NCBI RefSeq assembly: GCF_014280875.1
Contig: NZ_JACLAL010000002.1
Coordinates: 1 to 64,000 of the forward strand
Direction of reading: 5' to 3'
DNA: 64,000 nt
DNA from: Paenirhizobium daejeonense
Lineage (GTDB): Bacteria; Pseudomonadota; Alphaproteobacteria; Rhizobiales; Rhizobiaceae
Every line of letters starts with the position of its first letter. Within the stretch, counting starts at the first letter, position 1. Below the pieces are notes generated by a model that saw only the letters and a list, made by a program, of their open reading frames with translations, did no database searches and was not told where the DNA came from. Positions 1 through 64,000 of the stretch are shown here, one piece after another. The position numbers were made by a program, and so were the translations under genes.

Positions 1-597
1 GTGATCAACACCGCCAAGGTCGAGATCGGCTCGACGGCGATCGTCTTCGGTCTCGGCGGCATCGGTCTGAACGTTCTGCAGGGCCTGCGTTTGGCCGGCG
101 CGGACATGATCATCGGCGTCGACATCAACCCGGACCGCAAGGCATGGGGCGAGAAGTTCGGCATGACGCATTTCGTCAATCCGAAGGAAGTCGGCGACGA
201 CATCGTGCCCTATCTGGTCAACATGACCAAGCGCAACGGCGACCTGATCGGCGGCGCGGACTACACCTTCGACTGCACCGGCAACACGAAGGTGATGCGT
301 CAGGCGCTGGAAGCCTCGCATCGCGGCTGGGGCAAGTCTGTGATCATCGGGGTCGCGGGCGCGGGCCAGGAAATCTCGACGCGTCCGTTCCAGCTGGTCA
401 CCGGCCGCAACTGGATGGGCACGGCCTTCGGAGGCGCGCGCGGTCGCACCGACGTGCCGAAGATCGTCGACTGGTACATGGAAGGCAAGATCCAGATCGA
501 TCCGATGATCACCCACACCATGCCGCTCGAAGACATCAACCATGGCTTCGAACTCATGCACAAGGGTGAATCCATCCGCGGCGTCGTCGTCTATTGA
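1..597 (+). CDS. frmA: S-(hydroxymethyl)glutathione dehydrogenase (class III alcohol dehydrogenase), 3' part
   Basis: This is the C-terminal half of the zinc enzyme that oxidises S-hydroxymethylglutathione (formaldehyde plus glutathione) to S-formylglutathione with NAD. The NAD-binding Rossmann turn FGLGGIGLN lies at residues 16-24 of the fragment, followed by the typical class III tail with GVAGAGQEISTRPFQ, AFGGARGRTDVPKIV and the ending ESIRGVVVY. The gene is cut by the window edge, so the first GTG is internal and the zinc-binding N-terminal half lies upstream. S-formylglutathione hydrolase, the next step, lies about 1.6 kb downstream on the same strand, which supports the assignment. Also named adhC, adhI or flhA in other genomes. 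Confidence 0.95.
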   Translation: MINTAKVEIGSTAIVFGLGGIGLNVLQGLRLAGADMIIGVDINPDRKAWGEKFGMTHFVNPKEVGDDIVPYLVNMTKRNGDLIGGADYTFDCTGNTKVMRQALEASHRGWGKSVIIGVAGAGQEISTRPFQLVTGRNWMGTAFGGARGRTDVPKIVDWYMEGKIQIDPMITHTMPLEDINHGFELMHKGESIRGVVVY

Positions 598-1055
598 CGG
601 CCCTGCCCGCCTATATCGTCGATGTGCGGAGACTGGAGCAGTTCTCCGCCATCGAGCTCTACGACATGCTGAAGATGCGTGTCGATGTCTTCGTCGTCGA
701 GCAGGAATGCGCCTATCCCGAGCTCGACGGCAACGACCTGGAATGCCTTCACCTGCGGCTGATGAACGGTCCCGAACTCCTCGCCTGCGCCAGACTTTGG
801 CGCCCGCAGGCGGATGCAAATCCGCGGATCGGCCGTGTCGCGGTTTCACCAGGCCATCGTGGGAAACGTCTCGGCGAGGCATTGATGCGGGAGGCGATTG
901 TCGAGTGCGAAAAGGCTTATCCGGACGAATCGATAGAGCTTTCCGCCCAGGCCCATCTGCAGCGTTTCTATGCCTCGTTCGGTTTCAAGCCGATCTCCGG
1001 CGAGTATGTGGAGGATAATATCCCGCATGTCGACATGCTGAGGAACGCGCGATGA
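594..1055 (+). CDS. GNAT acetyltransferase, ElaA family
   Basis: A 153-residue single-domain N-acetyltransferase of the ElaA type. ElaA-like features are LKMRVDVFVVEQECAYPELDGND near the N-terminus, the acetyl-CoA-binding stretch RIGRVAVSPGHRGKRLGEAL (about residues 80-100) and the ending SGEYVEDNIPHVDM. The substrate is unknown for the family. The best start is a TTG at 594 that overlaps the stop of the dehydrogenase gene (TTGA), with no strong ribosome-binding site, which suggests translational coupling. The stop overlaps the next start (ATGA), so this gene is probably expressed with both neighbours although they share no obvious pathway. Confidence 0.85.
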   Translation: MTALPAYIVDVRRLEQFSAIELYDMLKMRVDVFVVEQECAYPELDGNDLECLHLRLMNGPELLACARLWRPQADANPRIGRVAVSPGHRGKRLGEALMREAIVECEKAYPDESIELSAQAHLQRFYASFGFKPISGEYVEDNIPHVDMLRNAR

Positions 1056-1492
1056 TCTATGTCGATGCCGACGCTTGCCCGGTAAAGCCGGAAATCCTGA
1101 AGGTCGCGGAGCGGCATGGAATGGAAGTAACTTTCGTCGCCAATTCCGGCCTTCGCCCCTCGCGCGATCCCATGGTGAAGAACGTCATCGTTTCCAGCGG
1201 GTTCGATGCCGCGGACAACTGGATCGCCGAGCGGGCTGTAGCCGGCGATATCGTCATCACGGCCGACGTGCCGCTCGCCGGTCGTTGCGTCGCGGCAGGC
1301 GCACAGGTGACGGGACCGACGGGACGCGTCTTTGACACCACGAATATCGGCATGGCCACCGCCATGCGCGACCTCGGAGCGCATTTACGCGAGACTGGTG
1401 AAAGCAAGGGCTACAATGCCGCCTTCTCGCCGCGCGACCGTTCCGCCTTCCTCGAAACGCTTGACCGGCTCTGCCGCAGGGTCAAGAAATGA
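1052..1492 (+). CDS. UPF0178 / DUF188 (YaiI-YqxD) family protein
   Basis: A 146-residue member of the YaiI/YqxD family, a PIN-like fold of unknown role. It begins IYVDADACPVKPEILKVAERH, which is the family signature (Asp-Ala-Asp-Ala-Cys-Pro-Val), and carries DIVITADVPLAGRC and the arginine-rich end expected of the family. Acidic residues Asp4, Asp6 and those in ITADVPLA resemble a PIN nuclease metal site, but nuclease activity is inferred from the fold only. The start codon overlaps the preceding stop by 4 bp (ATGA), so it is coupled to the acetyltransferase gene. Length is normal for the family. Confidence 0.9.
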   Translation: MIYVDADACPVKPEILKVAERHGMEVTFVANSGLRPSRDPMVKNVIVSSGFDAADNWIAERAVAGDIVITADVPLAGRCVAAGAQVTGPTGRVFDTTNIGMATAMRDLGAHLRETGESKGYNAAFSPRDRSAFLETLDRLCRRVKK

Positions 1493-1516
1493 TCTGGTAT
1501 CTTTAGGAAAGTGGCG

Positions 1517-2179
1517 ATGAAGCAGGGACTGAAGCGATACGGTATCGACCGGCGGCATCGTCCGTTCGTCTTCGCGTTCTTGCTGGCGCTGGCGACCCTG
1601 CTGGTCACCATACCGCTCGTGCCGGGCTTCGCGGTGGAAATCGCGGCCATCGTCTTTTTCCTCGGCTATCTCCTGCAGATCGCCCACCGCATGCCCGCGC
1701 TGACCGCCGCCCATTTCAGGGCAAGCGTGGAGAACGACGACCTCCCGGCGCTGGCCATTATTGCAGTCACGCTGCTCGCCGTTGGCGTTGCGATCATCTC
1801 CCTCTTTCTTGCGCTCAATAGCGGTTCGGGCCCCAAAGGGTGGACTCTTGGACTTGCCTTCTGCTCGGTCATTCTCGGCTGGATGACCATTCACACCATG
1901 GCAGCGATGCACTATGCCCATCTTTTCTGGCGTCCAGAGAGTACCGAGGAAGGTGCCGACAACCGCGGCGGGCTGGAGTTTCCCGGCACCGAAGAGCCAA
2001 GCGGGTGGGATTTTTTGTATTTCTCCTTCGTTGTTGGAATGACGGCGCAGACTTCGGACACCGCGATCACCACCACACACATGCGACGCATCAACCTTCT
2101 GCATGCGATCGTTTCCTATTTTTTCAACACCGTGCTTGTCGCCGCCGCCGTGAACGCCGCGGTTTCACTGGCAGGCTGA
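1517..2179 (+). CDS. DUF1345 integral membrane protein
   Basis: A 220-residue membrane protein with about five hydrophobic segments: two near residues 18-55, one near 75-95, one near 105-125, and a last one ending in FFNTVLVAAAVNAAVSLAG. The conserved DUF1345 stretch DFLYFSFVVGMTAQTSDTAITTTHMRR lies near residues 165-190, a pore-like motif shared across the family. Function is not established. The ATG at 1517 is preferred over the GTG at 1511 because AGGA lies at a normal spacing of about 8 bases. The gene follows the DUF188 gene by 24 bp and precedes fghA by 23 bp, so it sits inside the formaldehyde gene string without a known role there. Confidence 0.8.
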   Translation: MKQGLKRYGIDRRHRPFVFAFLLALATLLVTIPLVPGFAVEIAAIVFFLGYLLQIAHRMPALTAAHFRASVENDDLPALAIIAVTLLAVGVAIISLFLALNSGSGPKGWTLGLAFCSVILGWMTIHTMAAMHYAHLFWRPESTEEGADNRGGLEFPGTEEPSGWDFLYFSFVVGMTAQTSDTAITTTHMRRINLLHAIVSYFFNTVLVAAAVNAAVSLAG

Positions 2180-2202
2180 TCCGCTCCATCAGAGGTATCA
2201 TC

Positions 2203-3036
2203 ATGAAAATCATCTCCCAGAACACCGCTTTCGACGGCATGCAGGGCGTCTTCTCCCACGAGTCCGAAGCCTGCCAGTGCGAGATGACCTTTGCCGTCTT
2301 CGTGCCGCCGCAGGCGATCAAGGAAAAGCGGCCTGTTCTCTGGTATCTCTCCGGCCTCACCTGCACTCATGCCAACGTCATGGAAAAGGGCGAGTATCGC
2401 CGCATGGCCGCCGAACTCGGCCTCATCATAGTCTGCCCGGACACCAGCCCGCGCGGCAACGATGTGCCGGACGAGCTGACCAACTGGAAGATGGGCAAGG
2501 GCGCGGGCATGTATCTCGACGCGACAGAGAAGCCCTGGTCCGATAACTACAGGATGTACACCTACATCACGCAGGAACTGCCGGCGCTGGTTTCCGAACA
2601 CTTCCGCGTCGACATGGACCGCCAGGGCATCTTCGGCCACTCAATGGGCGGCCATGGCGCCATGACCATCGCGCTGAAGAACCCTGAAACCTACAAGAGC
2701 TGCTCCGCCTTCGCGCCGATCGTCAGCCCCTCGACGGCCGACTGGACGCCTGACGCCTTCACCAAATATCTCGGCGAGGATCAGGCCGCATGGCGTCCAT
2801 ACGACGCGTGCGCACTGGTGGAAGACGGCGCACGCTTCCCCGAATTCCTGATCGATCAGGGCACGGCCGACAGCTTCCTCGAAACGGGCCTGAAGCCCTG
2901 GCTTTTCGAAGAGGCGATCAAGGGCACCGATATCGGTCTGACGCTGCGCATGCACGAGCGCTACGACCACTCCTACTTCTTCATCTCCACCTTCATGGAC
3001 GATCACCTGAAGTGGCATGCCGAGCGCCTCGGCTAA
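2203..3036 (+). CDS. fghA: S-formylglutathione hydrolase
   Basis: This 277-residue cytoplasmic serine hydrolase cleaves S-formylglutathione to formate and glutathione, the second step of glutathione-dependent formaldehyde removal. The catalytic triad is visible: Ser147 in GHSMGGHG, Asp223 in DQGTADSF and His256 in YDHSYFF. The oxyanion-hole region LSGLTCTHAN (about residues 49-58) is also typical. An AGAGG ribosome-binding site 7 bases upstream fixes the ATG at 2203; the open frame extends further upstream only by chance, across the end of the DUF1345 gene. Its partner dehydrogenase lies upstream on the same strand. Confidence 0.96.
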   Translation: MKIISQNTAFDGMQGVFSHESEACQCEMTFAVFVPPQAIKEKRPVLWYLSGLTCTHANVMEKGEYRRMAAELGLIIVCPDTSPRGNDVPDELTNWKMGKGAGMYLDATEKPWSDNYRMYTYITQELPALVSEHFRVDMDRQGIFGHSMGGHGAMTIALKNPETYKSCSAFAPIVSPSTADWTPDAFTKYLGEDQAAWRPYDACALVEDGARFPEFLIDQGTADSFLETGLKPWLFEEAIKGTDIGLTLRMHERYDHSYFFISTFMDDHLKWHAERLG

Positions 3037-3063
3037 GCCGGGCATTACAGGCCATACAAAATC

Positions 3064-3090
3064 GGGCGGATGTGAGCCGCCCCTTCCTTT
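3064..3090 (+). terminator. Probable Rho-independent terminator of fghA
   Basis: A GC-rich hairpin (GGGCGG, 7-base loop, CCGCCC) ends in a pyrimidine-rich run containing TTCCTTTT, 27 bases after the fghA stop and just before the convergent GH43 gene ends. The stem is short, so strength is uncertain. Confidence 0.55.
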
Positions 3091-4701
3091 TCAAAGCCGG
3101 CGATAAACGAACCAGTCGAAATCGGCGGGCTTTGCGCGGCCACTGGTGTCGAAGGCGAACATGCCGGTAAACGCGCCGGTGAAAGACCCGTGTTCTCCCC
3201 GGCCGCCCTCATCCGAAACGACACCGGCATCGAGTACAGGTCCGATCGACCGCCATTGGTCCTCACCTGCAGCGCGCCAGAAAAATCGCAGCGCGTTGTC
3301 GATGACCTCCATGGCGAGATCCATTGCGCCCGGCGGCACGGCAATGCCGTGACCCGCCGGAAACTCCAGCCGTGCCTCCGGGTAATCGCCGGGGCATGAC
3401 AGGACCGTCAGGACACGACCGAGCTTTTCGTGCAGCGTCACCCCCAGCGCGTGGAACTTGTGCCGGTTGTAATAGTGGGTCAGCCCCGCTACCTGCTGAT
3501 AGGTATCCGGATCGAATTCGATCCGCGTCTCGGCCCTGAACCGATGATCCTCCTGCCTTCGCGCGACCAGCGACTGGTCGAACCAGGAGCCGATGCTTTC
3601 GCGCGCGAAAAGCCGAAGATGCCCGGGGCGTCGCGTCAGGCTGAAGAGACGGTAGGGTTCGGGGGTTCTGAGCCACTGGAAGTCTTCCGGCAGCTCCACG
3701 CCATCGAAATCGCTCTGGATGACTTCAGGGCGTTCGTTCCGTGTCGTGGCGAAAGGTGCCTCGACGCTGACGGCAGGCACGGGGCCGCCATCGGCGAGAT
3801 AGAGCCAGCCGTCATCACGCCAGACGCATTTCTGGATCGCCGTTTCCCGGCCGAGCGTGCATCTTTTCAAGGGAGAAAGCGGCCGGCCGCAGAGATGAGT
3901 GTGATAGGCCTCGCCTTCCGGCGTCTCGACATACTGGCCATGCCCGGCCCTCTGCAACGTTGCCTGCGGGTGGTCCTTCGAGGTGATGAGATGCGCCTGT
4001 GGATGCATCTCATAGGGGCCATCGATCGTGCGGGAACGCGCCATGGTCACGGCATGATCATAGCCCGTACCGCCCTCGGCCGTGGTGAGGTAGTACCAGC
4101 CGTTACGTTTGAAGAGATGCGGACCTTCCACCAGCCCGAGGGGACTTCCAGCAAAGATGTTCTTCACCGGCCCTGTAAGTTTCTTCGATACCGGGTCCCA
4201 TTCCTGCAGAAGGATACCGTCGAAGGCCGGGTGTTTGGGAGAGCCGCCATAGCTTTCGGAGCGATGGTTCCATTGCATATTGAGGAACCACTTGCGTCCG
4301 TCGCCGTCATGGAAAAGCGACGGATCGAAACCGGAGGCGTTCACATAGACCGGATCCGACCATTCCCCTTCGATGGTGGGCGATGTCACGATATAGTTAT
4401 GGGCATCCTTGAAGTTGCCGTCGAAGCGCTTCACGTCGGTGTAGACGAGCCAGAACAACCCGTCGGAAAATGACAGGCAGGGCGCCCAGACGCCGCAACT
4501 GTCGGGATTGCCGCGCATGTCGAGCTGGCTGGCCCGCTCCAGCGGCCGCCGCACCAGCCGCCAGTTCACCAGATCCCGCGAATGGTGGATCTGCACGCCC
4601 GGATACCACTCGAAGGTCGAGGTGGCGATATAGTAGTCCTCCCCGACCCGGCAGATCGACGGATCCGGGTTGAAACCCGGCAGGATGGGATTCTGGATCA
4701 T
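3091..4701 (-). CDS. GH43 glycoside hydrolase, beta-xylosidase-like
   Basis: A 536-residue protein with an N-terminal five-bladed GH43 domain and a C-terminal beta-sandwich of the type found in beta-xylosidases. It probably releases xylose (or arabinose) from short oligosaccharides in the cytoplasm, as no signal peptide is seen. The three GH43 acidic residues are visible: Asp13 in FNPDPSI, Asp126 in GFDPSLF and Glu192 in VEGPHLF. The start at 4701 is set by a GGGAGGAG ribosome-binding site; the open frame runs further upstream without family similarity. It is the last gene of the sugar operon. Exact substrate cannot be read from sequence. Confidence 0.9.
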   Translation of the reverse strand: MIQNPILPGFNPDPSICRVGEDYYIATSTFEWYPGVQIHHSRDLVNWRLVRRPLERASQLDMRGNPDSCGVWAPCLSFSDGLFWLVYTDVKRFDGNFKDAHNYIVTSPTIEGEWSDPVYVNASGFDPSLFHDGDGRKWFLNMQWNHRSESYGGSPKHPAFDGILLQEWDPVSKKLTGPVKNIFAGSPLGLVEGPHLFKRNGWYYLTTAEGGTGYDHAVTMARSRTIDGPYEMHPQAHLITSKDHPQATLQRAGHGQYVETPEGEAYHTHLCGRPLSPLKRCTLGRETAIQKCVWRDDGWLYLADGGPVPAVSVEAPFATTRNERPEVIQSDFDGVELPEDFQWLRTPEPYRLFSLTRRPGHLRLFARESIGSWFDQSLVARRQEDHRFRAETRIEFDPDTYQQVAGLTHYYNRHKFHALGVTLHEKLGRVLTVLSCPGDYPEARLEFPAGHGIAVPPGAMDLAMEVIDNALRFFWRAAGEDQWRSIGPVLDAGVVSDEGGRGEHGSFTGAFTGMFAFDTSGRAKPADFDWFVYRRL

Positions 4702-4733
4702 GTGTTCTCCTCCCGAAAGAACTTGAGATGGCA

Positions 4734-4787
4734 GCCCCTCATCCGGCCGCGTCCTATGGACCTTCTCCCTGCAGGAGAATGAAGGGC
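4734..4787. repeat. Degenerate palindromic repeat between two operon genes
   Basis: The stretch beginning CCCCTCATCCGGCC and continuing ACCTTCTCCCTGCAGGAGA resembles a diverged member of the palindromic family found intact inside cobN in this window (CCCTC, GGCC and CTTCTCCC blocks in the same order). The resemblance is partial and judged by eye. Confidence 0.4.
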
Positions 4788-4798
4788 ACCTCCAACGG

Positions 4799-5851
4799 TT
4801 ATTTCTTCCGTCGCGGCGGTCCTTTGCGCTCGGCGGATGCGGCCCAGATGTTGATGTCGGCCTCCTTGGCATAGGTATCGATTTCGGCCAGTTCAGCCTC
4901 GGAAAACTCCCTGTTTTCCAGAGCCTTGACGCAATCCTCCACCTGTTCCGGCCGTGAGGCCCCGATCAACGCCGAGGTGATCCGCCCGCCCCTGAGCACC
5001 CAGGCGAGCGCCATCTGCGCGAGCGTCTGGCCGCGCCGCCGGGCAATGACGTCGAGGGCGCGGATATTCTCGATATTCCGCACGTTGAGGAAGGTCGGAT
5101 CGAGCGAACGGTCGAGTGCCGCGCGGCTGCCGGCCGGAATGCCGCCGAGATATTTCGAGGTCAGCATGCCCTGGGCCAACGGCGAGAAGACGATTGCGCC
5201 GACACCGAGTTCCTCCAGAGTGTCGATGAGGCCATCCTCCTCGATCCAGCGGTTGATCATCGAATAGCTCGGCTGGTGGATGAGGAGCGGCGTGCCGAGC
5301 GATTTCAGGATTTCGTAGGCCGCACGCGTCCGGTTCGAGTTGTAGGAGGATATGCCGATGTAAAGCGCTCTGCCCGAGCGCACGATGTGGTCGAGCGCCG
5401 CACATGTTTCCTCGAGCGGCGTGTCGGGATCGAAGCGGTGGGAATAGAAGATGTCGACGTAATCGAGGCCGAGTCGCTTAAGGCTCTGGTCGCAGGAAGA
5501 GACCAGATATTTCCGGCTGCCCCATTCGCCATAAGGACCCGGCCACATGCGATATCCGGCCTTGGTCGAGACGATCAGTTCGTCCCGGAGGCCGGCGAAA
5601 TCGGTTTTCAGGATTTCACCGAAAGCCTGTTCCGACGCGCCGCCCGGCGGGCCGTAATTGTTGGCGAGGTCGAAATGGGTGATGCCGAGATCGAAGGCTT
5701 TCCGGCAGATCGCCTGCTTGGTGACATGCGGTGTCTCGACGCCGAAATTCTGCCAGAGCCCAAGCGAAATCGCCGGCAGTTTCAGGCCGCTCTTGCCGCA
5801 GTTGTTATAAGTCATCCGCTCGTAGCGGTCTTCGGCCGGGGTCCAAGTCAT
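4799..5851 (-). CDS. Aldo/keto reductase, YghZ / L-glyceraldehyde-3-phosphate reductase type
   Basis: A 350-residue NADPH-dependent aldo/keto reductase. The catalytic tetrad is visible as Asp61 and Tyr66 (FDLANNYGPPGG), Lys97 (STKAGYRMWPGPYG) and His138 (YSHRFDPDTP). The GPYGEWGSRKYL and PLAQGMLTSKYL stretches match the YghZ/AKR14 group, relatives of potassium-channel beta subunits, which reduce L-glyceraldehyde 3-phosphate and other aldehydes. A GGAGG ribosome-binding site supports the ATG at 5851. Position inside the glycan operon suggests it acts on a sugar-derived carbonyl, but that is inference. Confidence 0.88.
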   Translation of the reverse strand: MTWTPAEDRYERMTYNNCGKSGLKLPAISLGLWQNFGVETPHVTKQAICRKAFDLGITHFDLANNYGPPGGASEQAFGEILKTDFAGLRDELIVSTKAGYRMWPGPYGEWGSRKYLVSSCDQSLKRLGLDYVDIFYSHRFDPDTPLEETCAALDHIVRSGRALYIGISSYNSNRTRAAYEILKSLGTPLLIHQPSYSMINRWIEEDGLIDTLEELGVGAIVFSPLAQGMLTSKYLGGIPAGSRAALDRSLDPTFLNVRNIENIRALDVIARRRGQTLAQMALAWVLRGGRITSALIGASRPEQVEDCVKALENREFSEAELAEIDTYAKEADINIWAASAERKGPPRRKK

Positions 5852-5915
5852 ATATTCCTCCAGTATGAAAGACGGGGGCTCCTCACCCCCGTCTTACCGG
5901 CAATCGCCCGTTTCG

Positions 5916-7049
5916 TCACCGCAACAGCGCATGCGCTTCTTCGATGCCGAGTGCGGCGGGCTGGGTACAGGTGGTCGCAAGCGTCACGAACTCTCCGGTC
6001 TCGCCAGATTTCAGGATCGAGGTCATGACGTCGACGCCATGTAATGCTCGGTCGAGCGAGCAGCGGGCGTCCCGTCCCTCGATGATGGCGATTGCCATGT
6101 CCGCAAGTCCCGCCGTCCGGTAATTGGCGCGGGGACCCTGCGGGCTTTCCTGATTGTCGATGCCGAAGGGATGAACCCATGCCTCCAGCGGTGCAATGTT
6201 CTTGTCACGGCCGGAAGCCTCAACCTTCCCTCCGAAGAAATTGGGATCCGGTACATAGAGCGAGCCATCCGTGCCATAGAGCTCCATGTTGCCATGTCGG
6301 TGGGACCAGACGTCCCAGCTCGCCGACAGCGTGACGGTCGCGCCGTTTGCGAACTCCATCAACGCGTGGATATTGGTCGGCGTCCGCACGGGGATCACCT
6401 CGCCTGCCCGCGGCTGGCTGGTGATGGTGCGCGTCTCCGACGCCATGGAAGTAAGCGCCGCCACGCGTTTCACAGGGCCGATTAGGTTGACGAGATTGGC
6501 GATGTAGTAGGGCCCGAGGTCGAGGATCGGCCCGCCGCCCGGCAGGAAGAAGAAATCCGGATTCGGATGCCACATCTCCATACCCGGGCTCATGACATGG
6601 CACGTGCCCGACGTGACCCGGCCGATGCCGCCGTCCTCGATGAACTTGCGGGCAAGCTGGTGCGAGCCGCCGAGGAAGGTATCGGGCGCGCAACCGACGG
6701 AAAGCCCCTTTTCCTTGGCGATCCGGCGGAGTTCCTCACCGGCCGACAGGCTCAATACAAGCGGCTTTTCCGAATAGACGTGCTTGCCCGCCTCGAGGAT
6801 GCGCTTGGACACGGCGTAATGCGCATCGGGGATGGTCAGGTTGACGATAATGTCGAGTTCGTCATTCGCCAGCAGTTCGTCCAGCGTTTGCGCCTTGACG
6901 CCATACTCCTCCGCTCGCAGTTCCGCGGCATTCATGTTGAGGTCGCTGCAGGCCAGCACCTTCAGCCCCCTGAACAGCGGTGAAAGCGAAAAATAGGTGG
7001 TCGAGATATTGCCGCATCCGATGATGCCAACGCCGAGTTCGCGTGCCAT
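5916..7049 (-). CDS. Gfo/Idh/MocA family NAD(P)-dependent oxidoreductase
   Basis: A 377-residue sugar dehydrogenase-like protein. The dinucleotide-binding turn GVGIIGCGNIS is at residues 5-15, the EKPLVLS motif with its catalytic lysine (usual form EKP) is near residue 95, and the C-terminal alpha/beta domain contains GGGPILDLGPYYIANLVNLIG, typical of the family. Substrate is unknown; relatives oxidise inositols, glucose, xylose or related sugars. The start at 7049 has an AGGA box 8 bases upstream, and homology begins there although the frame is open further. It is 23 bp downstream of the isomerase gene, so the two probably act in sequence. Confidence 0.9.
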   Translation of the reverse strand: MARELGVGIIGCGNISTTYFSLSPLFRGLKVLACSDLNMNAAELRAEEYGVKAQTLDELLANDELDIIVNLTIPDAHYAVSKRILEAGKHVYSEKPLVLSLSAGEELRRIAKEKGLSVGCAPDTFLGGSHQLARKFIEDGGIGRVTSGTCHVMSPGMEMWHPNPDFFFLPGGGPILDLGPYYIANLVNLIGPVKRVAALTSMASETRTITSQPRAGEVIPVRTPTNIHALMEFANGATVTLSASWDVWSHRHGNMELYGTDGSLYVPDPNFFGGKVEASGRDKNIAPLEAWVHPFGIDNQESPQGPRANYRTAGLADMAIAIIEGRDARCSLDRALHGVDVMTSILKSGETGEFVTLATTCTQPAALGIEEAHALLR

Positions 7050-7072
7050 GGGTTTATCCTGGGAATCTGGGG

Positions 7073-7834
7073 TCAGTATGTTTTGAAGGCTTCGATGGAA
7101 CGCTTGATCAGGCGGCCGATGTCCTTCGGATTGTCGTGTTCGAGAATGTAATGGGCGACGCCACAGGGCTTGAGCGCTGCGATCAGCTCCTTCCACGGCA
7201 CGGTTCCGTGGCCGACATCCGCCCAGCCGTCCTCGTCGGTGCTGGCACCGGCCGGCGCGATGTCCTTGACATGGACGGCAGTGATGCGCTTGCCGTAGCT
7301 TTCAATCCAGGCGAAGGGATCGGCCTTGCCCCTGATGATCCAGGCGATATCAGCCTCCCATGAGAGTTCAGGCCCGCCCGCAAAAATCTGCTCCTGCGGC
7401 GTGGAGCCATCCGGGAGCGTTGCGAACTCGAAGTCGTGATTGTGCCAGCCGAACACCAGACCGGCATCACGGAACGGCTTGCCAGCCTCCTGCAGGCGCT
7501 TGCCGAAGGAAAACCAGCCGACCTCGTCCGTCGGACGGGCGTCGGGCATCAGGTAGGGGCAATAGATCGCCTCGATGCCGAGCGCCCTGGCGATCCTCAA
7601 CGCCCTCGCGGAATCGGCCTCGAGCATGTCGAGACCAAAATGACCGGTCGGCATCGTGAGGCCGTTCTTATCGAGTTCCGCACGAAGCGAAGCGAGACCG
7701 GCATCGTCGAGCGAGGCATACATCGCGCCATAGCCTTCGACATGGGTGTAGCCTGCCTTGGCAAGTTGTGGAAAGATCGCGGAAAAGGGCTGGAAATTGC
7801 GGGCGCTGTAAAGCTGGAAACCAAGCTTGGTCAT
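7073..7834 (-). CDS. Sugar phosphate isomerase/epimerase (xylose isomerase-like TIM barrel)
   Basis: A 253-residue AP-endonuclease-2/xylose-isomerase-like barrel. It starts KLGFQLYSARNF and carries the metal-binding pattern of the family: Glu in THVEGYGAMY, His in FGWHNHDFEF, Asp in LSWEADIAWI, His in AVHVKDIAP and Glu in YILEHDNP. Such proteins isomerise or epimerise keto-sugars and often pair with Gfo/Idh/MocA dehydrogenases, as here. A strong AGAGGAGG ribosome-binding site precedes the ATG at 7834; the longer open frame upstream is non-homologous. Specific substrate unknown. Confidence 0.88.
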   Translation of the reverse strand: MTKLGFQLYSARNFQPFSAIFPQLAKAGYTHVEGYGAMYASLDDAGLASLRAELDKNGLTMPTGHFGLDMLEADSARALRIARALGIEAIYCPYLMPDARPTDEVGWFSFGKRLQEAGKPFRDAGLVFGWHNHDFEFATLPDGSTPQEQIFAGGPELSWEADIAWIIRGKADPFAWIESYGKRITAVHVKDIAPAGASTDEDGWADVGHGTVPWKELIAALKPCGVAHYILEHDNPKDIGRLIKRSIEAFKTY

Positions 7835-7901
7835 GGGGTTATTCCTCCTCTTGGCGAGCAGGGACGAAGTTGCGCCCTGCCCGCTTTCCCTGTGAGATTG
7901 T

Positions 7902-10361
7902 TCAGCCGGCGGACTGGCTGCCGTGAAGGTCGTAGACGGTGATCCTCGGAAGCGATCCGGCGGCAAGCGGTGCTGACGGCTTGAAGACGATGCGGCGGGT
8001 CTGACCGCCATGAAGATCGAAGGCATTGTCGGAAAAGCGCCCGGCGACATCGGCCTCGAGCATGACGAACAGGGCGAGGCCCCGGGCGCTGACGTCAATC
8101 TCGAACGAGCCGCCTGCGATCTCGCTGACCGAGACATCAAGTCCGGATGGCTGAAGATCCAGCGCCTTGTAGGTGCCCGTTACGTGATGTCCCTCGCCGG
8201 CCATGCCGTTGGAAGCCGTGAAGCTCCAGCCGAGAAGGCTGTCGATCGGCACATCGGTCGCGTCGATTTCAACCAGCGTTCCCGCCCGGTCCGGCGCGCA
8301 GGTGCCGCTCGTGCTCTGCAGCGGAATGCGTTCGCCAGCGAGTGTCAGCGCAAACAAGGTCAGGTCGATTTCGACCGGATCGGCAGTGTCGTTGACCATG
8401 GAGAGCGCGATACGCGTTCCATCGGCGGACGGGATGGCGGCGACATTGACCGGTTGGAAGAAGCGGCGCGCCATGTAGTGCATCGCCTTCCAGCCGCCGC
8501 CGTAGTCGAGGCTCGACCACGAGGCGACCGGCCAGGTGTCGTTGAGCTGCCAGTAGAGCGTGCCCATGCAATGCGGTTTCAGCGAGCGCCAGTAGTCGAC
8601 CGCCGTGCGGATCGCGAGACCCTGCTGGATCTGCGAGAGGTAGACGAATTTGGCAAAGTCTATAGGGAAACGGAAATAACGGAACATGGTGCCGGCGATC
8701 CGCTCGTTGCCTCCGGCGTTCTTTTGGTGCAGTTCGATGACCGGCGAGGCGATGTTGAGGTCGGCCTCCTCTGCAAATTGGCGGATCACAGGCAGGGACG
8801 TGTAGGACTGAAAGCCGAATTCCGAGCAGAAGCGCGGCTTGACGCTGCGGTAATTGTCGAACGACTTGTTCTCGTGCCAAACCGACCAGTAATGCATATC
8901 GCCCGAGCCATCGGCGTGCCATGCGTCGCCATAATCGAGATAGCCGGAAGCAGGGCTCGACGGCCACCAGATCGCCTGCTGATACGCCTTCTTCACGCCC
9001 TGCTCGATCGTCCGGTTGAGCCGGTCATAAGCGACGAGATAACGATCGCGGTTCTCGACCGATTCCGGGAACCAGGTGAGCGCGCCGACCAGTTCGTTGT
9101 CACCACACCAGAGCGCGATGGAGGGATGCGACGAAAGCCGCCTGACCTGATAATCAACTTCGTCAGCCACATTCGAGAGGAAATCCTCACTGCAGGGGTA
9201 GAGATTGCAGGCGAACATGAAGTCCTGCCACACCATGAGGCCGAGACGGTCGCAGAGATCGTAGAACCAGTCGGCCTCGTAGAAACCGCCGCCCCAGATG
9301 CGGATCATGTTCATGTTGGCTTCGACAGCCGAGTTCAGAAGGTCCTTTGTTTTCACCCTATCGGTGCGGGAATACAGAGCGTCCGCCGGTATCCAGTTTG
9401 CCCCACGGCAGAAGATCTCGCGGCCGTTGACCCGGAACGCAAAGCGGCTGCCGGCCTCGTCCGGATCGGTCAGGAGTTCGATCGTCCGAAGACCGATCTG
9501 CCGGGTAAACGTCTCACCGGGAATGTCGACGGAAAGAGCGTAAAGCGCCTGTTCGCCGCTTCCCGCCGGCCACCAGAGCCTGGGGCTGTCGACATGAAAG
9601 ACATGGGTGATCTTCGTCTCTCCGGCAGCAATGCCGCAATCGAGCCTCACCCTTTCACCATCGAATTCGAAATGGACCGGAACGACTGCGGGATCGGTCG
9701 AAAACAGTGTCAGGGTGACATGGATATCGACGCTGCCATTCTCGTGATGGACTTGTTCGGTTTCGAAATGTTCGATGCGCGCCGGATCCAGCTTATTCAA
9801 GGCGATCCTGCCGTAAAGGCCGAGCGGCGCGATGGCGATATTCCAGTCCCAGCCGAAATGGCATTGCGGCTTGCGCAGCATGTTGCCGTTCGGGATTGGT
9901 GAATTGGCCTTTTGATACGGAATGTAGAAGGGCTGCCGCGCCTGCCGCTCGGCGCCGGCCGCAATGCTCGAATGGAAGTGGATGCGTATGCGGTTTTCGC
10001 CCGGCTCTATAGCCTTGGACACATCAGGCCGATAGCGGCGGAAGCAGTTGTCGGCCGACAGCACCGGCACATCGTTGACGAACACCACGGCGACCGTGTC
10101 GAGATAGTCGATGTCGAGATACCAGCTGCCTTCCGCATGATCGACGAAAAAGCTCCGCTCAACCGACCACTCCCGCTCGGCAACCCACTGCACCGCCTCC
10201 TCGTTGCGCCCCCAATACGGATCGGGAATGATCTTCGCGGCCTGAAGCGCCGAATGAACGTCTCCCGGCAACACCATCGTCGCGGAATGTTCACCGTCCC
10301 CAGAGGAAAGCCGCCATTCGCCTGAAAGGTCGATTGTGGGAGTATCGATATGTGATGCCAT
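7902..10361 (-). CDS. GH2 glycoside hydrolase, beta-mannosidase-like
   Basis: An 819-residue GH2 enzyme with the usual order of N-terminal sugar-binding jelly roll, immunoglobulin-like domain, TIM barrel and C-terminal beta domains. The acid/base Glu423 is in CGDNELVGAL and the nucleophile Glu514 is in FCSEFGFQSY. KPQCHFGWDWN (about residues 165-175) and IRIWGGGFYE are characteristic of beta-mannosidases rather than beta-galactosidases. There is no signal peptide, so it likely cleaves imported manno-oligosaccharides in the cytoplasm. With the GH43 enzyme in the same operon this suggests hemicellulose use. The ribosome-binding site (AAGGA) is weak. Confidence 0.9.
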   Translation of the reverse strand: MASHIDTPTIDLSGEWRLSSGDGEHSATMVLPGDVHSALQAAKIIPDPYWGRNEEAVQWVAEREWSVERSFFVDHAEGSWYLDIDYLDTVAVVFVNDVPVLSADNCFRRYRPDVSKAIEPGENRIRIHFHSSIAAGAERQARQPFYIPYQKANSPIPNGNMLRKPQCHFGWDWNIAIAPLGLYGRIALNKLDPARIEHFETEQVHHENGSVDIHVTLTLFSTDPAVVPVHFEFDGERVRLDCGIAAGETKITHVFHVDSPRLWWPAGSGEQALYALSVDIPGETFTRQIGLRTIELLTDPDEAGSRFAFRVNGREIFCRGANWIPADALYSRTDRVKTKDLLNSAVEANMNMIRIWGGGFYEADWFYDLCDRLGLMVWQDFMFACNLYPCSEDFLSNVADEVDYQVRRLSSHPSIALWCGDNELVGALTWFPESVENRDRYLVAYDRLNRTIEQGVKKAYQQAIWWPSSPASGYLDYGDAWHADGSGDMHYWSVWHENKSFDNYRSVKPRFCSEFGFQSYTSLPVIRQFAEEADLNIASPVIELHQKNAGGNERIAGTMFRYFRFPIDFAKFVYLSQIQQGLAIRTAVDYWRSLKPHCMGTLYWQLNDTWPVASWSSLDYGGGWKAMHYMARRFFQPVNVAAIPSADGTRIALSMVNDTADPVEIDLTLFALTLAGERIPLQSTSGTCAPDRAGTLVEIDATDVPIDSLLGWSFTASNGMAGEGHHVTGTYKALDLQPSGLDVSVSEIAGGSFEIDVSARGLALFVMLEADVAGRFSDNAFDLHGGQTRRIVFKPSAPLAAGSLPRITVYDLHGSQSAG

Positions 10362-10423
10362 GTCCTTGATCCGGAAATCTTATGCAAAACAGAGTGAGGT
10401 GAACTGCAGCAGGCCGCTGTCGC

Positions 10424-11515
10424 TCAGATCCGCTCCTCCGTGCCCGCGTCGAAAAGAGAAGCCACGGACATGTCGAAACCGAGGCGCACCTTGGTGCCCG
10501 GGCTGTAACGCCGGGTGCCTGCCGTCCTCACCGAAATGACGTGACCGGCATGCTTCAGCCAGAGCAGGTTGTCCGCTCCCATGGGCTCCTCGATATCGAC
10601 GGTTGCCTCATGGATTTCTGCCGCCTCCGGCACGTCCTCGTCCAGCATGACGTGTTCTGGCCTGACCCCGAGCACAACCTTGCGGCCAGGTTCCAGAGAC
10701 GTTTCGGTCTGATAGCCGTAGAGCGAAAAATCGGCGCCGCCGGTGGTGAAAACCACCTTGCCCTCGCGGTTGGCGAGTTCTCCCCGGAAGAAATTCATCG
10801 GCGGCGAACCGATGAAGCCGGCAACGAACAGGTTTTTCGGGCGGTTGTAGATCGTCATCGGATCGTCCAGTTGCTGGATCACCCCGCTCTTCATGATGGC
10901 GATGCGGTCGGCCAGAGTGAGCGCCTCGATCTGATCGTGGGTGACGTAGATCATCGTGTTCTTAAGCGACTGGTGCAGCCGCTTGATCTCCACGCGCAGC
11001 TCCGAGCGTAGCTTGGCGTCGAGGTTCGATAGTGGCTCATCGAACAGGAAGACATCGACATCACGCACCAGCGCGCGGCCGATAGCGACGCGTTGACGCT
11101 GGCCTCCGGAAAGGGCTGCCGGCTTGCGGTCGAGCAGCTGCTGGATCTGCAGGATCTCGGCCGCCCGCGCCACCTTCTCCCGGATCTTGTCCGCCGGCAC
11201 CTTGGCAACCCTGAGACCAAAAGAGAGGTTCTTCTCCACGCTCATCTGCGGATAAAGCGCGTAGGACTGGAACACCATGCCGATGCCGCGATCCTTGGGC
11301 TCTTCCCAGGTGACGTTGCGATCCTTGATGAAGATCTGTCCGTCGGTCGGCTCCAGAAGCCCGGCGATGCAGTTGAGCAGGGTCGACTTGCCGCAGCCGG
11401 ACGATCCCAGCAGCACGAGGAATTCGCCGTCCCGGATGTCGAGGTTGAGGTTTTCCAGAACCTTGACCGCGCCGAAGCTCAAAGACAGGTCCTTGATCGA
11501 TACACTATACGACAT
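10424..11515 (-). CDS. Sugar ABC transporter ATP-binding protein (UgpC/MalK type)
   Basis: A 363-residue CUT1-type ATPase. Walker A is GSSGCGKST at residues 37-45, followed by Q-loop VFQSYALYPQM, signature LSGGQRQRVAIGRAL and Walker B VFLFDEPLSNLDA. The C-terminal OB-fold regulatory domain contains GVRPEHV. It energises uptake by the two permeases encoded just upstream in the transcript (7 bp gap). Cytoplasmic, membrane-associated dimer. Confidence 0.95.
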   Translation of the reverse strand: MSYSVSIKDLSLSFGAVKVLENLNLDIRDGEFLVLLGSSGCGKSTLLNCIAGLLEPTDGQIFIKDRNVTWEEPKDRGIGMVFQSYALYPQMSVEKNLSFGLRVAKVPADKIREKVARAAEILQIQQLLDRKPAALSGGQRQRVAIGRALVRDVDVFLFDEPLSNLDAKLRSELRVEIKRLHQSLKNTMIYVTHDQIEALTLADRIAIMKSGVIQQLDDPMTIYNRPKNLFVAGFIGSPPMNFFRGELANREGKVVFTTGGADFSLYGYQTETSLEPGRKVVLGVRPEHVMLDEDVPEAAEIHEATVDIEEPMGADNLLWLKHAGHVISVRTAGTRRYSPGTKVRLGFDMSVASLFDAGTEERI

Positions 11516-11521
11516 ATGCGC

Positions 11522-12466
11522 TTAACCCTTCACTGCGCCGGCGGCGATACCGCGGACAAAAAGCCGGCCGGACACGAAATAGACGATGAGCGGGACCGCG
11601 CCGGTCAGCAGCGTGGCAGCCATGTTGACGTTGTATTCCTTCACCCCCTGGACGGAGTTGACGATGTTGTTGAGCTGGACCGTCATCGGGTAATATTCCG
11701 GGCGGGTGAAAACGACGCCGAACAGGAAGTCGTTCCAGATGCCGGTCACCTGAAGGATCATCGCGACGACGAAGATCGGCAGCGACATCGGCAGCATGAT
11801 GCGGAAATAGATCTGCCAGAATCCCGCCCCGTCGATGCGCGCCGCCTTGAACAACTCCTCGGGCAACGAAGTGAAATAGTTGCGGAAAAGCAGCGTCAGG
11901 ATCGGCATTCCGAAGATGGTGTGCACGATCACGAGACCGCTCAGCGAGCCGTAAAGCCCGATTTCGCGCAGCACGATGACGATCGGATAGATCATCACCT
12001 GATAGGGAATGAACGCACCGACGATCAGGATGGTGAAGAAGAAATCCGCGCCCTTGAAACGCCAGTTGGCGAGCGCGTAACCGTTGACCGAGGCGATCAG
12101 GATCGAGATCAGCGTCGAGGGAACGGTGATGCGCACCGAGTTCCAGAAGCCGCGCGAGAGACCGTCGCAATTCAGGCCCGTGCAGGCCGTCGCCCAGGCC
12201 TTGACCCAGGGCTCGAAGGTGATCTCGACAGGTGCGGAGAAGATGTTGCCGAGCCGGATTTCCGGCATGCCCTTGAGAGACGTGACCACCATCACATACA
12301 ACGGCAGCAGGTAGTAGGCCGCGGCAACAAACAGCGTACCGTAGATCATGATGTTTCGCGAGGAAAGCCGACGCTTAGGCTTTGCTCCGCGCGGCCCGGC
12401 CCGAAGGCGGCCAGCCGGCTCATCCATGCCGGTGGCAGACGAATTGAGGGAACCCGTGTTATCCAC
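11522..12466 (-). CDS. Sugar ABC transporter permease (MalG type)
   Basis: A 314-residue inner-membrane permease with six predicted membrane segments after a charged, proline/arginine-rich N-terminus of about 40 residues. The EAA loop that contacts the ATPase is visible as EELFKAARIDGAGFWQIYFRIMLP. The start overlaps the end of the MalF-type gene by 8 bp, which indicates coupled translation. Family-1 sugar importer, matching the adjacent binding protein. Confidence 0.93.
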   Translation of the reverse strand: MDNTGSLNSSATGMDEPAGRLRAGPRGAKPKRRLSSRNIMIYGTLFVAAAYYLLPLYVMVVTSLKGMPEIRLGNIFSAPVEITFEPWVKAWATACTGLNCDGLSRGFWNSVRITVPSTLISILIASVNGYALANWRFKGADFFFTILIVGAFIPYQVMIYPIVIVLREIGLYGSLSGLVIVHTIFGMPILTLLFRNYFTSLPEELFKAARIDGAGFWQIYFRIMLPMSLPIFVVAMILQVTGIWNDFLFGVVFTRPEYYPMTVQLNNIVNSVQGVKEYNVNMAATLLTGAVPLIVYFVSGRLFVRGIAAGAVKG

Positions 12467-13409
12467 GCTTCTTACCTCCGAATTCCAGATAGGCCCATGG
12501 AATGATGATGATCGCGACCGTGACCAGCATCATGGTGGAGGCGGCGAAGCCCTGCCCCAGGTTCTGCGCCTGGAACATGTAGTCGTAGACATATTTCGCA
12601 GGCACTTCGGAGGCGATGCCCGGACCGCCGCTCGTCTGGGCAACGACGAGATCGTAGACCTTGACGATGCCGCTCGCGATGATGACGAGCGTGGTGATGA
12701 ACACCGGCCGCATCATCGGTATGACGATGAAGAGATAGGTCCGCCACATCGGAATGCCGTCCACTCGCGAGGCCTTCCAGATATCTTCGTCGATGCCGCG
12801 TAGACCCGCGAGCAGCAGGCACATGACGAGACCCGTTCCCTGCCAGAGGCCGGCGATCAGGACGCCATAGATGACGATGTCGGAATTATACAGCGGGTCG
12901 AAGGTGAAGCTCGTCCAACCGAGACTTCTGACCACCGACTGGATGCCGAATTCCGGATTGAGCACCCATTGCCAGACAAGGCCCGTCACGATGAAGGACA
13001 AGGCGAAGGGATAAAGAAAGATCGTCCGGAAGGTGTTTTCGAAGCGGATCTTCTGGTCCATCAACGCCGCCAACACAAAGCCGATCACCAAGCTGAAGAT
13101 CAGCGTGAAGAGGCCGTAGATTGCCAGGTTTTCGATCGAAACCAACCAGCGCGGCGCAGCCCATAAGCGCTCGTATTGGTCGAACCCCACGAACTTCGCC
13201 CGAGGCAGCAGCTTGGAGTTCGTGAATGAATAGACGACCGTCCAGACCGTTCCGCCGAGAAATATGACGAGAGCCGTCAGAACCATCGGAATGGAGGCAA
13301 TCTTCGCATTGAGATTGCGCAAGAGCTGGTTGGGTCGCCCTGAGCGCTTCCGGCCCGCCGATTGGACGGGAAATGGGTCCGGCAAGGGGCCGGTCAACTG
13401 ATCCGTCAT
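12459..13409 (-). CDS. Sugar ABC transporter permease (MalF type)
   Basis: A 316-residue inner-membrane permease, partner of the MalG-type protein. Six membrane segments follow a 38-residue cytoplasmic N-terminus. The EAA motif reads EDIWKASRVDGIPMWRTYLFIVIP. Relatives belong to glucose/mannose-type CUT1 importers (GtsB/ThuF-like), but the sequence alone does not define the sugar. Preceded by a 163-bp gap holding a hairpin after the binding-protein gene. Confidence 0.92.
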   Translation of the reverse strand: MTDQLTGPLPDPFPVQSAGRKRSGRPNQLLRNLNAKIASIPMVLTALVIFLGGTVWTVVYSFTNSKLLPRAKFVGFDQYERLWAAPRWLVSIENLAIYGLFTLIFSLVIGFVLAALMDQKIRFENTFRTIFLYPFALSFIVTGLVWQWVLNPEFGIQSVVRSLGWTSFTFDPLYNSDIVIYGVLIAGLWQGTGLVMCLLLAGLRGIDEDIWKASRVDGIPMWRTYLFIVIPMMRPVFITTLVIIASGIVKVYDLVVAQTSGGPGIASEVPAKYVYDYMFQAQNLGQGFAASTMMLVTVAIIIIPWAYLEFGGKKRG

Positions 13410-13527
13410 GGGTCACTCCTCCTTGGTGATCCAGTAACTCCCGCATCACGGATCCAGGCGAAGCACGTGGCTTCCGGTTCTGTCATGCAGGCACGACTAG
13501 CGAGGCATTGCTTCCCGCCATGAAAGC

Positions 13528-13553
13528 CCGGCGCGGATCATAATCCGCGCCGG
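13528..13553 (-). promoter_or_regulatory. Intercistronic hairpin between binding-protein and permease genes
   Basis: A perfect 11-bp stem (CCGGCGCGGAT / ATCCGCGCCGG) with a 4-base loop lies 19 bases past the binding-protein stop. There is no T-run, so it is unlikely to be a full terminator. In comparable operons such structures stabilise the 5' binding-protein message so that it is made in excess over the permeases; that role is inferred here. Confidence 0.7.
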
Positions 13554-13572
13554 AAGCCTCGGGAGACTGCGA

Positions 13573-14808
13573 TCAGTCCGCCGACGCGATAATGTCGACG
13601 AAACGCTTCTGCGCGTCCTCCGGCGTCATCGACGGATTGGCGAAGAATTCAGAGAAGAGGTCCTCCTTCTGCTTCTGGCTGTCGGCCGAAAGAAGCTGGT
13701 CCGTCCACGGGATCACGTCACCCTTTGCCAGAATATCGAGACCTTTCTTCATGCAGTCGTTGGCGGCGCCGAGATCCACGTCGCCGCGCACCGGCAGCGA
13801 CCCCTTCTTGAGGTTGAAGGCAACCTGCGTCGTCGGTGCGACGAGCGTAGAAGCGAGCACCTCTTGCGCCTTGGATTTCGCTTCGTCTTTCAGCAGCGGG
13901 AAATAGAAGGCATCGCCGCCCGTGGCGATGACCGGATTGACGCCGAGACCCGGCAGGCAGGTATAGTCCTTGCCCGCAACCTTGCCGGCGAGCGCAAACT
14001 CGCCCTGCGCCCAGTCGCCCATGATCTGGCCGCCAGCCTTGCCGGTGATGACCATGTTGGTCGCCTGGTTCCAGTCCTGCACGTTCGTGCCCTTCGACAG
14101 ACGCCGCGCATCATCGGCCGCCTTGAAGATCTTGGCAATTTCAGGCCCGGCAGCCAATTCTGCATCCTTGTCGCCGAAGACTTTCAGGAAGGTGTCCTTG
14201 CCCGCGAGCGCCAGGAACAGAACGTCGAATGCACCGTTGGACTGCCACGGCTGACCACCGACGGCGAGCGGCACCACCCCGGCCTTTTCAAGCGCAGGTG
14301 CGGCGGCGACGAATTCGTCCCAGTTCTTCGGAACCTCGACCCCCGCCTTGGTGAAGGCATCGTTGGAAAGCCAGAGCCATTGCCAGGAGTGAATGTTGAC
14401 CGGCGCGCAATAGATCTTGCCATCGATCGTGCAGCTATCGAGAAGGCTTGCCGGACGGATGATTTCCTTCCAGTTTTCCTTGGTCGCGACATCCGTAAGG
14501 TCGCGCATGAGGCCTGACTGGACGAGTTCTTCGGCCTGACGGCCATGGTTGAACTGGGTGGCTCCCATCGGGTCGCCACCGGTGATGCGGCTCACCATGA
14601 TTGGCCGGGCCGTCCCCCCGGAACCGGCAATTGCACCATCGACCCATTTATTGCCCGTGGCATCAAAGGCCTTGGCGAGTTCCGCGACAGCGGCCGCCTC
14701 CCCGCCCGACGTCCACCAATGGGTTACTTCGAGATCGGTGGCATGAGCGGCACCGAAGGGCAGCACGACGCTAGCGGCCAGAAATGCCGCGACGCTACGA
14801 AAGTTCAT
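13573..14808 (-). CDS. Sugar ABC transporter substrate-binding protein (family 1)
   Basis: A 411-residue periplasmic binding protein and first gene of the operon. A signal peptide covers about residues 1-23 (hydrophobic core AAFLAASVVLPFG, likely cut after AHA). The mature part begins TDLEVTHWWTSGGEAAAV, typical of glucose/mannose-type family-1 binding proteins, and contains GQIMGDWAQGEF. It lacks a lipobox, so it should be soluble. A GGGAGGAG ribosome-binding site precedes the ATG. The ligand cannot be read from sequence; the operon enzymes suggest a beta-linked manno- or xylo-oligosaccharide. Confidence 0.93.
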   Translation of the reverse strand: MNFRSVAAFLAASVVLPFGAAHATDLEVTHWWTSGGEAAAVAELAKAFDATGNKWVDGAIAGSGGTARPIMVSRITGGDPMGATQFNHGRQAEELVQSGLMRDLTDVATKENWKEIIRPASLLDSCTIDGKIYCAPVNIHSWQWLWLSNDAFTKAGVEVPKNWDEFVAAAPALEKAGVVPLAVGGQPWQSNGAFDVLFLALAGKDTFLKVFGDKDAELAAGPEIAKIFKAADDARRLSKGTNVQDWNQATNMVITGKAGGQIMGDWAQGEFALAGKVAGKDYTCLPGLGVNPVIATGGDAFYFPLLKDEAKSKAQEVLASTLVAPTTQVAFNLKKGSLPVRGDVDLGAANDCMKKGLDILAKGDVIPWTDQLLSADSQKQKEDLFSEFFANPSMTPEDAQKRFVDIIASAD

Positions 14809-14822
14809 TGAGTCTCCTCCCT

Positions 14823-14840
14823 CACTGAAACGTTGCAGTG
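14823..14840. promoter_or_regulatory. LacI-type operator near the binding-protein start
   Basis: CACTGAAACGTTGCAGTG is an imperfect 18-bp palindrome centred on AACGTT, 15 bases upstream of the ATG of the binding-protein gene. It matches the perfect palindrome 300 bp away at most positions. The placement would allow repression of the sugar operon. The rest of the 446-bp gap between the divergent genes is AT-rich and shows no convincing gene. Confidence 0.7.
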
Positions 14841-15143
14841 AAAATCTATGCGAAACGATTTAGACGCGCAACCGTCGCGAGGATTTTTTATTCTTCCATC
14901 GCCATTTTCTATCCCAGATTGTTCTAAATATTGAATGTGGTAACTGTAATCGCTTTCTAAATGCTGCGTCGCAGGAACAGAAGAAGCCTGAAATAACTCA
15001 AGAACATATTCGAAATCGGCGAAATCATTGCGACCGGGCGCACCTCTTGAATATCGGCAGTGCAGCAGACGTAGGGGAATCACCTATATAACCCATAGGT
15101 TGCACACGTATTGCGATGCAAGATCGAATTGGCTCGACAAAAG

Positions 15144-15161
15144 AACTGCAACGTTGCAGTT
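15144..15161. promoter_or_regulatory. Perfect LacI-type operator near the regulator gene
   Basis: AACTGCAACGTTGCAGTT is a perfect 18-bp palindrome with the central CG and flanking GCAA/TTGC typical of LacI/GalR sites. It lies 93 bases upstream of the LacI-family start codon, so it probably mediates autoregulation and, with the second site, looping repression of the operon. Confidence 0.8.
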
Positions 15162-15254
15162 TTGAGCGAAAACCATTCACCCAATGCATGAGGATGCGTT
15201 TGCAGCTGCCGAGAAGCTATTTATACTGCGTGTTTGGGCAGTGATGGGGACAGC

Positions 15255-16298
15255 ATGAAGAACCGAAATGAAGGAGCCACACCGGCTCCGGTGGCGGAAA
15301 CCAGGGAACGGCCGACCCTCAAAACCATTGCCTTCATGACAGGACTGGGCATCACCACCGTTTCGCGCGCCCTCAAGGACGCGCCGGATATTGGCGCCGA
15401 GACGAAGGAGCGCGTTCGCATGGTCGCCCGCCAGCTCGGCTACCAGCCGAACCGCGCCGGCGTTCGCCTAAGAACGGGAAAGACCAACGTTATCGCGCTG
15501 GTGCTGAGCATCGACGAAGAGATCATGGGCTTTTCCAACCAGATGGTCTTCGGCATTTCGGAAGTGCTGTCCAACACGCCGTACCACATCGTCGTGACAC
15601 CGCATTCCCATTCAAAGGACCCGATGCTTCCGATCCGCTATATTCTGGAGACCGGATCGGCTGACGGCGTCATTATTTCCCGCACGGAACCGGATGATCC
15701 GCGCGTTCGGCTGCTCGTCGAACAGAACATGCCCTTCGCCACCCATGGCCGCACCGATTGCGGTCTGGTGCACGCCTATCACGACTATGACAACGAAGCC
15801 TTTGCCCGCCAGGCCGTCGAACGTCTGGTACAGCGAGGGCGCCGTCGTATTGCGCTTCTGCAGCCGCCGAGCAAGCTCACCTACTACACGCATACCAGGG
15901 ACGGCTTCCTGTCCGCGCTGCACCAAGCCGGTGCGGAAGAAGTACCGTTACGGGTCACGATCGATTCGCCTCTGGCGGATATACGTGATGCGGTCGAGGC
16001 ACTGATGCGCTCCAAGGATGCCCCCGATGGTTTCATATGTTCCGCCGGAAGCGGCGCGATCGCCGTCAATGCGGGTATAGAGGCCGCCGGCAAACATGTC
16101 GGGCGCGACCTCGATCTGGTGTCGAAACAATCGATCCCGATCCTCAACTGGATCCGACCGGAAATCATCACCGCCTCCGAGGATGTGAGGGAAGCGGGCC
16201 GCGAGCTGGCAAGCGCCGTGATCGCCCGTATCGATGGGGCAGCGCCCGAGCAGCTCCAGAGTGTCAGCCTGCCCGTCTGGCCGGACGACGAAAAATGA
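15255..16298 (+). CDS. LacI-family transcriptional regulator
   Basis: A 347-residue repressor. The N-terminal helix-turn-helix and hinge ([27 protein letters not shown] through [17 protein letters not shown]) are followed by a periplasmic-binding-protein-like sensor domain. The ATG at 15255, with GGGGA 5 bases upstream, is preferred over the TTG at 15234. It is divergent from the sugar operon and flanked by two matching operators, so it is the likely specific regulator. The inducer is unknown but probably a product of the operon's hydrolases. Confidence 0.93.
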
Positions 16299-16325
16299 AA
16301 AACCGGCTCAAGGCCGGTTCTTCTA
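16299..16325 (+). terminator. Probable terminator of the LacI-family gene
   Basis: Immediately after the stop codon, a 7-bp stem AACCGGC / GCCGGTT is followed by CTTCT. It is A-rich on the left and T-rich on the right, so it could work in both directions. Confidence 0.6.
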
Positions 16326-16340
16326 CTCAAGATGATGACG

Positions 16341-16443
16341 AATGCAGTTCCAGTAAAAGTCTGTCGCTGTTTTTTTCAGGAACTGAAGCAAGAGCAAAGT
16401 CATAGAGCATTCAAGGCAATTCATTTTCCGCCCGAATGCTCTA
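16341..16443. repeat. Rhizobial intergenic mosaic repeat, copy 1
   Basis: Two nested inverted repeats: CAGTTCC...GGAACTG (about 16345-16385) and TAGAGCATTC...GAATGCTCTA (16403-16443). The order TTCCAG, AAAAG, GTTTT, CAGGA, AAAG, ATAGAGCA also occurs at 46787-46899, so both belong to one dispersed family. Confidence 0.65.
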
Positions 16444-16453
16444 ATGCGCACAT

Positions 16454-17881
16454 TCAGGCCGCGCTTGCGCCGCTACCCCACGGGCCGTGATGAATGTCCT
16501 TGCCATCCGTGCGGTCGAAGCCATGGGCACCGAAGAAATCGCGCTGGGCCTGGATGAGGTTCGCAGTGCCGCGAGACTGCCGGTAGGCGTCGAAATATGT
16601 GAGCGCCGAGGCAAGAGCGGGAACCGGCAGGCCGGCGGATACGGCTGCTGCGACGATGCGGCGCAGCGACGGCAGACTTTCCTTGACCATGGCCGAAAAT
16701 GCCGGCGTGACGATCAGGTTGGCGGCATCCGGCGTTGCCGTGAAGGCGCGGGTAATCTCGTCGAGGAACTGCGAGCGGATGATGCAGCCGGCGCGCCAGA
16801 TCTTCGCGATCGTCGGCATGGGCAACGACCAGCCAAACTCCTTGCTGGCGGCGGACATGACGGCGAAGCCCTGTGCATAGGCAGCGATCTTGGCGGCGAA
16901 AAGAGCAAGCTCCAGATCGGTCTCCAGATTGCCGCCGGAAAGCGTGAACGGCAGCTTTTCCTTGCCGAACAGGGCTTCGGCCGCTTCCCGCTCAGACTTC
17001 ATCGAGGACAGGCTGCGTGCCGCGACTGCGGCTTCAATCGCGGTAGCCGGAATGCCCATCTGCTGCGCCTCGATCACCGACCACTTGCCCGTACCCTTCT
17101 GGCCAGCCTTGTCGAGAATGAGATCGACCATGGAGCCGCCGGTCGCCGGATCGGCAGCCGCAAGAACCTTTTCGGTGATTTCGATCAGGTAGGAATTCAG
17201 GCGGCCCTTGTTCCAGCCGCCGAAGGTCGAACCGATCTCGGTTGCGCTCTTGCCGAGGCCGTCTCGCAGGATGCCATAGATTTCGGCGATCATCTGCATA
17301 TCCGCATATTCGATGCCGTTATGGATGGTCTTGACGAAGTGGCCGGCGCCGTTCGGTCCAAGCCATGCGCAGCACGGATCGTCTTCATACTTTGCAGCAA
17401 TCGAGGTGAGCACAGTTTCGACACGTGCATAGGATTCCGGCGTACCGCCGACCATGATCGAGGGGCCGTGACGCGCGCCTTCCTCACCGCCGGAGACACC
17501 CATGCCGATAAAGGTCAGGCCGGTGCCGGACAGCCGCTCGAAACGGGACATGGTATCGCGGAAATTAGCATTGCCGGCGTCGATCATGATGTCCCCGCCC
17601 GAGAGATGGGGCATTAGCGCATCGATCTGCTGGTCCACGGCATCGCCGGCCTTGATCATGATGATGATCGGCCGCGGCGGACGGATGGCCGCAACAAATT
17701 CTTCGATCGTATGGCAGGCGACGATCTGGCCGGCAAGATCTCCGGCTTCGCCGAGGAATTCGTCGGTACGTGCGGTCGTTCGGTTGAAGACGGCGATCCT
17801 GTTGCCCTTCTCGGCGATATTGAGCGCCAGATTGGAACCCATCACGCCAAGCCCGATCAGTCCGATTTCAGCCTGCTGCAT
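16454..17881 (-). CDS. gnd: 6-phosphogluconate dehydrogenase (decarboxylating)
   Basis: A 475-residue NADP-dependent enzyme converting 6-phosphogluconate to ribulose 5-phosphate and CO2 in the pentose phosphate pathway. The nucleotide-binding GLGVMGSNLALN is at residues 10-21. The substrate region GVSGGEEGARHGPSIM and the catalytic lysine/histidine stretch GPNGAGHFVKTIHNGIEYADMQ are present, and full length matches the long (six-phosphogluconate, non-archaeal) form. The ATG at 17881 has GGAG upstream and family homology begins there. It stands alone between two unrelated operons. Confidence 0.96.
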   Translation of the reverse strand: MQQAEIGLIGLGVMGSNLALNIAEKGNRIAVFNRTTARTDEFLGEAGDLAGQIVACHTIEEFVAAIRPPRPIIIMIKAGDAVDQQIDALMPHLSGGDIMIDAGNANFRDTMSRFERLSGTGLTFIGMGVSGGEEGARHGPSIMVGGTPESYARVETVLTSIAAKYEDDPCCAWLGPNGAGHFVKTIHNGIEYADMQMIAEIYGILRDGLGKSATEIGSTFGGWNKGRLNSYLIEITEKVLAAADPATGGSMVDLILDKAGQKGTGKWSVIEAQQMGIPATAIEAAVAARSLSSMKSEREAAEALFGKEKLPFTLSGGNLETDLELALFAAKIAAYAQGFAVMSAASKEFGWSLPMPTIAKIWRAGCIIRSQFLDEITRAFTATPDAANLIVTPAFSAMVKESLPSLRRIVAAAVSAGLPVPALASALTYFDAYRQSRGTANLIQAQRDFFGAHGFDRTDGKDIHHGPWGSGASAA

Positions 17882-18010
17882 TTCCTGCTCCGATTCAAAA
17901 CGATTGAAATTCAAATCGGCCTGTTTTGGCACTCCTTCATTGCAGGAGCAAGAAAGATCCGCGGTAAAACATTCGTGCTTGGCTCCACCCGGCGTCGCTC
18001 AGAGCGCAAC

Positions 18011-18166
18011 TCAGGTCTCGGGGCGATCGTCGGCATCGTCTAGGACGCGCCAGGCCGCACCTTCCAGATCCTCGTACTGGCCGCTCTTCAGCGACCAGAG
18101 GAACGCAAACAATCCCAACCCGCCGAGAAACAGCGCGATAGGGATCAGGTAGATGAGCATGTTCAT
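18011..18166 (-). CDS. ccoS: cbb3 oxidase assembly protein CcoS (FixS)
   Basis: A 51-residue single-pass membrane protein beginning MNMLIYLIPIALFLGGLGLF, followed by FLWSLKSGQYEDLEGAAWR, the CcoS signature (a hydrophobic helix, then an acidic patch with Gln-Tyr-Glu-Asp). Required for insertion of haem and copper into cbb3 oxidase in studied bacteria. Its ATG overlaps the ccoI stop as ATGA, so it is translated with the copper ATPase. It is last in the ccoGHIS string. Confidence 0.95.
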   Translation of the reverse strand: MNMLIYLIPIALFLGGLGLFAFLWSLKSGQYEDLEGAAWRVLDDADDRPET

Positions 18167-20463
18167 GACGCAAGCCTTGCATTCGGAGCCGGAAAACCGG
18201 CAGCCGGCTGGGATGTTTCCCCTTCCGGGCGCAGGTTGAGCCGGTTCAGCCGAAGCGCATTGACGACAACGATGATCGAAGATGTAGACATCGCGACGGC
18301 CGCGATCAGCGGTGTCGCATAGCCGAGAATGGCAATCGGAACAGCAATCAGATTATAGCCGATGGCGAGCGCGAAATTCTCGCGAATGAGCCGTCCGGCC
18401 CGGCGTGAAGCCTCAATGGCGAATGCAATGGATTCAAGATTCCGCCGCATGAACACGAAGTCCGCTGCCTGCCGGCCGACATCTGCAGCCGTCGCCGGCG
18501 CGATGGAGACGTGTGCCGCCGCAAGCGCCGGTGCATCATTGATACCATCCCCGACCATCAGCAGCTTGTGTCCCTCAGCCTGAACGGAAGCGCAGAACTC
18601 TGCCTTTTCACGCGGAGCAAGTTCGGCCTTCCAGTTATCGATGCCAAGCCTCTTGGCAAGCGCGCCTACCACTGCGGCACGGTCGCCGGAGAGAATGCCG
18701 ATGGAATAGCCTTGCTTCTTCAAAAGCGCGATGGCAGCCTCGGCGCCGGGGCGCAACGTGTCCTCGAAACGGAAGGCCTGCAACTCGCGTCCATCGAGCG
18801 ATAGGACAACCTCCGAGAAGGCGTGATCGGCGGACTGGCCAGCCGCTTCGCCGACAGCGAACTTGCGGCTTCCAAGTCGGTAGGTTCCCTCGCTGGTAGA
18901 CGCCTCGACGCCAGCACCAGGAATCTCGGTCACCATAGCGAAGACTTTTGCGGGAACCGTAGCGGCCTGCCACAGCGCCTCGGAAAGCGGATGGCGGGAA
19001 TGCGCGGCAAGTCCCGCAGCAGTAGCAAAGGCGCTGGAATCCAAGTCAGCGATACCAATCAACCTTGGCTTGCCGAGCGTCAATGTACCGGTTTTATCGA
19101 AAGCGATAGTGTCGATTTCAGCCAGTCGTTCCATGGCAGAACCGTCCTTCACCATGATACCAGACTTGAAGAGGCGTCCCGCAGCAACGACCTGCACGAC
19201 CGGCACGGCAAGGCCGAGCGCGCAAGGGCATGTGATGATCAGCACCGCGACGGCCACGAGCAGCGCATGCTTCCAGTCTCCGTCGTAAAAGCCCCAGGAC
19301 ATGAAGGTGACGAAGGCAGTCAGATGCACGGCGGGCGAATAGAACTGCGCGGCGCGGTCGGCTATGCGGCGATAACGCGCCCTGCCCCCCTCGGCGGCTT
19401 CCATCAGGTTGATGACTTCCGCAAGGAACGAGTTCTTGGCCGTTGCTCTCGCTTCGATCACCAGCGAACCGGTCAGGCTGAGCGTGCCCGCCTGCACGGC
19501 GTCTCCGCTCGTGACCTGTAGTGGTGCGCTCTCGCCGTTGACGATCGACACATCCATGTCGCTGGCACCCGAAAGAATGAGGCCATCCACCGGCACGCGT
19601 TCACCGGCGGCAACGGCCACGCTGTCACCCACGCGAATTTCCTCAAGCGGCCGGTATTCGCGTGAACCGTCTTCCGCAACCACCATGGCGCCGCGCGGGC
19701 TGAGCCGTGCAAGGCCGCTGATCGCGGAGCGCGCCCGGTCCCGCATCATGTGATCGAGCGTCCGGCCGATCAGCAGGAAGAACAGGAGCGAAGCCGTCGC
19801 GTCGAACCAGGCATGTTCACCGTGGTTGATCGTCTCCCAGAGCGAAATGAAGTAGGAAAGCGTGATGCCGATCGCAATCGGCACATCCATGTTGGTGCGG
19901 CCGTGCCGGATCGCATTCCAGGCGGACTGGTAGAAGAACCGGCCGGCATAGATCAGCGCCGGCGCGGCGATCATTGCCGAAATCCAGTGAAACATGTCGC
20001 GTGTGGCGGCATCCGCGCCCGACCACACGGAAACCGAAAGCAGCATGATATTGGTCGCCGCGAAGCCTGAAACCGCAACGGCGCGAACCAGCTTGTTGCG
20101 CAGTTCGTCGGAAGCCTCCTCAGCCGGAGTGAACAGATGGGATTCATAACCGGTCGAGGCGATGGCTCTTGCTATGCCGACAGGGTCCGTCGGCTGTCCC
20201 TCGACCTCATCCTTCCACACCACCGAGACGCGCTTGGTCGAAAGATTGACACGCGCGCGCTGAACCTCGGGAAGCGCACGGAGCACGCCTTCAATAGTGG
20301 TGATACAGGTGCCGCAATGCACGGCCGGCACGCTCAGGTCGACCTGATGAAGGCCTTCGCCGACATCGCGACTGGAGAGACGCAACTCCTCCGAACTCGG
20401 CAGGGCATGCCCTGCCCGCTCGATATCGAGTGCCCCCTCGGTACCGGCTGCGCAGCAGCTCAT
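18163..20463 (-). CDS. ccoI: Copper-transporting P1B-type ATPase CcoI (FixI)
   Basis: A 766-residue P-type ATPase that exports copper for assembly of the cbb3 CuB centre. It has an N-terminal heavy-metal domain with Cys50-Gly-Thr-Cys53, a membrane metal site Cys412-Pro-Cys414, the phosphorylation site Asp456 in FDKTGTLTLGKP, and the hinge MVGDGINDAPAL near residue 640. The start MSCCAAG follows 1 bp inside the ccoH stop (ATGA overlap), as expected for the ccoGHIS operon. Length and order match rhizobial FixI. Confidence 0.97.
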   Translation of the reverse strand: MSCCAAGTEGALDIERAGHALPSSEELRLSSRDVGEGLHQVDLSVPAVHCGTCITTIEGVLRALPEVQRARVNLSTKRVSVVWKDEVEGQPTDPVGIARAIASTGYESHLFTPAEEASDELRNKLVRAVAVSGFAATNIMLLSVSVWSGADAATRDMFHWISAMIAAPALIYAGRFFYQSAWNAIRHGRTNMDVPIAIGITLSYFISLWETINHGEHAWFDATASLLFFLLIGRTLDHMMRDRARSAISGLARLSPRGAMVVAEDGSREYRPLEEIRVGDSVAVAAGERVPVDGLILSGASDMDVSIVNGESAPLQVTSGDAVQAGTLSLTGSLVIEARATAKNSFLAEVINLMEAAEGGRARYRRIADRAAQFYSPAVHLTAFVTFMSWGFYDGDWKHALLVAVAVLIITCPCALGLAVPVVQVVAAGRLFKSGIMVKDGSAMERLAEIDTIAFDKTGTLTLGKPRLIGIADLDSSAFATAAGLAAHSRHPLSEALWQAATVPAKVFAMVTEIPGAGVEASTSEGTYRLGSRKFAVGEAAGQSADHAFSEVVLSLDGRELQAFRFEDTLRPGAEAAIALLKKQGYSIGILSGDRAAVVGALAKRLGIDNWKAELAPREKAEFCASVQAEGHKLLMVGDGINDAPALAAAHVSIAPATAADVGRQAADFVFMRRNLESIAFAIEASRRAGRLIRENFALAIGYNLIAVPIAILGYATPLIAAVAMSTSSIIVVVNALRLNRLNLRPEGETSQPAAGFPAPNARLAS

Positions 20464-20960
20464 TTCTGTTCTCCAATGACCGCGATGCGGTTGGCCTCGT
20501 GCATGATCAGTTGGCCATCCTTCATCGCCTTCATCTCAACGATCCAGTGGCCATGGGCTACGTCGTGTTCTGCGACATAGACGCCGTTCCCGATCGGGAC
20601 GAGCGTCGCGACGAAATCCTGATGCTCGCCGACCGGTCGCTTGAAATGGGCCGTCACCTCATCCGCGACGACCGGTTCATCACCGGGAAGCGTGAGCGTA
20701 TAGGCGATCCTGCCGTTCTTGACCTCGAGTTTTCCCTTGATGCCGGTCGCCAGCATGCCGCGGATAGCGGCTGCCTTGCCATTGAACTCCTGGCTGGCGA
20801 TGTAGGTGTTCTGCACCACCAGGCCACTCCATGTCGACGAGGCGAAATAGGCCATCGTCATGTTCACGGTGATGACGACCCCGAAGAACGTCACCAGAAG
20901 AGCGGCCATATGCCAGCCGGTGAAAACGAACCCGGCCTTTTCGTTGCTTGCAGCACTCAT
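20460..20960 (-). CDS. ccoH: cbb3 oxidase assembly protein CcoH (FixH)
   Basis: A 166-residue membrane-anchored protein with one N-terminal helix (TGWHMAALLVTFFGVVITVNMTMAYFASSTWSGLV) and a periplasmic beta-rich domain, the FixH pattern. It interacts with the oxidase and CcoI during assembly in studied species. Both ends overlap neighbouring genes by 4 bp, consistent with a tightly coupled operon. Confidence 0.94.
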   Translation of the reverse strand: MSAASNEKAGFVFTGWHMAALLVTFFGVVITVNMTMAYFASSTWSGLVVQNTYIASQEFNGKAAAIRGMLATGIKGKLEVKNGRIAYTLTLPGDEPVVADEVTAHFKRPVGEHQDFVATLVPIGNGVYVAEHDVAHGHWIVEMKAMKDGQLIMHEANRIAVIGEQK

Positions 20961-22546
20961 TTCTTCTTCACTCCGGGTCCGTTGAACACGGCCTTGTACG
21001 AGTTTTCCTCATGGCCATCGGCATCCTTCACGGTGAAGCGGAAGTGCTCCGATTCCCACGCAACCTGATCGCCGGGCAACGTGACGTAGACCTTAAGCGT
21101 CGTTGCCTCGTCCGGCTCGACAGAAACCGCGAACGAGCGCACCGCATCGGAAGACACTCCGTTGACCTTCATCGAGGCGTCCGGCAGTCCATCCAACGAC
21201 ACCACGATATTGCGCGGCTGCGGGATCATATTCAAGATTCGAAGGGTGTAGCCGTTACGGATCGAACCGTTCGATTCGAGTACATATTGCGGATTGCGGT
21301 CATGCAGAACATTGAGCTCCAGCCGATCGCGACTGAGGAGTGCAATCAGAAGACCAATCCCGACGGCCGACCAGACGCCCATATAAAGCAGTGTGCGCGC
21401 ACGGAAGATGATCCGCCAGTTGAAATGACGGACCTTGTCGCTGAACGAACCGTCGGCCGCACGGACGTTCAGCGGGTTGATCGCGGTCGCACCGTTGCTT
21501 GTCGCGAGCGCCATGTTCCCCTGATATTCATCAAGCGTAGCATAGGCGATCAGCCCGCGCGGCTTCCCGATCTTGTCCATCACGCCATCGCAGGCATCAA
21601 TGCAGAGCGCGCAGGTTATGCATTCGAGCTGCTGCCCGTCGCGAATGTCGATACCCATGGGACAGACCGCAACGCATGCATTGCAGTCGACGCAATCCCC
21701 GACGATCTCGCCCGCAGCCGCGGCCTTCTTGGCATGGCGCGAACGCGGTTCGCCACGCCAGTCGTTATAGGTGACGACCAGCGAATTTTCGTCCAGCATC
21801 GCCGCCTGAATACGCGGCCACGGGCACATGTAGATGCACACCTGTTCGCGCATCAGGCCGCCGAACACATAGGTGGTGGCGGTCAGAATGGCGACGGTAA
21901 TATAGGCAACCGGCTGCGCCTGCCCGGTCACGAAGTCCATGAACAGCGCCGGCGCATCCGCAAAGTAGAAAATCCAGGCGCCACCGGTGGCCACGCCGAT
22001 CACCAGCCAGATCGCGTGCTTGGACACCCGCTTCCAGATCTTGTCGAAGGTCCATGGCGCGTTCTCAAGTTTCATGCGGGCATTGCGGTCACCTTCGATG
22101 GCCCGCTCCACCACGAGGAACAAATCCACCCAGACCGTCTGGGGACAGGTATAGCCACACCACGCGCGGCCAACTGCCGAAGTCACCAGGAAGAGACCAA
22201 AACCGGCCATGACCAGAAGGCCGGCGACGAAGAAGAATTCCTGCGGCCAAATCTCGATGAAGAAGAAATAGAAACGGCGATGAGCAAGATCGATCAGGAC
22301 GGCCTGGTCGGGAGCAAATTCACCACGATCCCACCGTAGCCACGGCGTGAGATAATAAATACCGAGAGTGACGAACATGACAAGCCACTTGAACTGGCGG
22401 AAACGTCCCTCGGCTCTTTTCGGGAAGATCTTCTTGCGCGCCTCGTAAAGCGGCCGGCGCGTCTTTGCCGACATCACCGCCTCGGCGTCCAGACGTTCGA
22501 CTTCCGCGGGCTCGGCCGCGCTTCCCTTGTCAGCATGCAGATTCAT
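20957..22546 (-). CDS. ccoG: cbb3 oxidase accessory protein CcoG (FixG)
   Basis: A 529-residue membrane iron-sulfur protein. Five or so membrane helices surround two ferredoxin-like [4Fe-4S] motifs, the first starting at Cys285 (CVDCNACVAVCP) and the second CITCALCIDACD. The helices contain CGYTCPQTVWVDLF and CIYMCPWPRIQAAM, two further conserved Cys motifs. CcoG is reported in the literature to reduce copper(II) for supply to the oxidase. First gene of ccoGHIS; an FNR/FixK box lies 53-66 bases upstream. Confidence 0.97.
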   Translation of the reverse strand: MNLHADKGSAAEPAEVERLDAEAVMSAKTRRPLYEARKKIFPKRAEGRFRQFKWLVMFVTLGIYYLTPWLRWDRGEFAPDQAVLIDLAHRRFYFFFIEIWPQEFFFVAGLLVMAGFGLFLVTSAVGRAWCGYTCPQTVWVDLFLVVERAIEGDRNARMKLENAPWTFDKIWKRVSKHAIWLVIGVATGGAWIFYFADAPALFMDFVTGQAQPVAYITVAILTATTYVFGGLMREQVCIYMCPWPRIQAAMLDENSLVVTYNDWRGEPRSRHAKKAAAAGEIVGDCVDCNACVAVCPMGIDIRDGQQLECITCALCIDACDGVMDKIGKPRGLIAYATLDEYQGNMALATSNGATAINPLNVRAADGSFSDKVRHFNWRIIFRARTLLYMGVWSAVGIGLLIALLSRDRLELNVLHDRNPQYVLESNGSIRNGYTLRILNMIPQPRNIVVSLDGLPDASMKVNGVSSDAVRSFAVSVEPDEATTLKVYVTLPGDQVAWESEHFRFTVKDADGHEENSYKAVFNGPGVKKK

Positions 22547-22598
22547 CGGAGACCTCGTTGTTCGGTATTTCTTCTCCCATTTGGCATGATAACCCGCC

Positions 22599-22612
22599 TT
22601 GACTTATATCAA
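22599..22612. promoter_or_regulatory. FNR/FixK box (anaerobox) upstream of ccoG
   Basis: TTGACTTATATCAA matches the TTGAT-N4-ATCAA consensus with one change. It is placed to activate ccoGHIS under low oxygen, probably via FnrN encoded in this window or a FixK elsewhere. Confidence 0.85.
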
Positions 22613-22723
22613 GCAGCGGCGAAGCGTCGCAATTCATACGAAGTACACTATGTGGAGATCTATTTTCGCAGGATGATAGCGCAGTTCGGGCCATTCCGCT
22701 CGCTTCCATTCACCGACCAGCAA

Positions 22724-22752
22724 CAAAAAACCACGCCTCGGAAGGCGTGGTT
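22724..22752 (-). terminator. Rho-independent terminator after ccoP
   Basis: On the minus strand a 9-bp stem ACCACGCCT / AGGCGTGGT with a 4-base loop is followed by TTTTTTG, a classic intrinsic terminator 68 bases after the ccoP stop. It separates ccoNOQP from ccoGHIS. Confidence 0.9.
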
Positions 22753-22819
22753 CGAGAGAGCGAGATGGCGCGGGTTGGGCGGAAGGGCGTTCGCCATACC
22801 GCCGCAACCCCTTTGGGAC

Positions 22820-23683
22820 TTATTCGCCGCCACCCAGCGAATGGACGTAGACCGTCAGCTCCTTGACGGTGGCGTCACCCAGGCGAGCATTCCAGGCCGG
22901 CATGACGCCGTGCTTCGGATGCGAGACCTGCGCGGCGATTTCCGCTTCGCCGTTGACCTTCAGCCAGATGGCGTCTGCAAGGTTTGGAGCACCGAAATCG
23001 CGACCGCCCTTGGCGTCTTCGCCGTGGCAGGAAGCGCAGTTATCTGCAAAGACCTGCTTGCCGGGCTCGACGAGGGCTGCATCCGAAGGAGTGCCGGTCA
23101 GGCTGACGACGTAGGCGGCAACCTGCTTGACCTGTTCCGGCTCGAGAATGTCGGCGAAGGCCGGCATTTCCGAAACGCGGGTATCCGGATCGCTGTCGTA
23201 GCGAATGCCGTGGGAGATCGTGGTGTAGAGCGATTCCAGATCACCACCCCACAGCCAGTCGTCGTCGTTGAGGTTCGGATAACCGACCCCGCCCGAAGCG
23301 CCCGAGCCGTGGCAGGGCGTGCAGTTCACCTTGAACGCTGCAGCACCGCCAGCCGTGGCGAACTGGGCCAGTTCCGGGTCGGCAACGATCTCGGCCAGCG
23401 GGAGCGCGGCAATCTTCTCGACGAAGACGGACTGCGCAGCCTTGGCCTCGTTGAGTTCGGCCGCAACCTGGGCACGGCTGGAGAAGCCCAGTACCCCTTT
23501 GGTGTTCTCCTTCAGCAGCGGCCAGGCCGGATAGGCGATCGTGTAACCAATGGCCCACAGGATCGTCAGATAGAAGGTATAAACCCACCAGCGCGGCATC
23601 GGGTTGTTCAGTTCACGAATGCCGTCCCACTCGTGGCCAGTGGTTTCGACGCCACTGATTTCGTCAATGTGCTTTTGTGCCAT
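22820..23683 (-). CDS. ccoP: cbb3-type cytochrome c oxidase subunit III (dihaem CcoP)
   Basis: A 287-residue membrane-anchored dihaem cytochrome c. One N-terminal helix (about residues 35-58) precedes two c-type haem sites, Cys121-TPCH-125 and Cys216-ASCH-220, each with a downstream Met ligand region (DTRVSEMPAFADIL and KHGVMPAWN). It passes electrons to CcoO/CcoN in microaerobic respiration. It follows ccoQ by 3 bp. Confidence 0.97.
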   Translation of the reverse strand: MAQKHIDEISGVETTGHEWDGIRELNNPMPRWWVYTFYLTILWAIGYTIAYPAWPLLKENTKGVLGFSSRAQVAAELNEAKAAQSVFVEKIAALPLAEIVADPELAQFATAGGAAAFKVNCTPCHGSGASGGVGYPNLNDDDWLWGGDLESLYTTISHGIRYDSDPDTRVSEMPAFADILEPEQVKQVAAYVVSLTGTPSDAALVEPGKQVFADNCASCHGEDAKGGRDFGAPNLADAIWLKVNGEAEIAAQVSHPKHGVMPAWNARLGDATVKELTVYVHSLGGGE

Positions 23684-23686
23684 CTC

Positions 23687-23839
23687 TTAGTCCTCCTTGA
23701 GAGGGATGCTTGCTGCATCATCGGCCGATTTCTTTCCGCCGGGCCGCAAGGTGAACACGACGACGCCCACGAAGAACAACGTCATGCCGAGCAAGCCCCA
23801 GCTGTCTGCGAAGTGGCGCATGGCCGTATAGGTTTCCAT
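23687..23839 (-). CDS. ccoQ: cbb3 oxidase subunit CcoQ (FixQ)
   Basis: A 50-residue small membrane subunit: METYTAMRHFADSWGL, then the helix GMTLFFVGVVVFTLRPG and a charged tail ending PLKED. Size, the Tyr/Arg/Phe pattern near the N-terminus and position between ccoO and ccoP identify it. It stabilises the complex in studied bacteria. GAGGAG precedes the ATG. Confidence 0.95.
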   Translation of the reverse strand: METYTAMRHFADSWGLLGMTLFFVGVVVFTLRPGGKKSADDAASIPLKED

Positions 23840-23849
23840 GTGCTCCTCC

Positions 23850-24581
23850 TCAGCGGTAACCGGTCGCGTCGTCGTAGGTCGAGAAGTCTACGAGCGTACC
23901 AAGCATCTGGAGATAGGCGATCAGGGCATCCATTTCGGTAAGCTGAGCCGGATTGCCATCGAAATCGCCGACCTTGGCCTTCGGATAGCGTTCGAGCAGC
24001 GCCGTTGTGTCCGCATTCGGATCCGCCTGGGCGGCAAGATCCGCCGTGGCGTTCTCGATCATTTCGTCCGTGTAGGGAACGCCAACGGTGCGGTTGGCCT
24101 TCAGATCCATGGCGACGTCGGTGATCTTGAGCGGAGTCGTCTTCAAGAAGGAGTAGCTCGGCATGATCGATTCCGGCACGACATCGCGCGGCTCGGTCAG
24201 GTGCTGAACGTGCCACTCATTCGAGTAGCGGTCGCCGACGCGGGCGAGATCGGGCCCCGTCCGCTTCGAGCCCCACTGGAACGGATGGTCGTACATCGAC
24301 TCCGCCGCCAGCGAGTAGTGGCCATAGCGCTCCACCTCGTCGCGGAACGGACGGATCATCTGGCTGTGACAGACATAGCAGCCTTCACGGATGTAGATGT
24401 TCCGGCCCGCGAGTTCGAGCGGCGAGTAAGGCCGCATTCCCTCGACCTTCTCGATGGTGTTCTCGAGATAGAACAGCGGGGCGATTTCCACGATACCGCC
24501 GATGGTCACCACCAGCAGGGATCCGAGGAACAGAAGGCTTGTGTTCTTCTCGAGGATTGCGTGTTTATCAAGAATAGACAT
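23850..24581 (-). CDS. ccoO: cbb3-type cytochrome c oxidase subunit II (monohaem CcoO)
   Basis: A 243-residue membrane-anchored monohaem cytochrome c. The N-terminal helix [22 protein letters not shown] is followed by [21 protein letters not shown], containing the haem site CYVCH and the conserved CcoO context. [15 protein letters not shown] is also typical. It shares electron transfer with CcoP. It lies 14 bp after ccoN. Confidence 0.97.
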
Positions 24582-24595
24582 GAAAGCCTTCCTTC

Positions 24596-26227
24596 TTATT
24601 CAGCCGGCTGGACAGCAGCGGCAGGAACGGTAGAGCCCGGGATCGGAGCTTCCTGGCGTTCATAGCCGAGGATCGTCATCAGCACGTTGTAGGCCATGAC
24701 GATGCCACCCAGGAGGTAGAGACCACCACCGACGGCACGCAGCACGTAGTACGGGAACAATGCAGCGACCGATTCTGCGAACGAGTAGACCAGGAAGCCC
24801 TGGCTGTCGTATTCGCGCCACATCAGACCCTGCTGGATACCGGCGACCCACAGAACGGCGGCGTAGATGACGATGCCGAGAGTTGCGAGCCAGAAGTGCC
24901 AGTTGACCAGGCGCAGCGAGTAAAGACGGTTTCGGTTCCATAGCTTCGGGGTCAGGTAGTAGACGGCACCGAAAGTGATCATGCCGACCCAGCCGAGAGC
25001 GCCCGAATGAACGTGACCGATGGTCCAGTCGGTATAGTGGCTGAGCGAGTTGACCGCCTTGATCGACATCATCGGGCCTTCGAAGGTCGACATGCCGTAG
25101 AAGGCGATGGCGATAACCATCATGCGGACGATCGGGTCGGTACGGATCTTGTCCCATGCGCCCGAGAGCGTCATCAGACCGTTGATCATGCCACCCCAGG
25201 AGGGCATCCACAACATGATCGAGAAGACCATGCCGAGTGTCTGGGCCCAGTCGGGCAGCGCTGTGTAATGCAGGTGGTGCGGACCGGCCCAGATGTACAT
25301 GAAGATCAGAGCCCAGAAGTGGATGATCGACAGGCGATAGGAATAGACCGGACGACCGGCCTGCTTCGGCACGAAATAGTACATCATGCCGAGGAAGCCC
25401 GCAGTCAGGAAGAAGCCGACGGCGTTATGGCCATACCACCACTGGGTCAGTGCATCCTGTACACCCGAGAAGAGCGAGTAGCTCTTGTAGCCGAGGAAGG
25501 ACACCGGCATCGACAGATTGTTGACGATGTGCAGCATCGCGATGGTGACGATGAACGACAGGTAGAACCAGTTCGCGACATAGATGTGCGATTCCTTGCG
25601 GGTGAAGATCGTTCCGATGAAGGCGATCAGGTAGGCAACCCAGACCACGGTCAGCCAGAGGTCGACATACCATTCCGGTTCAGCGTATTCGCGGCCTTCG
25701 GTGATACCGAGCAGGTATCCGGTCGCAGCCATCACGATGAACAGGTTGTAGCCCCAGAACACGAACCAGCCGAGCGAGCCGCCGAAGAGGCGCTGGCGCG
25801 ACGTGCGCTGCACCACATAAAAGGACGTGGCGATCAGCGCATTGCCACCGAAGGCGAAAATGACTGCAGACGTATGCAAGGGACGCATGCGGCCAAAATT
25901 AAACCACGGTTCGATATTTAGATCCGGGAATGCCAGCTGAAGGGCCACGACGACGCCAACCAGAAAGCCGACCACACCCCAAAACACCGTTGCGATGACG
26001 CCGTATTTGACCACTTCGTCAAAATATTCGGATTTGATCTGAGCTGCAGTCTTTGCGTTCACGGGCGCGAACTGCATTCGCCGCAGCATTACGATTGTGC
26101 CCGCTGTGAGCACGAAGAACGCAACCCACATATGGGTCGCGAACAGGCTGTCGTAAGCGAAAGCCGCCCCCAGCAGCGCGGCGAAGGCGAGTACCGCCAT
26201 CACCATTGTTTCTAACGTGTAATTCAT
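24596..26227 (-). CDS. ccoN: cbb3-type cytochrome c oxidase subunit I (CcoN)
   Basis: The 543-residue catalytic subunit, with about 12 membrane helices carrying haem b, haem b3 and CuB. Visible ligand regions include [42 protein letters not shown] (CuB histidine and cross-linked tyrosine region) and [20 protein letters not shown] (haem histidines). It reduces oxygen to water with proton pumping at very low oxygen. First gene of ccoNOQP; a perfect FNR/FixK box sits 112 bp upstream. Confidence 0.98.
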
Positions 26228-26338
26228 TGTTGGAATCCCCCAACGGCTTGCTGATCATTCACAGGGATCGTCTCTTCGTTCGCGAGCAGATTCCCCCTGC
26301 GTCGTTTGCAGAATTCGCATTCAAGCCGAGAAGACACC

Positions 26339-26352
26339 TTGATCCAAATCAA
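26339..26352. promoter_or_regulatory. Perfect FNR/FixK box between ccoN and a hemerythrin-like gene
   Basis: TTGATCCAAATCAA fits the anaerobox consensus exactly. It lies 112 bp upstream of ccoN and 162 bp upstream of the divergent hemerythrin-like gene, so it may serve either or both. Confidence 0.92.
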
Positions 26353-26513
26353 TGCAAGGGGAAGCTCTTTTAGGAAATGTTGCATCGTCGCCCGATTGCT
26401 TCGCGTTTTATAGGGGAAGAGCGCGGAATGCCTTGTTTTGGCGGCAACGGGGGACCGCTGGAAACAAGAGACAACACTGTACGCGACCTATCGACGCGCC
26501 GGAGAAAGCGGAT

Positions 26514-27038
26514 ATGCACGGCAAGACAACAAACAATGATCCGGACAACGGAGCAGGTCCCTTCCCGCCACTCAAAATACTCAGGGATGAGCGACGCTCA
26601 GTCGCCTGGCTTTGCTCGGCCCATGAGGAGCAGCTTGCGCTTTGCGCCGAGCTTGAAGAGATTGCTGATTCTCTTCCGGCCAGCATCAACCGGCAGAAAT
26701 GTATCTATGCCGCCAAGGCGCTGGGGCCGTTGATCAAGGGTGTTCACCACTACGAGGAAACGGTACTTTTTCCGTGGATCGAGAACGCAATGTCCGCTGC
26801 ACCGCGAATGCACGATACGCTTGACCGGCTGAAATTCGAGCATTTCGAGGACGAATGCTTCGCCGAGGAACTGACGGACGCCTTGCTCAAGCTCGGTTCC
26901 GGCATGCCGGTTAACATGGAGGCCGTCGGTTACATGTTACGTGGTTTCTTTGAGGGCATGCGCCGCCACATCGCCTTCGAGCGGGAATACCTGCTACCGC
27001 AGCTTCCGAGTGATGCCGCAACAACGGGGCCAAACTGA
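26514..27038 (+). CDS. Hemerythrin HHE domain-containing protein
   Basis: A 174-residue helical protein with the HHE pattern: His in CSAHEEQLALCAEL, the pair in GVHHYEETVLFPWIE (His-x-x-x-Glu), His in KFEHFEDECF and His in MRRHIAFEREYLLPQL. The family binds a di-iron or haem centre and senses or handles O2, NO or iron; the exact activity here is inferred. The ATG at 26514 with GGAG upstream is preferred, although the frame is open to 26352. It is divergent from ccoN with an intervening FNR box, suggesting a low-oxygen role. Confidence 0.85.
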   Translation: MHGKTTNNDPDNGAGPFPPLKILRDERRSVAWLCSAHEEQLALCAELEEIADSLPASINRQKCIYAAKALGPLIKGVHHYEETVLFPWIENAMSAAPRMHDTLDRLKFEHFEDECFAEELTDALLKLGSGMPVNMEAVGYMLRGFFEGMRRHIAFEREYLLPQLPSDAATTGPN

Positions 27039-27096
27039 ACGGGATGGGATGGGGAAGATCCTTCGACGGTCTTGCCCGAACGCAGAAAACCCGGAG

Positions 27097-27825
27097 TCAG
27101 GCGGCTATTTCGTCCGCCGCCTTCACCCCATCCATCAGCGTCATGACCGCACCGATCACATCGCCGCGCGACGTCCGTAGCGGCGTAAGTCTGCAGCGCA
27201 TGAGGCTGCAACGGCTCTCCACGCGATGGAAATAGCTGGAATCCACACGCTCGCCGGCAAAGCAGCGATCAAGGTTCCGTTCGATCGCGACACTGGCCTC
27301 GATGTCACCCAGAAAATCGAAGATCCGGCGTCCGACCAGATCGAGCGGCGTGCTTCCGACAAAATTCGCATGCGCGGGGTTGGCGTAGAGATAGCGGTAG
27401 TCGAGCGTAACAACTGCGACGCGATCGGGAAGATTATTCAGTATTGACTCGTTGAGGAGATCGTCCTCACCCAGACCCGACACCCTGGGAGCGTCTGCCG
27501 GAATATCACTGCAAAGCTTCGCTTCAGAACCGAAATACCGATCCAGCAGGATCGAAAGGGTTGCCGCGTGCCGGAGCACGCAGGACCGATCATCGGCGTC
27601 CTCACGGATCAGGTTGCCGACAAAACGAAGTTGAAGCTGTACTTCCTGCATGTCCGCCGCCCGATAGTTAACAACGGCCGAAATCAACGGGTCGAGCTCC
27701 CGGTCGAGCAACCGCACAAGGCGATCATCGCCAACACGGATCGCCTGTTGAAGCTGCACGCTCTTCATCGAAACCGCCTCGAACAGGGGCTGCAGACGCT
27801 CTTGATGGGACTCGTTTGAGGTCAA
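27097..27825 (-). CDS. PAS domain-containing protein without an obvious output domain
   Basis: A 242-residue cytoplasmic protein. Residues 1-115 are predicted helical and unrecognised. A PAS domain covers about residues 125-240, with NNLPDRVAVVTLDYRYLYANPAHANFVG, IFDFLGDIEA and SSYFHRVESRCSLMRCRLTPLRTSRGDVIGAV, the layout of PAS_4-type sensors. No kinase, GGDEF, EAL or DNA-binding domain follows, so it may act by binding a partner. It is convergent with the hemerythrin-like gene. The 265 bp beyond its start hold no recognisable gene. Confidence 0.8.
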   Translation of the reverse strand: MTSNESHQERLQPLFEAVSMKSVQLQQAIRVGDDRLVRLLDRELDPLISAVVNYRAADMQEVQLQLRFVGNLIREDADDRSCVLRHAATLSILLDRYFGSEAKLCSDIPADAPRVSGLGEDDLLNESILNNLPDRVAVVTLDYRYLYANPAHANFVGSTPLDLVGRRIFDFLGDIEASVAIERNLDRCFAGERVDSSYFHRVESRCSLMRCRLTPLRTSRGDVIGAVMTLMDGVKAADEIAA

Positions 27826-28090
27826 TTGGCACTACCCCTAGACAACACCGCCGCACGCAGCGAAGACGCACACAAAATACAACCAAAGGTCTCATCTTGC
27901 TTCCAGCGGGTTAACATGAATGTATCTCACGTTCAACTAGCTAAAACTCAGGTATTGCCGAGGCTCCGTTCTGACCCATTCTTCGCGAGGCATATATCAA
28001 CGGGTCACTTGTAACGATACAGTAGGGCCTTTGCGACACATGCGACTGCATCGCAAAAGCAATACGCAGACTGCAACCTACTGATATAGA

Positions 28091-29020
28091 CTAAAGATTC
28101 TTCTTGATGTTCCAGCGGTCGTGATACCAGAGCCATTGCTCCGGATATTGCCGCACCCAGGATTCAACCTTGTCGTTGAGATACTGGGCCGTGCCCTGCA
28201 CGTCGATGCGGCCGTCCTTGTCGCGCGGCAGCTCAACCTTCGGCTCGATTTCCAGCCGGTAGCGGTTGTTGGGAAGGCGGATGCAGCGGGCCGGATAGAC
28301 CTCACAACCGAACTGCCGCACAAGTTTGGCGAGCAGCGGATTGGTGCGGACATCCTGACCGAAGAAGGTCGTCGGCTGACCCTTCTTGAATTTCTGGTCG
28401 ACGAGAACGCCGACGCCTGCGCCGGCTTCGAGCTGACGGGCCAGCTGGAAGGAAGAACCGGCATGCGAAGGCACGAGATTGCCCATGCGGGCGCGACGGA
28501 AGTCGAAGACCATGTCGGCGATATAGGGATTGTTCGGCGGACGGAACAGCACGGTCACATAGAGACCGAAAGCAGCACCTGCCACCGGCAGCATCTCGAA
28601 ATTGCCAGTATGAGCGGTGAACACGATAAACGGACGCGGATTCTCCAAAAGATCGATGAAGATCGGAACGCCCGAAACTTCGACCCTGCCCTCACCCTGA
28701 CGCTCCGGATCAAAATCGAAAAGCTCGTCCAGAAAGACGTATTCCGCAAGCTGACGACCCATATGCCCCCAGGCGTCGGCGGCTATCCTGTCGATCTCGG
28801 CCTCACTCTTCTCCGGAAAGGCATTGCGGAGATTGGTCAGCATCAGCTTGTGGCGCGACGTCTTGGGTCCGATAAAGCGGACCACCCGGTCAGCGGCGTT
28901 GATTGCCGCATCGGCCGGCAGGAATTTCAGCACTCGCAACAGGATGAGAACCAGCTTCGCCACCAGCCATTGCGGGAAACGACGAAACGCCAGAACGATC
29001 TTTGTGATGAGCGGCCGCAA
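28091..29020 (-). CDS. lpxXL: Lipid A very-long-chain acyltransferase LpxXL
   Basis: A 309-residue inner-membrane acyltransferase of the LpxL/HtrB family. In rhizobia LpxXL moves the 27-hydroxyoctacosanoyl chain from AcpXL to lipid A. The catalytic motif is FTAHTGNFEM (His-x4-Glu) and the substrate region includes LFRPPNNPYI and GVLVDQKFKKG. An N-terminal hydrophobic stretch (about residues 15-38) anchors it. It is the last gene of the acpXL cluster, 3 bp after the dehydrogenase gene. Confidence 0.93.
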   Translation of the reverse strand: MRPLITKIVLAFRRFPQWLVAKLVLILLRVLKFLPADAAINAADRVVRFIGPKTSRHKLMLTNLRNAFPEKSEAEIDRIAADAWGHMGRQLAEYVFLDELFDFDPERQGEGRVEVSGVPIFIDLLENPRPFIVFTAHTGNFEMLPVAGAAFGLYVTVLFRPPNNPYIADMVFDFRRARMGNLVPSHAGSSFQLARQLEAGAGVGVLVDQKFKKGQPTTFFGQDVRTNPLLAKLVRQFGCEVYPARCIRLPNNRYRLEIEPKVELPRDKDGRIDVQGTAQYLNDKVESWVRQYPEQWLWYHDRWNIKKNL

Positions 29021-29023
29021 GGG

Positions 29024-30052
29024 TCAGTCCATCTTGAGGATGATCTTGCCGAACACCTGCCGCCCCTCCATGCGGGCGAGCGCGCGGTCGATGTCTTCAA
29101 GGCCGACTTCCGTATCGATCACCGGGTGCACGATGCCGCGCGCCATCTTCTGCATGGCATTCGCCATGTTCTCCATGCGGCAACCGAAGGAGCCGAGCAG
29201 CTTCAACTGCTGCTGGAACAGCATCATCAGGTTCATGTCGGTCGACACGCCAGAGGTCGAACCGCAGGTGACGAGACGTCCGCCGCGCTTGAGGCAAAGC
29301 ATGGAGCCTGCCCAGGTATCCTTCCCGACATGTTCGAAGACGACGTCGACGCCCTTCTTCTTGGTCAGCTTGCGCACGACGCCTTCGAAACGGTCGGTGC
29401 GGTAGTTGATGACGTGATCGGCGCCAAGCGCCTTTGCCCCTTCGATCTTGTCGTCCGAACCGACGGTGGTGATGACTGCGCAGCCGATCTTCTTGGCCAG
29501 CTGGATCGCAGCCGTCCCGATGCCGGAACCGCCTGCGTGAACCAGAATGGTCTCACCGGATTCGAGCTTGGCGTTGTCGAACAGCATGTGCTCGACGGTG
29601 CCGAAGGTGACGGGAGCGACGGCGGCCGCGACAGCATCGATGCCCGGAGGCGCCGGTACGAGCTGTCGAGCCGGAATGTTCATCTTTTCCTGCGCGAAGC
29701 CGTCAAGATGGAAACCATGGACGCCGCCGACATGTTCGCAGAGATTGTCACGGCCTTCGCGGCAGGGCTTGCAGAGACCGCAGACGCGTGCGCCATAGAC
29801 GGAAACGAGCTGACCCGGCAACACATTGGAGACGCCCGGACCGATCGCCTCGACCACACCTGATGCTTCGGCGCCGATGGTCAGCGGCATCTTGCGCTTG
29901 GCAAAGGCCATGCCGCGCCATCCCCAGACGTCGATGTGGTTGAGCGCGACAGCCTTGACGCGCAACGTCACCTCGCCCGGACCCGGTGCTTCCGGTTCCG
30001 GCAGATCCACGATTTCAAGCTTGCGGTCTTCGACGAGCTGGAGTGCGCGCAT
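29024..30052 (-). CDS. fabXL: Zinc-binding MDR dehydrogenase of the acpXL cluster (FabXL)
   Basis: A 342-residue medium-chain dehydrogenase/reductase. A GroES-like domain with the structural zinc motif GLCKPCREGRDNLCEHVGG is followed by the nucleotide-binding HAGGSGIGTAAIQLAKKIG. The order acpXL-fabZ-fabF-fabF-dehydrogenase-lpxXL equals the described rhizobial very-long-chain cluster, in which this gene is thought to act as an enoyl or keto reductase in making the C28 chain. That role is by position and family. Confidence 0.88.
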   Translation of the reverse strand: MRALQLVEDRKLEIVDLPEPEAPGPGEVTLRVKAVALNHIDVWGWRGMAFAKRKMPLTIGAEASGVVEAIGPGVSNVLPGQLVSVYGARVCGLCKPCREGRDNLCEHVGGVHGFHLDGFAQEKMNIPARQLVPAPPGIDAVAAAVAPVTFGTVEHMLFDNAKLESGETILVHAGGSGIGTAAIQLAKKIGCAVITTVGSDDKIEGAKALGADHVINYRTDRFEGVVRKLTKKKGVDVVFEHVGKDTWAGSMLCLKRGGRLVTCGSTSGVSTDMNLMMLFQQQLKLLGSFGCRMENMANAMQKMARGIVHPVIDTEVGLEDIDRALARMEGRQVFGKIILKMD

Positions 30053-30116
30053 AAGGTCTATCCTCGCGCCCTGAGGGCGTTCTTATCTGGTAACTGAATT
30101 GCGTGTGATCCGTGGC

Positions 30117-31406
30117 TTAAGCCGGTTCACGCGTCATGACAAGGCTGGCGTTCTGCCCGCCGAAGCCGAAGGAGTTCGACAGCACGACCGAGACATCGGC
30201 CGACCGCTTCACGTTCGGGACCACGTCGAGAACGATCGCCGGATCGGGATTGACGTAGTTGATCGTCGGCGGAACCGTTCCCGTCAGCATCGTCTGGATC
30301 GAGAACACGGCTTCGACCGCACCTGCAGCCGTCAGCGTGTGGCCGATCATCGACTTGTTGGACGAAACCGGAATCCGGTCCTTCAACCGTTCGCCGAAGA
30401 CGGAAAGCATCGCGCCGTATTCCATCTTGTCGTTCTCGGGCGTCGATGTGCCGTGGGCGTTGATATAGCCCACCGCTTCTTCCGAAAGGCCGGCATCTTC
30501 AAGCGCCGCCCGGATCGTGGCAATTGCAGGTCCGCCGTCCGGCGAGGAGCGCGTGCGGTGGAAATGGTCGGCCTTCTCGCCGCAGCCCTTCATGATACCG
30601 AGCACCTTGGCGCCGCGGGCGACCGCGGATTCCAGGGATTCCAGCACCAGCGTCGCAGCGCCTTCGGCGATGACGAAACCGTCGCGATCCTTGCTGAACG
30701 GCTTGGAAGCCTTTTCCGGTGGATCGTTCTGGGTGGAGAGAGCAGAAAGCAGGGCAAAGCGGATCAGCGCTTCAGCCCCGACCGAACCGTCGGTCGCAAC
30801 CGTCAACGCCCGTTCCGTGCGCCCCTGGCGAATTGCCTCAACGCCGAGCTGGATCGCGGTAGCGCCGGAAGCGCAGGCGGTCGACAGTGTTACCGGAAGT
30901 CCGCGCGTGCCGAAACGATCGGCGAGCCGCTCGGAAATCGAACCGAACTGAACGGCTTCCATAAACACCGGATCGGCCTTTGCGCGCATGGCGGCCAGAA
31001 GGCGATGATATGCATGGCCCTCGTTATCTTCCGGCGGTGTGCGTTCAGCGAGATTGAAGCGGTCATCCCATTCCGGCTCGACCGGCGGAGCAGCAAGAAA
31101 CAGCGGGCCGTCGAAATCACCGGAAATGCCCGCCTGTGCCAGCGCTTCGATGGTGGTTTCGCGCGCCATGGCATAGGAGCGCTCGACCGCGTTCACTGCC
31201 GGCAGTTCGATGAAATCCACGGTACCGCTGATGCGCGTGTTCAGGCCCTCGGTCGGGAAACGCGAGATCTTGTGAATGCCGGATACGCCGCCGGTCAGCT
31301 TTTCCCAGTTGTCGGAAAGGCCCTGTCCGAGCGAGGTGATGACGCCCATGCCGGTCACGGCGATGATGGGACGGCCAAGATGGTCCTTGAAACGAGATTC
31401 CGTCAT
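30117..31406 (-). CDS. fabF1XL: Beta-ketoacyl-ACP synthase with full catalytic triad (FabF1XL type)
   Basis: A 429-residue KAS-II-like condensing enzyme. The nucleophile Cys178 is in LSTACASGATAIQ, with both histidines in NAHGTSTPENDKMEYGAM and NKSMIGHTLTAAGAVEAV. It likely elongates the acyl chain on AcpXL toward C26-C28 for lipid A. It lies 13 bp downstream of a sister gene whose product lacks the nucleophile, so the two may form a heterodimer like the ketosynthase/chain-length-factor pairs of polyketide systems; the pairing is inference. Confidence 0.92.
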   Translation of the reverse strand: MTESRFKDHLGRPIIAVTGMGVITSLGQGLSDNWEKLTGGVSGIHKISRFPTEGLNTRISGTVDFIELPAVNAVERSYAMARETTIEALAQAGISGDFDGPLFLAAPPVEPEWDDRFNLAERTPPEDNEGHAYHRLLAAMRAKADPVFMEAVQFGSISERLADRFGTRGLPVTLSTACASGATAIQLGVEAIRQGRTERALTVATDGSVGAEALIRFALLSALSTQNDPPEKASKPFSKDRDGFVIAEGAATLVLESLESAVARGAKVLGIMKGCGEKADHFHRTRSSPDGGPAIATIRAALEDAGLSEEAVGYINAHGTSTPENDKMEYGAMLSVFGERLKDRIPVSSNKSMIGHTLTAAGAVEAVFSIQTMLTGTVPPTINYVNPDPAIVLDVVPNVKRSADVSVVLSNSFGFGGQNASLVMTREPA

Positions 31407-31418
31407 GATCCTATCTCC

Positions 31419-32624
31419 TCACGCTTCGGCCGAAAGATGCGCCATGCCTTCGCCGCGCACATATCCCACCGTCGTCACCACGGCATCCGTCGCCGGCTTT
31501 GTCATGACACCTTCGTTCTTTTCGTCGAAGGATGGCACCACCGACTTCGCATCGAGCGCAAGTGCGGCAAGAGCGAGGCCGAGCGGGAACTGAGCCTCGA
31601 GCGCATGACCCGTGACGCCGCCGAAGCCGCGCAACGATGCGCCCGGAAACGCACCCTCAAGAACCGTCTTCTCCCGGGCGGAGAGGTCACACATGCCGCT
31701 TGCACCGGAAAGCACGAGCGTACCCTCGCCGGCTCCGGCGGCGACCGACGATGCCATGCGGCTCAGGCGCTTTTCGAGCCCGCCATCTTCACGCCGGCCG
31801 CGGTCACCTTCGATGGCGTCGATCGAGGCATAGATATGTGCGCCGCGCGCTTCCGCATGCTCCCGTGACTCGAGCATCAGGAATGCGCCGACAGTGCCGA
31901 GCACCATACCGCCACCATGATCCGGCTGGCGCTGCCACAGCGGATGCCAGTCGCCGGTCGCATGGGCCTGGATGCCTTCGACCAGCAGGAAGATGTCGTC
32001 GCGGTCGGCAATGAATGCGCCACCGACGAGCGTGTGTGTCGACTGACCGGCCTGGATGCGAGCAAACGCAGTCTCGACGGCGGAAATACCGGCGGCCTCT
32101 TCACCCATGAAGGTGCGCGAGGAACCTGTGACCTTGTGCACGATCGAGATGTTGCCCGCCATCAGATTGGAAAGCTGCGCGAGGAAAAGCGTCGGGCGCA
32201 GTTCGGTGGTGAGCTTCTCGTTGACCAGCTGGGCGCGGTCGTTGCGCTTCAGCCCCTCGTTGACGATCAGCGTATCGACGTTGATATCGCGCTCGCCGCC
32301 GCCGGCAGCAACGATCATGTCCATGGTCGAGCAAGCCTCGGCGTCGTCCTTCAGGCCGGCATCATCGAGAGCGAGACCCGCGGCATAGACGCCGAGCCGC
32401 TGCCAGTTTTCCATCTGGCGCTGGTCACCACGCTTGGCGATCTGCTGCGACCAGTCGATCTCGGGCATGGGATGAACCGGATACGGCTTGAACTTTTCCG
32501 TCTCGACGACGGGAGCCGGAGCGCCGGCGGCAGACAGAAGCGCGACATGCGGCTCCTTGCCGGTTCCGTGGCACGTCACGATTCCGATGCCGGTGATCAC
32601 CACATCATTCGGTTTTTTGACCAT
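31419..32624 (-). CDS. fabF2XL: Beta-ketoacyl-ACP synthase homologue lacking the catalytic cysteine (FabF2XL type)
   Basis: A 401-residue member of the ketosynthase fold. In the nucleophile region (residues 164-182, HKVTGSSRTFMGEEAAGIS) there is no cysteine, and the first active-site histidine motif (usually HGT) is replaced by SGASGMCDLSARE near residue 330. A remnant of the second histidine motif is seen as GGVTGHALEAQFPLGLA. It resembles a chain-length factor or decarboxylase-like partner rather than an independent condensing enzyme. The ATG at 32624 has AGAGGA upstream. Operon neighbours match the rhizobial acpXL cluster. Confidence 0.88.
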   Translation of the reverse strand: MVKKPNDVVITGIGIVTCHGTGKEPHVALLSAAGAPAPVVETEKFKPYPVHPMPEIDWSQQIAKRGDQRQMENWQRLGVYAAGLALDDAGLKDDAEACSTMDMIVAAGGGERDINVDTLIVNEGLKRNDRAQLVNEKLTTELRPTLFLAQLSNLMAGNISIVHKVTGSSRTFMGEEAAGISAVETAFARIQAGQSTHTLVGGAFIADRDDIFLLVEGIQAHATGDWHPLWQRQPDHGGGMVLGTVGAFLMLESREHAEARGAHIYASIDAIEGDRGRREDGGLEKRLSRMASSVAAGAGEGTLVLSGASGMCDLSAREKTVLEGAFPGASLRGFGGVTGHALEAQFPLGLALAALALDAKSVVPSFDEKNEGVMTKPATDAVVTTVGYVRGEGMAHLSAEA

Positions 32625-32701
32625 CTTCAATCCTCTCGCCGGAACGGTTCCGGCGCAGCGGGCCACAGCGTCGACCGGCCCGCATCCGTCAAGAACGACC
32701 A

Positions 32702-32728
32702 GCCGCCCGGAGAATACTATCGGGCGGC
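32702..32728. promoter_or_regulatory. Hairpin at the fabZ stop codon
   Basis: GCCGCCCG and CGGGCGGC form an 8-bp stem with an 11-base loop that includes the fabZ stop. No T-run follows. It may damp transcription or protect the message between fabZ and the fabF genes. Confidence 0.45.
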
Positions 32729-33190
32729 GGCAATAGCCTCCATGAGGCCGATTTCGGTGGCACGCTTGCGCACGATATCGGCAAGCGGCACCTCGCTGAA
32801 TGGCATGGTCCGGAGCTTGAGCTGCGCGTCGCAGACCTTCTTGCCCTCGGACGAAATCTTCGCCTTGGTTACGGCGAAGCCGGAGCCGTCGTGTTCCAAC
32901 TGTGCCTCGATGTCAAGCACCGCGCCGGGTTCGACGAAGGTGCGCATCTTGGCGCCGTCGACCGACATCAGGAACGGCATGGCGGTAAAGTCCTTCACCG
33001 CCAGCAGCATCATGCCGGAAGCCTGCGCCATGGTTTCGATCAGGAGAACGCCGGGAACGAGCGGCATGCCGGGAAAATGCCCCTCGAAGACGGGGCTTGC
33101 CTGCGGCACGACGGACCTTGCCTTAAGCATGCCAAGGCCGAGGTCAACGGCCTCGACCTTGTCGATCATCTGGAAATATTCAAGCAGCAT
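32717..33190 (-). CDS. fabZXL: 3-hydroxyacyl-ACP dehydratase FabZ-like, acpXL cluster
   Basis: A 157-residue hot-dog-fold dehydratase. The catalytic His38 lies in PVFEGHFPGMPLVPGVLLIE and the acidic residue follows in LIETMAQASG (Glu52). It probably removes water from 3-hydroxyacyl-AcpXL during very-long-chain synthesis. The start at 33190 or an alternative Met8 (MIDKVEAV) are both possible. It is separated from acpXL by a 127-bp palindrome-rich gap. Confidence 0.9.
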   Translation of the reverse strand: MLLEYFQMIDKVEAVDLGLGMLKARSVVPQASPVFEGHFPGMPLVPGVLLIETMAQASGMMLLAVKDFTAMPFLMSVDGAKMRTFVEPGAVLDIEAQLEHDGSGFAVTKAKISSEGKKVCDAQLKLRTMPFSEVPLADIVRKRATEIGLMEAIAAAR

Positions 33191-33204
33191 CGGAAACCTT
33201 CGCC

Positions 33205-33308
33205 TTAGAGCGTTGTGCGTCCATCAGTACGCACAAACGACGCTCTAACATCTTGATTCCGCGCATCGAGTTCTCCGAAAATCGAATCCGATTTTCGGAC
33301 CGATGCGC
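33205..33308. repeat. Two adjacent palindromes between acpXL and fabZ
   Basis: The first palindrome has arms TTAGAGCG and CGCTCTAA around an inner stem GTGCGTCC/GTACGCAC (33205-33248). The second has outer arms GCGCATCG/CGATGCGC and inner arms CCGAAAATCG/CGATTTTCGG (33261-33308). These resemble dispersed rhizobial intergenic elements and could also set the ratio of acpXL to downstream messages. Confidence 0.75.
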
Positions 33309-33317
33309 CAAGGCGGA

Positions 33318-33596
33318 TCAGCCCTTGGCTGCCCTCAACTCGTCGATCTTTGCGCAGAGGTTCTTCAGCACGAAGTATTCTTCGGTCGAAACCTTGCCTT
33401 CGTTGACTTCCTGCGTCCACTGCTCGAGCGGGATCTTGATGCCGAATTCCTTGTCGATCGCGAAAACGATGTCGAGGAAGTCCAGGCTGTCGATGCCGAG
33501 GTCGTCGATCGTATGGCTTTCCGGCGTAATCGTCTCGCGGTCGATTTCGCTCGTTTCAGCGATGATGTCGGCAACTTTGTCGAATGTAGCGGTCAC
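33318..33596 (-). CDS. acpXL: Acyl carrier protein AcpXL for very-long-chain lipid A acylation
   Basis: A 92-residue acidic acyl carrier protein. The phosphopantetheine attachment site is Ser37 in [15 protein letters not shown]. It is longer than housekeeping ACP and ends [21 protein letters not shown], as in rhizobial AcpXL, which carries the 27-hydroxy C28 chain. First gene of the cluster. Confidence 0.96.
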
Positions 33597-33705
33597 GCCA
33601 ATACCTCATATGTCGAAAATCTGAGTTCCACATAGGGAAAACCATTCTAAAAGCCAATGGCAAGTTTCACCAATCGCGAAATTTGCAGTCGAGGTGTTGC
33701 TCAAC

Positions 33706-35055
33706 TCAAACAGCGACGGAATGGCGACCCTTGCCGTTTGCCAGATAGCTGTCGAAAACGGCCGCGACGCTGCGTGCAAAAGGCTTGCCCGCTTCAGTGA
33801 GCCGGAAGTCATCATTGACGATCTCGCAGATGCCGTCGCCGTTGCGTGCACAGAACTCCCGCGCCTCGGCGATCACCACTTCGCCCACCTGCGGATAGAG
33901 GCTGCGGACACCATTAAACGAGAAGCCGAAACGACACATGATCTGCTCGATAACATGCGCACGCAGCCGGTCGTCCTCGCTGAGTTCGATCCCGCGCACC
34001 ACGGTCAGCCCGTCCGCATCGGCAAGCCGTTCATATTCACCGGTGGCCGGCATGTTCTGCACATAGCCCTGCGGCAACTGACCGATCGAGGAGGCGCCAA
34101 GCCCGATCAGAGCTTCGGCGGCATCGTCTGTATAGCCCTGGAAATTGCGCCGGAGCTTTCCATGACGAGCGGCGATCGCGAGCCGGTCGTCAGGCCGGGC
34201 GAAATGGTCGATGCCGATCGGCTCGTAGCCGGCTTCGACCAGCATGGTCGCCGCTCTGGTCATCTGCCGGAAACGTTCCTCTATGCCTGGCAGCGCATCC
34301 TCGGGGATCATCGTCTGGTGCTTCTTCATCCATGGCACATGCGCATAGCCGAAGAGTGCAATCCGGTCAGGCGAGAGCGAAATGATGTCGCGCACTGTCG
34401 TCTCAAGGGTCTCGAGAGTCTGGTAGGGCAAACCATAAAGAATGTCGCAGTTGACCGAATGAACACCCCTCGCCCTGACGGCATCGACGACGGATTTCGT
34501 CTGCTCGAAGGTCTGGATGCGGTTGATGGTCTTCTGGACCTTGGGGTTGAAGTCCTGCACACCGAGGCTCGCACGGGTCATGCCGATGGCGGCCAGCGCG
34601 TCATAGCGCGCCTCATCAAGATCGTTTGGGTCCATCTCGACGCTGATCTCGACATCGTCACCGAAGGCAAACGCGTCGCGCAACGCCTTCATCAGGTCCA
34701 CCATATCTTCCGGTGCGACCATCGTCGGGGAGCCGCCGCCGAAATGCACCGCTGAAACCTTGGCATCCCTGCTGACGAGGCTGCCGACCCGCGCGATCTC
34801 GCGCTTCAGCGACTTCAGATAGGCCGCGATCGGTTCGTATTTCAGCGTATGCTTGGTATGACAGGCACAGAACCAGCACAGACGATCGCAATACGGAATA
34901 TGCAAATACAGTGAAATATCCTGCCCTGCGCCGAGTTCACCAAGCCACTGTGCATATTTGCCGCAGTCTATACCTTCGTAGAAGTGTGGCGCCGTGGGAT
35001 AGCTGGTGTAGCGCGGGACAGCGCCGGAATACTTGGCAAGAAGCGAGTTTTGCAT
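33706..35055 (-). CDS. hemN: Oxygen-independent coproporphyrinogen III oxidase
   Basis: A 449-residue radical-SAM enzyme that converts coproporphyrinogen III to protoporphyrinogen IX without oxygen, for haem made under low oxygen. The cluster ligands are Cys56, Cys60 and Cys63 in YCDRLCWFCAC (C-x3-C-x2-C), followed by HFGGGSPT (SAM-binding) and GIDHFARPDD. The ATG at 35055 begins family homology (SLLAKYSGAVPRYTSYPTAP); the frame stays open a further 27 codons. It is divergent from fnrN with an FNR box between, as in other rhizobia. Confidence 0.96.
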   Translation of the reverse strand: MQNSLLAKYSGAVPRYTSYPTAPHFYEGIDCGKYAQWLGELGAGQDISLYLHIPYCDRLCWFCACHTKHTLKYEPIAAYLKSLKREIARVGSLVSRDAKVSAVHFGGGSPTMVAPEDMVDLMKALRDAFAFGDDVEISVEMDPNDLDEARYDALAAIGMTRASLGVQDFNPKVQKTINRIQTFEQTKSVVDAVRARGVHSVNCDILYGLPYQTLETLETTVRDIISLSPDRIALFGYAHVPWMKKHQTMIPEDALPGIEERFRQMTRAATMLVEAGYEPIGIDHFARPDDRLAIAARHGKLRRNFQGYTDDAAEALIGLGASSIGQLPQGYVQNMPATGEYERLADADGLTVVRGIELSEDDRLRAHVIEQIMCRFGFSFNGVRSLYPQVGEVVIAEAREFCARNGDGICEIVNDDFRLTEAGKPFARSVAAVFDSYLANGKGRHSVAV

Positions 35056-35122
35056 GGATCTATCCGCAGTCTCGAAAATATCAGGAATACTCCCCTGATA
35101 CGCTGGGTCGCAGCCCCTGCCT

Positions 35123-35136
35123 TTGACTTCGATCAA
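35123..35136. promoter_or_regulatory. FNR/FixK box between hemN and fnrN
   Basis: TTGACTTCGATCAA fits the anaerobox with one change. It is 68 bp upstream of hemN and 119 bp upstream of fnrN, so it may activate hemN and auto-control fnrN. Confidence 0.85.
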
Positions 35137-35254
35137 TTTGCTGGTAGATTAACGCTAGGAGTTCAACTAGAAATCGCTGGCCTTTGGGCATGCTGCTGCG
35201 TCAGGAACCAGCGTGGTAGCCGTGGTTTAAGATGCCGGACAGGAACTGCTGGAA

Positions 35255-35980
35255 ATGGACGTACTGAAAAGAACGACAGCCGAATGCGAGGCCCCGACGG
35301 TCTGTCGAGCCTGCGAAGCACGTCATGGCGGCGTCTGTGCCGCCTTGAGCTTCACCCAGCTTGCTGAACTCAACAAGCATTCGAGCCGCCGGAAGATTTC
35401 GGCCGGCGAGGAAGTTATCGGCCAGGGCGAGCGCGTTTCGAGCTACAGCAACATTCTGAACGGTGTGGTGAAGCTCTCCAAGATGATGGCTGACGGCCGT
35501 CAGCAGATCGTCGGCTTGCAGTTCGCGCCCGATTTCCTGGGCCGCCCCTTCCTTGGCGAGAGCACCATCACGGCGGAAGCCGCGACCGATACCGAGATCT
35601 GTACCTTCCCGCGCCCCCTCATCGACCGCATGGTCGGCGAAGCACCGGATCTGGAGCGCAAGCTGCATATCCAGTCGCTGAAGGAACTGGACGAGGCGCG
35701 CGACTGGATGCTGACGCTCGGCCGCAAGACCGCCCAGGAAAAGGTTGCAAGCTTCCTCCACCTGATCGCGACACATATCGATCCGGACAAGGGTAGCGCC
35801 ACCACCTTCGACTTGCCGCTGTCCCGCGCCGATATCGCCGACTTCCTCGGCCTTACCATCGAGACCGTCAGCCGCCAGATGACCAAGCTGCGCAAGGACG
35901 GGATCATCGTGATCGAGAACAATCGCCATGTAGTCGTTCCCGATCTCAATCGCCTGCGCTATGCGGCCGGTAACGACTGA
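35255..35980 (+). CDS. fnrN: Oxygen-responsive regulator FnrN (Crp/Fnr family)
   Basis: A 241-residue Crp/Fnr regulator. The N-terminal cysteines Cys17, Cys20 and Cys28 (CRACEARHGGVC) plus Cys116 (TEICTFPR) match the [4Fe-4S] ligands of FNR, so it should sense oxygen directly, unlike FixK proteins. The cyclic-nucleotide-like fold is followed by the helix-turn-helix LSRADIADFLGLTIETVSRQMTKLRKDG (about residues 190-217). It is the likely activator of the anaeroboxes at hemN, ccoG and ccoN in this window. Confidence 0.93.
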   Translation: MDVLKRTTAECEAPTVCRACEARHGGVCAALSFTQLAELNKHSSRRKISAGEEVIGQGERVSSYSNILNGVVKLSKMMADGRQQIVGLQFAPDFLGRPFLGESTITAEAATDTEICTFPRPLIDRMVGEAPDLERKLHIQSLKELDEARDWMLTLGRKTAQEKVASFLHLIATHIDPDKGSATTFDLPLSRADIADFLGLTIETVSRQMTKLRKDGIIVIENNRHVVVPDLNRLRYAAGND

Positions 35981-36037
35981 TAGTCACCGGCCAAGGCTTC
36001 AACATCTGAAAACCGAACGACTGCTACTTGTCCGGCT

Positions 36038-36466
36038 TTAGCGAGTGATGATGATTCGCGTATTGTCGAGGCCGTTCGCCGTCGCCATGGAGAAGAAGCG
36101 CGCCGCATTGTCCGGATGCAGGCGAATGCAGCCATGGGACGCTGGCGAACCGAGCCGCTTCAGGTCGAAGGTGGCGTGGACCGCGTAACCACCCTTGAAG
36201 AAGATCGCGAACGGCATCGGCGCATTGTCATACTTGCGCGAGCGATGATCCTTCGACGCCCACTTGGCGCTATAGCTGCCGACCGGCGTGACATAGCCCT
36301 TGCGCGCGGTGGAGACCTTCCAGCGATATTTGACGAAGCCGTTCTGCGAAACGGTCATGGTCTGTGTGGAAATGTTGATTTTCGCCGTGAGCATGCTCGC
36401 TTCCGCCAGAACCGGAGCGAATTGCAGGGCAAGAAAGGCCGAAGCCGCAATAAGCAGTTTACGCAT
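36038..36466 (-). CDS. L,D-transpeptidase (YkuD family)
   Basis: A 142-residue exported peptidoglycan cross-linking enzyme. A signal peptide covers about residues 1-23 (LLIAASAFLALQFAPVLAEA). The YkuD active site is SPASHGCIRLH with His111, Cys113 and Arg115, preceded by the second histidine in YAVHATFD (His97). It probably forms 3-3 cross-links or attaches proteins to the wall. Monocistronic. Confidence 0.92.
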   Translation of the reverse strand: MRKLLIAASAFLALQFAPVLAEASMLTAKINISTQTMTVSQNGFVKYRWKVSTARKGYVTPVGSYSAKWASKDHRSRKYDNAPMPFAIFFKGGYAVHATFDLKRLGSPASHGCIRLHPDNAARFFSMATANGLDNTRIIITR

Positions 36467-36638
36467 GATGTCCCCTGTCGATTTCCTGTTTCTCAGGATT
36501 TTTGCAAGGGGCAGTTATAGTAGAAAGCTCGATATATCCGGTTAAGCTGAAGAGCTAAAATAATATGAACACTCGAACTCATTTGGACTCAATTCAGGCG
36601 GACATCAAACGACAATGAGCTTGTTCCATATGTCCTCT

Positions 36639-37409
36639 TCACTTCGCTACAGTTTCGATCTGAACGATCTTGAGTTTTGAAAATGCAGCGACCTTCGCGA
36701 ACGTAGTCCTACTCCATTCGGACATTTCGGCCGGCAGGAGTGTGTTGAGGTAAAACGCCTTCGAGATAATAGCATGTAGATTATCATGCAAAATGGTTGC
36801 AAAATCCACTCGCCAGTAAGCGCGTTCATGCGGTATCCGTTGCTGATCTCTGTCGCCGGAAAACACAAGCTCGCAGAATTCAAGTTGTTGCTCCGCCTGG
36901 GAGCACTCAGCCCAGCCTACCACGACACCTTTCCGCCAATAAACCAATGCACGCACCTTGGATGTCGGAGCCCCCGCTATTAGACATTGTCCGGCAGGTT
37001 CAGCCAGTTCCTGCTCGATCAGCTTTTCCTGATCTGTCTGCTCAGGCGCCTTTGATGCTCGCTCCAGTTGAGACCACAGGACTGTAGGATCACATCGTTC
37101 CCCTGAGCCCAGGCGTAATTCAGTCGCGATTGAATTCGTCAGATCACGAGGCAGGATCTTTTCTACCGCATCTGGAACAAGTTCCTCCTCGGGAGAATAC
37201 TGCGAAAACAATGTAATCCCGACAAAAACCGGAAATCCGCAATGGTTGGCGTCTCCGGCCATGCATTCGGGGAGTATACGGCTTGCCGGTATCTTGACGT
37301 ATTCAGCTATGGGAGAGGACGAATGAGAAAGATCAGGCGTCGATAGAAAAATGACGAAAGAACAAGGTATGCTGATGAGAGATTGCCGGATATAATAGGG
37401 CAAAAGCAT
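36639..37409 (-). CDS. Hypothetical protein, unrecognised
   Basis: A 256-residue protein I do not recognise. The N-terminus (YYIRQSLISIPCSFVIFLSTP) is hydrophobic and could be a signal peptide or a single membrane anchor. The rest is mixed charge with several cysteines (CMAGDANHCGFP, ERCDPTV, GQCLIAG, WAECSQ, EFCELV), which might form disulfides if exported. Base composition is visibly more AT-rich than the neighbours and the flanks are non-coding, so it may be an acquired gene. No operon partner. Confidence 0.6.
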   Translation of the reverse strand: MLLPYYIRQSLISIPCSFVIFLSTPDLSHSSSPIAEYVKIPASRILPECMAGDANHCGFPVFVGITLFSQYSPEEELVPDAVEKILPRDLTNSIATELRLGSGERCDPTVLWSQLERASKAPEQTDQEKLIEQELAEPAGQCLIAGAPTSKVRALVYWRKGVVVGWAECSQAEQQLEFCELVFSGDRDQQRIPHERAYWRVDFATILHDNLHAIISKAFYLNTLLPAEMSEWSRTTFAKVAAFSKLKIVQIETVAK

Positions 37410-37547
37410 CGGCCACCATCTTTCAATGAATAATTAGCAAGACTGTTTCTGAAATAGGACGAGGCAACGGGAAACAAATATACTGCAATCGGTTGTGAAG
37501 CCAGTCCGTTTTATTCGTCCGGAAGATGCTGCAGAAATGGGTGAACT

Positions 37548-38525
37548 CTAGACAAGAGCAGCGAAGAGAAACACCACAAGACCGAGAAGGACATGGCAGG
37601 CGGAGTAGAAAACCCTCACGCCATCCTCGATATCGGCCGCCGTCGCCACCGCACGGCCAGCGCCGTTGATCATCGGTTCGCTGACCCGCTGGCCGCCATA
37701 GATGCGCGGTCCGGTCAGCTGAATATCGAGCGCCCCGGCCATGGCGGCCTCCGGCCAGCCAGAATTCGGCGAGCGGTGCAGCCCGGCATCCCTGAGCGCA
37801 ACCGACAGCGAGCGCCTTGCGGCCACGACCCCATGAGAAAAAAGCGCCGCGAACGCGATGACAAAGGCGGAGAGCCGCGCCGCCGGCCAGTTGGCAAGAT
37901 CGTCGAGCCGGGCGGAAGCCCAGCCAAAGTCGCGATATTTCTCGTTCTTGTGGCCGATCATCGAATCGGCTGTGTTCAGCATCTTGTAAGCAAGGATGCC
38001 CGGCAGACCGAGGATGGCATACCAGAGGGCGGGCGCGACGACGCCATCGGCGAAATTCTCCGCAAGGCTCTCGATTGCCGCACGGCAGATCGCCGGCGCA
38101 TCGAGCGTCGCGGGATCGCGTCCAACGATCAGCGAAACTGCCCGCCGCCCGCCCTCGAGACCATCGGCCCTCAAACCCGCAGCGACAGCACCGACATGAT
38201 CGGCAAGGCTCTTCTGCGCCAGAAGCACGGCGACAACAAGCACCTCAAGGATGAAGCCCAGCGAACCAAACGCTGCAAAGATCCCTTCCAGCATCCCACC
38301 GACCAAGAGCGACAGGCAGAGCAGAGCCGCGATGGCAATGACACCGTTTCTCCGCTGGATCGCGTCAGATGCGCCGGCATGATTGAAATTCCGATCGCAA
38401 AAGGCAATCGCCTTGCCAAACACCACGACGGGATGCGGCAGGCGCGCCCAGAGCTCCGGGGGATCCCCAATGACGCGGTCGATGAGAAGGGCAAGCGCAA
38501 GCACGGCAAGCATCGATGCTTCCAT
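37548..38525 (-). CDS. cobD: Adenosylcobinamide-phosphate synthase CobD (CbiB)
   Basis: A 325-residue inner-membrane enzyme that attaches (R)-1-amino-2-propanol (or its phosphate) to adenosylcobyric acid. Family stretches ALLIDRVIGDPPELWARLPHPVVVFG, ESLAENFADGVVAPALWYAILGLPGILAYKMLNTADSMIGHK and PNSGWPEAAMAGAL are all present. Here cobD and CbiB denote the same enzyme (P. denitrificans naming). The ATG at 38525 overlaps the cobC stop as TGATG, so it is preferred over the start 4 codons earlier. Last gene of cobABCD. Confidence 0.95.
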   Translation of the reverse strand: MEASMLAVLALALLIDRVIGDPPELWARLPHPVVVFGKAIAFCDRNFNHAGASDAIQRRNGVIAIAALLCLSLLVGGMLEGIFAAFGSLGFILEVLVVAVLLAQKSLADHVGAVAAGLRADGLEGGRRAVSLIVGRDPATLDAPAICRAAIESLAENFADGVVAPALWYAILGLPGILAYKMLNTADSMIGHKNEKYRDFGWASARLDDLANWPAARLSAFVIAFAALFSHGVVAARRSLSVALRDAGLHRSPNSGWPEAAMAGALDIQLTGPRIYGGQRVSEPMINGAGRAVATAADIEDGVRVFYSACHVLLGLVVFLFAALV

Positions 38526-39526
38526 CACCGAGCCCACCCCTTCAACGCCTGCGCCAGACGCCGGTCGGATTGCTCATCGGGCGCAAGTCCGATCCGCAGC
38601 CATTTCGGCGCATAGTCGAAGGCACGGGTCAGGATATGTGAGCGGCAGAGATGTTCGTGGAGCGCCGCCGCCTCGTCATCCTCCACCAGCGCGAAGAGAT
38701 CGGTGCCTCCGCTGACGCGCAGGCCGGCATCGGCAAGCACAGCACCGAGCGCCGCCCGCCGCGCGGCGATCACCTGACGGATGCTGTCCTTCTCGCCGGA
38801 AAGCATCGAGGCAGCCATAGAAAGCGCCGGACCGGAAACGGCCCATGGCCCAAGCCAGCTTTCCATCCTCTCAAGGATTTCGGGTTCGGCAACCACGAAA
38901 CCGAGACGAGTGCCGGCCATGCCGAAGAACTTGCCGAACGAACGGAAGACGATGAGGTTCGGGTGCCTCTTCACCTCCCCGGCGACACTGACCTCCGGCG
39001 CGCAGTCGCCGAACGCCTCGTCGACCACCAGCAGCCCACCGGACTGCGACAGGCGATCTGCCCGCTCCAACAGTTTCTCCGGCGGAAAGATCCTGCCCGT
39101 CGGATTGTTCGGATTGACCGCCACGACAAGGCCGTGCCGACCGCCCACGTCATCAAGACTGGCGATCCGCTCGACGGAGCGCCCCTCCGCCTCGAACACA
39201 CGGCCATATTCGCCATAGGTGGGCGACAGGATGGCGACCGGCCTGTCGCTGGCAACGAGGCGTGGCAGCATCTGGATCGCCGATTGCGTGCCCGGCACTG
39301 GCAAGGGCAGGATTTCGCCCGTCCCATAGAAGGCTTGGGCTGCCCGGCGTGCATCGAGTTCAAGATGGCGATCCGGCAGACGATGCCAGGCGCGTAACGA
39401 CACCTCCGGCAATTCAGGCGGGCAAGGGTTGAGACCGGTCGAGAGGTCGAGCCAGTCTTCCGCACGGCCGCCAAAGCGCGCCGCGGCAGCCGTGATGCCA
39501 CCGCCATGAATGACCGTTCCGCTCAT
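38525..39526 (-). CDS. cobC: Threonine-phosphate decarboxylase-like PLP enzyme CobC
   Basis: A 333-residue fold-type I PLP enzyme related to histidinol-phosphate aminotransferase. The PLP lysine is Lys199 in FRSFGKFFGMAGTRLGF, and NPNNPTGRIFPPE is the substrate loop. In cobalamin synthesis it supplies the aminopropanol arm used by CobD. The start overlaps the cobB stop by 4 bp (ATGA). Confidence 0.92.
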   Translation of the reverse strand: MSGTVIHGGGITAAAARFGGRAEDWLDLSTGLNPCPPELPEVSLRAWHRLPDRHLELDARRAAQAFYGTGEILPLPVPGTQSAIQMLPRLVASDRPVAILSPTYGEYGRVFEAEGRSVERIASLDDVGGRHGLVVAVNPNNPTGRIFPPEKLLERADRLSQSGGLLVVDEAFGDCAPEVSVAGEVKRHPNLIVFRSFGKFFGMAGTRLGFVVAEPEILERMESWLGPWAVSGPALSMAASMLSGEKDSIRQVIAARRAALGAVLADAGLRVSGGTDLFALVEDDEAAALHEHLCRSHILTRAFDYAPKWLRIGLAPDEQSDRRLAQALKGWAR

Positions 39527-40827
39527 GCCTCGGCACTCGCAAGATCGATCAGATGCATGTAGGAGCCGGCCACATTTCCGCGTTGCAGTCCCACCTGTCC
39601 CAGATCCAAGCCCAATGCATCTTCGACAGCAAACAGGCGGTCGGCATCGCCCTCGGAAACGATCGATGCATAGTGGAACTCATGCGCGGACATCGGCGCC
39701 ATGAAGAAATCCGTCAGCGGCACCAGCGAGCGGTAACCCAGATGGCGCTTACGCTGGGCATAGCTGGTGACGACAGGAAGAAGACCGAGCATCCCGTGGG
39801 TCACGCCGTCGCCATCGACCAGCGCTTCGCCGAGTGTCATGTAGCCGCCGCACTCTCCGTAGATCTTCACGCCCCGGGCCGCCGCATCGAGCATGCCGGC
39901 CCGGAAGGCGGACGCAGAGGCAAGCGTCCCCGCATGCAGTTCCGGATAGCCGCCCGGCAGGTAGATCGCATCCGCTTCGGCTGAAGGAGCCTGGTCGGCA
40001 AGGGGCGAGAAGAACGAGATTTCCGCACCACGCCGACGCCAGCCGAGCAGCATGTGCTCGTAGCAGAAGGCGAAGGCGACATCGCGCGCCACCGCGATCT
40101 TCTGCCCAAGCGGCGGAAGGCGATCAATATTGGCCTCCGACGCACGGTCAGGGATATGTCGGGCCGTGCGCATGATGGCATCGATATCGCAGCCCGCCTC
40201 GACTGTCGCGGCCGCCCTGTCGATGAAGGCTTCCAGTTCACCGTGTTCACCGGCCTGGACGAGACCGAGATGCCGCTCGGGCAGATGCAGCGACGCATCG
40301 CTGCGGATGACGCCCATGACCGGCATGCGGATGCCGCCAAGCGCCTCGCGCAGCATCGTCTCATGCCGGTCACTGCCGACACGATTGAGGATGACACCGA
40401 CGACGCGGGTATCGATGCGGAAATTGGCAAAGCCGCTGACCAGCGCCGCAATAGAATGGGACGCTTTGGCGCAATCGACCACGAGGATGATGGAAAGCCC
40501 GAGGATCGACGCCAGATCCGCTGCCGAGCCGCGACCGTCCGCCGCTCCGTCGAACAGCCCCATCATCGCCTCGATCACCAGGTCCTTGCCGCCGAAACGA
40601 TGAATGGCGGCATTGGCGAGCAGCAATTCGCTGCGCATACCCCAGGGATCGAAATTGAGACAGGTCTCTCCGCTCGCAGCTGCATGAAACGCCGGATCGA
40701 TGTAGTCGGGGCCGGCCTTGCCGGGAGCGATCGCATAACCGTTCCGCTTCAGCGCCCGGAGCAGTCCGAGCGTCACGGTCGTCTTACCTGAGCCCGAAGA
40801 AGGCGCTGCGATCAGGAGCCCGCTCAT
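39523..40827 (-). CDS. cobB: Cobyrinate/hydrogenobyrinate a,c-diamide synthase
   Basis: A 434-residue glutamine- and ATP-dependent amidase of side chains a and c. The P-loop APSSGSGKTTVTLGLLRAL is at residues 8-26, and the C-terminal glutamine amidotransferase has its cysteine in YGECGGYMTLGEAL. Whether the natural substrate is hydrogenobyrinate (cobalt-late) or cobyrinate (cobalt-early) cannot be told from sequence and matters here because both route types are present. Overlaps both neighbours by 4 bp. Confidence 0.94.
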   Translation of the reverse strand: MSGLLIAAPSSGSGKTTVTLGLLRALKRNGYAIAPGKAGPDYIDPAFHAAASGETCLNFDPWGMRSELLLANAAIHRFGGKDLVIEAMMGLFDGAADGRGSAADLASILGLSIILVVDCAKASHSIAALVSGFANFRIDTRVVGVILNRVGSDRHETMLREALGGIRMPVMGVIRSDASLHLPERHLGLVQAGEHGELEAFIDRAAATVEAGCDIDAIMRTARHIPDRASEANIDRLPPLGQKIAVARDVAFAFCYEHMLLGWRRRGAEISFFSPLADQAPSAEADAIYLPGGYPELHAGTLASASAFRAGMLDAAARGVKIYGECGGYMTLGEALVDGDGVTHGMLGLLPVVTSYAQRKRHLGYRSLVPLTDFFMAPMSAHEFHYASIVSEGDADRLFAVEDALGLDLGQVGLQRGNVAGSYMHLIDLASAEA

Positions 40828-41666
40828 GCGCTGTCCTTCCTTTGCCGGTCGGCAAACGGATCGGGCAGCAACGCGCGCCCGGACAATGCGCCGAGCCAGT
40901 CGAGCGAAGGCCTCAGACGCACCACCTCGCCGACCACGACGATAGCCGGAGGCTCGAGACCGGATGCGGCGACATCCTCCACCGCCCTGCCGAGCGTCGT
41001 CTCCAACACTTTCTGCGATGGAGTCGCTGCATCACAGACAAAGGCAACCGATTCGTCGGGCGAGCGTCCTGCGGCAATCAGGTTGGCGCTTATGGCGGCA
41101 ATATGCTTCATCGCCATGTACATGACGATGACGGGCGAACCGCGGCCGATCGCTTCCCAGTCGATCCGGTCGGGAACGACGCCGGAGGAATCATGCCCTG
41201 TCAGGAAGGTGACGGCGTGATTGATTTCGCGATGGGTGACCGGAATGCCGGCATAGGCAAGACCGCCGATGCCGGCGGTGATGCCGGGAACGATGCGGAA
41301 CGGCACGCCATGCTCGATCAACGTCAGCGCCTCCTCACCGCCACGACCGAAGACGAAGGGATCGCCGCCCTTGAGTCGCAGGACCTTGCGGCCCTCCTTG
41401 GCAAGCTCGACCAGCCGCAGCGAAATGTCGCGCTGCCTGGCGGAAGGCTTGCCGCCGCGCTTTCCCGCATATTCGAGTTCAACGCCGGCACGCGCGAGTT
41501 TCAGGCAATCCTCGTTGACCAGTGCGTCATGGACGATCACGTCCGCCTCGGCCAGAGCCTTTGCCGCAAGCAACGTCAGGAGACCGGGATCGCCCGGCCC
41601 CGCGCCCGCCAGCCAGACATGGCCGGGCATCATCGAAGGCAGATCGGAAAAGGGATCGAAACTCAT
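40824..41666 (-). CDS. cobA: Uroporphyrinogen-III C-methyltransferase
   Basis: A 280-residue SAM-dependent methyltransferase making precorrin-2 from uroporphyrinogen III. Tetrapyrrole methylase motifs are VWLAGAGPGDPGLLTLLAAKAL, VRLKGGDPFVFGRGGEE-like LRLKGGDPFVFGRGGEEA and VPGITAGIGGLAYAGIPVTHR. It lacks the siroheme-synthase N-terminal domain of CysG, so it serves cobalamin (and possibly siroheme). First gene of cobABCD; divergent from cbiD across 92 bp that must hold both promoters. Confidence 0.94.
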   Translation of the reverse strand: MSFDPFSDLPSMMPGHVWLAGAGPGDPGLLTLLAAKALAEADVIVHDALVNEDCLKLARAGVELEYAGKRGGKPSARQRDISLRLVELAKEGRKVLRLKGGDPFVFGRGGEEALTLIEHGVPFRIVPGITAGIGGLAYAGIPVTHREINHAVTFLTGHDSSGVVPDRIDWEAIGRGSPVIVMYMAMKHIAAISANLIAAGRSPDESVAFVCDAATPSQKVLETTLGRAVEDVAASGLEPPAIVVVGEVVRLRPSLDWLGALSGRALLPDPFADRQRKDSA

Positions 41667-41758
41667 GGCCTTGCTCTATGCTTCGCATGACGAAATTGCA
41701 ATCGGAGAAGCCGTTCGCGACGCTTTCGGTCGGGCCCGCTAACGCCTATAACAACGTG

Positions 41759-42889
41759 ATGACCGAAGCCGCGAAACCCGCATCGAACACACCTACAGAA
41801 GGCCGCACAGAACGGCCCGAAGGGCCTCTGCGTACGGGCTGGACCACGGGAGCCTGCGCGACGGCTGCGACCAAGGCGGCCCTGACTGCGCTGATTACAG
41901 GCGAATTCCCCGACCCCGTCACCATCCGGCTGCCGCGCGGCGAGGAACCGGCCTTCGCGCTGGCCTTCGAGACCCTTGGCGAGGGCTACGCAATGGCCGG
42001 CATCGTCAAGGATGCCGGAGACGATCCGGATGTCACTCATGGCGCAACGGTAATCGCCTCGGTGCGCCCCTTGCCGCCCGGAAGCGGTATCCGCTTTGCT
42101 GCCGGCGACGGGGTTGGCACGGTGACCCGCCCCGGCCTGCCGATCCCGGTCGGCGAAGCGGCGATCAATCCGGTGCCGCGCTCCATGATGTCGGCTGAGG
42201 TCATGGCGCTCTGCTCTGAACACGGGCTCACGGGCGATGTCGAGATCTCCATCTCTATTCCCGGCGGCGACGAGATCGCCCGCCAGACATGGAACCCGCG
42301 CCTCGGCATCGTTGGCGGCCTATCCATTCTCGGCACCACCGGCGTGGTCCATCCTTTTTCCTGCGCTGCCTGGATCCATTCGATCCATCGCGGCATAGAC
42401 GTCGCCCGCGCCGAAGGCATCACCCATGTTCTCGGCGCCACCGGCTCGACATCGGAAAAGGCCGCCCAGCAACTTCACGGACTACCGGATGGCGCGCTGC
42501 TCGACATGGGGGATTTCGCCGGCGGCCTGCTGAAATACCTGCGCGCCCACCCCATTCCGCGACTGACGATCGCCGGTGGCTTTGCCAAGATGGCCAAGCT
42601 CGCCCAAGGCGCGCTCGATCTTCATTCCTCACGCAGCCAGATCGACAATAACTTCTTTCTTTCATTGCCTTGCATGGAAAAGCTAGAGCAATATGTCAGA
42701 AATCGGATTCAATCTGCCAATACGGCAATGGAAGTCCTTGAGATAGCGAACGAAAATGGCATCGATCTGGCTGCGCCCATTGCGGAGGGCGCACGCCGCA
42801 CAGCCATCGAGACGCTACGCGGCGCACCGGTCGAAGTCGATGTGGTGGTGACCGACCGGCGGGGCAAGATCATTGGTCGGGCGTCCTGA
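41759..42889 (+). CDS. cbiD: Cobalt-precorrin-5B (C1)-methyltransferase CbiD
   Basis: A 376-residue CbiD. The family signature LRTGWTTGACATAATKAAL is near residues 23-41, with GTTGVVHPFSCAAWIHSIHRGIDVA and GDFAGGLLKYL. CbiD methylates C1 after ring contraction in the cobalt-early pathway, the step carried out by the unrelated CobF in the cobalt-late pathway. ATG at 41759 (an in-frame GTG lies immediately before it). Forms an operon with cobK, one base separating stop and start. Confidence 0.93.
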   Translation: MTEAAKPASNTPTEGRTERPEGPLRTGWTTGACATAATKAALTALITGEFPDPVTIRLPRGEEPAFALAFETLGEGYAMAGIVKDAGDDPDVTHGATVIASVRPLPPGSGIRFAAGDGVGTVTRPGLPIPVGEAAINPVPRSMMSAEVMALCSEHGLTGDVEISISIPGGDEIARQTWNPRLGIVGGLSILGTTGVVHPFSCAAWIHSIHRGIDVARAEGITHVLGATGSTSEKAAQQLHGLPDGALLDMGDFAGGLLKYLRAHPIPRLTIAGGFAKMAKLAQGALDLHSSRSQIDNNFFLSLPCMEKLEQYVRNRIQSANTAMEVLEIANENGIDLAAPIAEGARRTAIETLRGAPVEVDVVVTDRRGKIIGRAS

Positions 42890-42890
42890 A

Positions 42891-43562
42891 ATGCGGGAAA
42901 AGATCCTGATCCTTGGAGGCACGGCGGAGGCTGCCGATCTCGCGGCCAGACTGGTCGCGGAGGGGAAAGTGGATGTCCTGACCTCGCTTGCAGGCCGCAC
43001 CACCAACCCCGCCCAGATTGCTGGCACCGTCCGTATCGGCGGCTTCGGAGGTGTCGAAGGGCTGGCGAGATTTCTGAACGAAAACCGTATCGACCGGGTG
43101 ATCGATGCCACCCACCCCTTCGCGACCCGGATTTCGGAAAACGCCCGCCTCGCCTGCGAGAGCGCCGGCGTCCCTCTGGAACGTCTCGACCGGCCATCAT
43201 GGACGCGCGACGACAAGGACCGGTGGACCGAGGTGACCACTCTGGAAGAAGCGGCGGCGGCATTGCCGGGCGGCGCCTACGTCTTCCTCGCGCTCGGTCG
43301 TCAATACCTCTCCGCCTTCGAGAAGCGCGACGATTGCCACTTCGTCATCCGCATGGTCGACCCGCCACAGAAGACGCTCGCCTTCCTGAATTTCGAACTG
43401 ATCCTCGGCAAGCCCTCCGCAGATCCCCGCTCGGAGGCCGAATTGCTGAAACGGCATGGAATCACTCACCTCGTCTGCCGCAACTCCGGCGGCAATGCCG
43501 GTTACGGCAAGATCCTTGCAGCCCGTGAACTGTCGCTTCCGGTGGTGATGATAAGGCGCTGA
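42891..43562 (+). CDS. cobK: Precorrin-6A / cobalt-precorrin-6A reductase
   Basis: A 223-residue NADPH-dependent reductase of the CobK/CbiJ family. It begins EKILILGGTAEAADLAARL, and carries VIDATHPFATRISENA and LVCRNSGGNAGYGKILAAREL, all family hallmarks. CobK acts on metal-free and CbiJ on cobalt-containing 6A; the sequence does not decide. The start follows the cbiD stop by one base. The 250 bp after it hold no gene but carry the promoter of the monooxygenase gene. Confidence 0.92.
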   Translation: MREKILILGGTAEAADLAARLVAEGKVDVLTSLAGRTTNPAQIAGTVRIGGFGGVEGLARFLNENRIDRVIDATHPFATRISENARLACESAGVPLERLDRPSWTRDDKDRWTEVTTLEEAAAALPGGAYVFLALGRQYLSAFEKRDDCHFVIRMVDPPQKTLAFLNFELILGKPSADPRSEAELLKRHGITHLVCRNSGGNAGYGKILAARELSLPVVMIRR

Positions 43563-43646
43563 CGGCACACGGAAATCCTCGCCGCCTCGCCAAATGGCAG
43601 CCCTGGCTCGCCTGCAAGCTTCACATCGCCCTGATCGCTGCATCTG

Positions 43647-43700
43647 TTAAGTGAGCATACATATCATTGACATCGCAATTTAATAAGCATACTTACTTAA
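43647..43700 (+). promoter_or_regulatory. Promoter flanked by an inverted repeat upstream of the flavin monooxygenase
   Basis: TTAAGTGAGCATAC (43647-43660) and GCATACTTACTTAA (43687-43700) are inverted copies matching at 12 of 14 positions. A TTGACA hexamer lies between them at 43667-43672, with a TACTTA 17 bases on, inside the second arm. The layout suggests a regulator, perhaps MarR- or TetR-like, blocking the promoter. No such regulator gene is adjacent. Confidence 0.55.
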
Positions 43701-43814
43701 TCATCGGCGGCGGAGGACAGCCGTCACACGAAATCGAGAACGAGGTTTTTCCAGCGGCGGCAATGTCTGCCTGGATACCGTTCACGTCGGCATTGAGCGG
43801 AGGAGCAGATCGCA

Positions 43815-45743
43815 ATGCAGTTTCATCTCAACGGATTCCGAACCGGCGATCCGGACGTATCGATCCCGTCAAAATCTCCTGCGGAGACAACTTCCCCCGT
43901 GGCCTTGCCTGCCGAGGTCGACGTGCTCATCATTGGCTGCGGTCCGGCTGCACTGACGCTCGCTGCCCAGCTCTCGGCCTTTCCGGATATCAGTACAGCG
44001 ATCGTCGACCAGCGAGACGGACCGCTTTTGCTCGGTCAGGCCGATGGCATCGCCTGTCGCACCATGGAGATGTTCAATGCCTTCGGTTTTGCAGAGCGCG
44101 TGCTGCGTGAATCCTACTGGGTCAATGAAACCGCCTTCTGGAGACCGGATGCGGCCGCGCGTGACAACGTCGTCCGACATGGCCGCGTACAGGACGTGGA
44201 AGACGGTCTCTCCGAGTTCCCCCATGTCATCCTCAATCAGGCACGCGTGCACGATTTCTATCTCGACATCATGCGCAATTCGCCGAACCGGCTCGAACCC
44301 CACTACTCCCGTCGTCTGGTCGACCTGACCATCGATCCGGACGCTGACGATTATCCGGTGACCGCGACCCTAGAACGGCTGGATAGCGGCCATGAGGGAG
44401 AAACCGAGCAAGTCAGGGCGCGTTATGTGGCTGGCTGCGACGGCGCGCGGTCCACGGTGCGCAAATCCATCGGGCGGGAACTGAAAGGCGATTCCGCCAA
44501 TCAGGCATGGGGCGTGATGGACGTTCTTGCCGTCACCGACTTCCCGGACATCCGGCTGAAGGCGCTGATCCAGTCCGCCGACGAAGGCAGCATCCTGATC
44601 ATCCCGCGCGAGGGCGGCTACCTCGTGCGCATCTATGTGGAACTGGACAAGCTTGCAGCAGACGAGCGCGTTGCGAGCCGTAACATCACGCTGGACCAGC
44701 TCATTGCGGCGGCGCAGCGGATCATGCGGCCCCATAGTCTTGAGGTGAAGGAAGTCGCCTGGTGGTCCGTCTACGAGATCGGCCAGCGGCTGACCGACAA
44801 GTTCGACGACGTGCCGGTGCAGGACGTCGGGACCCGCCTGCCCCGCGTCTTCATCGCCGGCGACGCCTGCCACACCCACAGCCCCAAGGCTGGTCAGGGC
44901 ATGAACGTCTCCATGCAGGACACCTTCAATCTCGGCTGGAAGCTCGCCTATGTCCTTCAGGGACGCTCAGGCCCGGAACTGCTGCACAGCTACTCCGTCG
45001 AGCGGCAGGCCATTGCGCAGAACCTCATCGACTTCGACCGCGAGTGGGCGAAGATGCTGAGCGCTCCGCTGAAATCGGACACCAACCCCGATGGCGTCGA
45101 GCCGGCGGAAGTCCAGAAATACTTCGTGCAGCATGGACGCTATACGGCCGGAACCGTGACCCGTTATGCACCGTCGGTGCTGACCGGTCCGGCAACTCAC
45201 CAGACTCTGGCAACGGGCTATCCGGTCGGAATGCGTTTCCATTCGGCGCCGGTCGTCCGGCTGGCCGATGCGAAGCCCATGCATCTCGGCCACGCCATGA
45301 AAGCCGATGGCCGCTTCAGGCTCTTCGCCTTCGCCCCGGATGAGGACCCGTCAGCCCCGTCGTCCGCCATGCGTGCGTTCTGCGATTTCCTGTCGACCTC
45401 GCCCGCGTCCCCTCTGCTGAAATACACGCCCGAAGGCGACGACGTGGATTCGCTGATCGATCTCCGCGCCATCTTCCAGCAGAGCCATCGCGACCTGTCG
45501 CCGGAAACCTTGCCCACCCTTCTGCTGCCAGTGAAGGGCAAGCTTAGCCTCAAGGACTACGAAAAGGCATTCTGCCCCGACCTGAAGAACGGACCCGATA
45601 TATTCGACCTGCGCGGAATCGACCGGAAACGCGGCGCCCTCGTCATTGTTCGCCCCGACCAGTATGTCGCCCACGTCCTGCCATTGGATGCTCATGTCGA
45701 ACTCACCGCCTTCTTCGACGGGTTCCTGCAGCCGAGGAGATAG
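43815..45743 (+). CDS. FAD-dependent aromatic monooxygenase (phenol 2-/3-hydroxybenzoate 4-monooxygenase type)
   Basis: A 642-residue class A flavin hydroxylase. The FAD-binding GCGPAALTLAAQL is at about residues 41-53, the NADPH/FAD DG motif is CDGARSTVRKSIG, and the GD motif is GDACHTHSPKAGQGMNVSMQDTFNLGWKL. A C-terminal thioredoxin-like dimerisation domain ends ARVIVRPDQ-type as GALVIVRPDQYVAHVLPLD. This layout fits phenol hydroxylase and MobA-like 3-hydroxybenzoate 4-monooxygenases. No ring-cleavage genes accompany it. It lies inside the cobalamin region but has no known role in corrin synthesis. Confidence 0.88.
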   Translation: MQFHLNGFRTGDPDVSIPSKSPAETTSPVALPAEVDVLIIGCGPAALTLAAQLSAFPDISTAIVDQRDGPLLLGQADGIACRTMEMFNAFGFAERVLRESYWVNETAFWRPDAAARDNVVRHGRVQDVEDGLSEFPHVILNQARVHDFYLDIMRNSPNRLEPHYSRRLVDLTIDPDADDYPVTATLERLDSGHEGETEQVRARYVAGCDGARSTVRKSIGRELKGDSANQAWGVMDVLAVTDFPDIRLKALIQSADEGSILIIPREGGYLVRIYVELDKLAADERVASRNITLDQLIAAAQRIMRPHSLEVKEVAWWSVYEIGQRLTDKFDDVPVQDVGTRLPRVFIAGDACHTHSPKAGQGMNVSMQDTFNLGWKLAYVLQGRSGPELLHSYSVERQAIAQNLIDFDREWAKMLSAPLKSDTNPDGVEPAEVQKYFVQHGRYTAGTVTRYAPSVLTGPATHQTLATGYPVGMRFHSAPVVRLADAKPMHLGHAMKADGRFRLFAFAPDEDPSAPSSAMRAFCDFLSTSPASPLLKYTPEGDDVDSLIDLRAIFQQSHRDLSPETLPTLLLPVKGKLSLKDYEKAFCPDLKNGPDIFDLRGIDRKRGALVIVRPDQYVAHVLPLDAHVELTAFFDGFLQPRR

Positions 45744-45751
45744 GCCGATAC

Positions 45752-45779
45752 AAAAAAGGGGCCTCCTGGCCCCTTTTTT
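45752..45779. terminator. Bidirectional Rho-independent terminator
   Basis: AAAAAAGGGGCC, a 4-base loop and GGCCCCTTTTTT form a symmetric hairpin flanked by A- and T-runs. It separates the convergent monooxygenase and nucleoside hydrolase genes and can serve both. Confidence 0.93.
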
Positions 45780-46741
45780 CAATCTTCCTTCACGCTGACG
45801 ATCGTGTCATGAATGACCTTCAGCACAGCGTCGGGATCAATGTCGACGCAGACCTTCTGGCTCGGCAGATTGTCCCAGTCGCTCGGGCCGAAGCCTCGGG
45901 TATCCGGCTTCTGGACCGTCGCACCATCGGCAATACCACCGCAAACGACGCGCACAGAACCCGAGCGGGTCGTGAAGAGTTCCGGCGCCACGACATAGAC
46001 GCAGGCGCAGCTGTCATGCACCACCATGCCGTCGGCCACCCTTCCCTCGTAAAACTTGATGTAGAACTGCGAGAGATCGAACAGTAGCCGGACACGGCTG
46101 GAGCCCGCCGCGTCGCGGATGTCCGCCAGTTGCTGGCGGGTCATCACCGTCTTCGTCGTCACGTCGAGACCGACGATGACCACCGGCCAGCTGGCGGTAA
46201 ACACGATATCAGCGGCTTCCGGATCGCCATGGATATTGGCCTCGGCGGCCGGCGTCACATTGCCGTTGATATCGAAGGCGCCGCCCATGATGACGACTTC
46301 CTTGACCAGAGAAACGATCTCAGGATCTTCCTTCAAGGCATTGGCAAGGTTGGTCATTCTTCCAACCGCCACCAGCGTCACCTCACCCGGATTGGCCCGG
46401 ATGGTGTCCACGATGAAGCGGTGGGCCGGCCGCGGATCGAGCGGAAGGTCTATACTCTCGGGCACGCCGATATTGCCGAGACCATCATCACCATGGATGT
46501 ACTTCGGCGGCTCGTGGCTGATGCGGTGCGGGATGAAGGTCTCGCCGGCGCCTCGCGCCACGGGAGCATCGATCTTCCACTCGCGCTTGAGGAACAACGC
46601 GTTGCGCGTCGTCGTCTCGATGGTCGCGTTACCGAAGACCGTGGTCACACCAAGAAGATCGATCTCCTGATGATGATGAAGGAAGAGCAGCGCCATGGCG
46701 TCATCGACGCCCGGATCCGTATCGAAAATGACCTTGTGCAT
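45779..46741 (-). CDS. Nucleoside hydrolase (IunH family)
   Basis: A 320-residue calcium-dependent N-ribohydrolase. The family motif DTDPGVDDAMALL is at residues 7-19; VAVGRMTNLANAL, EVVIMGGAFDINGNVTPAAEANIHGDPEAADIV and a C-terminal aspartate (FGPSDWDN) fit the metal and ribose site. It releases a base from a purine or pyrimidine nucleoside; specificity unknown. It is cytoplasmic and monocistronic. Confidence 0.92.
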   Translation of the reverse strand: MHKVIFDTDPGVDDAMALLFLHHHQEIDLLGVTTVFGNATIETTTRNALFLKREWKIDAPVARGAGETFIPHRISHEPPKYIHGDDGLGNIGVPESIDLPLDPRPAHRFIVDTIRANPGEVTLVAVGRMTNLANALKEDPEIVSLVKEVVIMGGAFDINGNVTPAAEANIHGDPEAADIVFTASWPVVIVGLDVTTKTVMTRQQLADIRDAAGSSRVRLLFDLSQFYIKFYEGRVADGMVVHDSCACVYVVAPELFTTRSGSVRVVCGGIADGATVQKPDTRGFGPSDWDNLPSQKVCVDIDPDAVLKVIHDTIVSVKED

Positions 46742-46786
46742 GAAATCCGCCGAATTGCGTTTTGGAAGGAATGCGAAGCCGTTGTC

Positions 46787-46899
46787 TTAGAGCAATTCCA
46801 GCAAAAGCGTGAAGCGGTTTTGCGTCAGGAATTGCGCCGAAACAAAGAGATAGAGCATAATCCGACCGGAGTGAAACGAGGATCGACAAGATTATGCTC
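46787..46899. repeat. Rhizobial intergenic mosaic repeat, copy 2
   Basis: Inverted arms GCAATTCC/GGAATTGC (46792-46834) and GAGCATAATC/GATTATGCTC (46853-46899). Internal blocks AAAAG, GGTTTTGCGTCAGGA and CAAAGAGATAGAGCA align with the copy at 16341-16443. Confidence 0.7.
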
Positions 46900-46928
46900 G
46901 AAGATTTGCCTATGTTGCGCCAACCGGC

Positions 46929-47381
46929 TCAGTTGCCCGATTGGGCGAATTCGGCCATCAGGCTGGGAAAGTCCTCCATCGGCGGAAATTGCGGGTAGCT
47001 GTGCCGCGCCGGCGTTTCAGCCCAGGGCAGCTTCTCGCTGGTGTAGCTTTCGATGAAAGGACGGAAACCGCCGAAATCATCGAGAAGTGCTGAACGTATG
47101 TTGACGAAGGGTCCCATGCCATCGAAACGCGTGAACATCCAGCTCATGCAATGGGGGCAGAAGAAGTGACGCAAATCCCCGTGCAGGCCGCCGATCACCG
47201 GCTCGAGACCGGAAACCTCGAACGCTTCCAGCGGATAGAGCGAACTCAGTGAAAATGCACTCGCCGTCATTCTCTGGCATCCCGTGCAATGGCAGGCCAT
47301 CGTCATCATCGGCCTGCCCTTCACTTTCAGCCTCACCTGACCGCAGCGGCATGTTCCGTTCGTGCTTTCCTGCTCACTCAT
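46929..47381 (-). CDS. GFA (glutathione-dependent formaldehyde-activating-like) zinc protein
   Basis: A 150-residue Mss4-like fold protein. Zinc ligands are Cys11 and Cys13 (TCRCGQVRLKV), Cys30/32/35 (ACHCTGCQRMTASAF) and the CPHC pair near residue 75 (FFCPHCMSWMF). Members of the family include a formaldehyde-glutathione condensing enzyme, but most have no proven function, and this one is not near the frmA/fghA genes. The ATG at 47381 with AGAGGA upstream is preferred to the longer frame. Confidence 0.85.
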   Translation of the reverse strand: MSEQESTNGTCRCGQVRLKVKGRPMMTMACHCTGCQRMTASAFSLSSLYPLEAFEVSGLEPVIGGLHGDLRHFFCPHCMSWMFTRFDGMGPFVNIRSALLDDFGGFRPFIESYTSEKLPWAETPARHSYPQFPPMEDFPSLMAEFAQSGN

Positions 47382-47507
47382 ACGCTCTGTCCTCTTCTTG
47401 CCTCGGTCAATCTCGTCTGCCGGAGACCCGTGCCTCACGCTTTTTCGCGAACCGGTACCAATCGCAGCTACACGAATACCTCTGTGGACGAATGAGATCT
47501 AACGCTG

Positions 47508-47978
47508 TCAAGGCACGATGATCCGGCGACGCATGTAGACGAAACCAACGGTCAGGACGATCGCCAAACCTGTCGCCGCGAGAACCGCGCGGTCGATGTC
47601 CGTCCTGTAGGCGAGAAACCCGAGGACATATATCCACAGACCGAACAGGACATAGGCTTCCGTTATCCGACGCCACCTTGGACGAATGCCGTCGATGAAC
47701 CCAAGTATCCATCTGCACATAGGAAGTGCCGGCGAGCCCCACAGGAGAATGTTGAACGTCCATTGCCACGGCGTACCGTAGTCTATGACATCATAGCCGA
47801 GAATCGACTTCATCCAGCGGGGTTCGAGCGTCGATAGACGCAGCGTGAGATAGCCGAAACACATGATACACATCGTGGCGGCTCCCGCCAGCAGTGAGGC
47901 GACGAAGAGCAGATAATGCTTCAGGATCGTGCCAACCCGGCCCTCCTCGTCTGGTCCGGGCCGGTCTCGTTCAGGCAC
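47508..47978 (-). CDS. Hypothetical membrane protein, four helices
   Basis: About 156 residues with four hydrophobic segments: HYLLFVASLLAGAATMCIMCFGYL, WTFNILLWGSPALPM, AYVLFGLWIYVLGFLAY and AVLAATGLAIVLTVGFVYM. I do not recognise a family. The GTG at 47978, with GGGGG 6 bases upstream, overlaps the cobM stop by 8 bp and is preferred to the ATG at 48008, which has no properly spaced ribosome-binding site. Its position as the last gene after cobM suggests co-expression with corrin genes, but no role can be assigned. Confidence 0.65.
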   Translation of the reverse strand: MPERDRPGPDEEGRVGTILKHYLLFVASLLAGAATMCIMCFGYLTLRLSTLEPRWMKSILGYDVIDYGTPWQWTFNILLWGSPALPMCRWILGFIDGIRPRWRRITEAYVLFGLWIYVLGFLAYRTDIDRAVLAATGLAIVLTVGFVYMRRRIIVP

Positions 47979-48756
47979 GAGCGCCCCCCTTTTTCTTCTT
48001 GCCGACATTCCTCAACACATGGCTGAAATCGGAATTGTAAAGGTCGCTGTCGCGGAATTCGACGTGACCGAACACCCTGCCGACCATGATCAGGGCCGTG
48101 CGGGTAATCTTCGCCTTGCGCACCTCCTCCGCCATGTCCTTCAGCGTCGTGCGGATGAAAAGCTCGTCCGGCCAGGTCGAGCGATAGGCCACGACAACGG
48201 GGCAATCCTCGCCGTAATAGGGCACAAGCGTATCGCGGACATGGCCGAGATTGCGGATGGAGAGGTGAATGGCAAGTGTCGCCCGCGATTTGCCGAGGAT
48301 CTCCAGCGTCTCGAATTCCGGCATGGAGGATGCCTTCATTTCGGTCCGCGTGATAATGATCGTCTGGGCGATCTCGGGCAGGGTCAGCTCCGTCTTCAGC
48401 CGTGCGGCGGTCGCGGCAAAGGCGGGGACGCCCGGCACGACATCATAGGGAATGCCGAGCGTATCGAGCCGCCGCATCTGTTCGGCGATGGCTCCGTAGA
48501 TCGACGGATCGCCGGAATGCACCCGCGCCACATCCTCACCACGTGCGTGGGCAGCCTCGATCTCGGCGATGATTTCGTCGAGATGCATCGGCGCGGTATC
48601 CTTGACGATTGCGCCCTCCGGGGCAGCCTTGACGGTTTCCTCCGGCACCAGCGAACCGGCATAGAGGCAAACCGGGCATCGCTCGATGAGCCTGAGGCCA
48701 CGGACGGTGATGAGATCAGGTGCGCCGGGACCGGCGCCGATGAAATAGACGGTCAT
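47971..48756 (-). CDS. cobM: Precorrin-4 / cobalt-precorrin-4 C11-methyltransferase
   Basis: A 261-residue tetrapyrrole methylase that methylates C11. It begins TVYFIGAGPGAPDLITVRGLRLIERCPVCLYAGSLVP, the CobM/CbiF signature, and carries ARVHSGDPSIYGAIAEQMRRLD and VVPGVPAFAATAARLKTELTLPE. It is preceded by the CbiG-CobJ gene with a 59-bp gap. CobM and CbiF are the same family, so the metal state of the substrate is open. The tail KKKKGGARA overlaps the next gene. Confidence 0.94.
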   Translation of the reverse strand: MTVYFIGAGPGAPDLITVRGLRLIERCPVCLYAGSLVPEETVKAAPEGAIVKDTAPMHLDEIIAEIEAAHARGEDVARVHSGDPSIYGAIAEQMRRLDTLGIPYDVVPGVPAFAATAARLKTELTLPEIAQTIIITRTEMKASSMPEFETLEILGKSRATLAIHLSIRNLGHVRDTLVPYYGEDCPVVVAYRSTWPDELFIRTTLKDMAEEVRKAKITRTALIMVGRVFGHVEFRDSDLYNSDFSHVLRNVGKKKKGGARA

Positions 48757-48815
48757 GCTGTCTTCCTGTCAGTCTTCGAGGTCTGTCCCGTGGCAAATGA
48801 ATGAAGATGCGGACC

Positions 48816-50642
48816 TCACTCAGCCGCGCCCTTCATCCCTGTATCCGATTTTCCGGAATAGCCGCGCGGCGTGTAGACCCAGGTCTTGCCGTCGCCCATG
48901 GTCACCGTGCGGCTCTCCGACGATCCCACCACCACCACGGTCAGCATGTCGACGTCGTCGACATTAAGTTCGCCGAGCGGAACGGTGCGGACATGTTCGC
49001 CGGGCCGGCCGAGATTGGTGGCAAGGATCACCGGCGTGTCGGACGGGCGGTATTCCAGAAGCTTGTCTCGTGCCCAGGCGAGCTGCGTGCGGCGCTTCAT
49101 CGATACCGGATTGTAGAAGGCGATGACGAAATCGCCCTCGCCTGCCGCCTTCACGCGCCGCTGGATATGCTCCCAGGGCGTCAGCAGGTCGGAAAGCGAG
49201 ATGGTGCAGAAATCGTGACCGAGCGGAGCGCCGATACGCGCCGCCGCCGCCTGCAGCGCGGAAATCCCGGGCGAAACCTGCACGTCGATCCGGCTTGCGG
49301 CGTCCGTAATCCCGCCCTTGTCGAAAAGCTCGAACACCAGCGTCGCCATGGCATAGATGCCCGCGTCGCCGGAGCAGACCAGCGACACCGTCTTGCCCTC
49401 GCCGGCAAGCTCCATGGCATGCACGACGCGCGCCTCTTCCTTGCCGAGATCGAAATCATGCCGTGTCTTGCCGCAGGCAAGCGGTCCCAGCAGGTCAAGA
49501 TACAGCGAATAGCCGACGAGATCGGTGGAGCCCGCGACCATGGCCGAAACCTCCGGCGAGCGCCACTGGTCGGCACCGGGGCCGATACCCACCACATAGA
49601 GCGTGCCACGCGCCCGGCCAGCTGTCTCGGCTTCCACGATACTGGTGGAGCGGGCAATAGCGGCGGTCGCTCCCTTGGACTTGATCTTGGCCAGAACGAG
49701 TTCGCTATCTGCACCGGCCGCTGCGAGCGCCGCACCTTCGGCGACACCATGGCACCCGACCTCGGCGAAAACGATATCCGATGGGTTCTTCAGCCGCGGT
49801 GCCTCTTCCTCCAGCCTTGCAGCGCTGAAGAACCGTGCTGGCACGCCGAAATGGGCGGCAACCGCATGGATCGCACGTTCGTCGGCCTTGAGATCGATCG
49901 AGGCCACTGCCGCGAGGCTCTGCCGGGCAAGGCCGCTCTCCCTGAGTGCCTGTTCGGCGAGCGCGATTGCCTCCTCCGTCGAGGCATTCCGTTCGCAGCC
50001 CATGCCAAGCACCAGCGTTTCAGGATGATAGACCAGTTCTAGCGCGCCTGCCGTCTTCGGCTCGTCGGTAACCGTCAGCGTCACCTTGCCGTCTTCAGCG
50101 AAGGGAATGCGCGAGGAGGAAAGCCACGACGCACTGCCCTGCAACCGTGCGGAAGCGCCCGCGACAAGCTCCGCCATCACCGCCTTGGCGTTTTCAGGAT
50201 TGGCAAGCACATAGCCCGCCGGCGGCTCATCGAGGGCAAGGCCGAATTTCAGGTCGCCCGCCGTGGTGATCGCCGCGCGGCAGTTGAGGCCATCGGCAAT
50301 CTGCCGAGCCAGATCGTTTCCGCCATGGTGACCGCCGAGCAGCGGCACAACGGAAGCGCCGTCCTGCGAGACGGCGACGACTGGCGGCTCCGCATGCTTG
50401 TCGGCCAGCAGCGGCGCAAGTATCCGCACCAGCGCCCCGCAGGCCATGACGGCGACAATCGGCCGTCCGGTGGCAAACAGTGTCGCGATATGGGTCTTCG
50501 TGTCGTCGAACAGGACGTCGGCATTGCTGGTCCGCGCTTCGGCCCCATGCAGTTCGCCGCCGATGGCAAGCGCAATCTTGCGTCCGATATCATGGCCGGC
50601 CTGCGACAGGACGACGACGGCGGGTTTCTGGACAATGGTCAT
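48816..50642 (-). CDS. cobJ: Fusion of CbiG (cobalt-precorrin-5A hydrolase) and CobJ/CbiH (C17-methyltransferase)
   Basis: A 608-residue bifunctional protein. Residues 1 to about 335 are CbiG: N-terminal part with VPLLGGHHGGNDLARQIAD, a central linker, and a CobE-like part with VLGMGCERNASTEEA. From about residue 346 (GTLYVVGIGPGADQWRS) it is a C17 methyltransferase with VCSGDAGIYAMATLVFEL and FYNPVSMKRRTQLAWARDKLLEYR. CobJ/CbiH performs ring contraction and C17 methylation; CbiG opens the resulting lactone in the cobalt-early route. The start lies 4 bp after the cobI stop. A normal-length CbiG is about 340 residues, so both halves look complete. Confidence 0.93.
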   Translation of the reverse strand: MTIVQKPAVVVLSQAGHDIGRKIALAIGGELHGAEARTSNADVLFDDTKTHIATLFATGRPIVAVMACGALVRILAPLLADKHAEPPVVAVSQDGASVVPLLGGHHGGNDLARQIADGLNCRAAITTAGDLKFGLALDEPPAGYVLANPENAKAVMAELVAGASARLQGSASWLSSSRIPFAEDGKVTLTVTDEPKTAGALELVYHPETLVLGMGCERNASTEEAIALAEQALRESGLARQSLAAVASIDLKADERAIHAVAAHFGVPARFFSAARLEEEAPRLKNPSDIVFAEVGCHGVAEGAALAAAGADSELVLAKIKSKGATAAIARSTSIVEAETAGRARGTLYVVGIGPGADQWRSPEVSAMVAGSTDLVGYSLYLDLLGPLACGKTRHDFDLGKEEARVVHAMELAGEGKTVSLVCSGDAGIYAMATLVFELFDKGGITDAASRIDVQVSPGISALQAAAARIGAPLGHDFCTISLSDLLTPWEHIQRRVKAAGEGDFVIAFYNPVSMKRRTQLAWARDKLLEYRPSDTPVILATNLGRPGEHVRTVPLGELNVDDVDMLTVVVVGSSESRTVTMGDGKTWVYTPRGYSGKSDTGMKGAAE

Positions 50643-50646
50643 GGGA

Positions 50647-51375
50647 TCATTCCGTTGCAGCGGCGGTCCGGGCCTTCCAGCCCTCCCCGCCCTTGTAGAT
50701 AAGGATTATCGAGAAATAGGGCGCGCTGTCTTCCACCACATCGGCGAGCGGCAACACGCGCTGTTCGGCAAGACTGACGCGCTCGACATAGCCGGCACAC
50801 GACGTCAGCCCCATCGCCTTGATCAGCGCACGGATGCGGGCGAAATGCCGCCCGACCTTGATGATGGCGACAGCACCCGCCGCCTCGATGCGCGCTCGCA
50901 TGATATCGTCGTCGAGCGGTCCGGGCACGATGCTGAGCACGTCGTTTCGCGCCGCAAGCGGTCGGCCAAGCGCCGCAGCCGCCGCCATCATCGAGGAAAC
51001 CCCCGGCACGATCTCGGTTTCGTAACGGCCGGACAGCCGTTCGAACAGATACATGAAGGAACCGTAGAAGAAGGGATCGCCCTCGCACAGCACCGCCACG
51101 TCGGAACCGGCGTCGAGATGGCGCGCCAGCGTCTCCGCCGCTCCGTCATAGACCTCCTGCGCCGGGAAACGCTCGACCCGCATCGGCACGATGACGGGCA
51201 CTTCCAGCTGATGCGCGCCGATATAGGGCGCGGCGATCTGCCGGGCGAAGCTCGGACCGGTATCCGGCGCGGGATAGGCAATGACCGGCACGCCCGAGAG
51301 AATGCGGTGCGCTTTCAGCGTGATGAGTTCCGGGTCGCCGGGACCAAGACCAAGGCCATAGAGTGTGCCGGTCAT
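50647..51375 (-). CDS. cobI: Precorrin-2 / cobalt-precorrin-2 C20-methyltransferase
   Basis: A 242-residue tetrapyrrole methylase acting at C20. LYGLGLGPGDPELITLKAHRIL at the N-terminus, VAVLCEGDPFFYGSFMYLFERL and EIVPGVSSMMAAAAALGRPL are CobI/CbiL hallmarks. The ATG at 51375 overlaps the cobL stop (ATGA); the open frame further upstream lies within cobL and is non-homologous. Confidence 0.94.
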   Translation of the reverse strand: MTGTLYGLGLGPGDPELITLKAHRILSGVPVIAYPAPDTGPSFARQIAAPYIGAHQLEVPVIVPMRVERFPAQEVYDGAAETLARHLDAGSDVAVLCEGDPFFYGSFMYLFERLSGRYETEIVPGVSSMMAAAAALGRPLAARNDVLSIVPGPLDDDIMRARIEAAGAVAIIKVGRHFARIRALIKAMGLTSCAGYVERVSLAEQRVLPLADVVEDSAPYFSIILIYKGGEGWKARTAAATE

Positions 51376-52616
51376 GCCGTTTCTCCCTTCGTCACCGACC
51401 AGATCGTCACCGGCATCAGCGACTTCCAGCCGCAATACCGCCCGACAGGCGCCGCGCGCGAAACCTGCAGCCGGACGAGTTCGCCGCCATGGACGCCGCG
51501 CAGCTCGGCAAGCCTTGCCTCGCCCTCGATGGTTACTGCGTTGGCGACGAGCCGCCCGCCCGGCGGCAATGCATCCCAGCAGGACTCGAACAGGCCTTCA
51601 TGGGTAATCCCGCCGCCGATGAAAACGGCATCTGGCGCGTCGAGGCCGGCAAGCCCTTCAGGCGCCCTCGCCTCGACGATATCGAGATCCGGCAGGCCGA
51701 GAACCTCGGCATTCTCGCGGATCATCGCCACCCTTTCAGGCTTTTCCTCGATGGCGATGGCACGCGCGCCGAGCCCGATCCGCATCCATTCGAGCGCGAT
51801 CGACCCGCAGCCCGCCCCGACATCCCAGAGCAGCCCATGCGGAAAGGGCTGCAGGATGGACAGCGTCACCGCCCTTATCTCCCGTTTGGTCAGCTGACCG
51901 TCATGGCGGAAGGCATCGTCCGGCAGGCCCGCTATTGGAGAGACCAGAGGAGAATTCGAAACGCAGTCGATTGCCAGCGTGTTGAACTCCGCGATTTCAG
52001 GCTGCGTAGCCAGAAGCTCCGCGGCCGTCATGGCAAAGATCCGCTCATGATCGCCGCCCATATGCTCCAGCACGGTCAGGACGGAATTGCCGAAGCCGCG
52101 CTCTACCATCAGCGCCGCAGCTCCGAGCACGGTTTCCGCGCCGGCCGTCAAAGCCAGGATACGATGGCGCGGCATCAGGTGCCGGTTGAGATGGGAAAGC
52201 GGCCGGCCATGCAATGAGATTGTCGCCACCGACTGCAGCGGCCAGCCGAGCCGCGAGGCGGCCAGCGAAAAGGCCGAAGGCGATGGCAGGACATACATCT
52301 CACTCGCCCGCACATAACGCCGAAGGGTTGCCCCGATGCCGAAGTGCATGGGATCGCCTGTCGCGAGAATGGTGACCGGCGAACCGCGCAGCTTCAGAAT
52401 CTCGCGCAAGGTCTCGCGGAACCCGCCGCTCCAGTTGAGGATTCGCTTGAGCGCCGGGAGCGCGCTACCGTCGATCACGGCATCCAGCCGCTCGCCGAGC
52501 ACCAGCGTTTCCGTCTGCCAGACGATCGATTGCGCCTCCGGCGTCAGGCTTTCGAGGCCGTTGTCTCCGACGCCGATGATGGTCAGCCACGGTTCAGTCA
52601 TGGGCGTTTCAGTCAT
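51372..52616 (-). CDS. cobL: Bifunctional precorrin-6B methyltransferase/decarboxylase (CbiE-CbiT fusion)
   Basis: A 414-residue two-domain enzyme. The N-terminal CbiE-type methylase (WLTIIGVGDNGLESLTPEAQ, ILATGDPMHFGIGATL, SPSAFSLAASRLGWPLQ) methylates C5 and C15; the C-terminal CbiT-type domain (LLWDVGAGCGSIALEWMRI, AIAIEEKPERVAMIREN, FIGGGITHEGLF) decarboxylates the C12 acetate and methylates. The ATG at 52616 overlaps the cobH stop by 8 bp, with a second Met 5 codons on as alternative. Confidence 0.94.
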   Translation of the reverse strand: MTETPMTEPWLTIIGVGDNGLESLTPEAQSIVWQTETLVLGERLDAVIDGSALPALKRILNWSGGFRETLREILKLRGSPVTILATGDPMHFGIGATLRRYVRASEMYVLPSPSAFSLAASRLGWPLQSVATISLHGRPLSHLNRHLMPRHRILALTAGAETVLGAAALMVERGFGNSVLTVLEHMGGDHERIFAMTAAELLATQPEIAEFNTLAIDCVSNSPLVSPIAGLPDDAFRHDGQLTKREIRAVTLSILQPFPHGLLWDVGAGCGSIALEWMRIGLGARAIAIEEKPERVAMIRENAEVLGLPDLDIVEARAPEGLAGLDAPDAVFIGGGITHEGLFESCWDALPPGGRLVANAVTIEGEARLAELRGVHGGELVRLQVSRAAPVGRYCGWKSLMPVTIWSVTKGETA

Positions 52617-53253
52617 TGGCGCCGAGCCCTCCCGCAAGCGCATTGACCGCGGCGGACGCCATGGCCGAACCGCCCCGTCGCCCGCGAACGGCGATGAACG
52701 GCACGCCGCGGCTGTCCTCGACCAGCGCTTCCTTGCTCTCCGCCGCACCGACGAACCCGACAGGAAGGCCGAGAATCAGCGCCGGCTTCGGCGCTCCCTG
52801 ATCAAGGAGTTCCAGCAACCGGAAAAGCGCCGTCGGCGCATTGCCGATGGCAACCACTGCCCCGAAAAGCCTGTCACCCCAAAGATCGACCTGCGCAGCC
52901 GAACGCGTGTTACCGATTTCGGCCGCCTTCGGCCTGACGCGCGCATCGTTCAGGAGGCAGATCACCTCGTTGTCGGCCGGAAGCAATCGCCGGATAATGC
53001 CGTGGCGAACCATCTCGACGTCGCAGAGAACCGGCGCGCCGGCGGCCAGCGCCTCAGCCCCCGCCTCGAATGCCCCATCCGAAAACGCGATATCGCCGGC
53101 AAGGTCCGTCATTCCACAGGCATGGATCAGCCGGATCGCCAGCTTCTCCATCCCACCGGAAAAGCGCGATAAATCCGCTTCCCGGCGAATCGTCTCGAAG
53201 GACTGCCGATAGATCTCTGCCGGATCGCGGATGTAGTCGAACGAAGCGCTCAG
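52609..53253 (-). CDS. cobH: Precorrin-8X methylmutase, probable CTG start
   Basis: A 214-residue CobH/CbiC that moves the C11 methyl to C12 to give (hydrogeno)cobyrinate. EIGNTRSAAQVDLWGDRL, GNAPTALFRLLELLDQGAPKPALILGLPVGFVGAAESKEAL and FIAVRGRRGGSAMASAAVNAL identify it. The first ATG (53151) would remove the conserved N-terminus. Upstream in frame the reading is SASFDYIRDPAEIYRQSF and TIRREADLSRF, the normal CobH N-terminus, but without ATG, GTG or TTG. A CTG at 53253, with GAGAGGGG 6 bases upstream, fits both homology and spacing. It starts 28 bp after the cbiX stop. Confidence 0.93.
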   Translation of the reverse strand: MSASFDYIRDPAEIYRQSFETIRREADLSRFSGGMEKLAIRLIHACGMTDLAGDIAFSDGAFEAGAEALAAGAPVLCDVEMVRHGIIRRLLPADNEVICLLNDARVRPKAAEIGNTRSAAQVDLWGDRLFGAVVAIGNAPTALFRLLELLDQGAPKPALILGLPVGFVGAAESKEALVEDSRGVPFIAVRGRRGGSAMASAAVNALAGGLGAND

Positions 53254-53267
53254 CGGATACCCCTCTC
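53251..53267 (-). promoter_or_regulatory. Ribosome-binding site and CTG start of cobH
   Basis: On the minus strand AGAGAGGGG, then TATCCG, then CTG. This is one of the strongest Shine-Dalgarno matches in the corrin operon and has the proper 6-base spacing only to the CTG. Confidence 0.75.
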
Positions 53268-53281
53268 TGGATTGGAAGCCA

Positions 53282-54652
53282 TCACTTCTTCTTCATCGAA
53301 TTGGGCCCGAGCGGATGATCCGCATGCGGGTACGGAGCATGATGATGATGATGATGCCCGTGATCGTGCGAATGACCATGCCCGTGGTCATGTCCGTGAT
53401 CGTGAGCATGTTGGTGATCATGATCGTGCCCGTGGCCATGATGCTCGTGGTCATGATGCCCATGGTGGTGATCGTGGTCATGATCGTGATGGCCGCAGCC
53501 GCAGTTCGGGCCGTGTTCGTGAACCGCCGGCTTGCCGCTGGAGGGAGCGTTCATCACGGCCTCCAGTCCAGCATCTGGCGCGGCATTGAGCAGATGGCCG
53601 TATTTGCCGCCGAGCGTGGTCGACGCGCCATAGTCGAAGGCAGGCGCCAGATCGTTCGGCTCCGCATGGCTGTGCACCGGCGTCCAGGGCAACCCGTGCT
53701 CCTTGCAGAATTCCGGATCGCGACAGGATGCATCGCAATCGCCGCCACACGGACAGTCCTCGAGACCGCCACCGATGCCCTCGACATGATGGTGATGGCT
53801 TTCCTGCGGCTGGCCGATATCTGCCTCGAAACCGAGGACCTGCTCCCGATACTTGCACATTTGGCAGTTCATCAGGGCGGCACCTTCGAGGATTTCCCCG
53901 ACGCGATCCTGAAAGGCGTCCAGCACCAGCGGATGATCGTTGAGATAGCTCGCCTTGACGAACTGGATCTCCGGATGCCGTTCGGCAACGACATCGGTAT
54001 AACTGTAGATGCGCTTCACCAGCACACCGGTAAACAGGAAATACGGGAAGACAATGATGCGTTTGTAGCCGAGCCGCGCGGCGTGTTCGAGACCCGGCTC
54101 GACCAGCGGGAAGGTCACGCCGGAATAGCAGGTTTCGCCCCAGCCGAAGCCCATGCCTTCCCAGAGCATGCGCATGACCTTGGTGGCGTTGGAGTTGGCG
54201 TCGGGATCAGACGAACCGCGCCCCACCACCATCAGCAGCGTTTCATGCTTGTCGACGAAACCAAGCGTCGCGTTCGCCTCGTCGACCGCCTCCTGGATGC
54301 GGTCCCCGGCTGCGCGGATCATTTTCAGGTCGATGCCGAGTTCCCGCCCGTAGGTGATGACCATGCCGGGGTTCTGCGCCTGATAGGTGTTGAGCACCGA
54401 GGGAATGTCGTTCTTGGCGTGTCCGGCGGCAAACAGCATTCCCGGAACGGCCAGAACCCGCGTCACGCCTTCGGCCCGCAGCTTGTCGAGACCGGCAGAA
54501 ATCACCGGGTTGCAGAATTCCAGATAGCCGTATTCGACCGGCATATCGGGATTGCGCTTGCGCAAGGCTTCCGCGATTACCGCAAATTCGCGCGCTGCGT
54601 TCTGGTTGCGGCTACCGTGCCCGCACACCATGATTCCGAGTTTTTCCGCCAT
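53282..54652 (-). CDS. cbiX: Long-form sirohydrochlorin cobaltochelatase CbiX with Cys-rich and His-rich tail
   Basis: A 456-residue CbiX. Two chelatase-like halves are seen: GIMVCGHGSRNQN (active-site His12) and LLMVVGRGSSDPDANSN near residue 150, with VVPYFLFTGVLVKRI-type stretch IVFPYFLFTGVLVKRIYSY. MNCQMC at residues 261-266 (Cys263, Cys266) matches the M-x-C-x-x-C iron-sulfur motif known in Bacillus megaterium CbiX. A second Cys cluster (CPCGGDCDASCRDPEFC, about residues 290-310) and a tail from about 379 with roughly 35 histidines follow, probably binding cobalt. The ATG at 54652 with GGGAGG upstream is chosen over an ATG 11 codons earlier. First gene of the cbiX-cobM operon. Confidence 0.93.
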   Translation of the reverse strand: MAEKLGIMVCGHGSRNQNAAREFAVIAEALRKRNPDMPVEYGYLEFCNPVISAGLDKLRAEGVTRVLAVPGMLFAAGHAKNDIPSVLNTYQAQNPGMVITYGRELGIDLKMIRAAGDRIQEAVDEANATLGFVDKHETLLMVVGRGSSDPDANSNATKVMRMLWEGMGFGWGETCYSGVTFPLVEPGLEHAARLGYKRIIVFPYFLFTGVLVKRIYSYTDVVAERHPEIQFVKASYLNDHPLVLDAFQDRVGEILEGAALMNCQMCKYREQVLGFEADIGQPQESHHHHVEGIGGGLEDCPCGGDCDASCRDPEFCKEHGLPWTPVHSHAEPNDLAPAFDYGASTTLGGKYGHLLNAAPDAGLEAVMNAPSSGKPAVHEHGPNCGCGHHDHDHDHHHGHHDHEHHGHGHDHDHQHAHDHGHDHGHGHSHDHGHHHHHHAPYPHADHPLGPNSMKKK

Positions 54653-54983
54653 GAGACAAGGCCTCCCTGCTTCGTTGCCGTTCATGTACGAAGCGCCGGA
54701 ACCGCGAGCGCGGTTCGCTGGCCTTGGGGACAGCTCCGGAATTGGCCCCCTGATTGGGTCAGCCGCACCGGACTATTTCCAGCCTGTCGAACAGGCGCCG
54801 TCGCACATGAGACAGAGCTTTATCGAAGGCGACATGACCGGTCAAACCCGTTTGCGCCGGATTATGTGGAGGATGCGCCGAAGGTCACAGATGCGACCGG
54901 CATTCGCCCCGCAGCGTGTTGCCCCGACTGGCGGTTTGGTGCATGACAGGACATCCCGCCGCAGCCGCAACCACAGGATCATC
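54653..54983. other. Structured gap between divergent cbiX and TSUP genes
   Basis: This 331-bp stretch must contain the cbiX promoter and leader. On the minus strand two hairpins precede the cbiX ribosome-binding site: the perfect GAACCGCGAGCGCGGTTC (54699-54716) and GCTTCGT...ACGAAGC (54669-54694). A GCCAG...ACC pattern lies just before the first, weakly like part of a B12 box, but the full cobalamin riboswitch consensus is not seen. A plus-strand frame of about 35 codons ending at 54946 reads like protein (FAPDYVEDAPKVTDATG) but has no start or known family. Confidence 0.5.
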
Positions 54984-55769
54984 GTGATCGATCTCGCAGT
55001 CCAGAGCCTGGTGCTTCTCTTTCTCGCAGCTTTCATCGCCGGCTTCATCGATTCGATAGCCGGCGGTGGCGGTCTGATCACTATTCCCGCCATGCTGATC
55101 GCAGGCATTTCGCCACTCGAAACGCTTGGAACCAACAAGTTGCAATCGATGTTCGGGGCCGGTTCAGCGACCATTGCCTATGCTCGACGCGGCCATGTCG
55201 ACCTGAATAGCCAGTTGCCGATGGCGGCGATGGCCGTGTTTGGCGGCGCGCTCGGCGCCGCCATCGCGACCGTCGTCCCCGGGGAAGTCCTCCGGGCGAT
55301 CATGCCCTTCCTTCTGGTTGCCATAGCGCTTTATTTCGCGCTGAAACCCAACCTCCATGACGAGGACCGCAACCAACGCATGACGCCCTTCGTATTCGGG
55401 CTGACCTTCGTGCCGTTGATCGGCTTTTATGACGGCGTCTTCGGTCCCGGAACCGGTTCATTCTTCATGCTGGCATTCGTCTCGCTTGCGGGCTTCGGAG
55501 TTCTCAAGGCAACCGCTCACACCAAGCTCTTGAACCTCGGCTCGAATGTCGGCGCCTTCCTCGTCTTCCTGGCAGGCGGGGTCGTGCTCTGGAAGGTCGG
55601 CCTGCTGATGGGCCTCGGCCAGTTCCTCGGCGCGCAAGCGGGATCGCGCCTCGCCATGCGGATCGGAGCGCGACTGATCAAGCCGCTGCTGATTGTGACC
55701 TGCATCGGCCTTGCATCGAAGCTGTTGATGGACCCGACAAACCCGGTTCGACTATGGATGGGGTTCTGA
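54984..55769 (+). CDS. TSUP/TauE-SafE family membrane transporter
   Basis: A 261-residue membrane protein with about eight helices in two repeats. The family signature AAFIAGFIDSIAGGGGLITIPAMLIAG is at the N-terminus and repeats as GFYDGVFGPGTGSFFMLAFVSLAGF. TSUP proteins export sulfite, sulfoacetate or other anions; some lie near cobalt or B12 genes, and this one is divergent from cbiX, but no substrate can be assigned. The GTG at 54984 with AGGAT upstream gives the usual length; earlier starts add a charged, unlikely leader. Its 3' end overlaps the convergent LtrA gene by 18 bp. Confidence 0.85.
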   Translation: MIDLAVQSLVLLFLAAFIAGFIDSIAGGGGLITIPAMLIAGISPLETLGTNKLQSMFGAGSATIAYARRGHVDLNSQLPMAAMAVFGGALGAAIATVVPGEVLRAIMPFLLVAIALYFALKPNLHDEDRNQRMTPFVFGLTFVPLIGFYDGVFGPGTGSFFMLAFVSLAGFGVLKATAHTKLLNLGSNVGAFLVFLAGGVVLWKVGLLMGLGQFLGAQAGSRLAMRIGARLIKPLLIVTCIGLASKLLMDPTNPVRLWMGF

Positions 55770-57014
55770 GGCATCTGACAAGGGCTTGGCTCCAAGAGGG
55801 ATGCGGTCTGCAACGCCTGCCTTCAGCGACAGAAACTCCCAGACGGCCACCAACAGAAGAAGTCCAGTCGCCGAAAATTGCAGCAGGAACAGTGGCAGGC
55901 TCGAAGAAACTCCCAAACCGAAAATGACAGCCGCCCCGGCGCAATGGGAGAGCGGCAGTCCCCGGCCCGCGATAAACTTGAGACCGCCCGTACCGATCAG
56001 GAAAAGCGCAGGCCCGCCCGCAATCGTGAGGGTTTCTCGCAGCCCCGCCGGATCGAATGCGTGTGAAAGGCTGAAATCCTCACCGACGGCGGTCATGACG
56101 ATGCCCATCACGATTGGCAGATGGCCATAGACGAACATTACCTCCGCAACCAGTTGCGGCTTACGGGTGTTTTCCGCCTTTCTCGCCATCTTCTCCTGAC
56201 CGTCGTGAAAATAGAGCCACCACATCAGGACCGTGCTTGCGAACGCGCTGCAGAACACGAAGAAGGTCAGCGGTGTCTGCATATGCTCGACTGCGGTCTT
56301 GCCCGTCGTCAAGATCGTCTCGCCCAGGCAGATGATGACGAACAATGCCGTGCGTTCGGCAAAATGCTCGCCGGAAACCCTCAGTGTTTCGCCATTAGCC
56401 CCTCGCATGAGGCCCGGCAGATAATAGTTGAAGGCCGGAGCCGCATATTCGATCAGGATCGCCACGCTCCACAGCCCTATCCTTGGCGAAGAGTCCACCA
56501 TCGCGCCAGCCAGCCAGAACCCGGCGGAAAAGGTAAGCCAGATGGTCATCCTGAGAAACGTGAGGAAGACGGATCGATCGGCGTTGCGGTGGGCAAAAAG
56601 CGAAAACAGGCAGCGGCCCACCTGCATGACGGAATAGACCGAAGCAAACAACAGTCCCTTGTCGTGGAAGGCCTCCGGCAGCGCAATCGATAGCAGGATC
56701 CCGCAAAACATCAGCGCGAACAGCAGCAGCCGCACGGCGGCTCTCCGGGTGTCGAGAAGATTGGTAAGCAGCGTCGTCTGGATCCACACCCACCACAGCG
56801 CCAGAAGCAGGATTGCAGCTTCCACGATGGACATGATGCCGAAGTCTTCGGCGAATGTGTGCGACATCTGGATCAGCGCGAACACGAATACTAGGTCAAA
56901 GAAAAGTTCGGGAAAGCCTGCCTTTTCCCGGTCGGTACGCAAAAGGTCGCCCTCGTCGCTCGCCCTTCCGTCACCGGAAGGTCTGTGCTCGGTCGCGACC
57001 CTGTCCAATGTCAT
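55752..57014 (-). CDS. LtrA (low temperature requirement A) family membrane protein
   Basis: A 420-residue protein with about twelve hydrophobic segments. FPELFFDLVFVFALIQMSHTF at residues 34-54 and the later ERTALFVIICLGETILTTGKTAVEHM are hallmarks of the LtrA family, first named for cold growth in Listeria. Biochemical role is unknown. A 107-bp AT-rich gap before it probably carries its promoter. No link to cobalamin is known. Confidence 0.88.
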   Translation of the reverse strand: MTLDRVATEHRPSGDGRASDEGDLLRTDREKAGFPELFFDLVFVFALIQMSHTFAEDFGIMSIVEAAILLLALWWVWIQTTLLTNLLDTRRAAVRLLLFALMFCGILLSIALPEAFHDKGLLFASVYSVMQVGRCLFSLFAHRNADRSVFLTFLRMTIWLTFSAGFWLAGAMVDSSPRIGLWSVAILIEYAAPAFNYYLPGLMRGANGETLRVSGEHFAERTALFVIICLGETILTTGKTAVEHMQTPLTFFVFCSAFASTVLMWWLYFHDGQEKMARKAENTRKPQLVAEVMFVYGHLPIVMGIVMTAVGEDFSLSHAFDPAGLRETLTIAGGPALFLIGTGGLKFIAGRGLPLSHCAGAAVIFGLGVSSSLPLFLLQFSATGLLLLVAVWEFLSLKAGVADRIPLGAKPLSDASEPHP

Positions 57015-57121
57015 ATATGTTTACCCCAATTCACTTTTCTTTTGGTTGAAAAACGATTGAGGTGGGGAATGGTTCCCCTTCTGGACGCGCGTGCCAAATA
57101 ACCGAAGCCGCTAGGAAGAAA

Positions 57122-57547
57122 CTAAAAAATCGCCACCATGATGGCACCCGCCCCGATCATCGCGACACCGGTCCAGGCACCAAGGCTCAGTTTCTCACCG
57201 AGGAAGATCGCGGCAAAGATTGCCACCATGACAATAGAAAGCTTGTCGATCGGCGCAACGCGGGCGGCATCACCGATCTTCAGCGCCCGGTAATAGGCGA
57301 TCCAAGAGCCACCGGTCGCAATGCCGGAAAGACCGAGAAACACCCAGGTCTTTGCAGAAATGTTCGATGGAGACTGCCACTGGCCGGTCGCGGTCACGAT
57401 GCCGATCAGCACCAGAAAGATAACCACAGTGCGGATCAACGTTGCGAGATCCGAATTGACGCCGGCGACCCCGACCTTTCCGAAGATTGCTGTCAGCGCC
57501 GCAAAGACCGCTGACAGGAAAGCCCAGAAAGCCCAGCTCTGGGTCAT
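57122..57547 (-). CDS. Single-EamA-domain membrane protein coupled to cobO
   Basis: A 141-residue protein with one EamA (drug/metabolite transporter) domain of five helices: it begins SWAFWAFLSAVFAALTAIFGKVG and ends GLEKLSLG-type as IFLGEKLSLGAWTGVAMIGAGAIMVAIF. Full DMT transporters have two such domains, so this half-size form probably dimerises. The ATG overlaps the cobO stop by one base (TGATG), so it is translated with the corrin operon and may move a corrinoid, precursor or metal; that is inference. Confidence 0.88.
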   Translation of the reverse strand: MTQSWAFWAFLSAVFAALTAIFGKVGVAGVNSDLATLIRTVVIFLVLIGIVTATGQWQSPSNISAKTWVFLGLSGIATGGSWIAYYRALKIGDAARVAPIDKLSIVMVAIFAAIFLGEKLSLGAWTGVAMIGAGAIMVAIF

Positions 57548-58179
57548 CAGAATTCGACCCCGATCTGAGCCTTGATACCCGAACGGAAGGGATGTTTGAC
57601 CAGTTCCATCTCCGTCACGAGGTCGGCGATCTCGATCAGTTCATCCTTGGCGTTACGGCCGGTCAAAACGACATGGGTCATTTCCGGCTTCTCGGTCTTC
57701 AGGAACTCCACAACCTCGGCGATATCGATGTAGTCGTAGCGGATGGCGATGTTGATCTCGTCCAGCAGCACCATGGAATAGGAGGGGTCGCGGATCAGTT
57801 CCTTCGCCTTTTCCCAGGCGGCTTGTGCCATGGCGATGTCGCGCGCCTTGTCCTGCGTTTCCCAGGTGAAACCCTCGCCCATGGTGTGGAATTCGCACAG
57901 ATCGCTGAAATGCCTGAGGATCAGGTCGCGTTCGCCGGTCGACATGGCTCCCTTGATGAACTGCACCACCGCACATTTCTTTCCATGCGCGATATGGCGG
58001 AAGATCATGCCGAAGGCTGCCGACGACTTGCCCTTGCCCTTGCCTGTATGGACGATGACAAGGCCCTTCTCGCCCGTCTTGGTGGCCATGATCTTCTCAC
58101 GGGCCGCCTTCTTCTTCGCCATTTTCTCGGCGTGGCGGGCGAGATCGGCGGGCGACGAACCCTCAACTTCCTCGGTCAT
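57547..58179 (-). CDS. cobO: Cob(I)yrinic acid a,c-diamide adenosyltransferase
   Basis: A 210-residue CobA/CobO/BtuR-type ATP:corrinoid adenosyltransferase. The P-loop VHTGKGKGKSSAAFG is at about residues 43-57, with AVVQFIKGAMSTGE, MGEGFTWETQD and MVLLDEINIAIRYDYI. It adds the upper adenosyl ligand after cobalt reduction. ATG at 58179 overlaps the cobN stop by 4 bp (ATGA); longer upstream frame lies within cobN. Confidence 0.96.
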   Translation of the reverse strand: MTEEVEGSSPADLARHAEKMAKKKAAREKIMATKTGEKGLVIVHTGKGKGKSSAAFGMIFRHIAHGKKCAVVQFIKGAMSTGERDLILRHFSDLCEFHTMGEGFTWETQDKARDIAMAQAAWEKAKELIRDPSYSMVLLDEINIAIRYDYIDIAEVVEFLKTEKPEMTHVVLTGRNAKDELIEIADLVTEMELVKHPFRSGIKAQIGVEF

Positions 58180-61100
58180 GGTTCCTGTACTCCATTCATG
58201 GTTTCGGCTCCGCGCTCGGCGAGCCGGGAAAGATCGAACATCGCCGAATTGCTGCGCGGCGTCCACAACCTGCGATCGATCGCCTCGATCAATCGTTCGG
58301 CCAGTTCCCTGAGTGCCGGCGCATTCTTCTCGGCCATGAAGTCGCGGACGCGTTCATCCATGATGAAGGCCTGATAGACCGCCTCGAAATGATGGTCGCG
58401 CACCGCGCCCGTGGTCGCGGCAAAGGCGAACATGTAATCGACCGTCGCAGTGATCTCGAAGGCCCCCTTGTAACCATGCCGCATCACACCGTCGATCCAT
58501 TTCGGATTGACGACGCGGGCGCGCACCACGCGGCCGATCTCTTCCTCAAGGCTGCGGATTACCGGTTTTTCCGGTCGCGAATGGTCGTTGTGATAGACGG
58601 TCGGACGACTGCCCGCGACATGCTCGATCGCCGCCGTCATGCCACCCTCGAACTGGTAATAGTCGTCGCTGTCCAACAAGTCGTGTTCGCGGTTATCCTG
58701 GTTCTGCACGACCGCCTGTACCCGGCGAAGCCGCTCTTCGAACAGGCCGCGCTCCGCCTTACCTTCCACATCGGCCCCATAGGCATAGCCGCCCCAGACC
58801 AGATAGGCCTCGGCCAGGTCGCCGCGCTGCTCCCAGCCCTTCTCGTCGATCAGTGCTTGCAGCCCCGCACCATAGGCACCGGGTTTCGAACCGAATACCC
58901 GGTAACCGGCCCGACGCGCCGCAGCCTTGTCGTCCAGTCCTTCGGCAACGAGCTGCGCCGTCTCAGCCCTCACCCGCGCCGCAATCGGATTGTCGCCTTC
59001 GTCTTCATCCAGTGCGGCAACGGCTCGAACAGCCTTGTCGAACAGGGCGATCTGCTCGGGGAAGGCATCACGGAAGAAGCCGGAAATCCTGAACGTCACG
59101 TCCACACGCGGCCGACCGAGAATTGCCGGCGGCATGATCTCGTAGCCGGTGACGCGCCTTGAGGCCATGTCCCAGAGCGGCTTCACGCCGATCAGCGCAA
59201 GCGCCTGCGCGATATCGTCTCCACCTGTACGCATGTTGGACGTTCCCCAGGCTGTCAGCCCGAAGGAAGTGGGCCATTCGCCATGGTCCTGCACGTAACG
59301 CGCAATCAGCAATTCCGCCGACTTCTTGCCAAGCTCATAGGCCGCGGGGGTCGGAACCGCGCGGCTGTCGACCGAATAGAAGTTGCGGCCCGTCGGCAGA
59401 ACATCCGGCCGCCCGCGCGTCGGCGCACCGGACGGGCCGGGCGGCACGAAGCGTCCATCGAGCCCGGTCAACAGTCCCTCGATCTCGGCCCTGCCCGACT
59501 TGACCACAGCAGGCTGCAGCCGGTTTTGAATTTCGTCGAGCACCGCCCGCGTCCGCGACCATTCCGGCGGGCATTCGAGCTCTCCTGCCACCAGCTTAGC
59601 CGCCAGCAACTCGATCCGCTCGACGGCATCGCCCTTCGTCCGCCATGGCTGGTCGGTGAGATCCGCCAGAATGTCCGGTCTTGCTCCCATCCATGGATCG
59701 GACATCACGCAGTCGAGTGGGTCGAAACCATTGGGTATACCGCTATTGACGGCACTCGCGACGTCACCCCCCTCTGGCCTGCCGGCCATCTCCCCCTCAA
59801 GGGGGGAGATCGAGGAGGAAAGCGCTCGACCATCCTTCCGGTCGGAGTCAATGGAAACCTGGCCGCCAGATATCCCGAATGGCGGTGCTTCATCCGAAGC
59901 GAGCGACCGCAGTTTATCGATCTCCCCCCCTGAGGGGGAGATGGCCGGCAGGCCAGAGGGGGGTAGACCGCCACGCGACGCCATCAACCCAGCATCAAGC
60001 GCAATCGCCCGCTGCAGGCTCTGGTCACCCCCCTCGCCCAGCCCGCGCGGCACCCGCGCCAGCGCCACGGTCAGGTCGGTGAGCAAACGTCCCTCCGGCG
60101 CAAGGCCGAAGATATGCAAGCCGTCGCGGATCTGCATTTCCTTGAGGTCACAGAGATAGGCGTCGAGTTTTTCCAGCGCGGCCTCCTCGGCCTCGCCCTT
60201 CGCAATGCCGGCGTCCTGATCGAGCCCTATATCGGCGACGAGATCGAGGATCTGTTTCTTCAGGAGCTTCAACCGTCGCGGATCGCCGCCCGAGGCCTCG
60301 TAATACTCGTCGACCAGCGCCTCTAGGTCCTTGAGCGGCCCATAGCTCTCCGCCCGCGTCAGCGGCGGCGTCAGATGGTCGATGATGACGGCCGAGGTCC
60401 GCCGCTTGGCCTGCGTGCCCTCGCCGGGATCGTTGACGATGAACGGATAGAGATGCGGCAAGGCCCCGAACACCGCCTCGGGATAGCAGTTTTCCGAAAG
60501 CGCCAGCGCCTTGCCCGGCAGCCATTCGAGATTGCCGTGCTTGCCCATGTGGACGACGGCGTGGGCATCGAACGCTCGGCGCAGATAGGCATAGAAAGCG
60601 AGATAGCCGTGCGGCGGCACGAGATCGGGAGAGTGGTAGGTTTCCTTCGGATCGATATTGTAGCCACGCGCCGGCTGGATACCCACCAGCACGTTCCCGA
60701 AGCGCGACAGCGGCAGCGCGAAACGCCCTTCGAGGAAGAACGGATCGGCCTCCGGCGCACCCCAGCGTGCCGTCACCTCATCCCGAACCTTTACCGGAAG
60801 ATCTTCGAAGAAACGAATGTAATCATTTACTGAAATGGCTTCGCGGATTTCCCGCCCATCGTTCGCTGCATTGGTCGGCCCCGCCCTCAGATGCGCCATC
60901 AGCGCATCGCCATCGCGAGGCAGATCACCCACTTTGTATCCAGCCGCCTTCATGGCCTTGAGCACCTCCATGGTGCCGGCCGGCGTATCGAGCCCGACGC
61001 CATTGCCAAGCCGTCCGTCCCGGTTCGGATAGTTCGCCATCACGATCGCAACCCGCCGCTCCGCGGCTTTAGTGTTGCGCAACCGCGCCCAGTTCGCGGC

Positions 61101-62483
61101 AAGTTTCGCGACGAAGGCGGCGCGGCCGGCATCCGGCTCATGGGTGACGATATTGGTCTCGACCCGGGCATCGAAGCGCGCCGCTGCCTTGAAGGAAACC
61201 GCGCGCGTCATCACCCGGCCATCGACCTCCGGCAGGGCCACGCTCATGGCAAGATCGCGCGCCGAAAGCCCCTGCAAGGATTGCTCCCACGCATCGCGTG
61301 ACGAGCTGGAAAACAGCGTCTGAAGCACCACCGCGCCTGCCTCGTCCAGCACGGTGGAGGCGCGCTCGCTGCCTGGAGCCGAGACCGCAAATCCTGTGGC
61401 GTTCAGCACGACGGCAGGCGACGCCTCTCCGAAGATCCGTCTGAGCGTATCAACCGAAACGGCATCCTTGAGGCTGGAGACGAACACCGGCAAGGCCGTC
61501 AGCCCCTCGGCGCGAAGCGCCTCTATCATCGCCTCGACCGGCCGCGTCTCTCCGCTCTGGACGAGAGCGCGGTAGAAGCAGATGGCGGCGATGGGTACGG
61601 TTACACGTTCAGTTGCGGCACCCCCCTCTGGCCTGCCGGCCATCTCCCCCTCAAGGGGGGAGATCGGATGGGGCGGCCTTTCCGCTCCAACTTCCGCGGG
61701 AGAAGTTGCGTCACCGAAAGCCGACGATGCGGCAGCGGCTGAGGTCGCAGATGCCTGCCGCGAGTCGATCTCCCCCCTTGAGGGGGAGATGTCCGGCAGG
61801 ACAGAGGGGGGTATCTCCGAATGCGACGCAACAGCCCCGGAATTTGTCTCCACCGGCTCCGAATGATTCGAGGCGGCTTTACGCGATGGAGAATGAACGC
61901 CCGCAGCTTCCCGCCATTCCTCGACCCCGATCACACCCCTGCCCGGCCACCAGACCCCGGCCTTCAGCAAGGGCGAAGCCGGCTGTGGTCTTTCGCCAAA
62001 GCCAATGAGAGACATGGCATAGTCGACAAAGGCGGACGCATTCGCCGCGCCCCCCTCAACCAGATAGGACCAGAGCGTATCGAGATCGTCGGCCGCTACG
62101 GTCGAGAACGCAGAGAGCCCCGCATCCGGCTTGTCGTCGCCTGGCAGAACAGCGATTGCGGCTCCCGACCGGCGGGCGCAGGCATTGAGCGCCTCCAACG
62201 CGTAGTGAAAATAGCTAGCCCCTCCGAGCGCCCGGATGACGATCAGCTTCGCATGCCGCGCGGTCCGCTCGACATAGGTATCGACCGACATCGGATGCTT
62301 CAGCTGCATCAGGCTGGCCAGCCGCACGCTCGGACCGCCCGCCCGCGCTGCAACGGCGGTCGCGATTGCGGCAAGCTCGGTATCGGCGGCGGACAGGAAA
62401 AGGATATCGCCCGGCGTCTGGCCGAGGTCTATCGCCTCCTCGCCGTCGCTGATCGAACCTTTCTGGGCTAGCAGGAGATGCAT
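58176..62483 (-). CDS. cobN: Cobaltochelatase large subunit CobN with two in-frame palindromic insertions
   Basis: A 1435-residue large subunit of the ATP-dependent CobNST chelatase, which inserts cobalt into hydrogenobyrinic a,c-diamide. Core family regions are intact: ANYPNRDGRLGNGVGLDTPAGT, GNVLVGIQPARGYNIDP, HMGKHGNLEWLPGKALALS and TAWGTSNMRTGGDDIAQAL. The usual length is about 1270. The excess lies in two Ser/Pro/Gly-rich segments, about residues 200-292 and 830-915, each bounded by peptides from the palindromic repeat (ISPLEGEMAGRPEGG and PPSGLPAISPSGGEID). No stop or frameshift is present, so both inserts are translated. The ATG at 62483 has TAGGA upstream. cobS and cobT are not in the window. 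Confidence 0.96.
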   Translation of the reverse strand: MHLLLAQKGSISDGEEAIDLGQTPGDILFLSAADTELAAIATAVAARAGGPSVRLASLMQLKHPMSVDTYVERTARHAKLIVIRALGGASYFHYALEALNACARRSGAAIAVLPGDDKPDAGLSAFSTVAADDLDTLWSYLVEGGAANASAFVDYAMSLIGFGERPQPASPLLKAGVWWPGRGVIGVEEWREAAGVHSPSRKAASNHSEPVETNSGAVASHSEIPPSVLPDISPSRGEIDSRQASATSAAAASSAFGDATSPAEVGAERPPHPISPLEGEMAGRPEGGAATERVTVPIAAICFYRALVQSGETRPVEAMIEALRAEGLTALPVFVSSLKDAVSVDTLRRIFGEASPAVVLNATGFAVSAPGSERASTVLDEAGAVVLQTLFSSSSRDAWEQSLQGLSARDLAMSVALPEVDGRVMTRAVSFKAAARFDARVETNIVTHEPDAGRAAFVAKLAANWARLRNTKAAERRVAIVMANYPNRDGRLGNGVGLDTPAGTMEVLKAMKAAGYKVGDLPRDGDALMAHLRAGPTNAANDGREIREAISVNDYIRFFEDLPVKVRDEVTARWGAPEADPFFLEGRFALPLSRFGNVLVGIQPARGYNIDPKETYHSPDLVPPHGYLAFYAYLRRAFDAHAVVHMGKHGNLEWLPGKALALSENCYPEAVFGALPHLYPFIVNDPGEGTQAKRRTSAVIIDHLTPPLTRAESYGPLKDLEALVDEYYEASGGDPRRLKLLKKQILDLVADIGLDQDAGIAKGEAEEAALEKLDAYLCDLKEMQIRDGLHIFGLAPEGRLLTDLTVALARVPRGLGEGGDQSLQRAIALDAGLMASRGGLPPSGLPAISPSGGEIDKLRSLASDEAPPFGISGGQVSIDSDRKDGRALSSSISPLEGEMAGRPEGGDVASAVNSGIPNGFDPLDCVMSDPWMGARPDILADLTDQPWRTKGDAVERIELLAAKLVAGELECPPEWSRTRAVLDEIQNRLQPAVVKSGRAEIEGLLTGLDGRFVPPGPSGAPTRGRPDVLPTGRNFYSVDSRAVPTPAAYELGKKSAELLIARYVQDHGEWPTSFGLTAWGTSNMRTGGDDIAQALALIGVKPLWDMASRRVTGYEIMPPAILGRPRVDVTFRISGFFRDAFPEQIALFDKAVRAVAALDEDEGDNPIAARVRAETAQLVAEGLDDKAAARRAGYRVFGSKPGAYGAGLQALIDEKGWEQRGDLAEAYLVWGGYAYGADVEGKAERGLFEERLRRVQAVVQNQDNREHDLLDSDDYYQFEGGMTAAIEHVAGSRPTVYHNDHSRPEKPVIRSLEEEIGRVVRARVVNPKWIDGVMRHGYKGAFEITATVDYMFAFAATTGAVRDHHFEAVYQAFIMDERVRDFMAEKNAPALRELAERLIEAIDRRLWTPRSNSAMFDLSRLAERGAETMNGVQEP
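59766..59965. repeat. Composite palindromic insertion B in cobN: inverted 46-bp units around 107 bp
   Basis: Unit A (59766-59811) starts ACCCCCCTCTGGCC and ends GGGGGGAGATC. Unit B (59919-59965) is its inverted copy with one mismatch in 46. Each unit holds two stems: GGCC-TGCC-GGCC type and ATCTCCCCC/GGGGGGAGAT. The 107 bp between are unlike the centre of the other insertion. In CobN this encodes about residues 840-906. Confidence 0.95.
61620..61813. repeat. Composite palindromic insertion A in cobN: inverted 46-bp units around 101 bp
   Basis: Unit C (61620-61665) is identical over 46 bases to unit A of the other insertion. Unit D (61767-61813) is inverted and differs at two positions that pair with each other in the first stem (TGTCC/GGACA in place of TGGCC/GGCCA). 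In CobN this encodes about residues 224-288. Beyond units B and D the outer flank shares GCGACGC after the same 9-base spacing. Confidence 0.95.
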
Positions 62484-62524
62484 CGGTATTGTCCTACGAG
62501 GGCAGCGTCATCGGCACCCAAGCC

Positions 62525-63601
62525 TTACGAAGCCGCCTTTTCGACAGCCTCTACCACGGCCGCATAATCCCACTCGTGTAGGCCGATGACCACGAGACGC
62601 GTTTCGCGCTTCTCGCTAGCCCCCCACGGACGGTCGAAGTAGGTGTCCACCCGCGAGCCGACGGCCTGGATGACGAGGCGCATCGGCTTGCCCGGAACAT
62701 CAATGAAGCCCTTGAGACGCAGCACGTCATGGGTTGCGATCACGTCCTTCAACCGCTCGACGAAATCGGCCGGATCGGCAATTGCTGGAAGCTTCATCAC
62801 AAAGCTTTCGAATTCGTCATGGTCGTGATGATGGTCATGGGCTTCGCCGCTTGCATGCAGCGCCTCATGTTCCAGTTCGTGATGAGACTTGCGGTTCTCG
62901 ATGTCGTCTTCGGTGCCTGCGCCGAGACCGAGCAGCACGATAGCCGGCACATCGCCGTTCTTCGCCTCGATCAGGGTCGGCTTGCGCGCGATCCGCTCGG
63001 CTACTTCCGCACGCACCCGGGCCACGCCCTCGCCGTCCAGAAGATCGGTCTTGTTGAGCACGATCAGGTCGGCGCAGGTGAGCTGGTCCTCGAACAGTTC
63101 CTCGATGGGGCTGTCGTGGTCGAGGCTGTCGTCGGCCTCGCGCATGGCGTCCACGCGGTCGTGATCGTCAGCGAAACGGCCGGCGGCGACGGCCGCGCTG
63201 TCGACCACCGTCACCACGCCGTCGACGGTTACCCGCGTGCGGATATCCGGCCAGTTGAAGGCGGCGACCAGCGGCTGCGGCAGGGCAAGGCCGGACGTCT
63301 CAATGACAATGTGGTCGGGCTTCACGTCGCGCTCGAGAAGCTTCTGCATGGTCGGAACGAAATCGTCGGCGACCGTGCAGCAGATGCAGCCATTGGTCAG
63401 TTCGATGATATCGTCCTCGGTGCAGTTCTCCGCGCCGCAGCCCTTCAGCACATCGCCATCGACGCCGAGATCGCCGAATTCGTTGATGATCAGCGCGATC
63501 TTCTTGCCGCCTGCATTCATCAGCATGTTGCGGATGATGGTGGTCTTGCCGGCGCCAAGAAAGCCGGTGATGACGGTTGCGGGGATCTTTTCCTGGAGCA
63601 T
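62525..63601 (-). CDS. cobW: CobW GTPase, cobalt metallochaperone family
   Basis: A 358-residue G3E GTPase. The P-loop TGFLGAGKTT is at residues 12-21, the metal-binding GCICC at 71-75, and NKTD-type LNKTDLL near residue 185. A His-rich stretch (HDHHHDHDEF, about 256-265) precedes the C-terminal CobW_C domain. It is proposed to deliver cobalt to the CobNST chelatase. It lies 41 bp upstream of cobN in the same transcript. Confidence 0.95.
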   Translation of the reverse strand: MLQEKIPATVITGFLGAGKTTIIRNMLMNAGGKKIALIINEFGDLGVDGDVLKGCGAENCTEDDIIELTNGCICCTVADDFVPTMQKLLERDVKPDHIVIETSGLALPQPLVAAFNWPDIRTRVTVDGVVTVVDSAAVAAGRFADDHDRVDAMREADDSLDHDSPIEELFEDQLTCADLIVLNKTDLLDGEGVARVRAEVAERIARKPTLIEAKNGDVPAIVLLGLGAGTEDDIENRKSHHELEHEALHASGEAHDHHHDHDEFESFVMKLPAIADPADFVERLKDVIATHDVLRLKGFIDVPGKPMRLVIQAVGSRVDTYFDRPWGASEKRETRLVVIGLHEWDYAAVVEAVEKAAS

Positions 63602-63604
63602 GGT

Positions 63605-64000
63605 TCAACCCTTCATTTTCAGCGGCAGTCCGGCCGCGATGAAATAGACTTCGGCCGCATGTTGCGCGACCAGTTGGTGAAGACGACCTGCATGGTCGCG
63701 AAATTCGCGCGCCATGCGGTTTTCCGGCACGATGCCGAGACCGACTTCATTGGAAACGAGAACGAGACGCGAAGAGAGGCCGGTAACGGCCTCGACCAGT
63801 TCCGCCGAACGCATGGCCACGTCGTCTTCCGCCATCATCAGATTGGTGACCCAAAGCGTCAGGCAATCGACCAGCACGACGCGGCCGGGACCGTCGATCC
63901 GGCGCAGCAGGTCGGCGAGCTCCACAGGTTCCTCATGGGTCGTCCAGCCCTCGCCACGGTCGGCGCGGTGTTTGGCGATCCGCTCGCGCATCTCGTCGTC
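63605..64000 (-). CDS. cobP: Adenosylcobinamide kinase / guanylyltransferase, 3' part
   Basis: The C-terminal 131 residues of a CobP/CobU-type enzyme that phosphorylates adenosylcobinamide and transfers [68 protein letters not shown] and the ending [12 protein letters not shown] are diagnostic. The N-terminal P-loop part lies beyond the window end; the Met at 63991 is internal. Its stop is 3 bp before cobW. Confidence 0.95.

Follow-up and report, generated by a model that had tools for sequence, protein, structure and literature searches.

The window analysed here, a stretch of 64,000 nucleotides from Paenirhizobium daejeonense, belongs to a 5.13-Mb genome assembled in 22 contigs (G000) and contains, at 58176..62483 on the reverse strand, the open reading frame of cobN, a cobaltochelatase subunit of 1435 aa. 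Its product matches the Pfam profile CobN-Mg_chel at 1282.5 bits in a profile search and also aligns with the solved CobN chain 9uk9_A; the best-ranked named relative of this protein comes from Ciceribacter sichuanensis S101 (L001). The frame stays open through two inserts with the same layout, a palindromic unit, a centre and the unit again in inverted orientation. Pair 1, at cobN site B (59766-59964, 199 bp), consists of a left unit on the forward strand (59766..59812, outer end 59766), a centre of 105 bp (59813..59917), of which the first and last ~22 bp are a degenerate inner extension and the remainder a variable core, and an inverted right unit (59918..59964, reverse strand, outer end 59964). 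Pair 2, at site A (61620-61812, 193 bp), is made of a left unit (61620..61666, forward strand), a centre of 99 bp (61667..61765) that clusters with orthologous inserts of equal length in other species of the clade, and an inverted right unit (61766..61812, reverse strand). The arms of both pairs are 47-48 nt long and 96-98% complementary, with a spacing of 103 nt in pair 1 and 99 nt in pair 2; with the unit taken as 47 nt, the spacing is 105 and 99 nt. The first-pass annotation had already recognised unit, centre and inverted unit twice in cobN, and this arrangement is confirmed, with slightly different dimensions from the 200 and 194 bp, and 101-107 bp between units, that it gave. It was also correct that the two centres are unlike each other, as no similarity was found between them on either strand (z 0.2 and -0.3). 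Both inserts fold with a stability far beyond chance expectation (RNA folding z = -12.9 for pair 1 and -11.0 for pair 2, with 0 of 200 shuffles as stable in each case), and an Rfam search of 59000-62600 gave no match.

The anatomy of the element can be read directly. The 47-bp unit, whose consensus starts with ACCCCCCTCTG and ends with GGGGGGAGATCG, forms two hairpins, one with a small stem and one with a nine-base stem, ATCTCCCCC/GGGGGAGAT, that is nearly invariant among units. Changes in the small stem are compensated (in 190 units, pair 12-21 is TA 76 times, CG 74 times and GC 36 times), and the two arms of one element have an equal small-stem type in 31 of 60 cases, against 17.3 expected. 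Inward from the unit, a degenerate stretch of ~22 bp is common to both arms in a comparison of 55 centres, each of at least 70 bp and taken one per core cluster; this extension belongs to the element, and from inward base 23 onward these centres have nothing clear in common. The possibility of distinct left and right element ends was abandoned because a two-class arm model gave no polarity (24 of 63 elements mixed, against 20.6 expected).

Outward from the unit, the first base is A (0.76 bits in 151 independent flanks outside CobN) and each position past it carries at most 0.13 bits in the same flanks; viewed in fixed register, the outward flanks hold nothing past that one base. The motif GCGACGC lies 10 bases past the right-hand end of both pairs in the window (59975..59981 and 61823..61829, forward strand). 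Mononucleotide shuffles give such a seven-base run in register a P of 0.0046 in this flank comparison alone and 0.022 when all six are counted. Allowing up to one mismatch, it is found at offsets 8-12 in 19 places among 389 outward flanks, which are partly orthologous, compared with 2 flanks at offsets 28-32, and GACGC, picked post hoc from the window, has 13 occurrences near the unit (offsets 0-25) and two further away (50-75) in 180 independent flanks. Since this excess is modest and outward information is low, the motif is likely a weak outer sequence context rather than a firm element end. The earlier suggestion that the element extends past 46 bp, made from a GCGACGC placed 9 bases out, is thus weakly supported as regards sequence context and does not extend to a firm outer limit. 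Direct repeats of 5-9 bp flanking the pairs were found at none of the offsets tested in 102 flank pairs. In the same set, repeats of 2 and 3 bp at the unit boundary number 10 and 0 (11.4 and 1.0 expected), and one base further out those of 2, 3 and 4 bp number 10, 3 and 1 (4.6, 0.8 and 0.1 expected). Duplication of a TA target at the ends of the unit was discarded as an explanation, since it would shift the frame in the CobN inserts.

The element is dispersed. A search with the unit pattern that allowed two mismatches at most gave 21 matches in the window's own genome and 145 in a relative, G034, and a backward control pattern gave none in either. The search for paired units about 100 bp apart that had been proposed from the window yielded seven pairs of the same layout and similar spacing in the own genome and another at C16:79420-79613; a single unit is present at 8 of the loci read. 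Among 53 neighbouring units less than 300 bp apart in G034, 45 are outward-facing, 4 are ++, 4 are -- and 0 face inward, and 15 units in 51 loci, picked from match lists, are solo or otherwise placed. Across all the loci then gathered, neighbours within 300 bp are arranged +- 141 times, -+ 10 times, ++ 4 times and -- once. One G034 locus (L151, G034:C18:65836-66335) has four direct units repeating every 114 bp and then one inverted unit, so that unit and spacer form a tandem array. The element is also found immediately upstream of cobN in L003, L011, L014, L021, L031, L090 and L091. Two copies outside cobN were compared with relatives at loci too diverged for an exact insertion point: at the L113 locus both relatives have other sequence in the gap, and at the L116 locus no unit was called in either, although G001 has there an apparent remnant of one element end. 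The empty site of R. leguminosarum L072 could be original or the result of a deletion between G runs.

Comparison with the solved protein places the two inserts in linkers. Residues 1-187, 199-743 and 742-1249 of 9uk9_A (1263 aa) align with residues 1-187, 296-833 and 915-1422 of the CobN in the window, which leaves 108 residues at site A, against 11 in 9uk9_A, and 81 at site B, against none. Because the solved CobN and the CobN relatives with short linkers lack the centres, these are not native CobN sequence. Our CobN set had 110 rows, 97 of them distinct and 90 spanning both sites. Segments of at least 60 aa are present at site A in 49 and at site B in 75 of these 90 proteins, at both sites in 42, at one or both in 82 and at neither in 8, and they comprise several repeat families, judged by peptide motifs under labels of our own. 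An inverted repeat that exceeds those of all 20 shuffles is found in 40 of the 49 segments at site A and 65 of the 75 at site B. In a scan of alignment columns filled in less than 35% of rows, the sole further internal inserts that reach 12 aa are those of L064 (55 aa, residue ~543) and L090 (18 aa, residue ~145), the latter taken as a misalignment; inserts at the very start of CobN rows come from reading the frame back past the start codon. The two linkers are thus recurrent targets of palindromic repeats. The L064 insert, a third internal position, is the single clear case among the 90 distinct CobNs. In L095 (G022), site B holds a 204-aa segment of two similar tandem elements with 105-bp centres, a duplicated insert within the gene, and in L094 (G013) cobN is split into two reading frames just past the start of site B, where an insert may have broken the gene.

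Among close relatives, the presence and absence of whole inserts is observed directly. Pair 2 is present in G151 (L236) at the identical place, with the same length and orientation and a centre 0.78 identical to that of the window; G001 (L098) keeps at site A only part of the unit matching 61620-61666, in frame and without centre or second unit; and G019 (L086) has other sequence where pair 2 sits. At site B, one other insert is found in G151 and another in G001 and G019 instead of pair 1, between gene flanks of 250-300 bases that are 87-96% identical to those of the window, which suggests that close relatives swap element for element in one codon neighbourhood. Whole inserts are thus gained and lost among close relatives. 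The description of a paired-palindrome module with a variable middle, already offered in the first-pass annotation, is therefore borne out both by its occurrence in many places and by its behaviour as a whole in CobN. In its upstream part (61813-61922), site A of the window has ~36 more residues before pair 2 that are absent from the solved CobN; the matching region of L011 and L082 shows peptide motifs from a different repeat family, so pair 2 may lie within what is left of an older insert.

Why the centres differ was addressed by measuring divergence in six sets of orthologous CobN inserts, of 3 to 15 rows each. Centres were grouped in BLAST clusters with consistent strand; single-linkage clustering by alignment z-score, which joined 68 of 89 centres, was dropped because at z > 5 several false links were estimated over 3916 comparisons on two strands. 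The mean difference between orthologous inserts is directly seen to rise from the units (0.007-0.070) to the 22-bp extensions (0.095-0.245) and the cores (0.175-0.372), in sets where CobN itself differs by 0.208-0.364 at third codon positions and by 0.037-0.099 at first and second positions. Cores thus change, unevenly, at 0.57 to 1.24 times the rate of third codon positions, and units far more slowly. Because units are nearly frozen while cores diverge at such rates, drift after copying is the best explanation for the differing centres, and old copies would end up with unrelated cores between similar units, as in the window. The strongest competitor of this reading is a capture device whose ends move as a pair and enclose fresh DNA at each event, the centres being cargo. 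Such a device is consistent with the 55 centres having no common sequence past ~22 bp inward, and with the 34 of 44 G034 cores that match no other sampled core at z > 6, which drift accounts for only if most copies are old. However, cores diverge gradually between orthologues, the other 10 of the 44 G034 cores fall into groups with a common core, and in the window's own genome L111, L116 and L118 have a common centre (z 5.7-6.2), while the centre of L113, read on the opposite strand, resembles that of pair 2 (z 5.3). We consider capture unlikely. Of the earlier proposal of a module able to carry variable DNA, the variable middle stands, and fresh cargo becomes unnecessary given gradual core divergence and the cores that are common to several copies.

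Drift is accompanied by inversion. Opposite orientations of the site A centre are observed between sisters: identity is 0.61 on the same strand and 0.86 on the opposite strand for L002/L003, and 0.61 and 0.89 for L084/L095, with orthologous flanks, a core distance of 0.11 in each pair and CobN third-position differences of 0.179 and 0.178. The centre is thus inverted in place in these two clean pairs, and less cleanly in others, such as L011/L014 (0.61 same strand, 0.76 opposite; orthologous flanks) and L009/L071 (0.61 and 0.74; the left flank alone matches), with the caveat that draft assemblies, of which there are many, could in single cases misorient a short loop enclosed by inverted repeats. 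An inversion between L035 and L036, first suggested by clustering, was dropped because identity is 0.60 on both strands. Parsimony on a CobN tree that omits the insert regions requires at least four orientation changes over nine rows at site A in the window clade, three over seven at site A in the R. leguminosarum group and one over six at site B in that group. At site B, no inversion was seen among the 15 rows of cluster CL0 or the 7 of CL2, and there was none among the 12 rows that make up five orthologous groups of copies upstream of cobN. Exchange may be a further source of variation, as core distances in the R. leguminosarum group depart from the gene tree and the site A cores of L014 and L094 differ by 0.07, against 0.270 at their CobN third positions. 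Transfer of the insert between the L014 and L094 lineages is thus conceivable, and since both observations make lineage exchange possible, such exchange can import the opposite orientation in this group. The likely route of inversion in place would be recombination between the two 47-bp ends, or template switching from one to the other.

The inserts obey a reading-frame rule that is directly observed. All 69 distinct CobN pairs, which represent 18 core clusters and remain after removal of both-strand duplicates, have a length of 1 mod 3 (71 of 71 rows before removal; L092 and L097 repeat L037 and L021), compared with 5 of 23 rows outside CobN, where one row, L097, repeats L021. The centre is free of stops in the reading frame in 69 of 69 CobN elements, the other two sense frames being open in fractions of 0.58 and 0.29, although the CobN rows were found as long open frames, which biases them toward open centres and partly exposes the length rule to the same bias. 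Because the pair length plus two bases makes whole codons, an element that runs T...A, two bases longer than the pair and inserted without duplication, fits the rule, and other accounts are possible. The inserts would be translated, and very probably, as part of the overall explanation given below, each copy adds ~65 residues to the predicted CobN.

When the inserts are turned round in place computationally, the frame stays open in 50 of 69. This includes all 31 cobN members of CL1, CL2 and CL3, the clusters with site A inversion, in contrast to CL0, never seen inverted, where 3 of 15 are open and 12 of 15 are stopped. This contrast is what raises the idea that the units act as inversion sites in living populations, with the site A centre flipping back and forth. 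We hold this to be a long shot; if true, cells of one strain would make two versions of CobN with different linkers, and stops would be purged from both orientations wherever flipping continues.

As to what moves the element, its ends would be recognised by an enzyme acting in trans. The first-pass annotation had named a RAYT-like transposase as the candidate, that is, a REP-like module mobilised by a Y1 tyrosine transposase. The paired inverted palindromes agree with this idea, and so does the lack of a clear target duplication, since none is expected of Y1 elements. However, the search for a RAYT gene that had been proposed along with it gave no match to PF01797 (Y1_Tnp) in the window's own genome in a profile search, and the profile is absent from 33 of 35 same-genus genomes tested (39 were fetched first and four incomplete ones left out) and from 88 of 101 genomes of a family sample. 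It is present in the remaining 2 and 13, and the control was positive in 5 of 14 control genomes, E. coli included. Genomes rich in copies are among those that lack it: G034, with its 145 unit matches, and also G033, G021 and G022, which have 118, 106 and 100 BLAST matches to the L113 stretch. Mobilisation by a RAYT is thus very improbable, because the Y1 family is missing both here and in G034; it is possible that a transposase was lost after spreading the copies. Since neither a mobilising gene nor a clear target duplication was found, we infer the movement of the element from its distribution only.

An equally poor prospect is that the inserts are kept for a job, as a structured mRNA or regulatory hairpin in cobN or as a useful extension of the protein. 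Their very stable folds, the compensated stem changes and the fact that 82 of 90 CobNs have a long segment at one site at least would agree with such a role; but the same units are found at many places outside cobN, the family of the site B insert differs among close relatives, and 8 of the 90 CobNs have neither long segment, all of which suggests that the inserts are tolerated rather than used. That each palindrome inserted alone around a centre of native CobN sequence, the outcome named beforehand as fatal to a paired module, has a negligible chance of being right: single units do exist (the 15 solo or otherwise placed in G034 and the 8 single loci of the own genome), but the centre is missing from the solved CobN and from those with short linkers, G001 has neither the centre nor the second unit and retains an in-frame remnant of the first, and neighbouring units in G034 face outward in 45 of 53 cases and never inward.

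We therefore favour, with considerable confidence, the explanation that each insert in the window is a complete copy, of ~195 bp, of a dispersed double-palindrome repeat of the Rhizobiaceae, that the CobN linkers are re-entered in frame, and that the core drifts and inverts. The element would be non-autonomous, made of the 47-bp unit, ~22 bp of degenerate extension and a core of no fixed sequence, followed by the same parts in mirror order. Copies would spread over the genome, and two short linkers of CobN would tolerate and repeatedly receive this and other palindromic families in frame. After insertion, the units would stay almost constant while the core drifts and at times inverts between its inverted ends, and it is because units stay while cores drift or invert that two copies in cobN could have a similar frame of repeats and different centres. 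If so, the two linkers of this B12 enzyme are a natural experiment in protein tolerance, having repeatedly gained, swapped, flipped and lost palindromic repeats. The case also separates two traits of small repeats that are easily confounded, the conservation of the ends and the relatedness of the middles; it suggests that, by way of its palindromic ends, a coding segment can be turned round on the time scale over which species diverge; and it makes RAYTs an improbable mover of the repeat found in the CobN inserts.

Among known systems, the natural home of the element, by description, would be the rhizobial RIME and A/B/C repeats (PMC2573895, PMC2873474, as far as the available portions of these sources go). 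These palindromic motifs (Osteras et al. 1995) are described as having a conserved secondary structure, dozens of copies per rhizobial genome, an intergenic location and no assigned function (PMC2573895). In-frame insertion and inversion, both seen in the CobN element, are absent from the descriptions of RIME and A/B/C in the available part of that source. The GTAG and CGTC REPs, which are associated with RAYT/TIRYT transposases, also have palindromic units, dimers and some intragenic copies, according to the portion available (PMC3733652). The CobN element resembles them in these three features, and differs in its longer two-hairpin unit, in the high copy number reached in a genome without a Y1 transposase and in its ends, where the GTAG/CGTC tag, as defined in the accessible part of PMC3733652, is missing from the consensus. 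The reverse complement of the outer GCGACGC does contain CGTC, ~11 bases from the unit and away from the unit end. The Correia repeat enclosed elements of Neisseria, as far as they are covered in the accessible text (PMC10969869), are small, have inverted ends and are reported to invert. Unlike in these elements, compared here by description, the inverting segment of the CobN element lies within a reading frame. The element also resembles a MITE of a DDE transposon, being short (193 and 199 bp), having long terminal inverted repeats that are 96-98% complementary and containing no transposase gene; among the G034 loci listed, no autonomous parent with these ends was noticed. Intragenic invertons were reportedly recognised as a class by Chanin et al. 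in 2024. As in these, a segment bounded by inverted repeats lies within a gene and is found in both orientations at one place (L002/L003, L084/L095), but the CobN orientations are observed here between species.

In-frame palindromic inserts, inversion of small elements and intragenic inversion are thus each already known, and their combination with two landing sites is apparently new, insofar as neither palindromic inserts in frame in CobN nor that combination is described in the literature searched, which was largely short of full texts. The closest functional parallel is with the Rickettsia palindromic element (RPE), of ~150 bp and found in frame within genes of conserved proteins, according to the accessible portions of its descriptions (PMC2229807, PMC10969869). 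Like the RPE so described, the CobN element sits in frame and open in a conserved gene (69 of 69 pairs 1 mod 3 and 69 of 69 open, as predicted from sequence). RPEs, in the descriptions available, enter many different genes, whereas here several repeat families have gone time after time into two linkers of a single enzyme, and the centre of the element inverts. The element may thus be best regarded as a rhizobial palindromic repeat that works like the RPEs and has, in addition, an invertible centre, a likeness drawn from descriptions.
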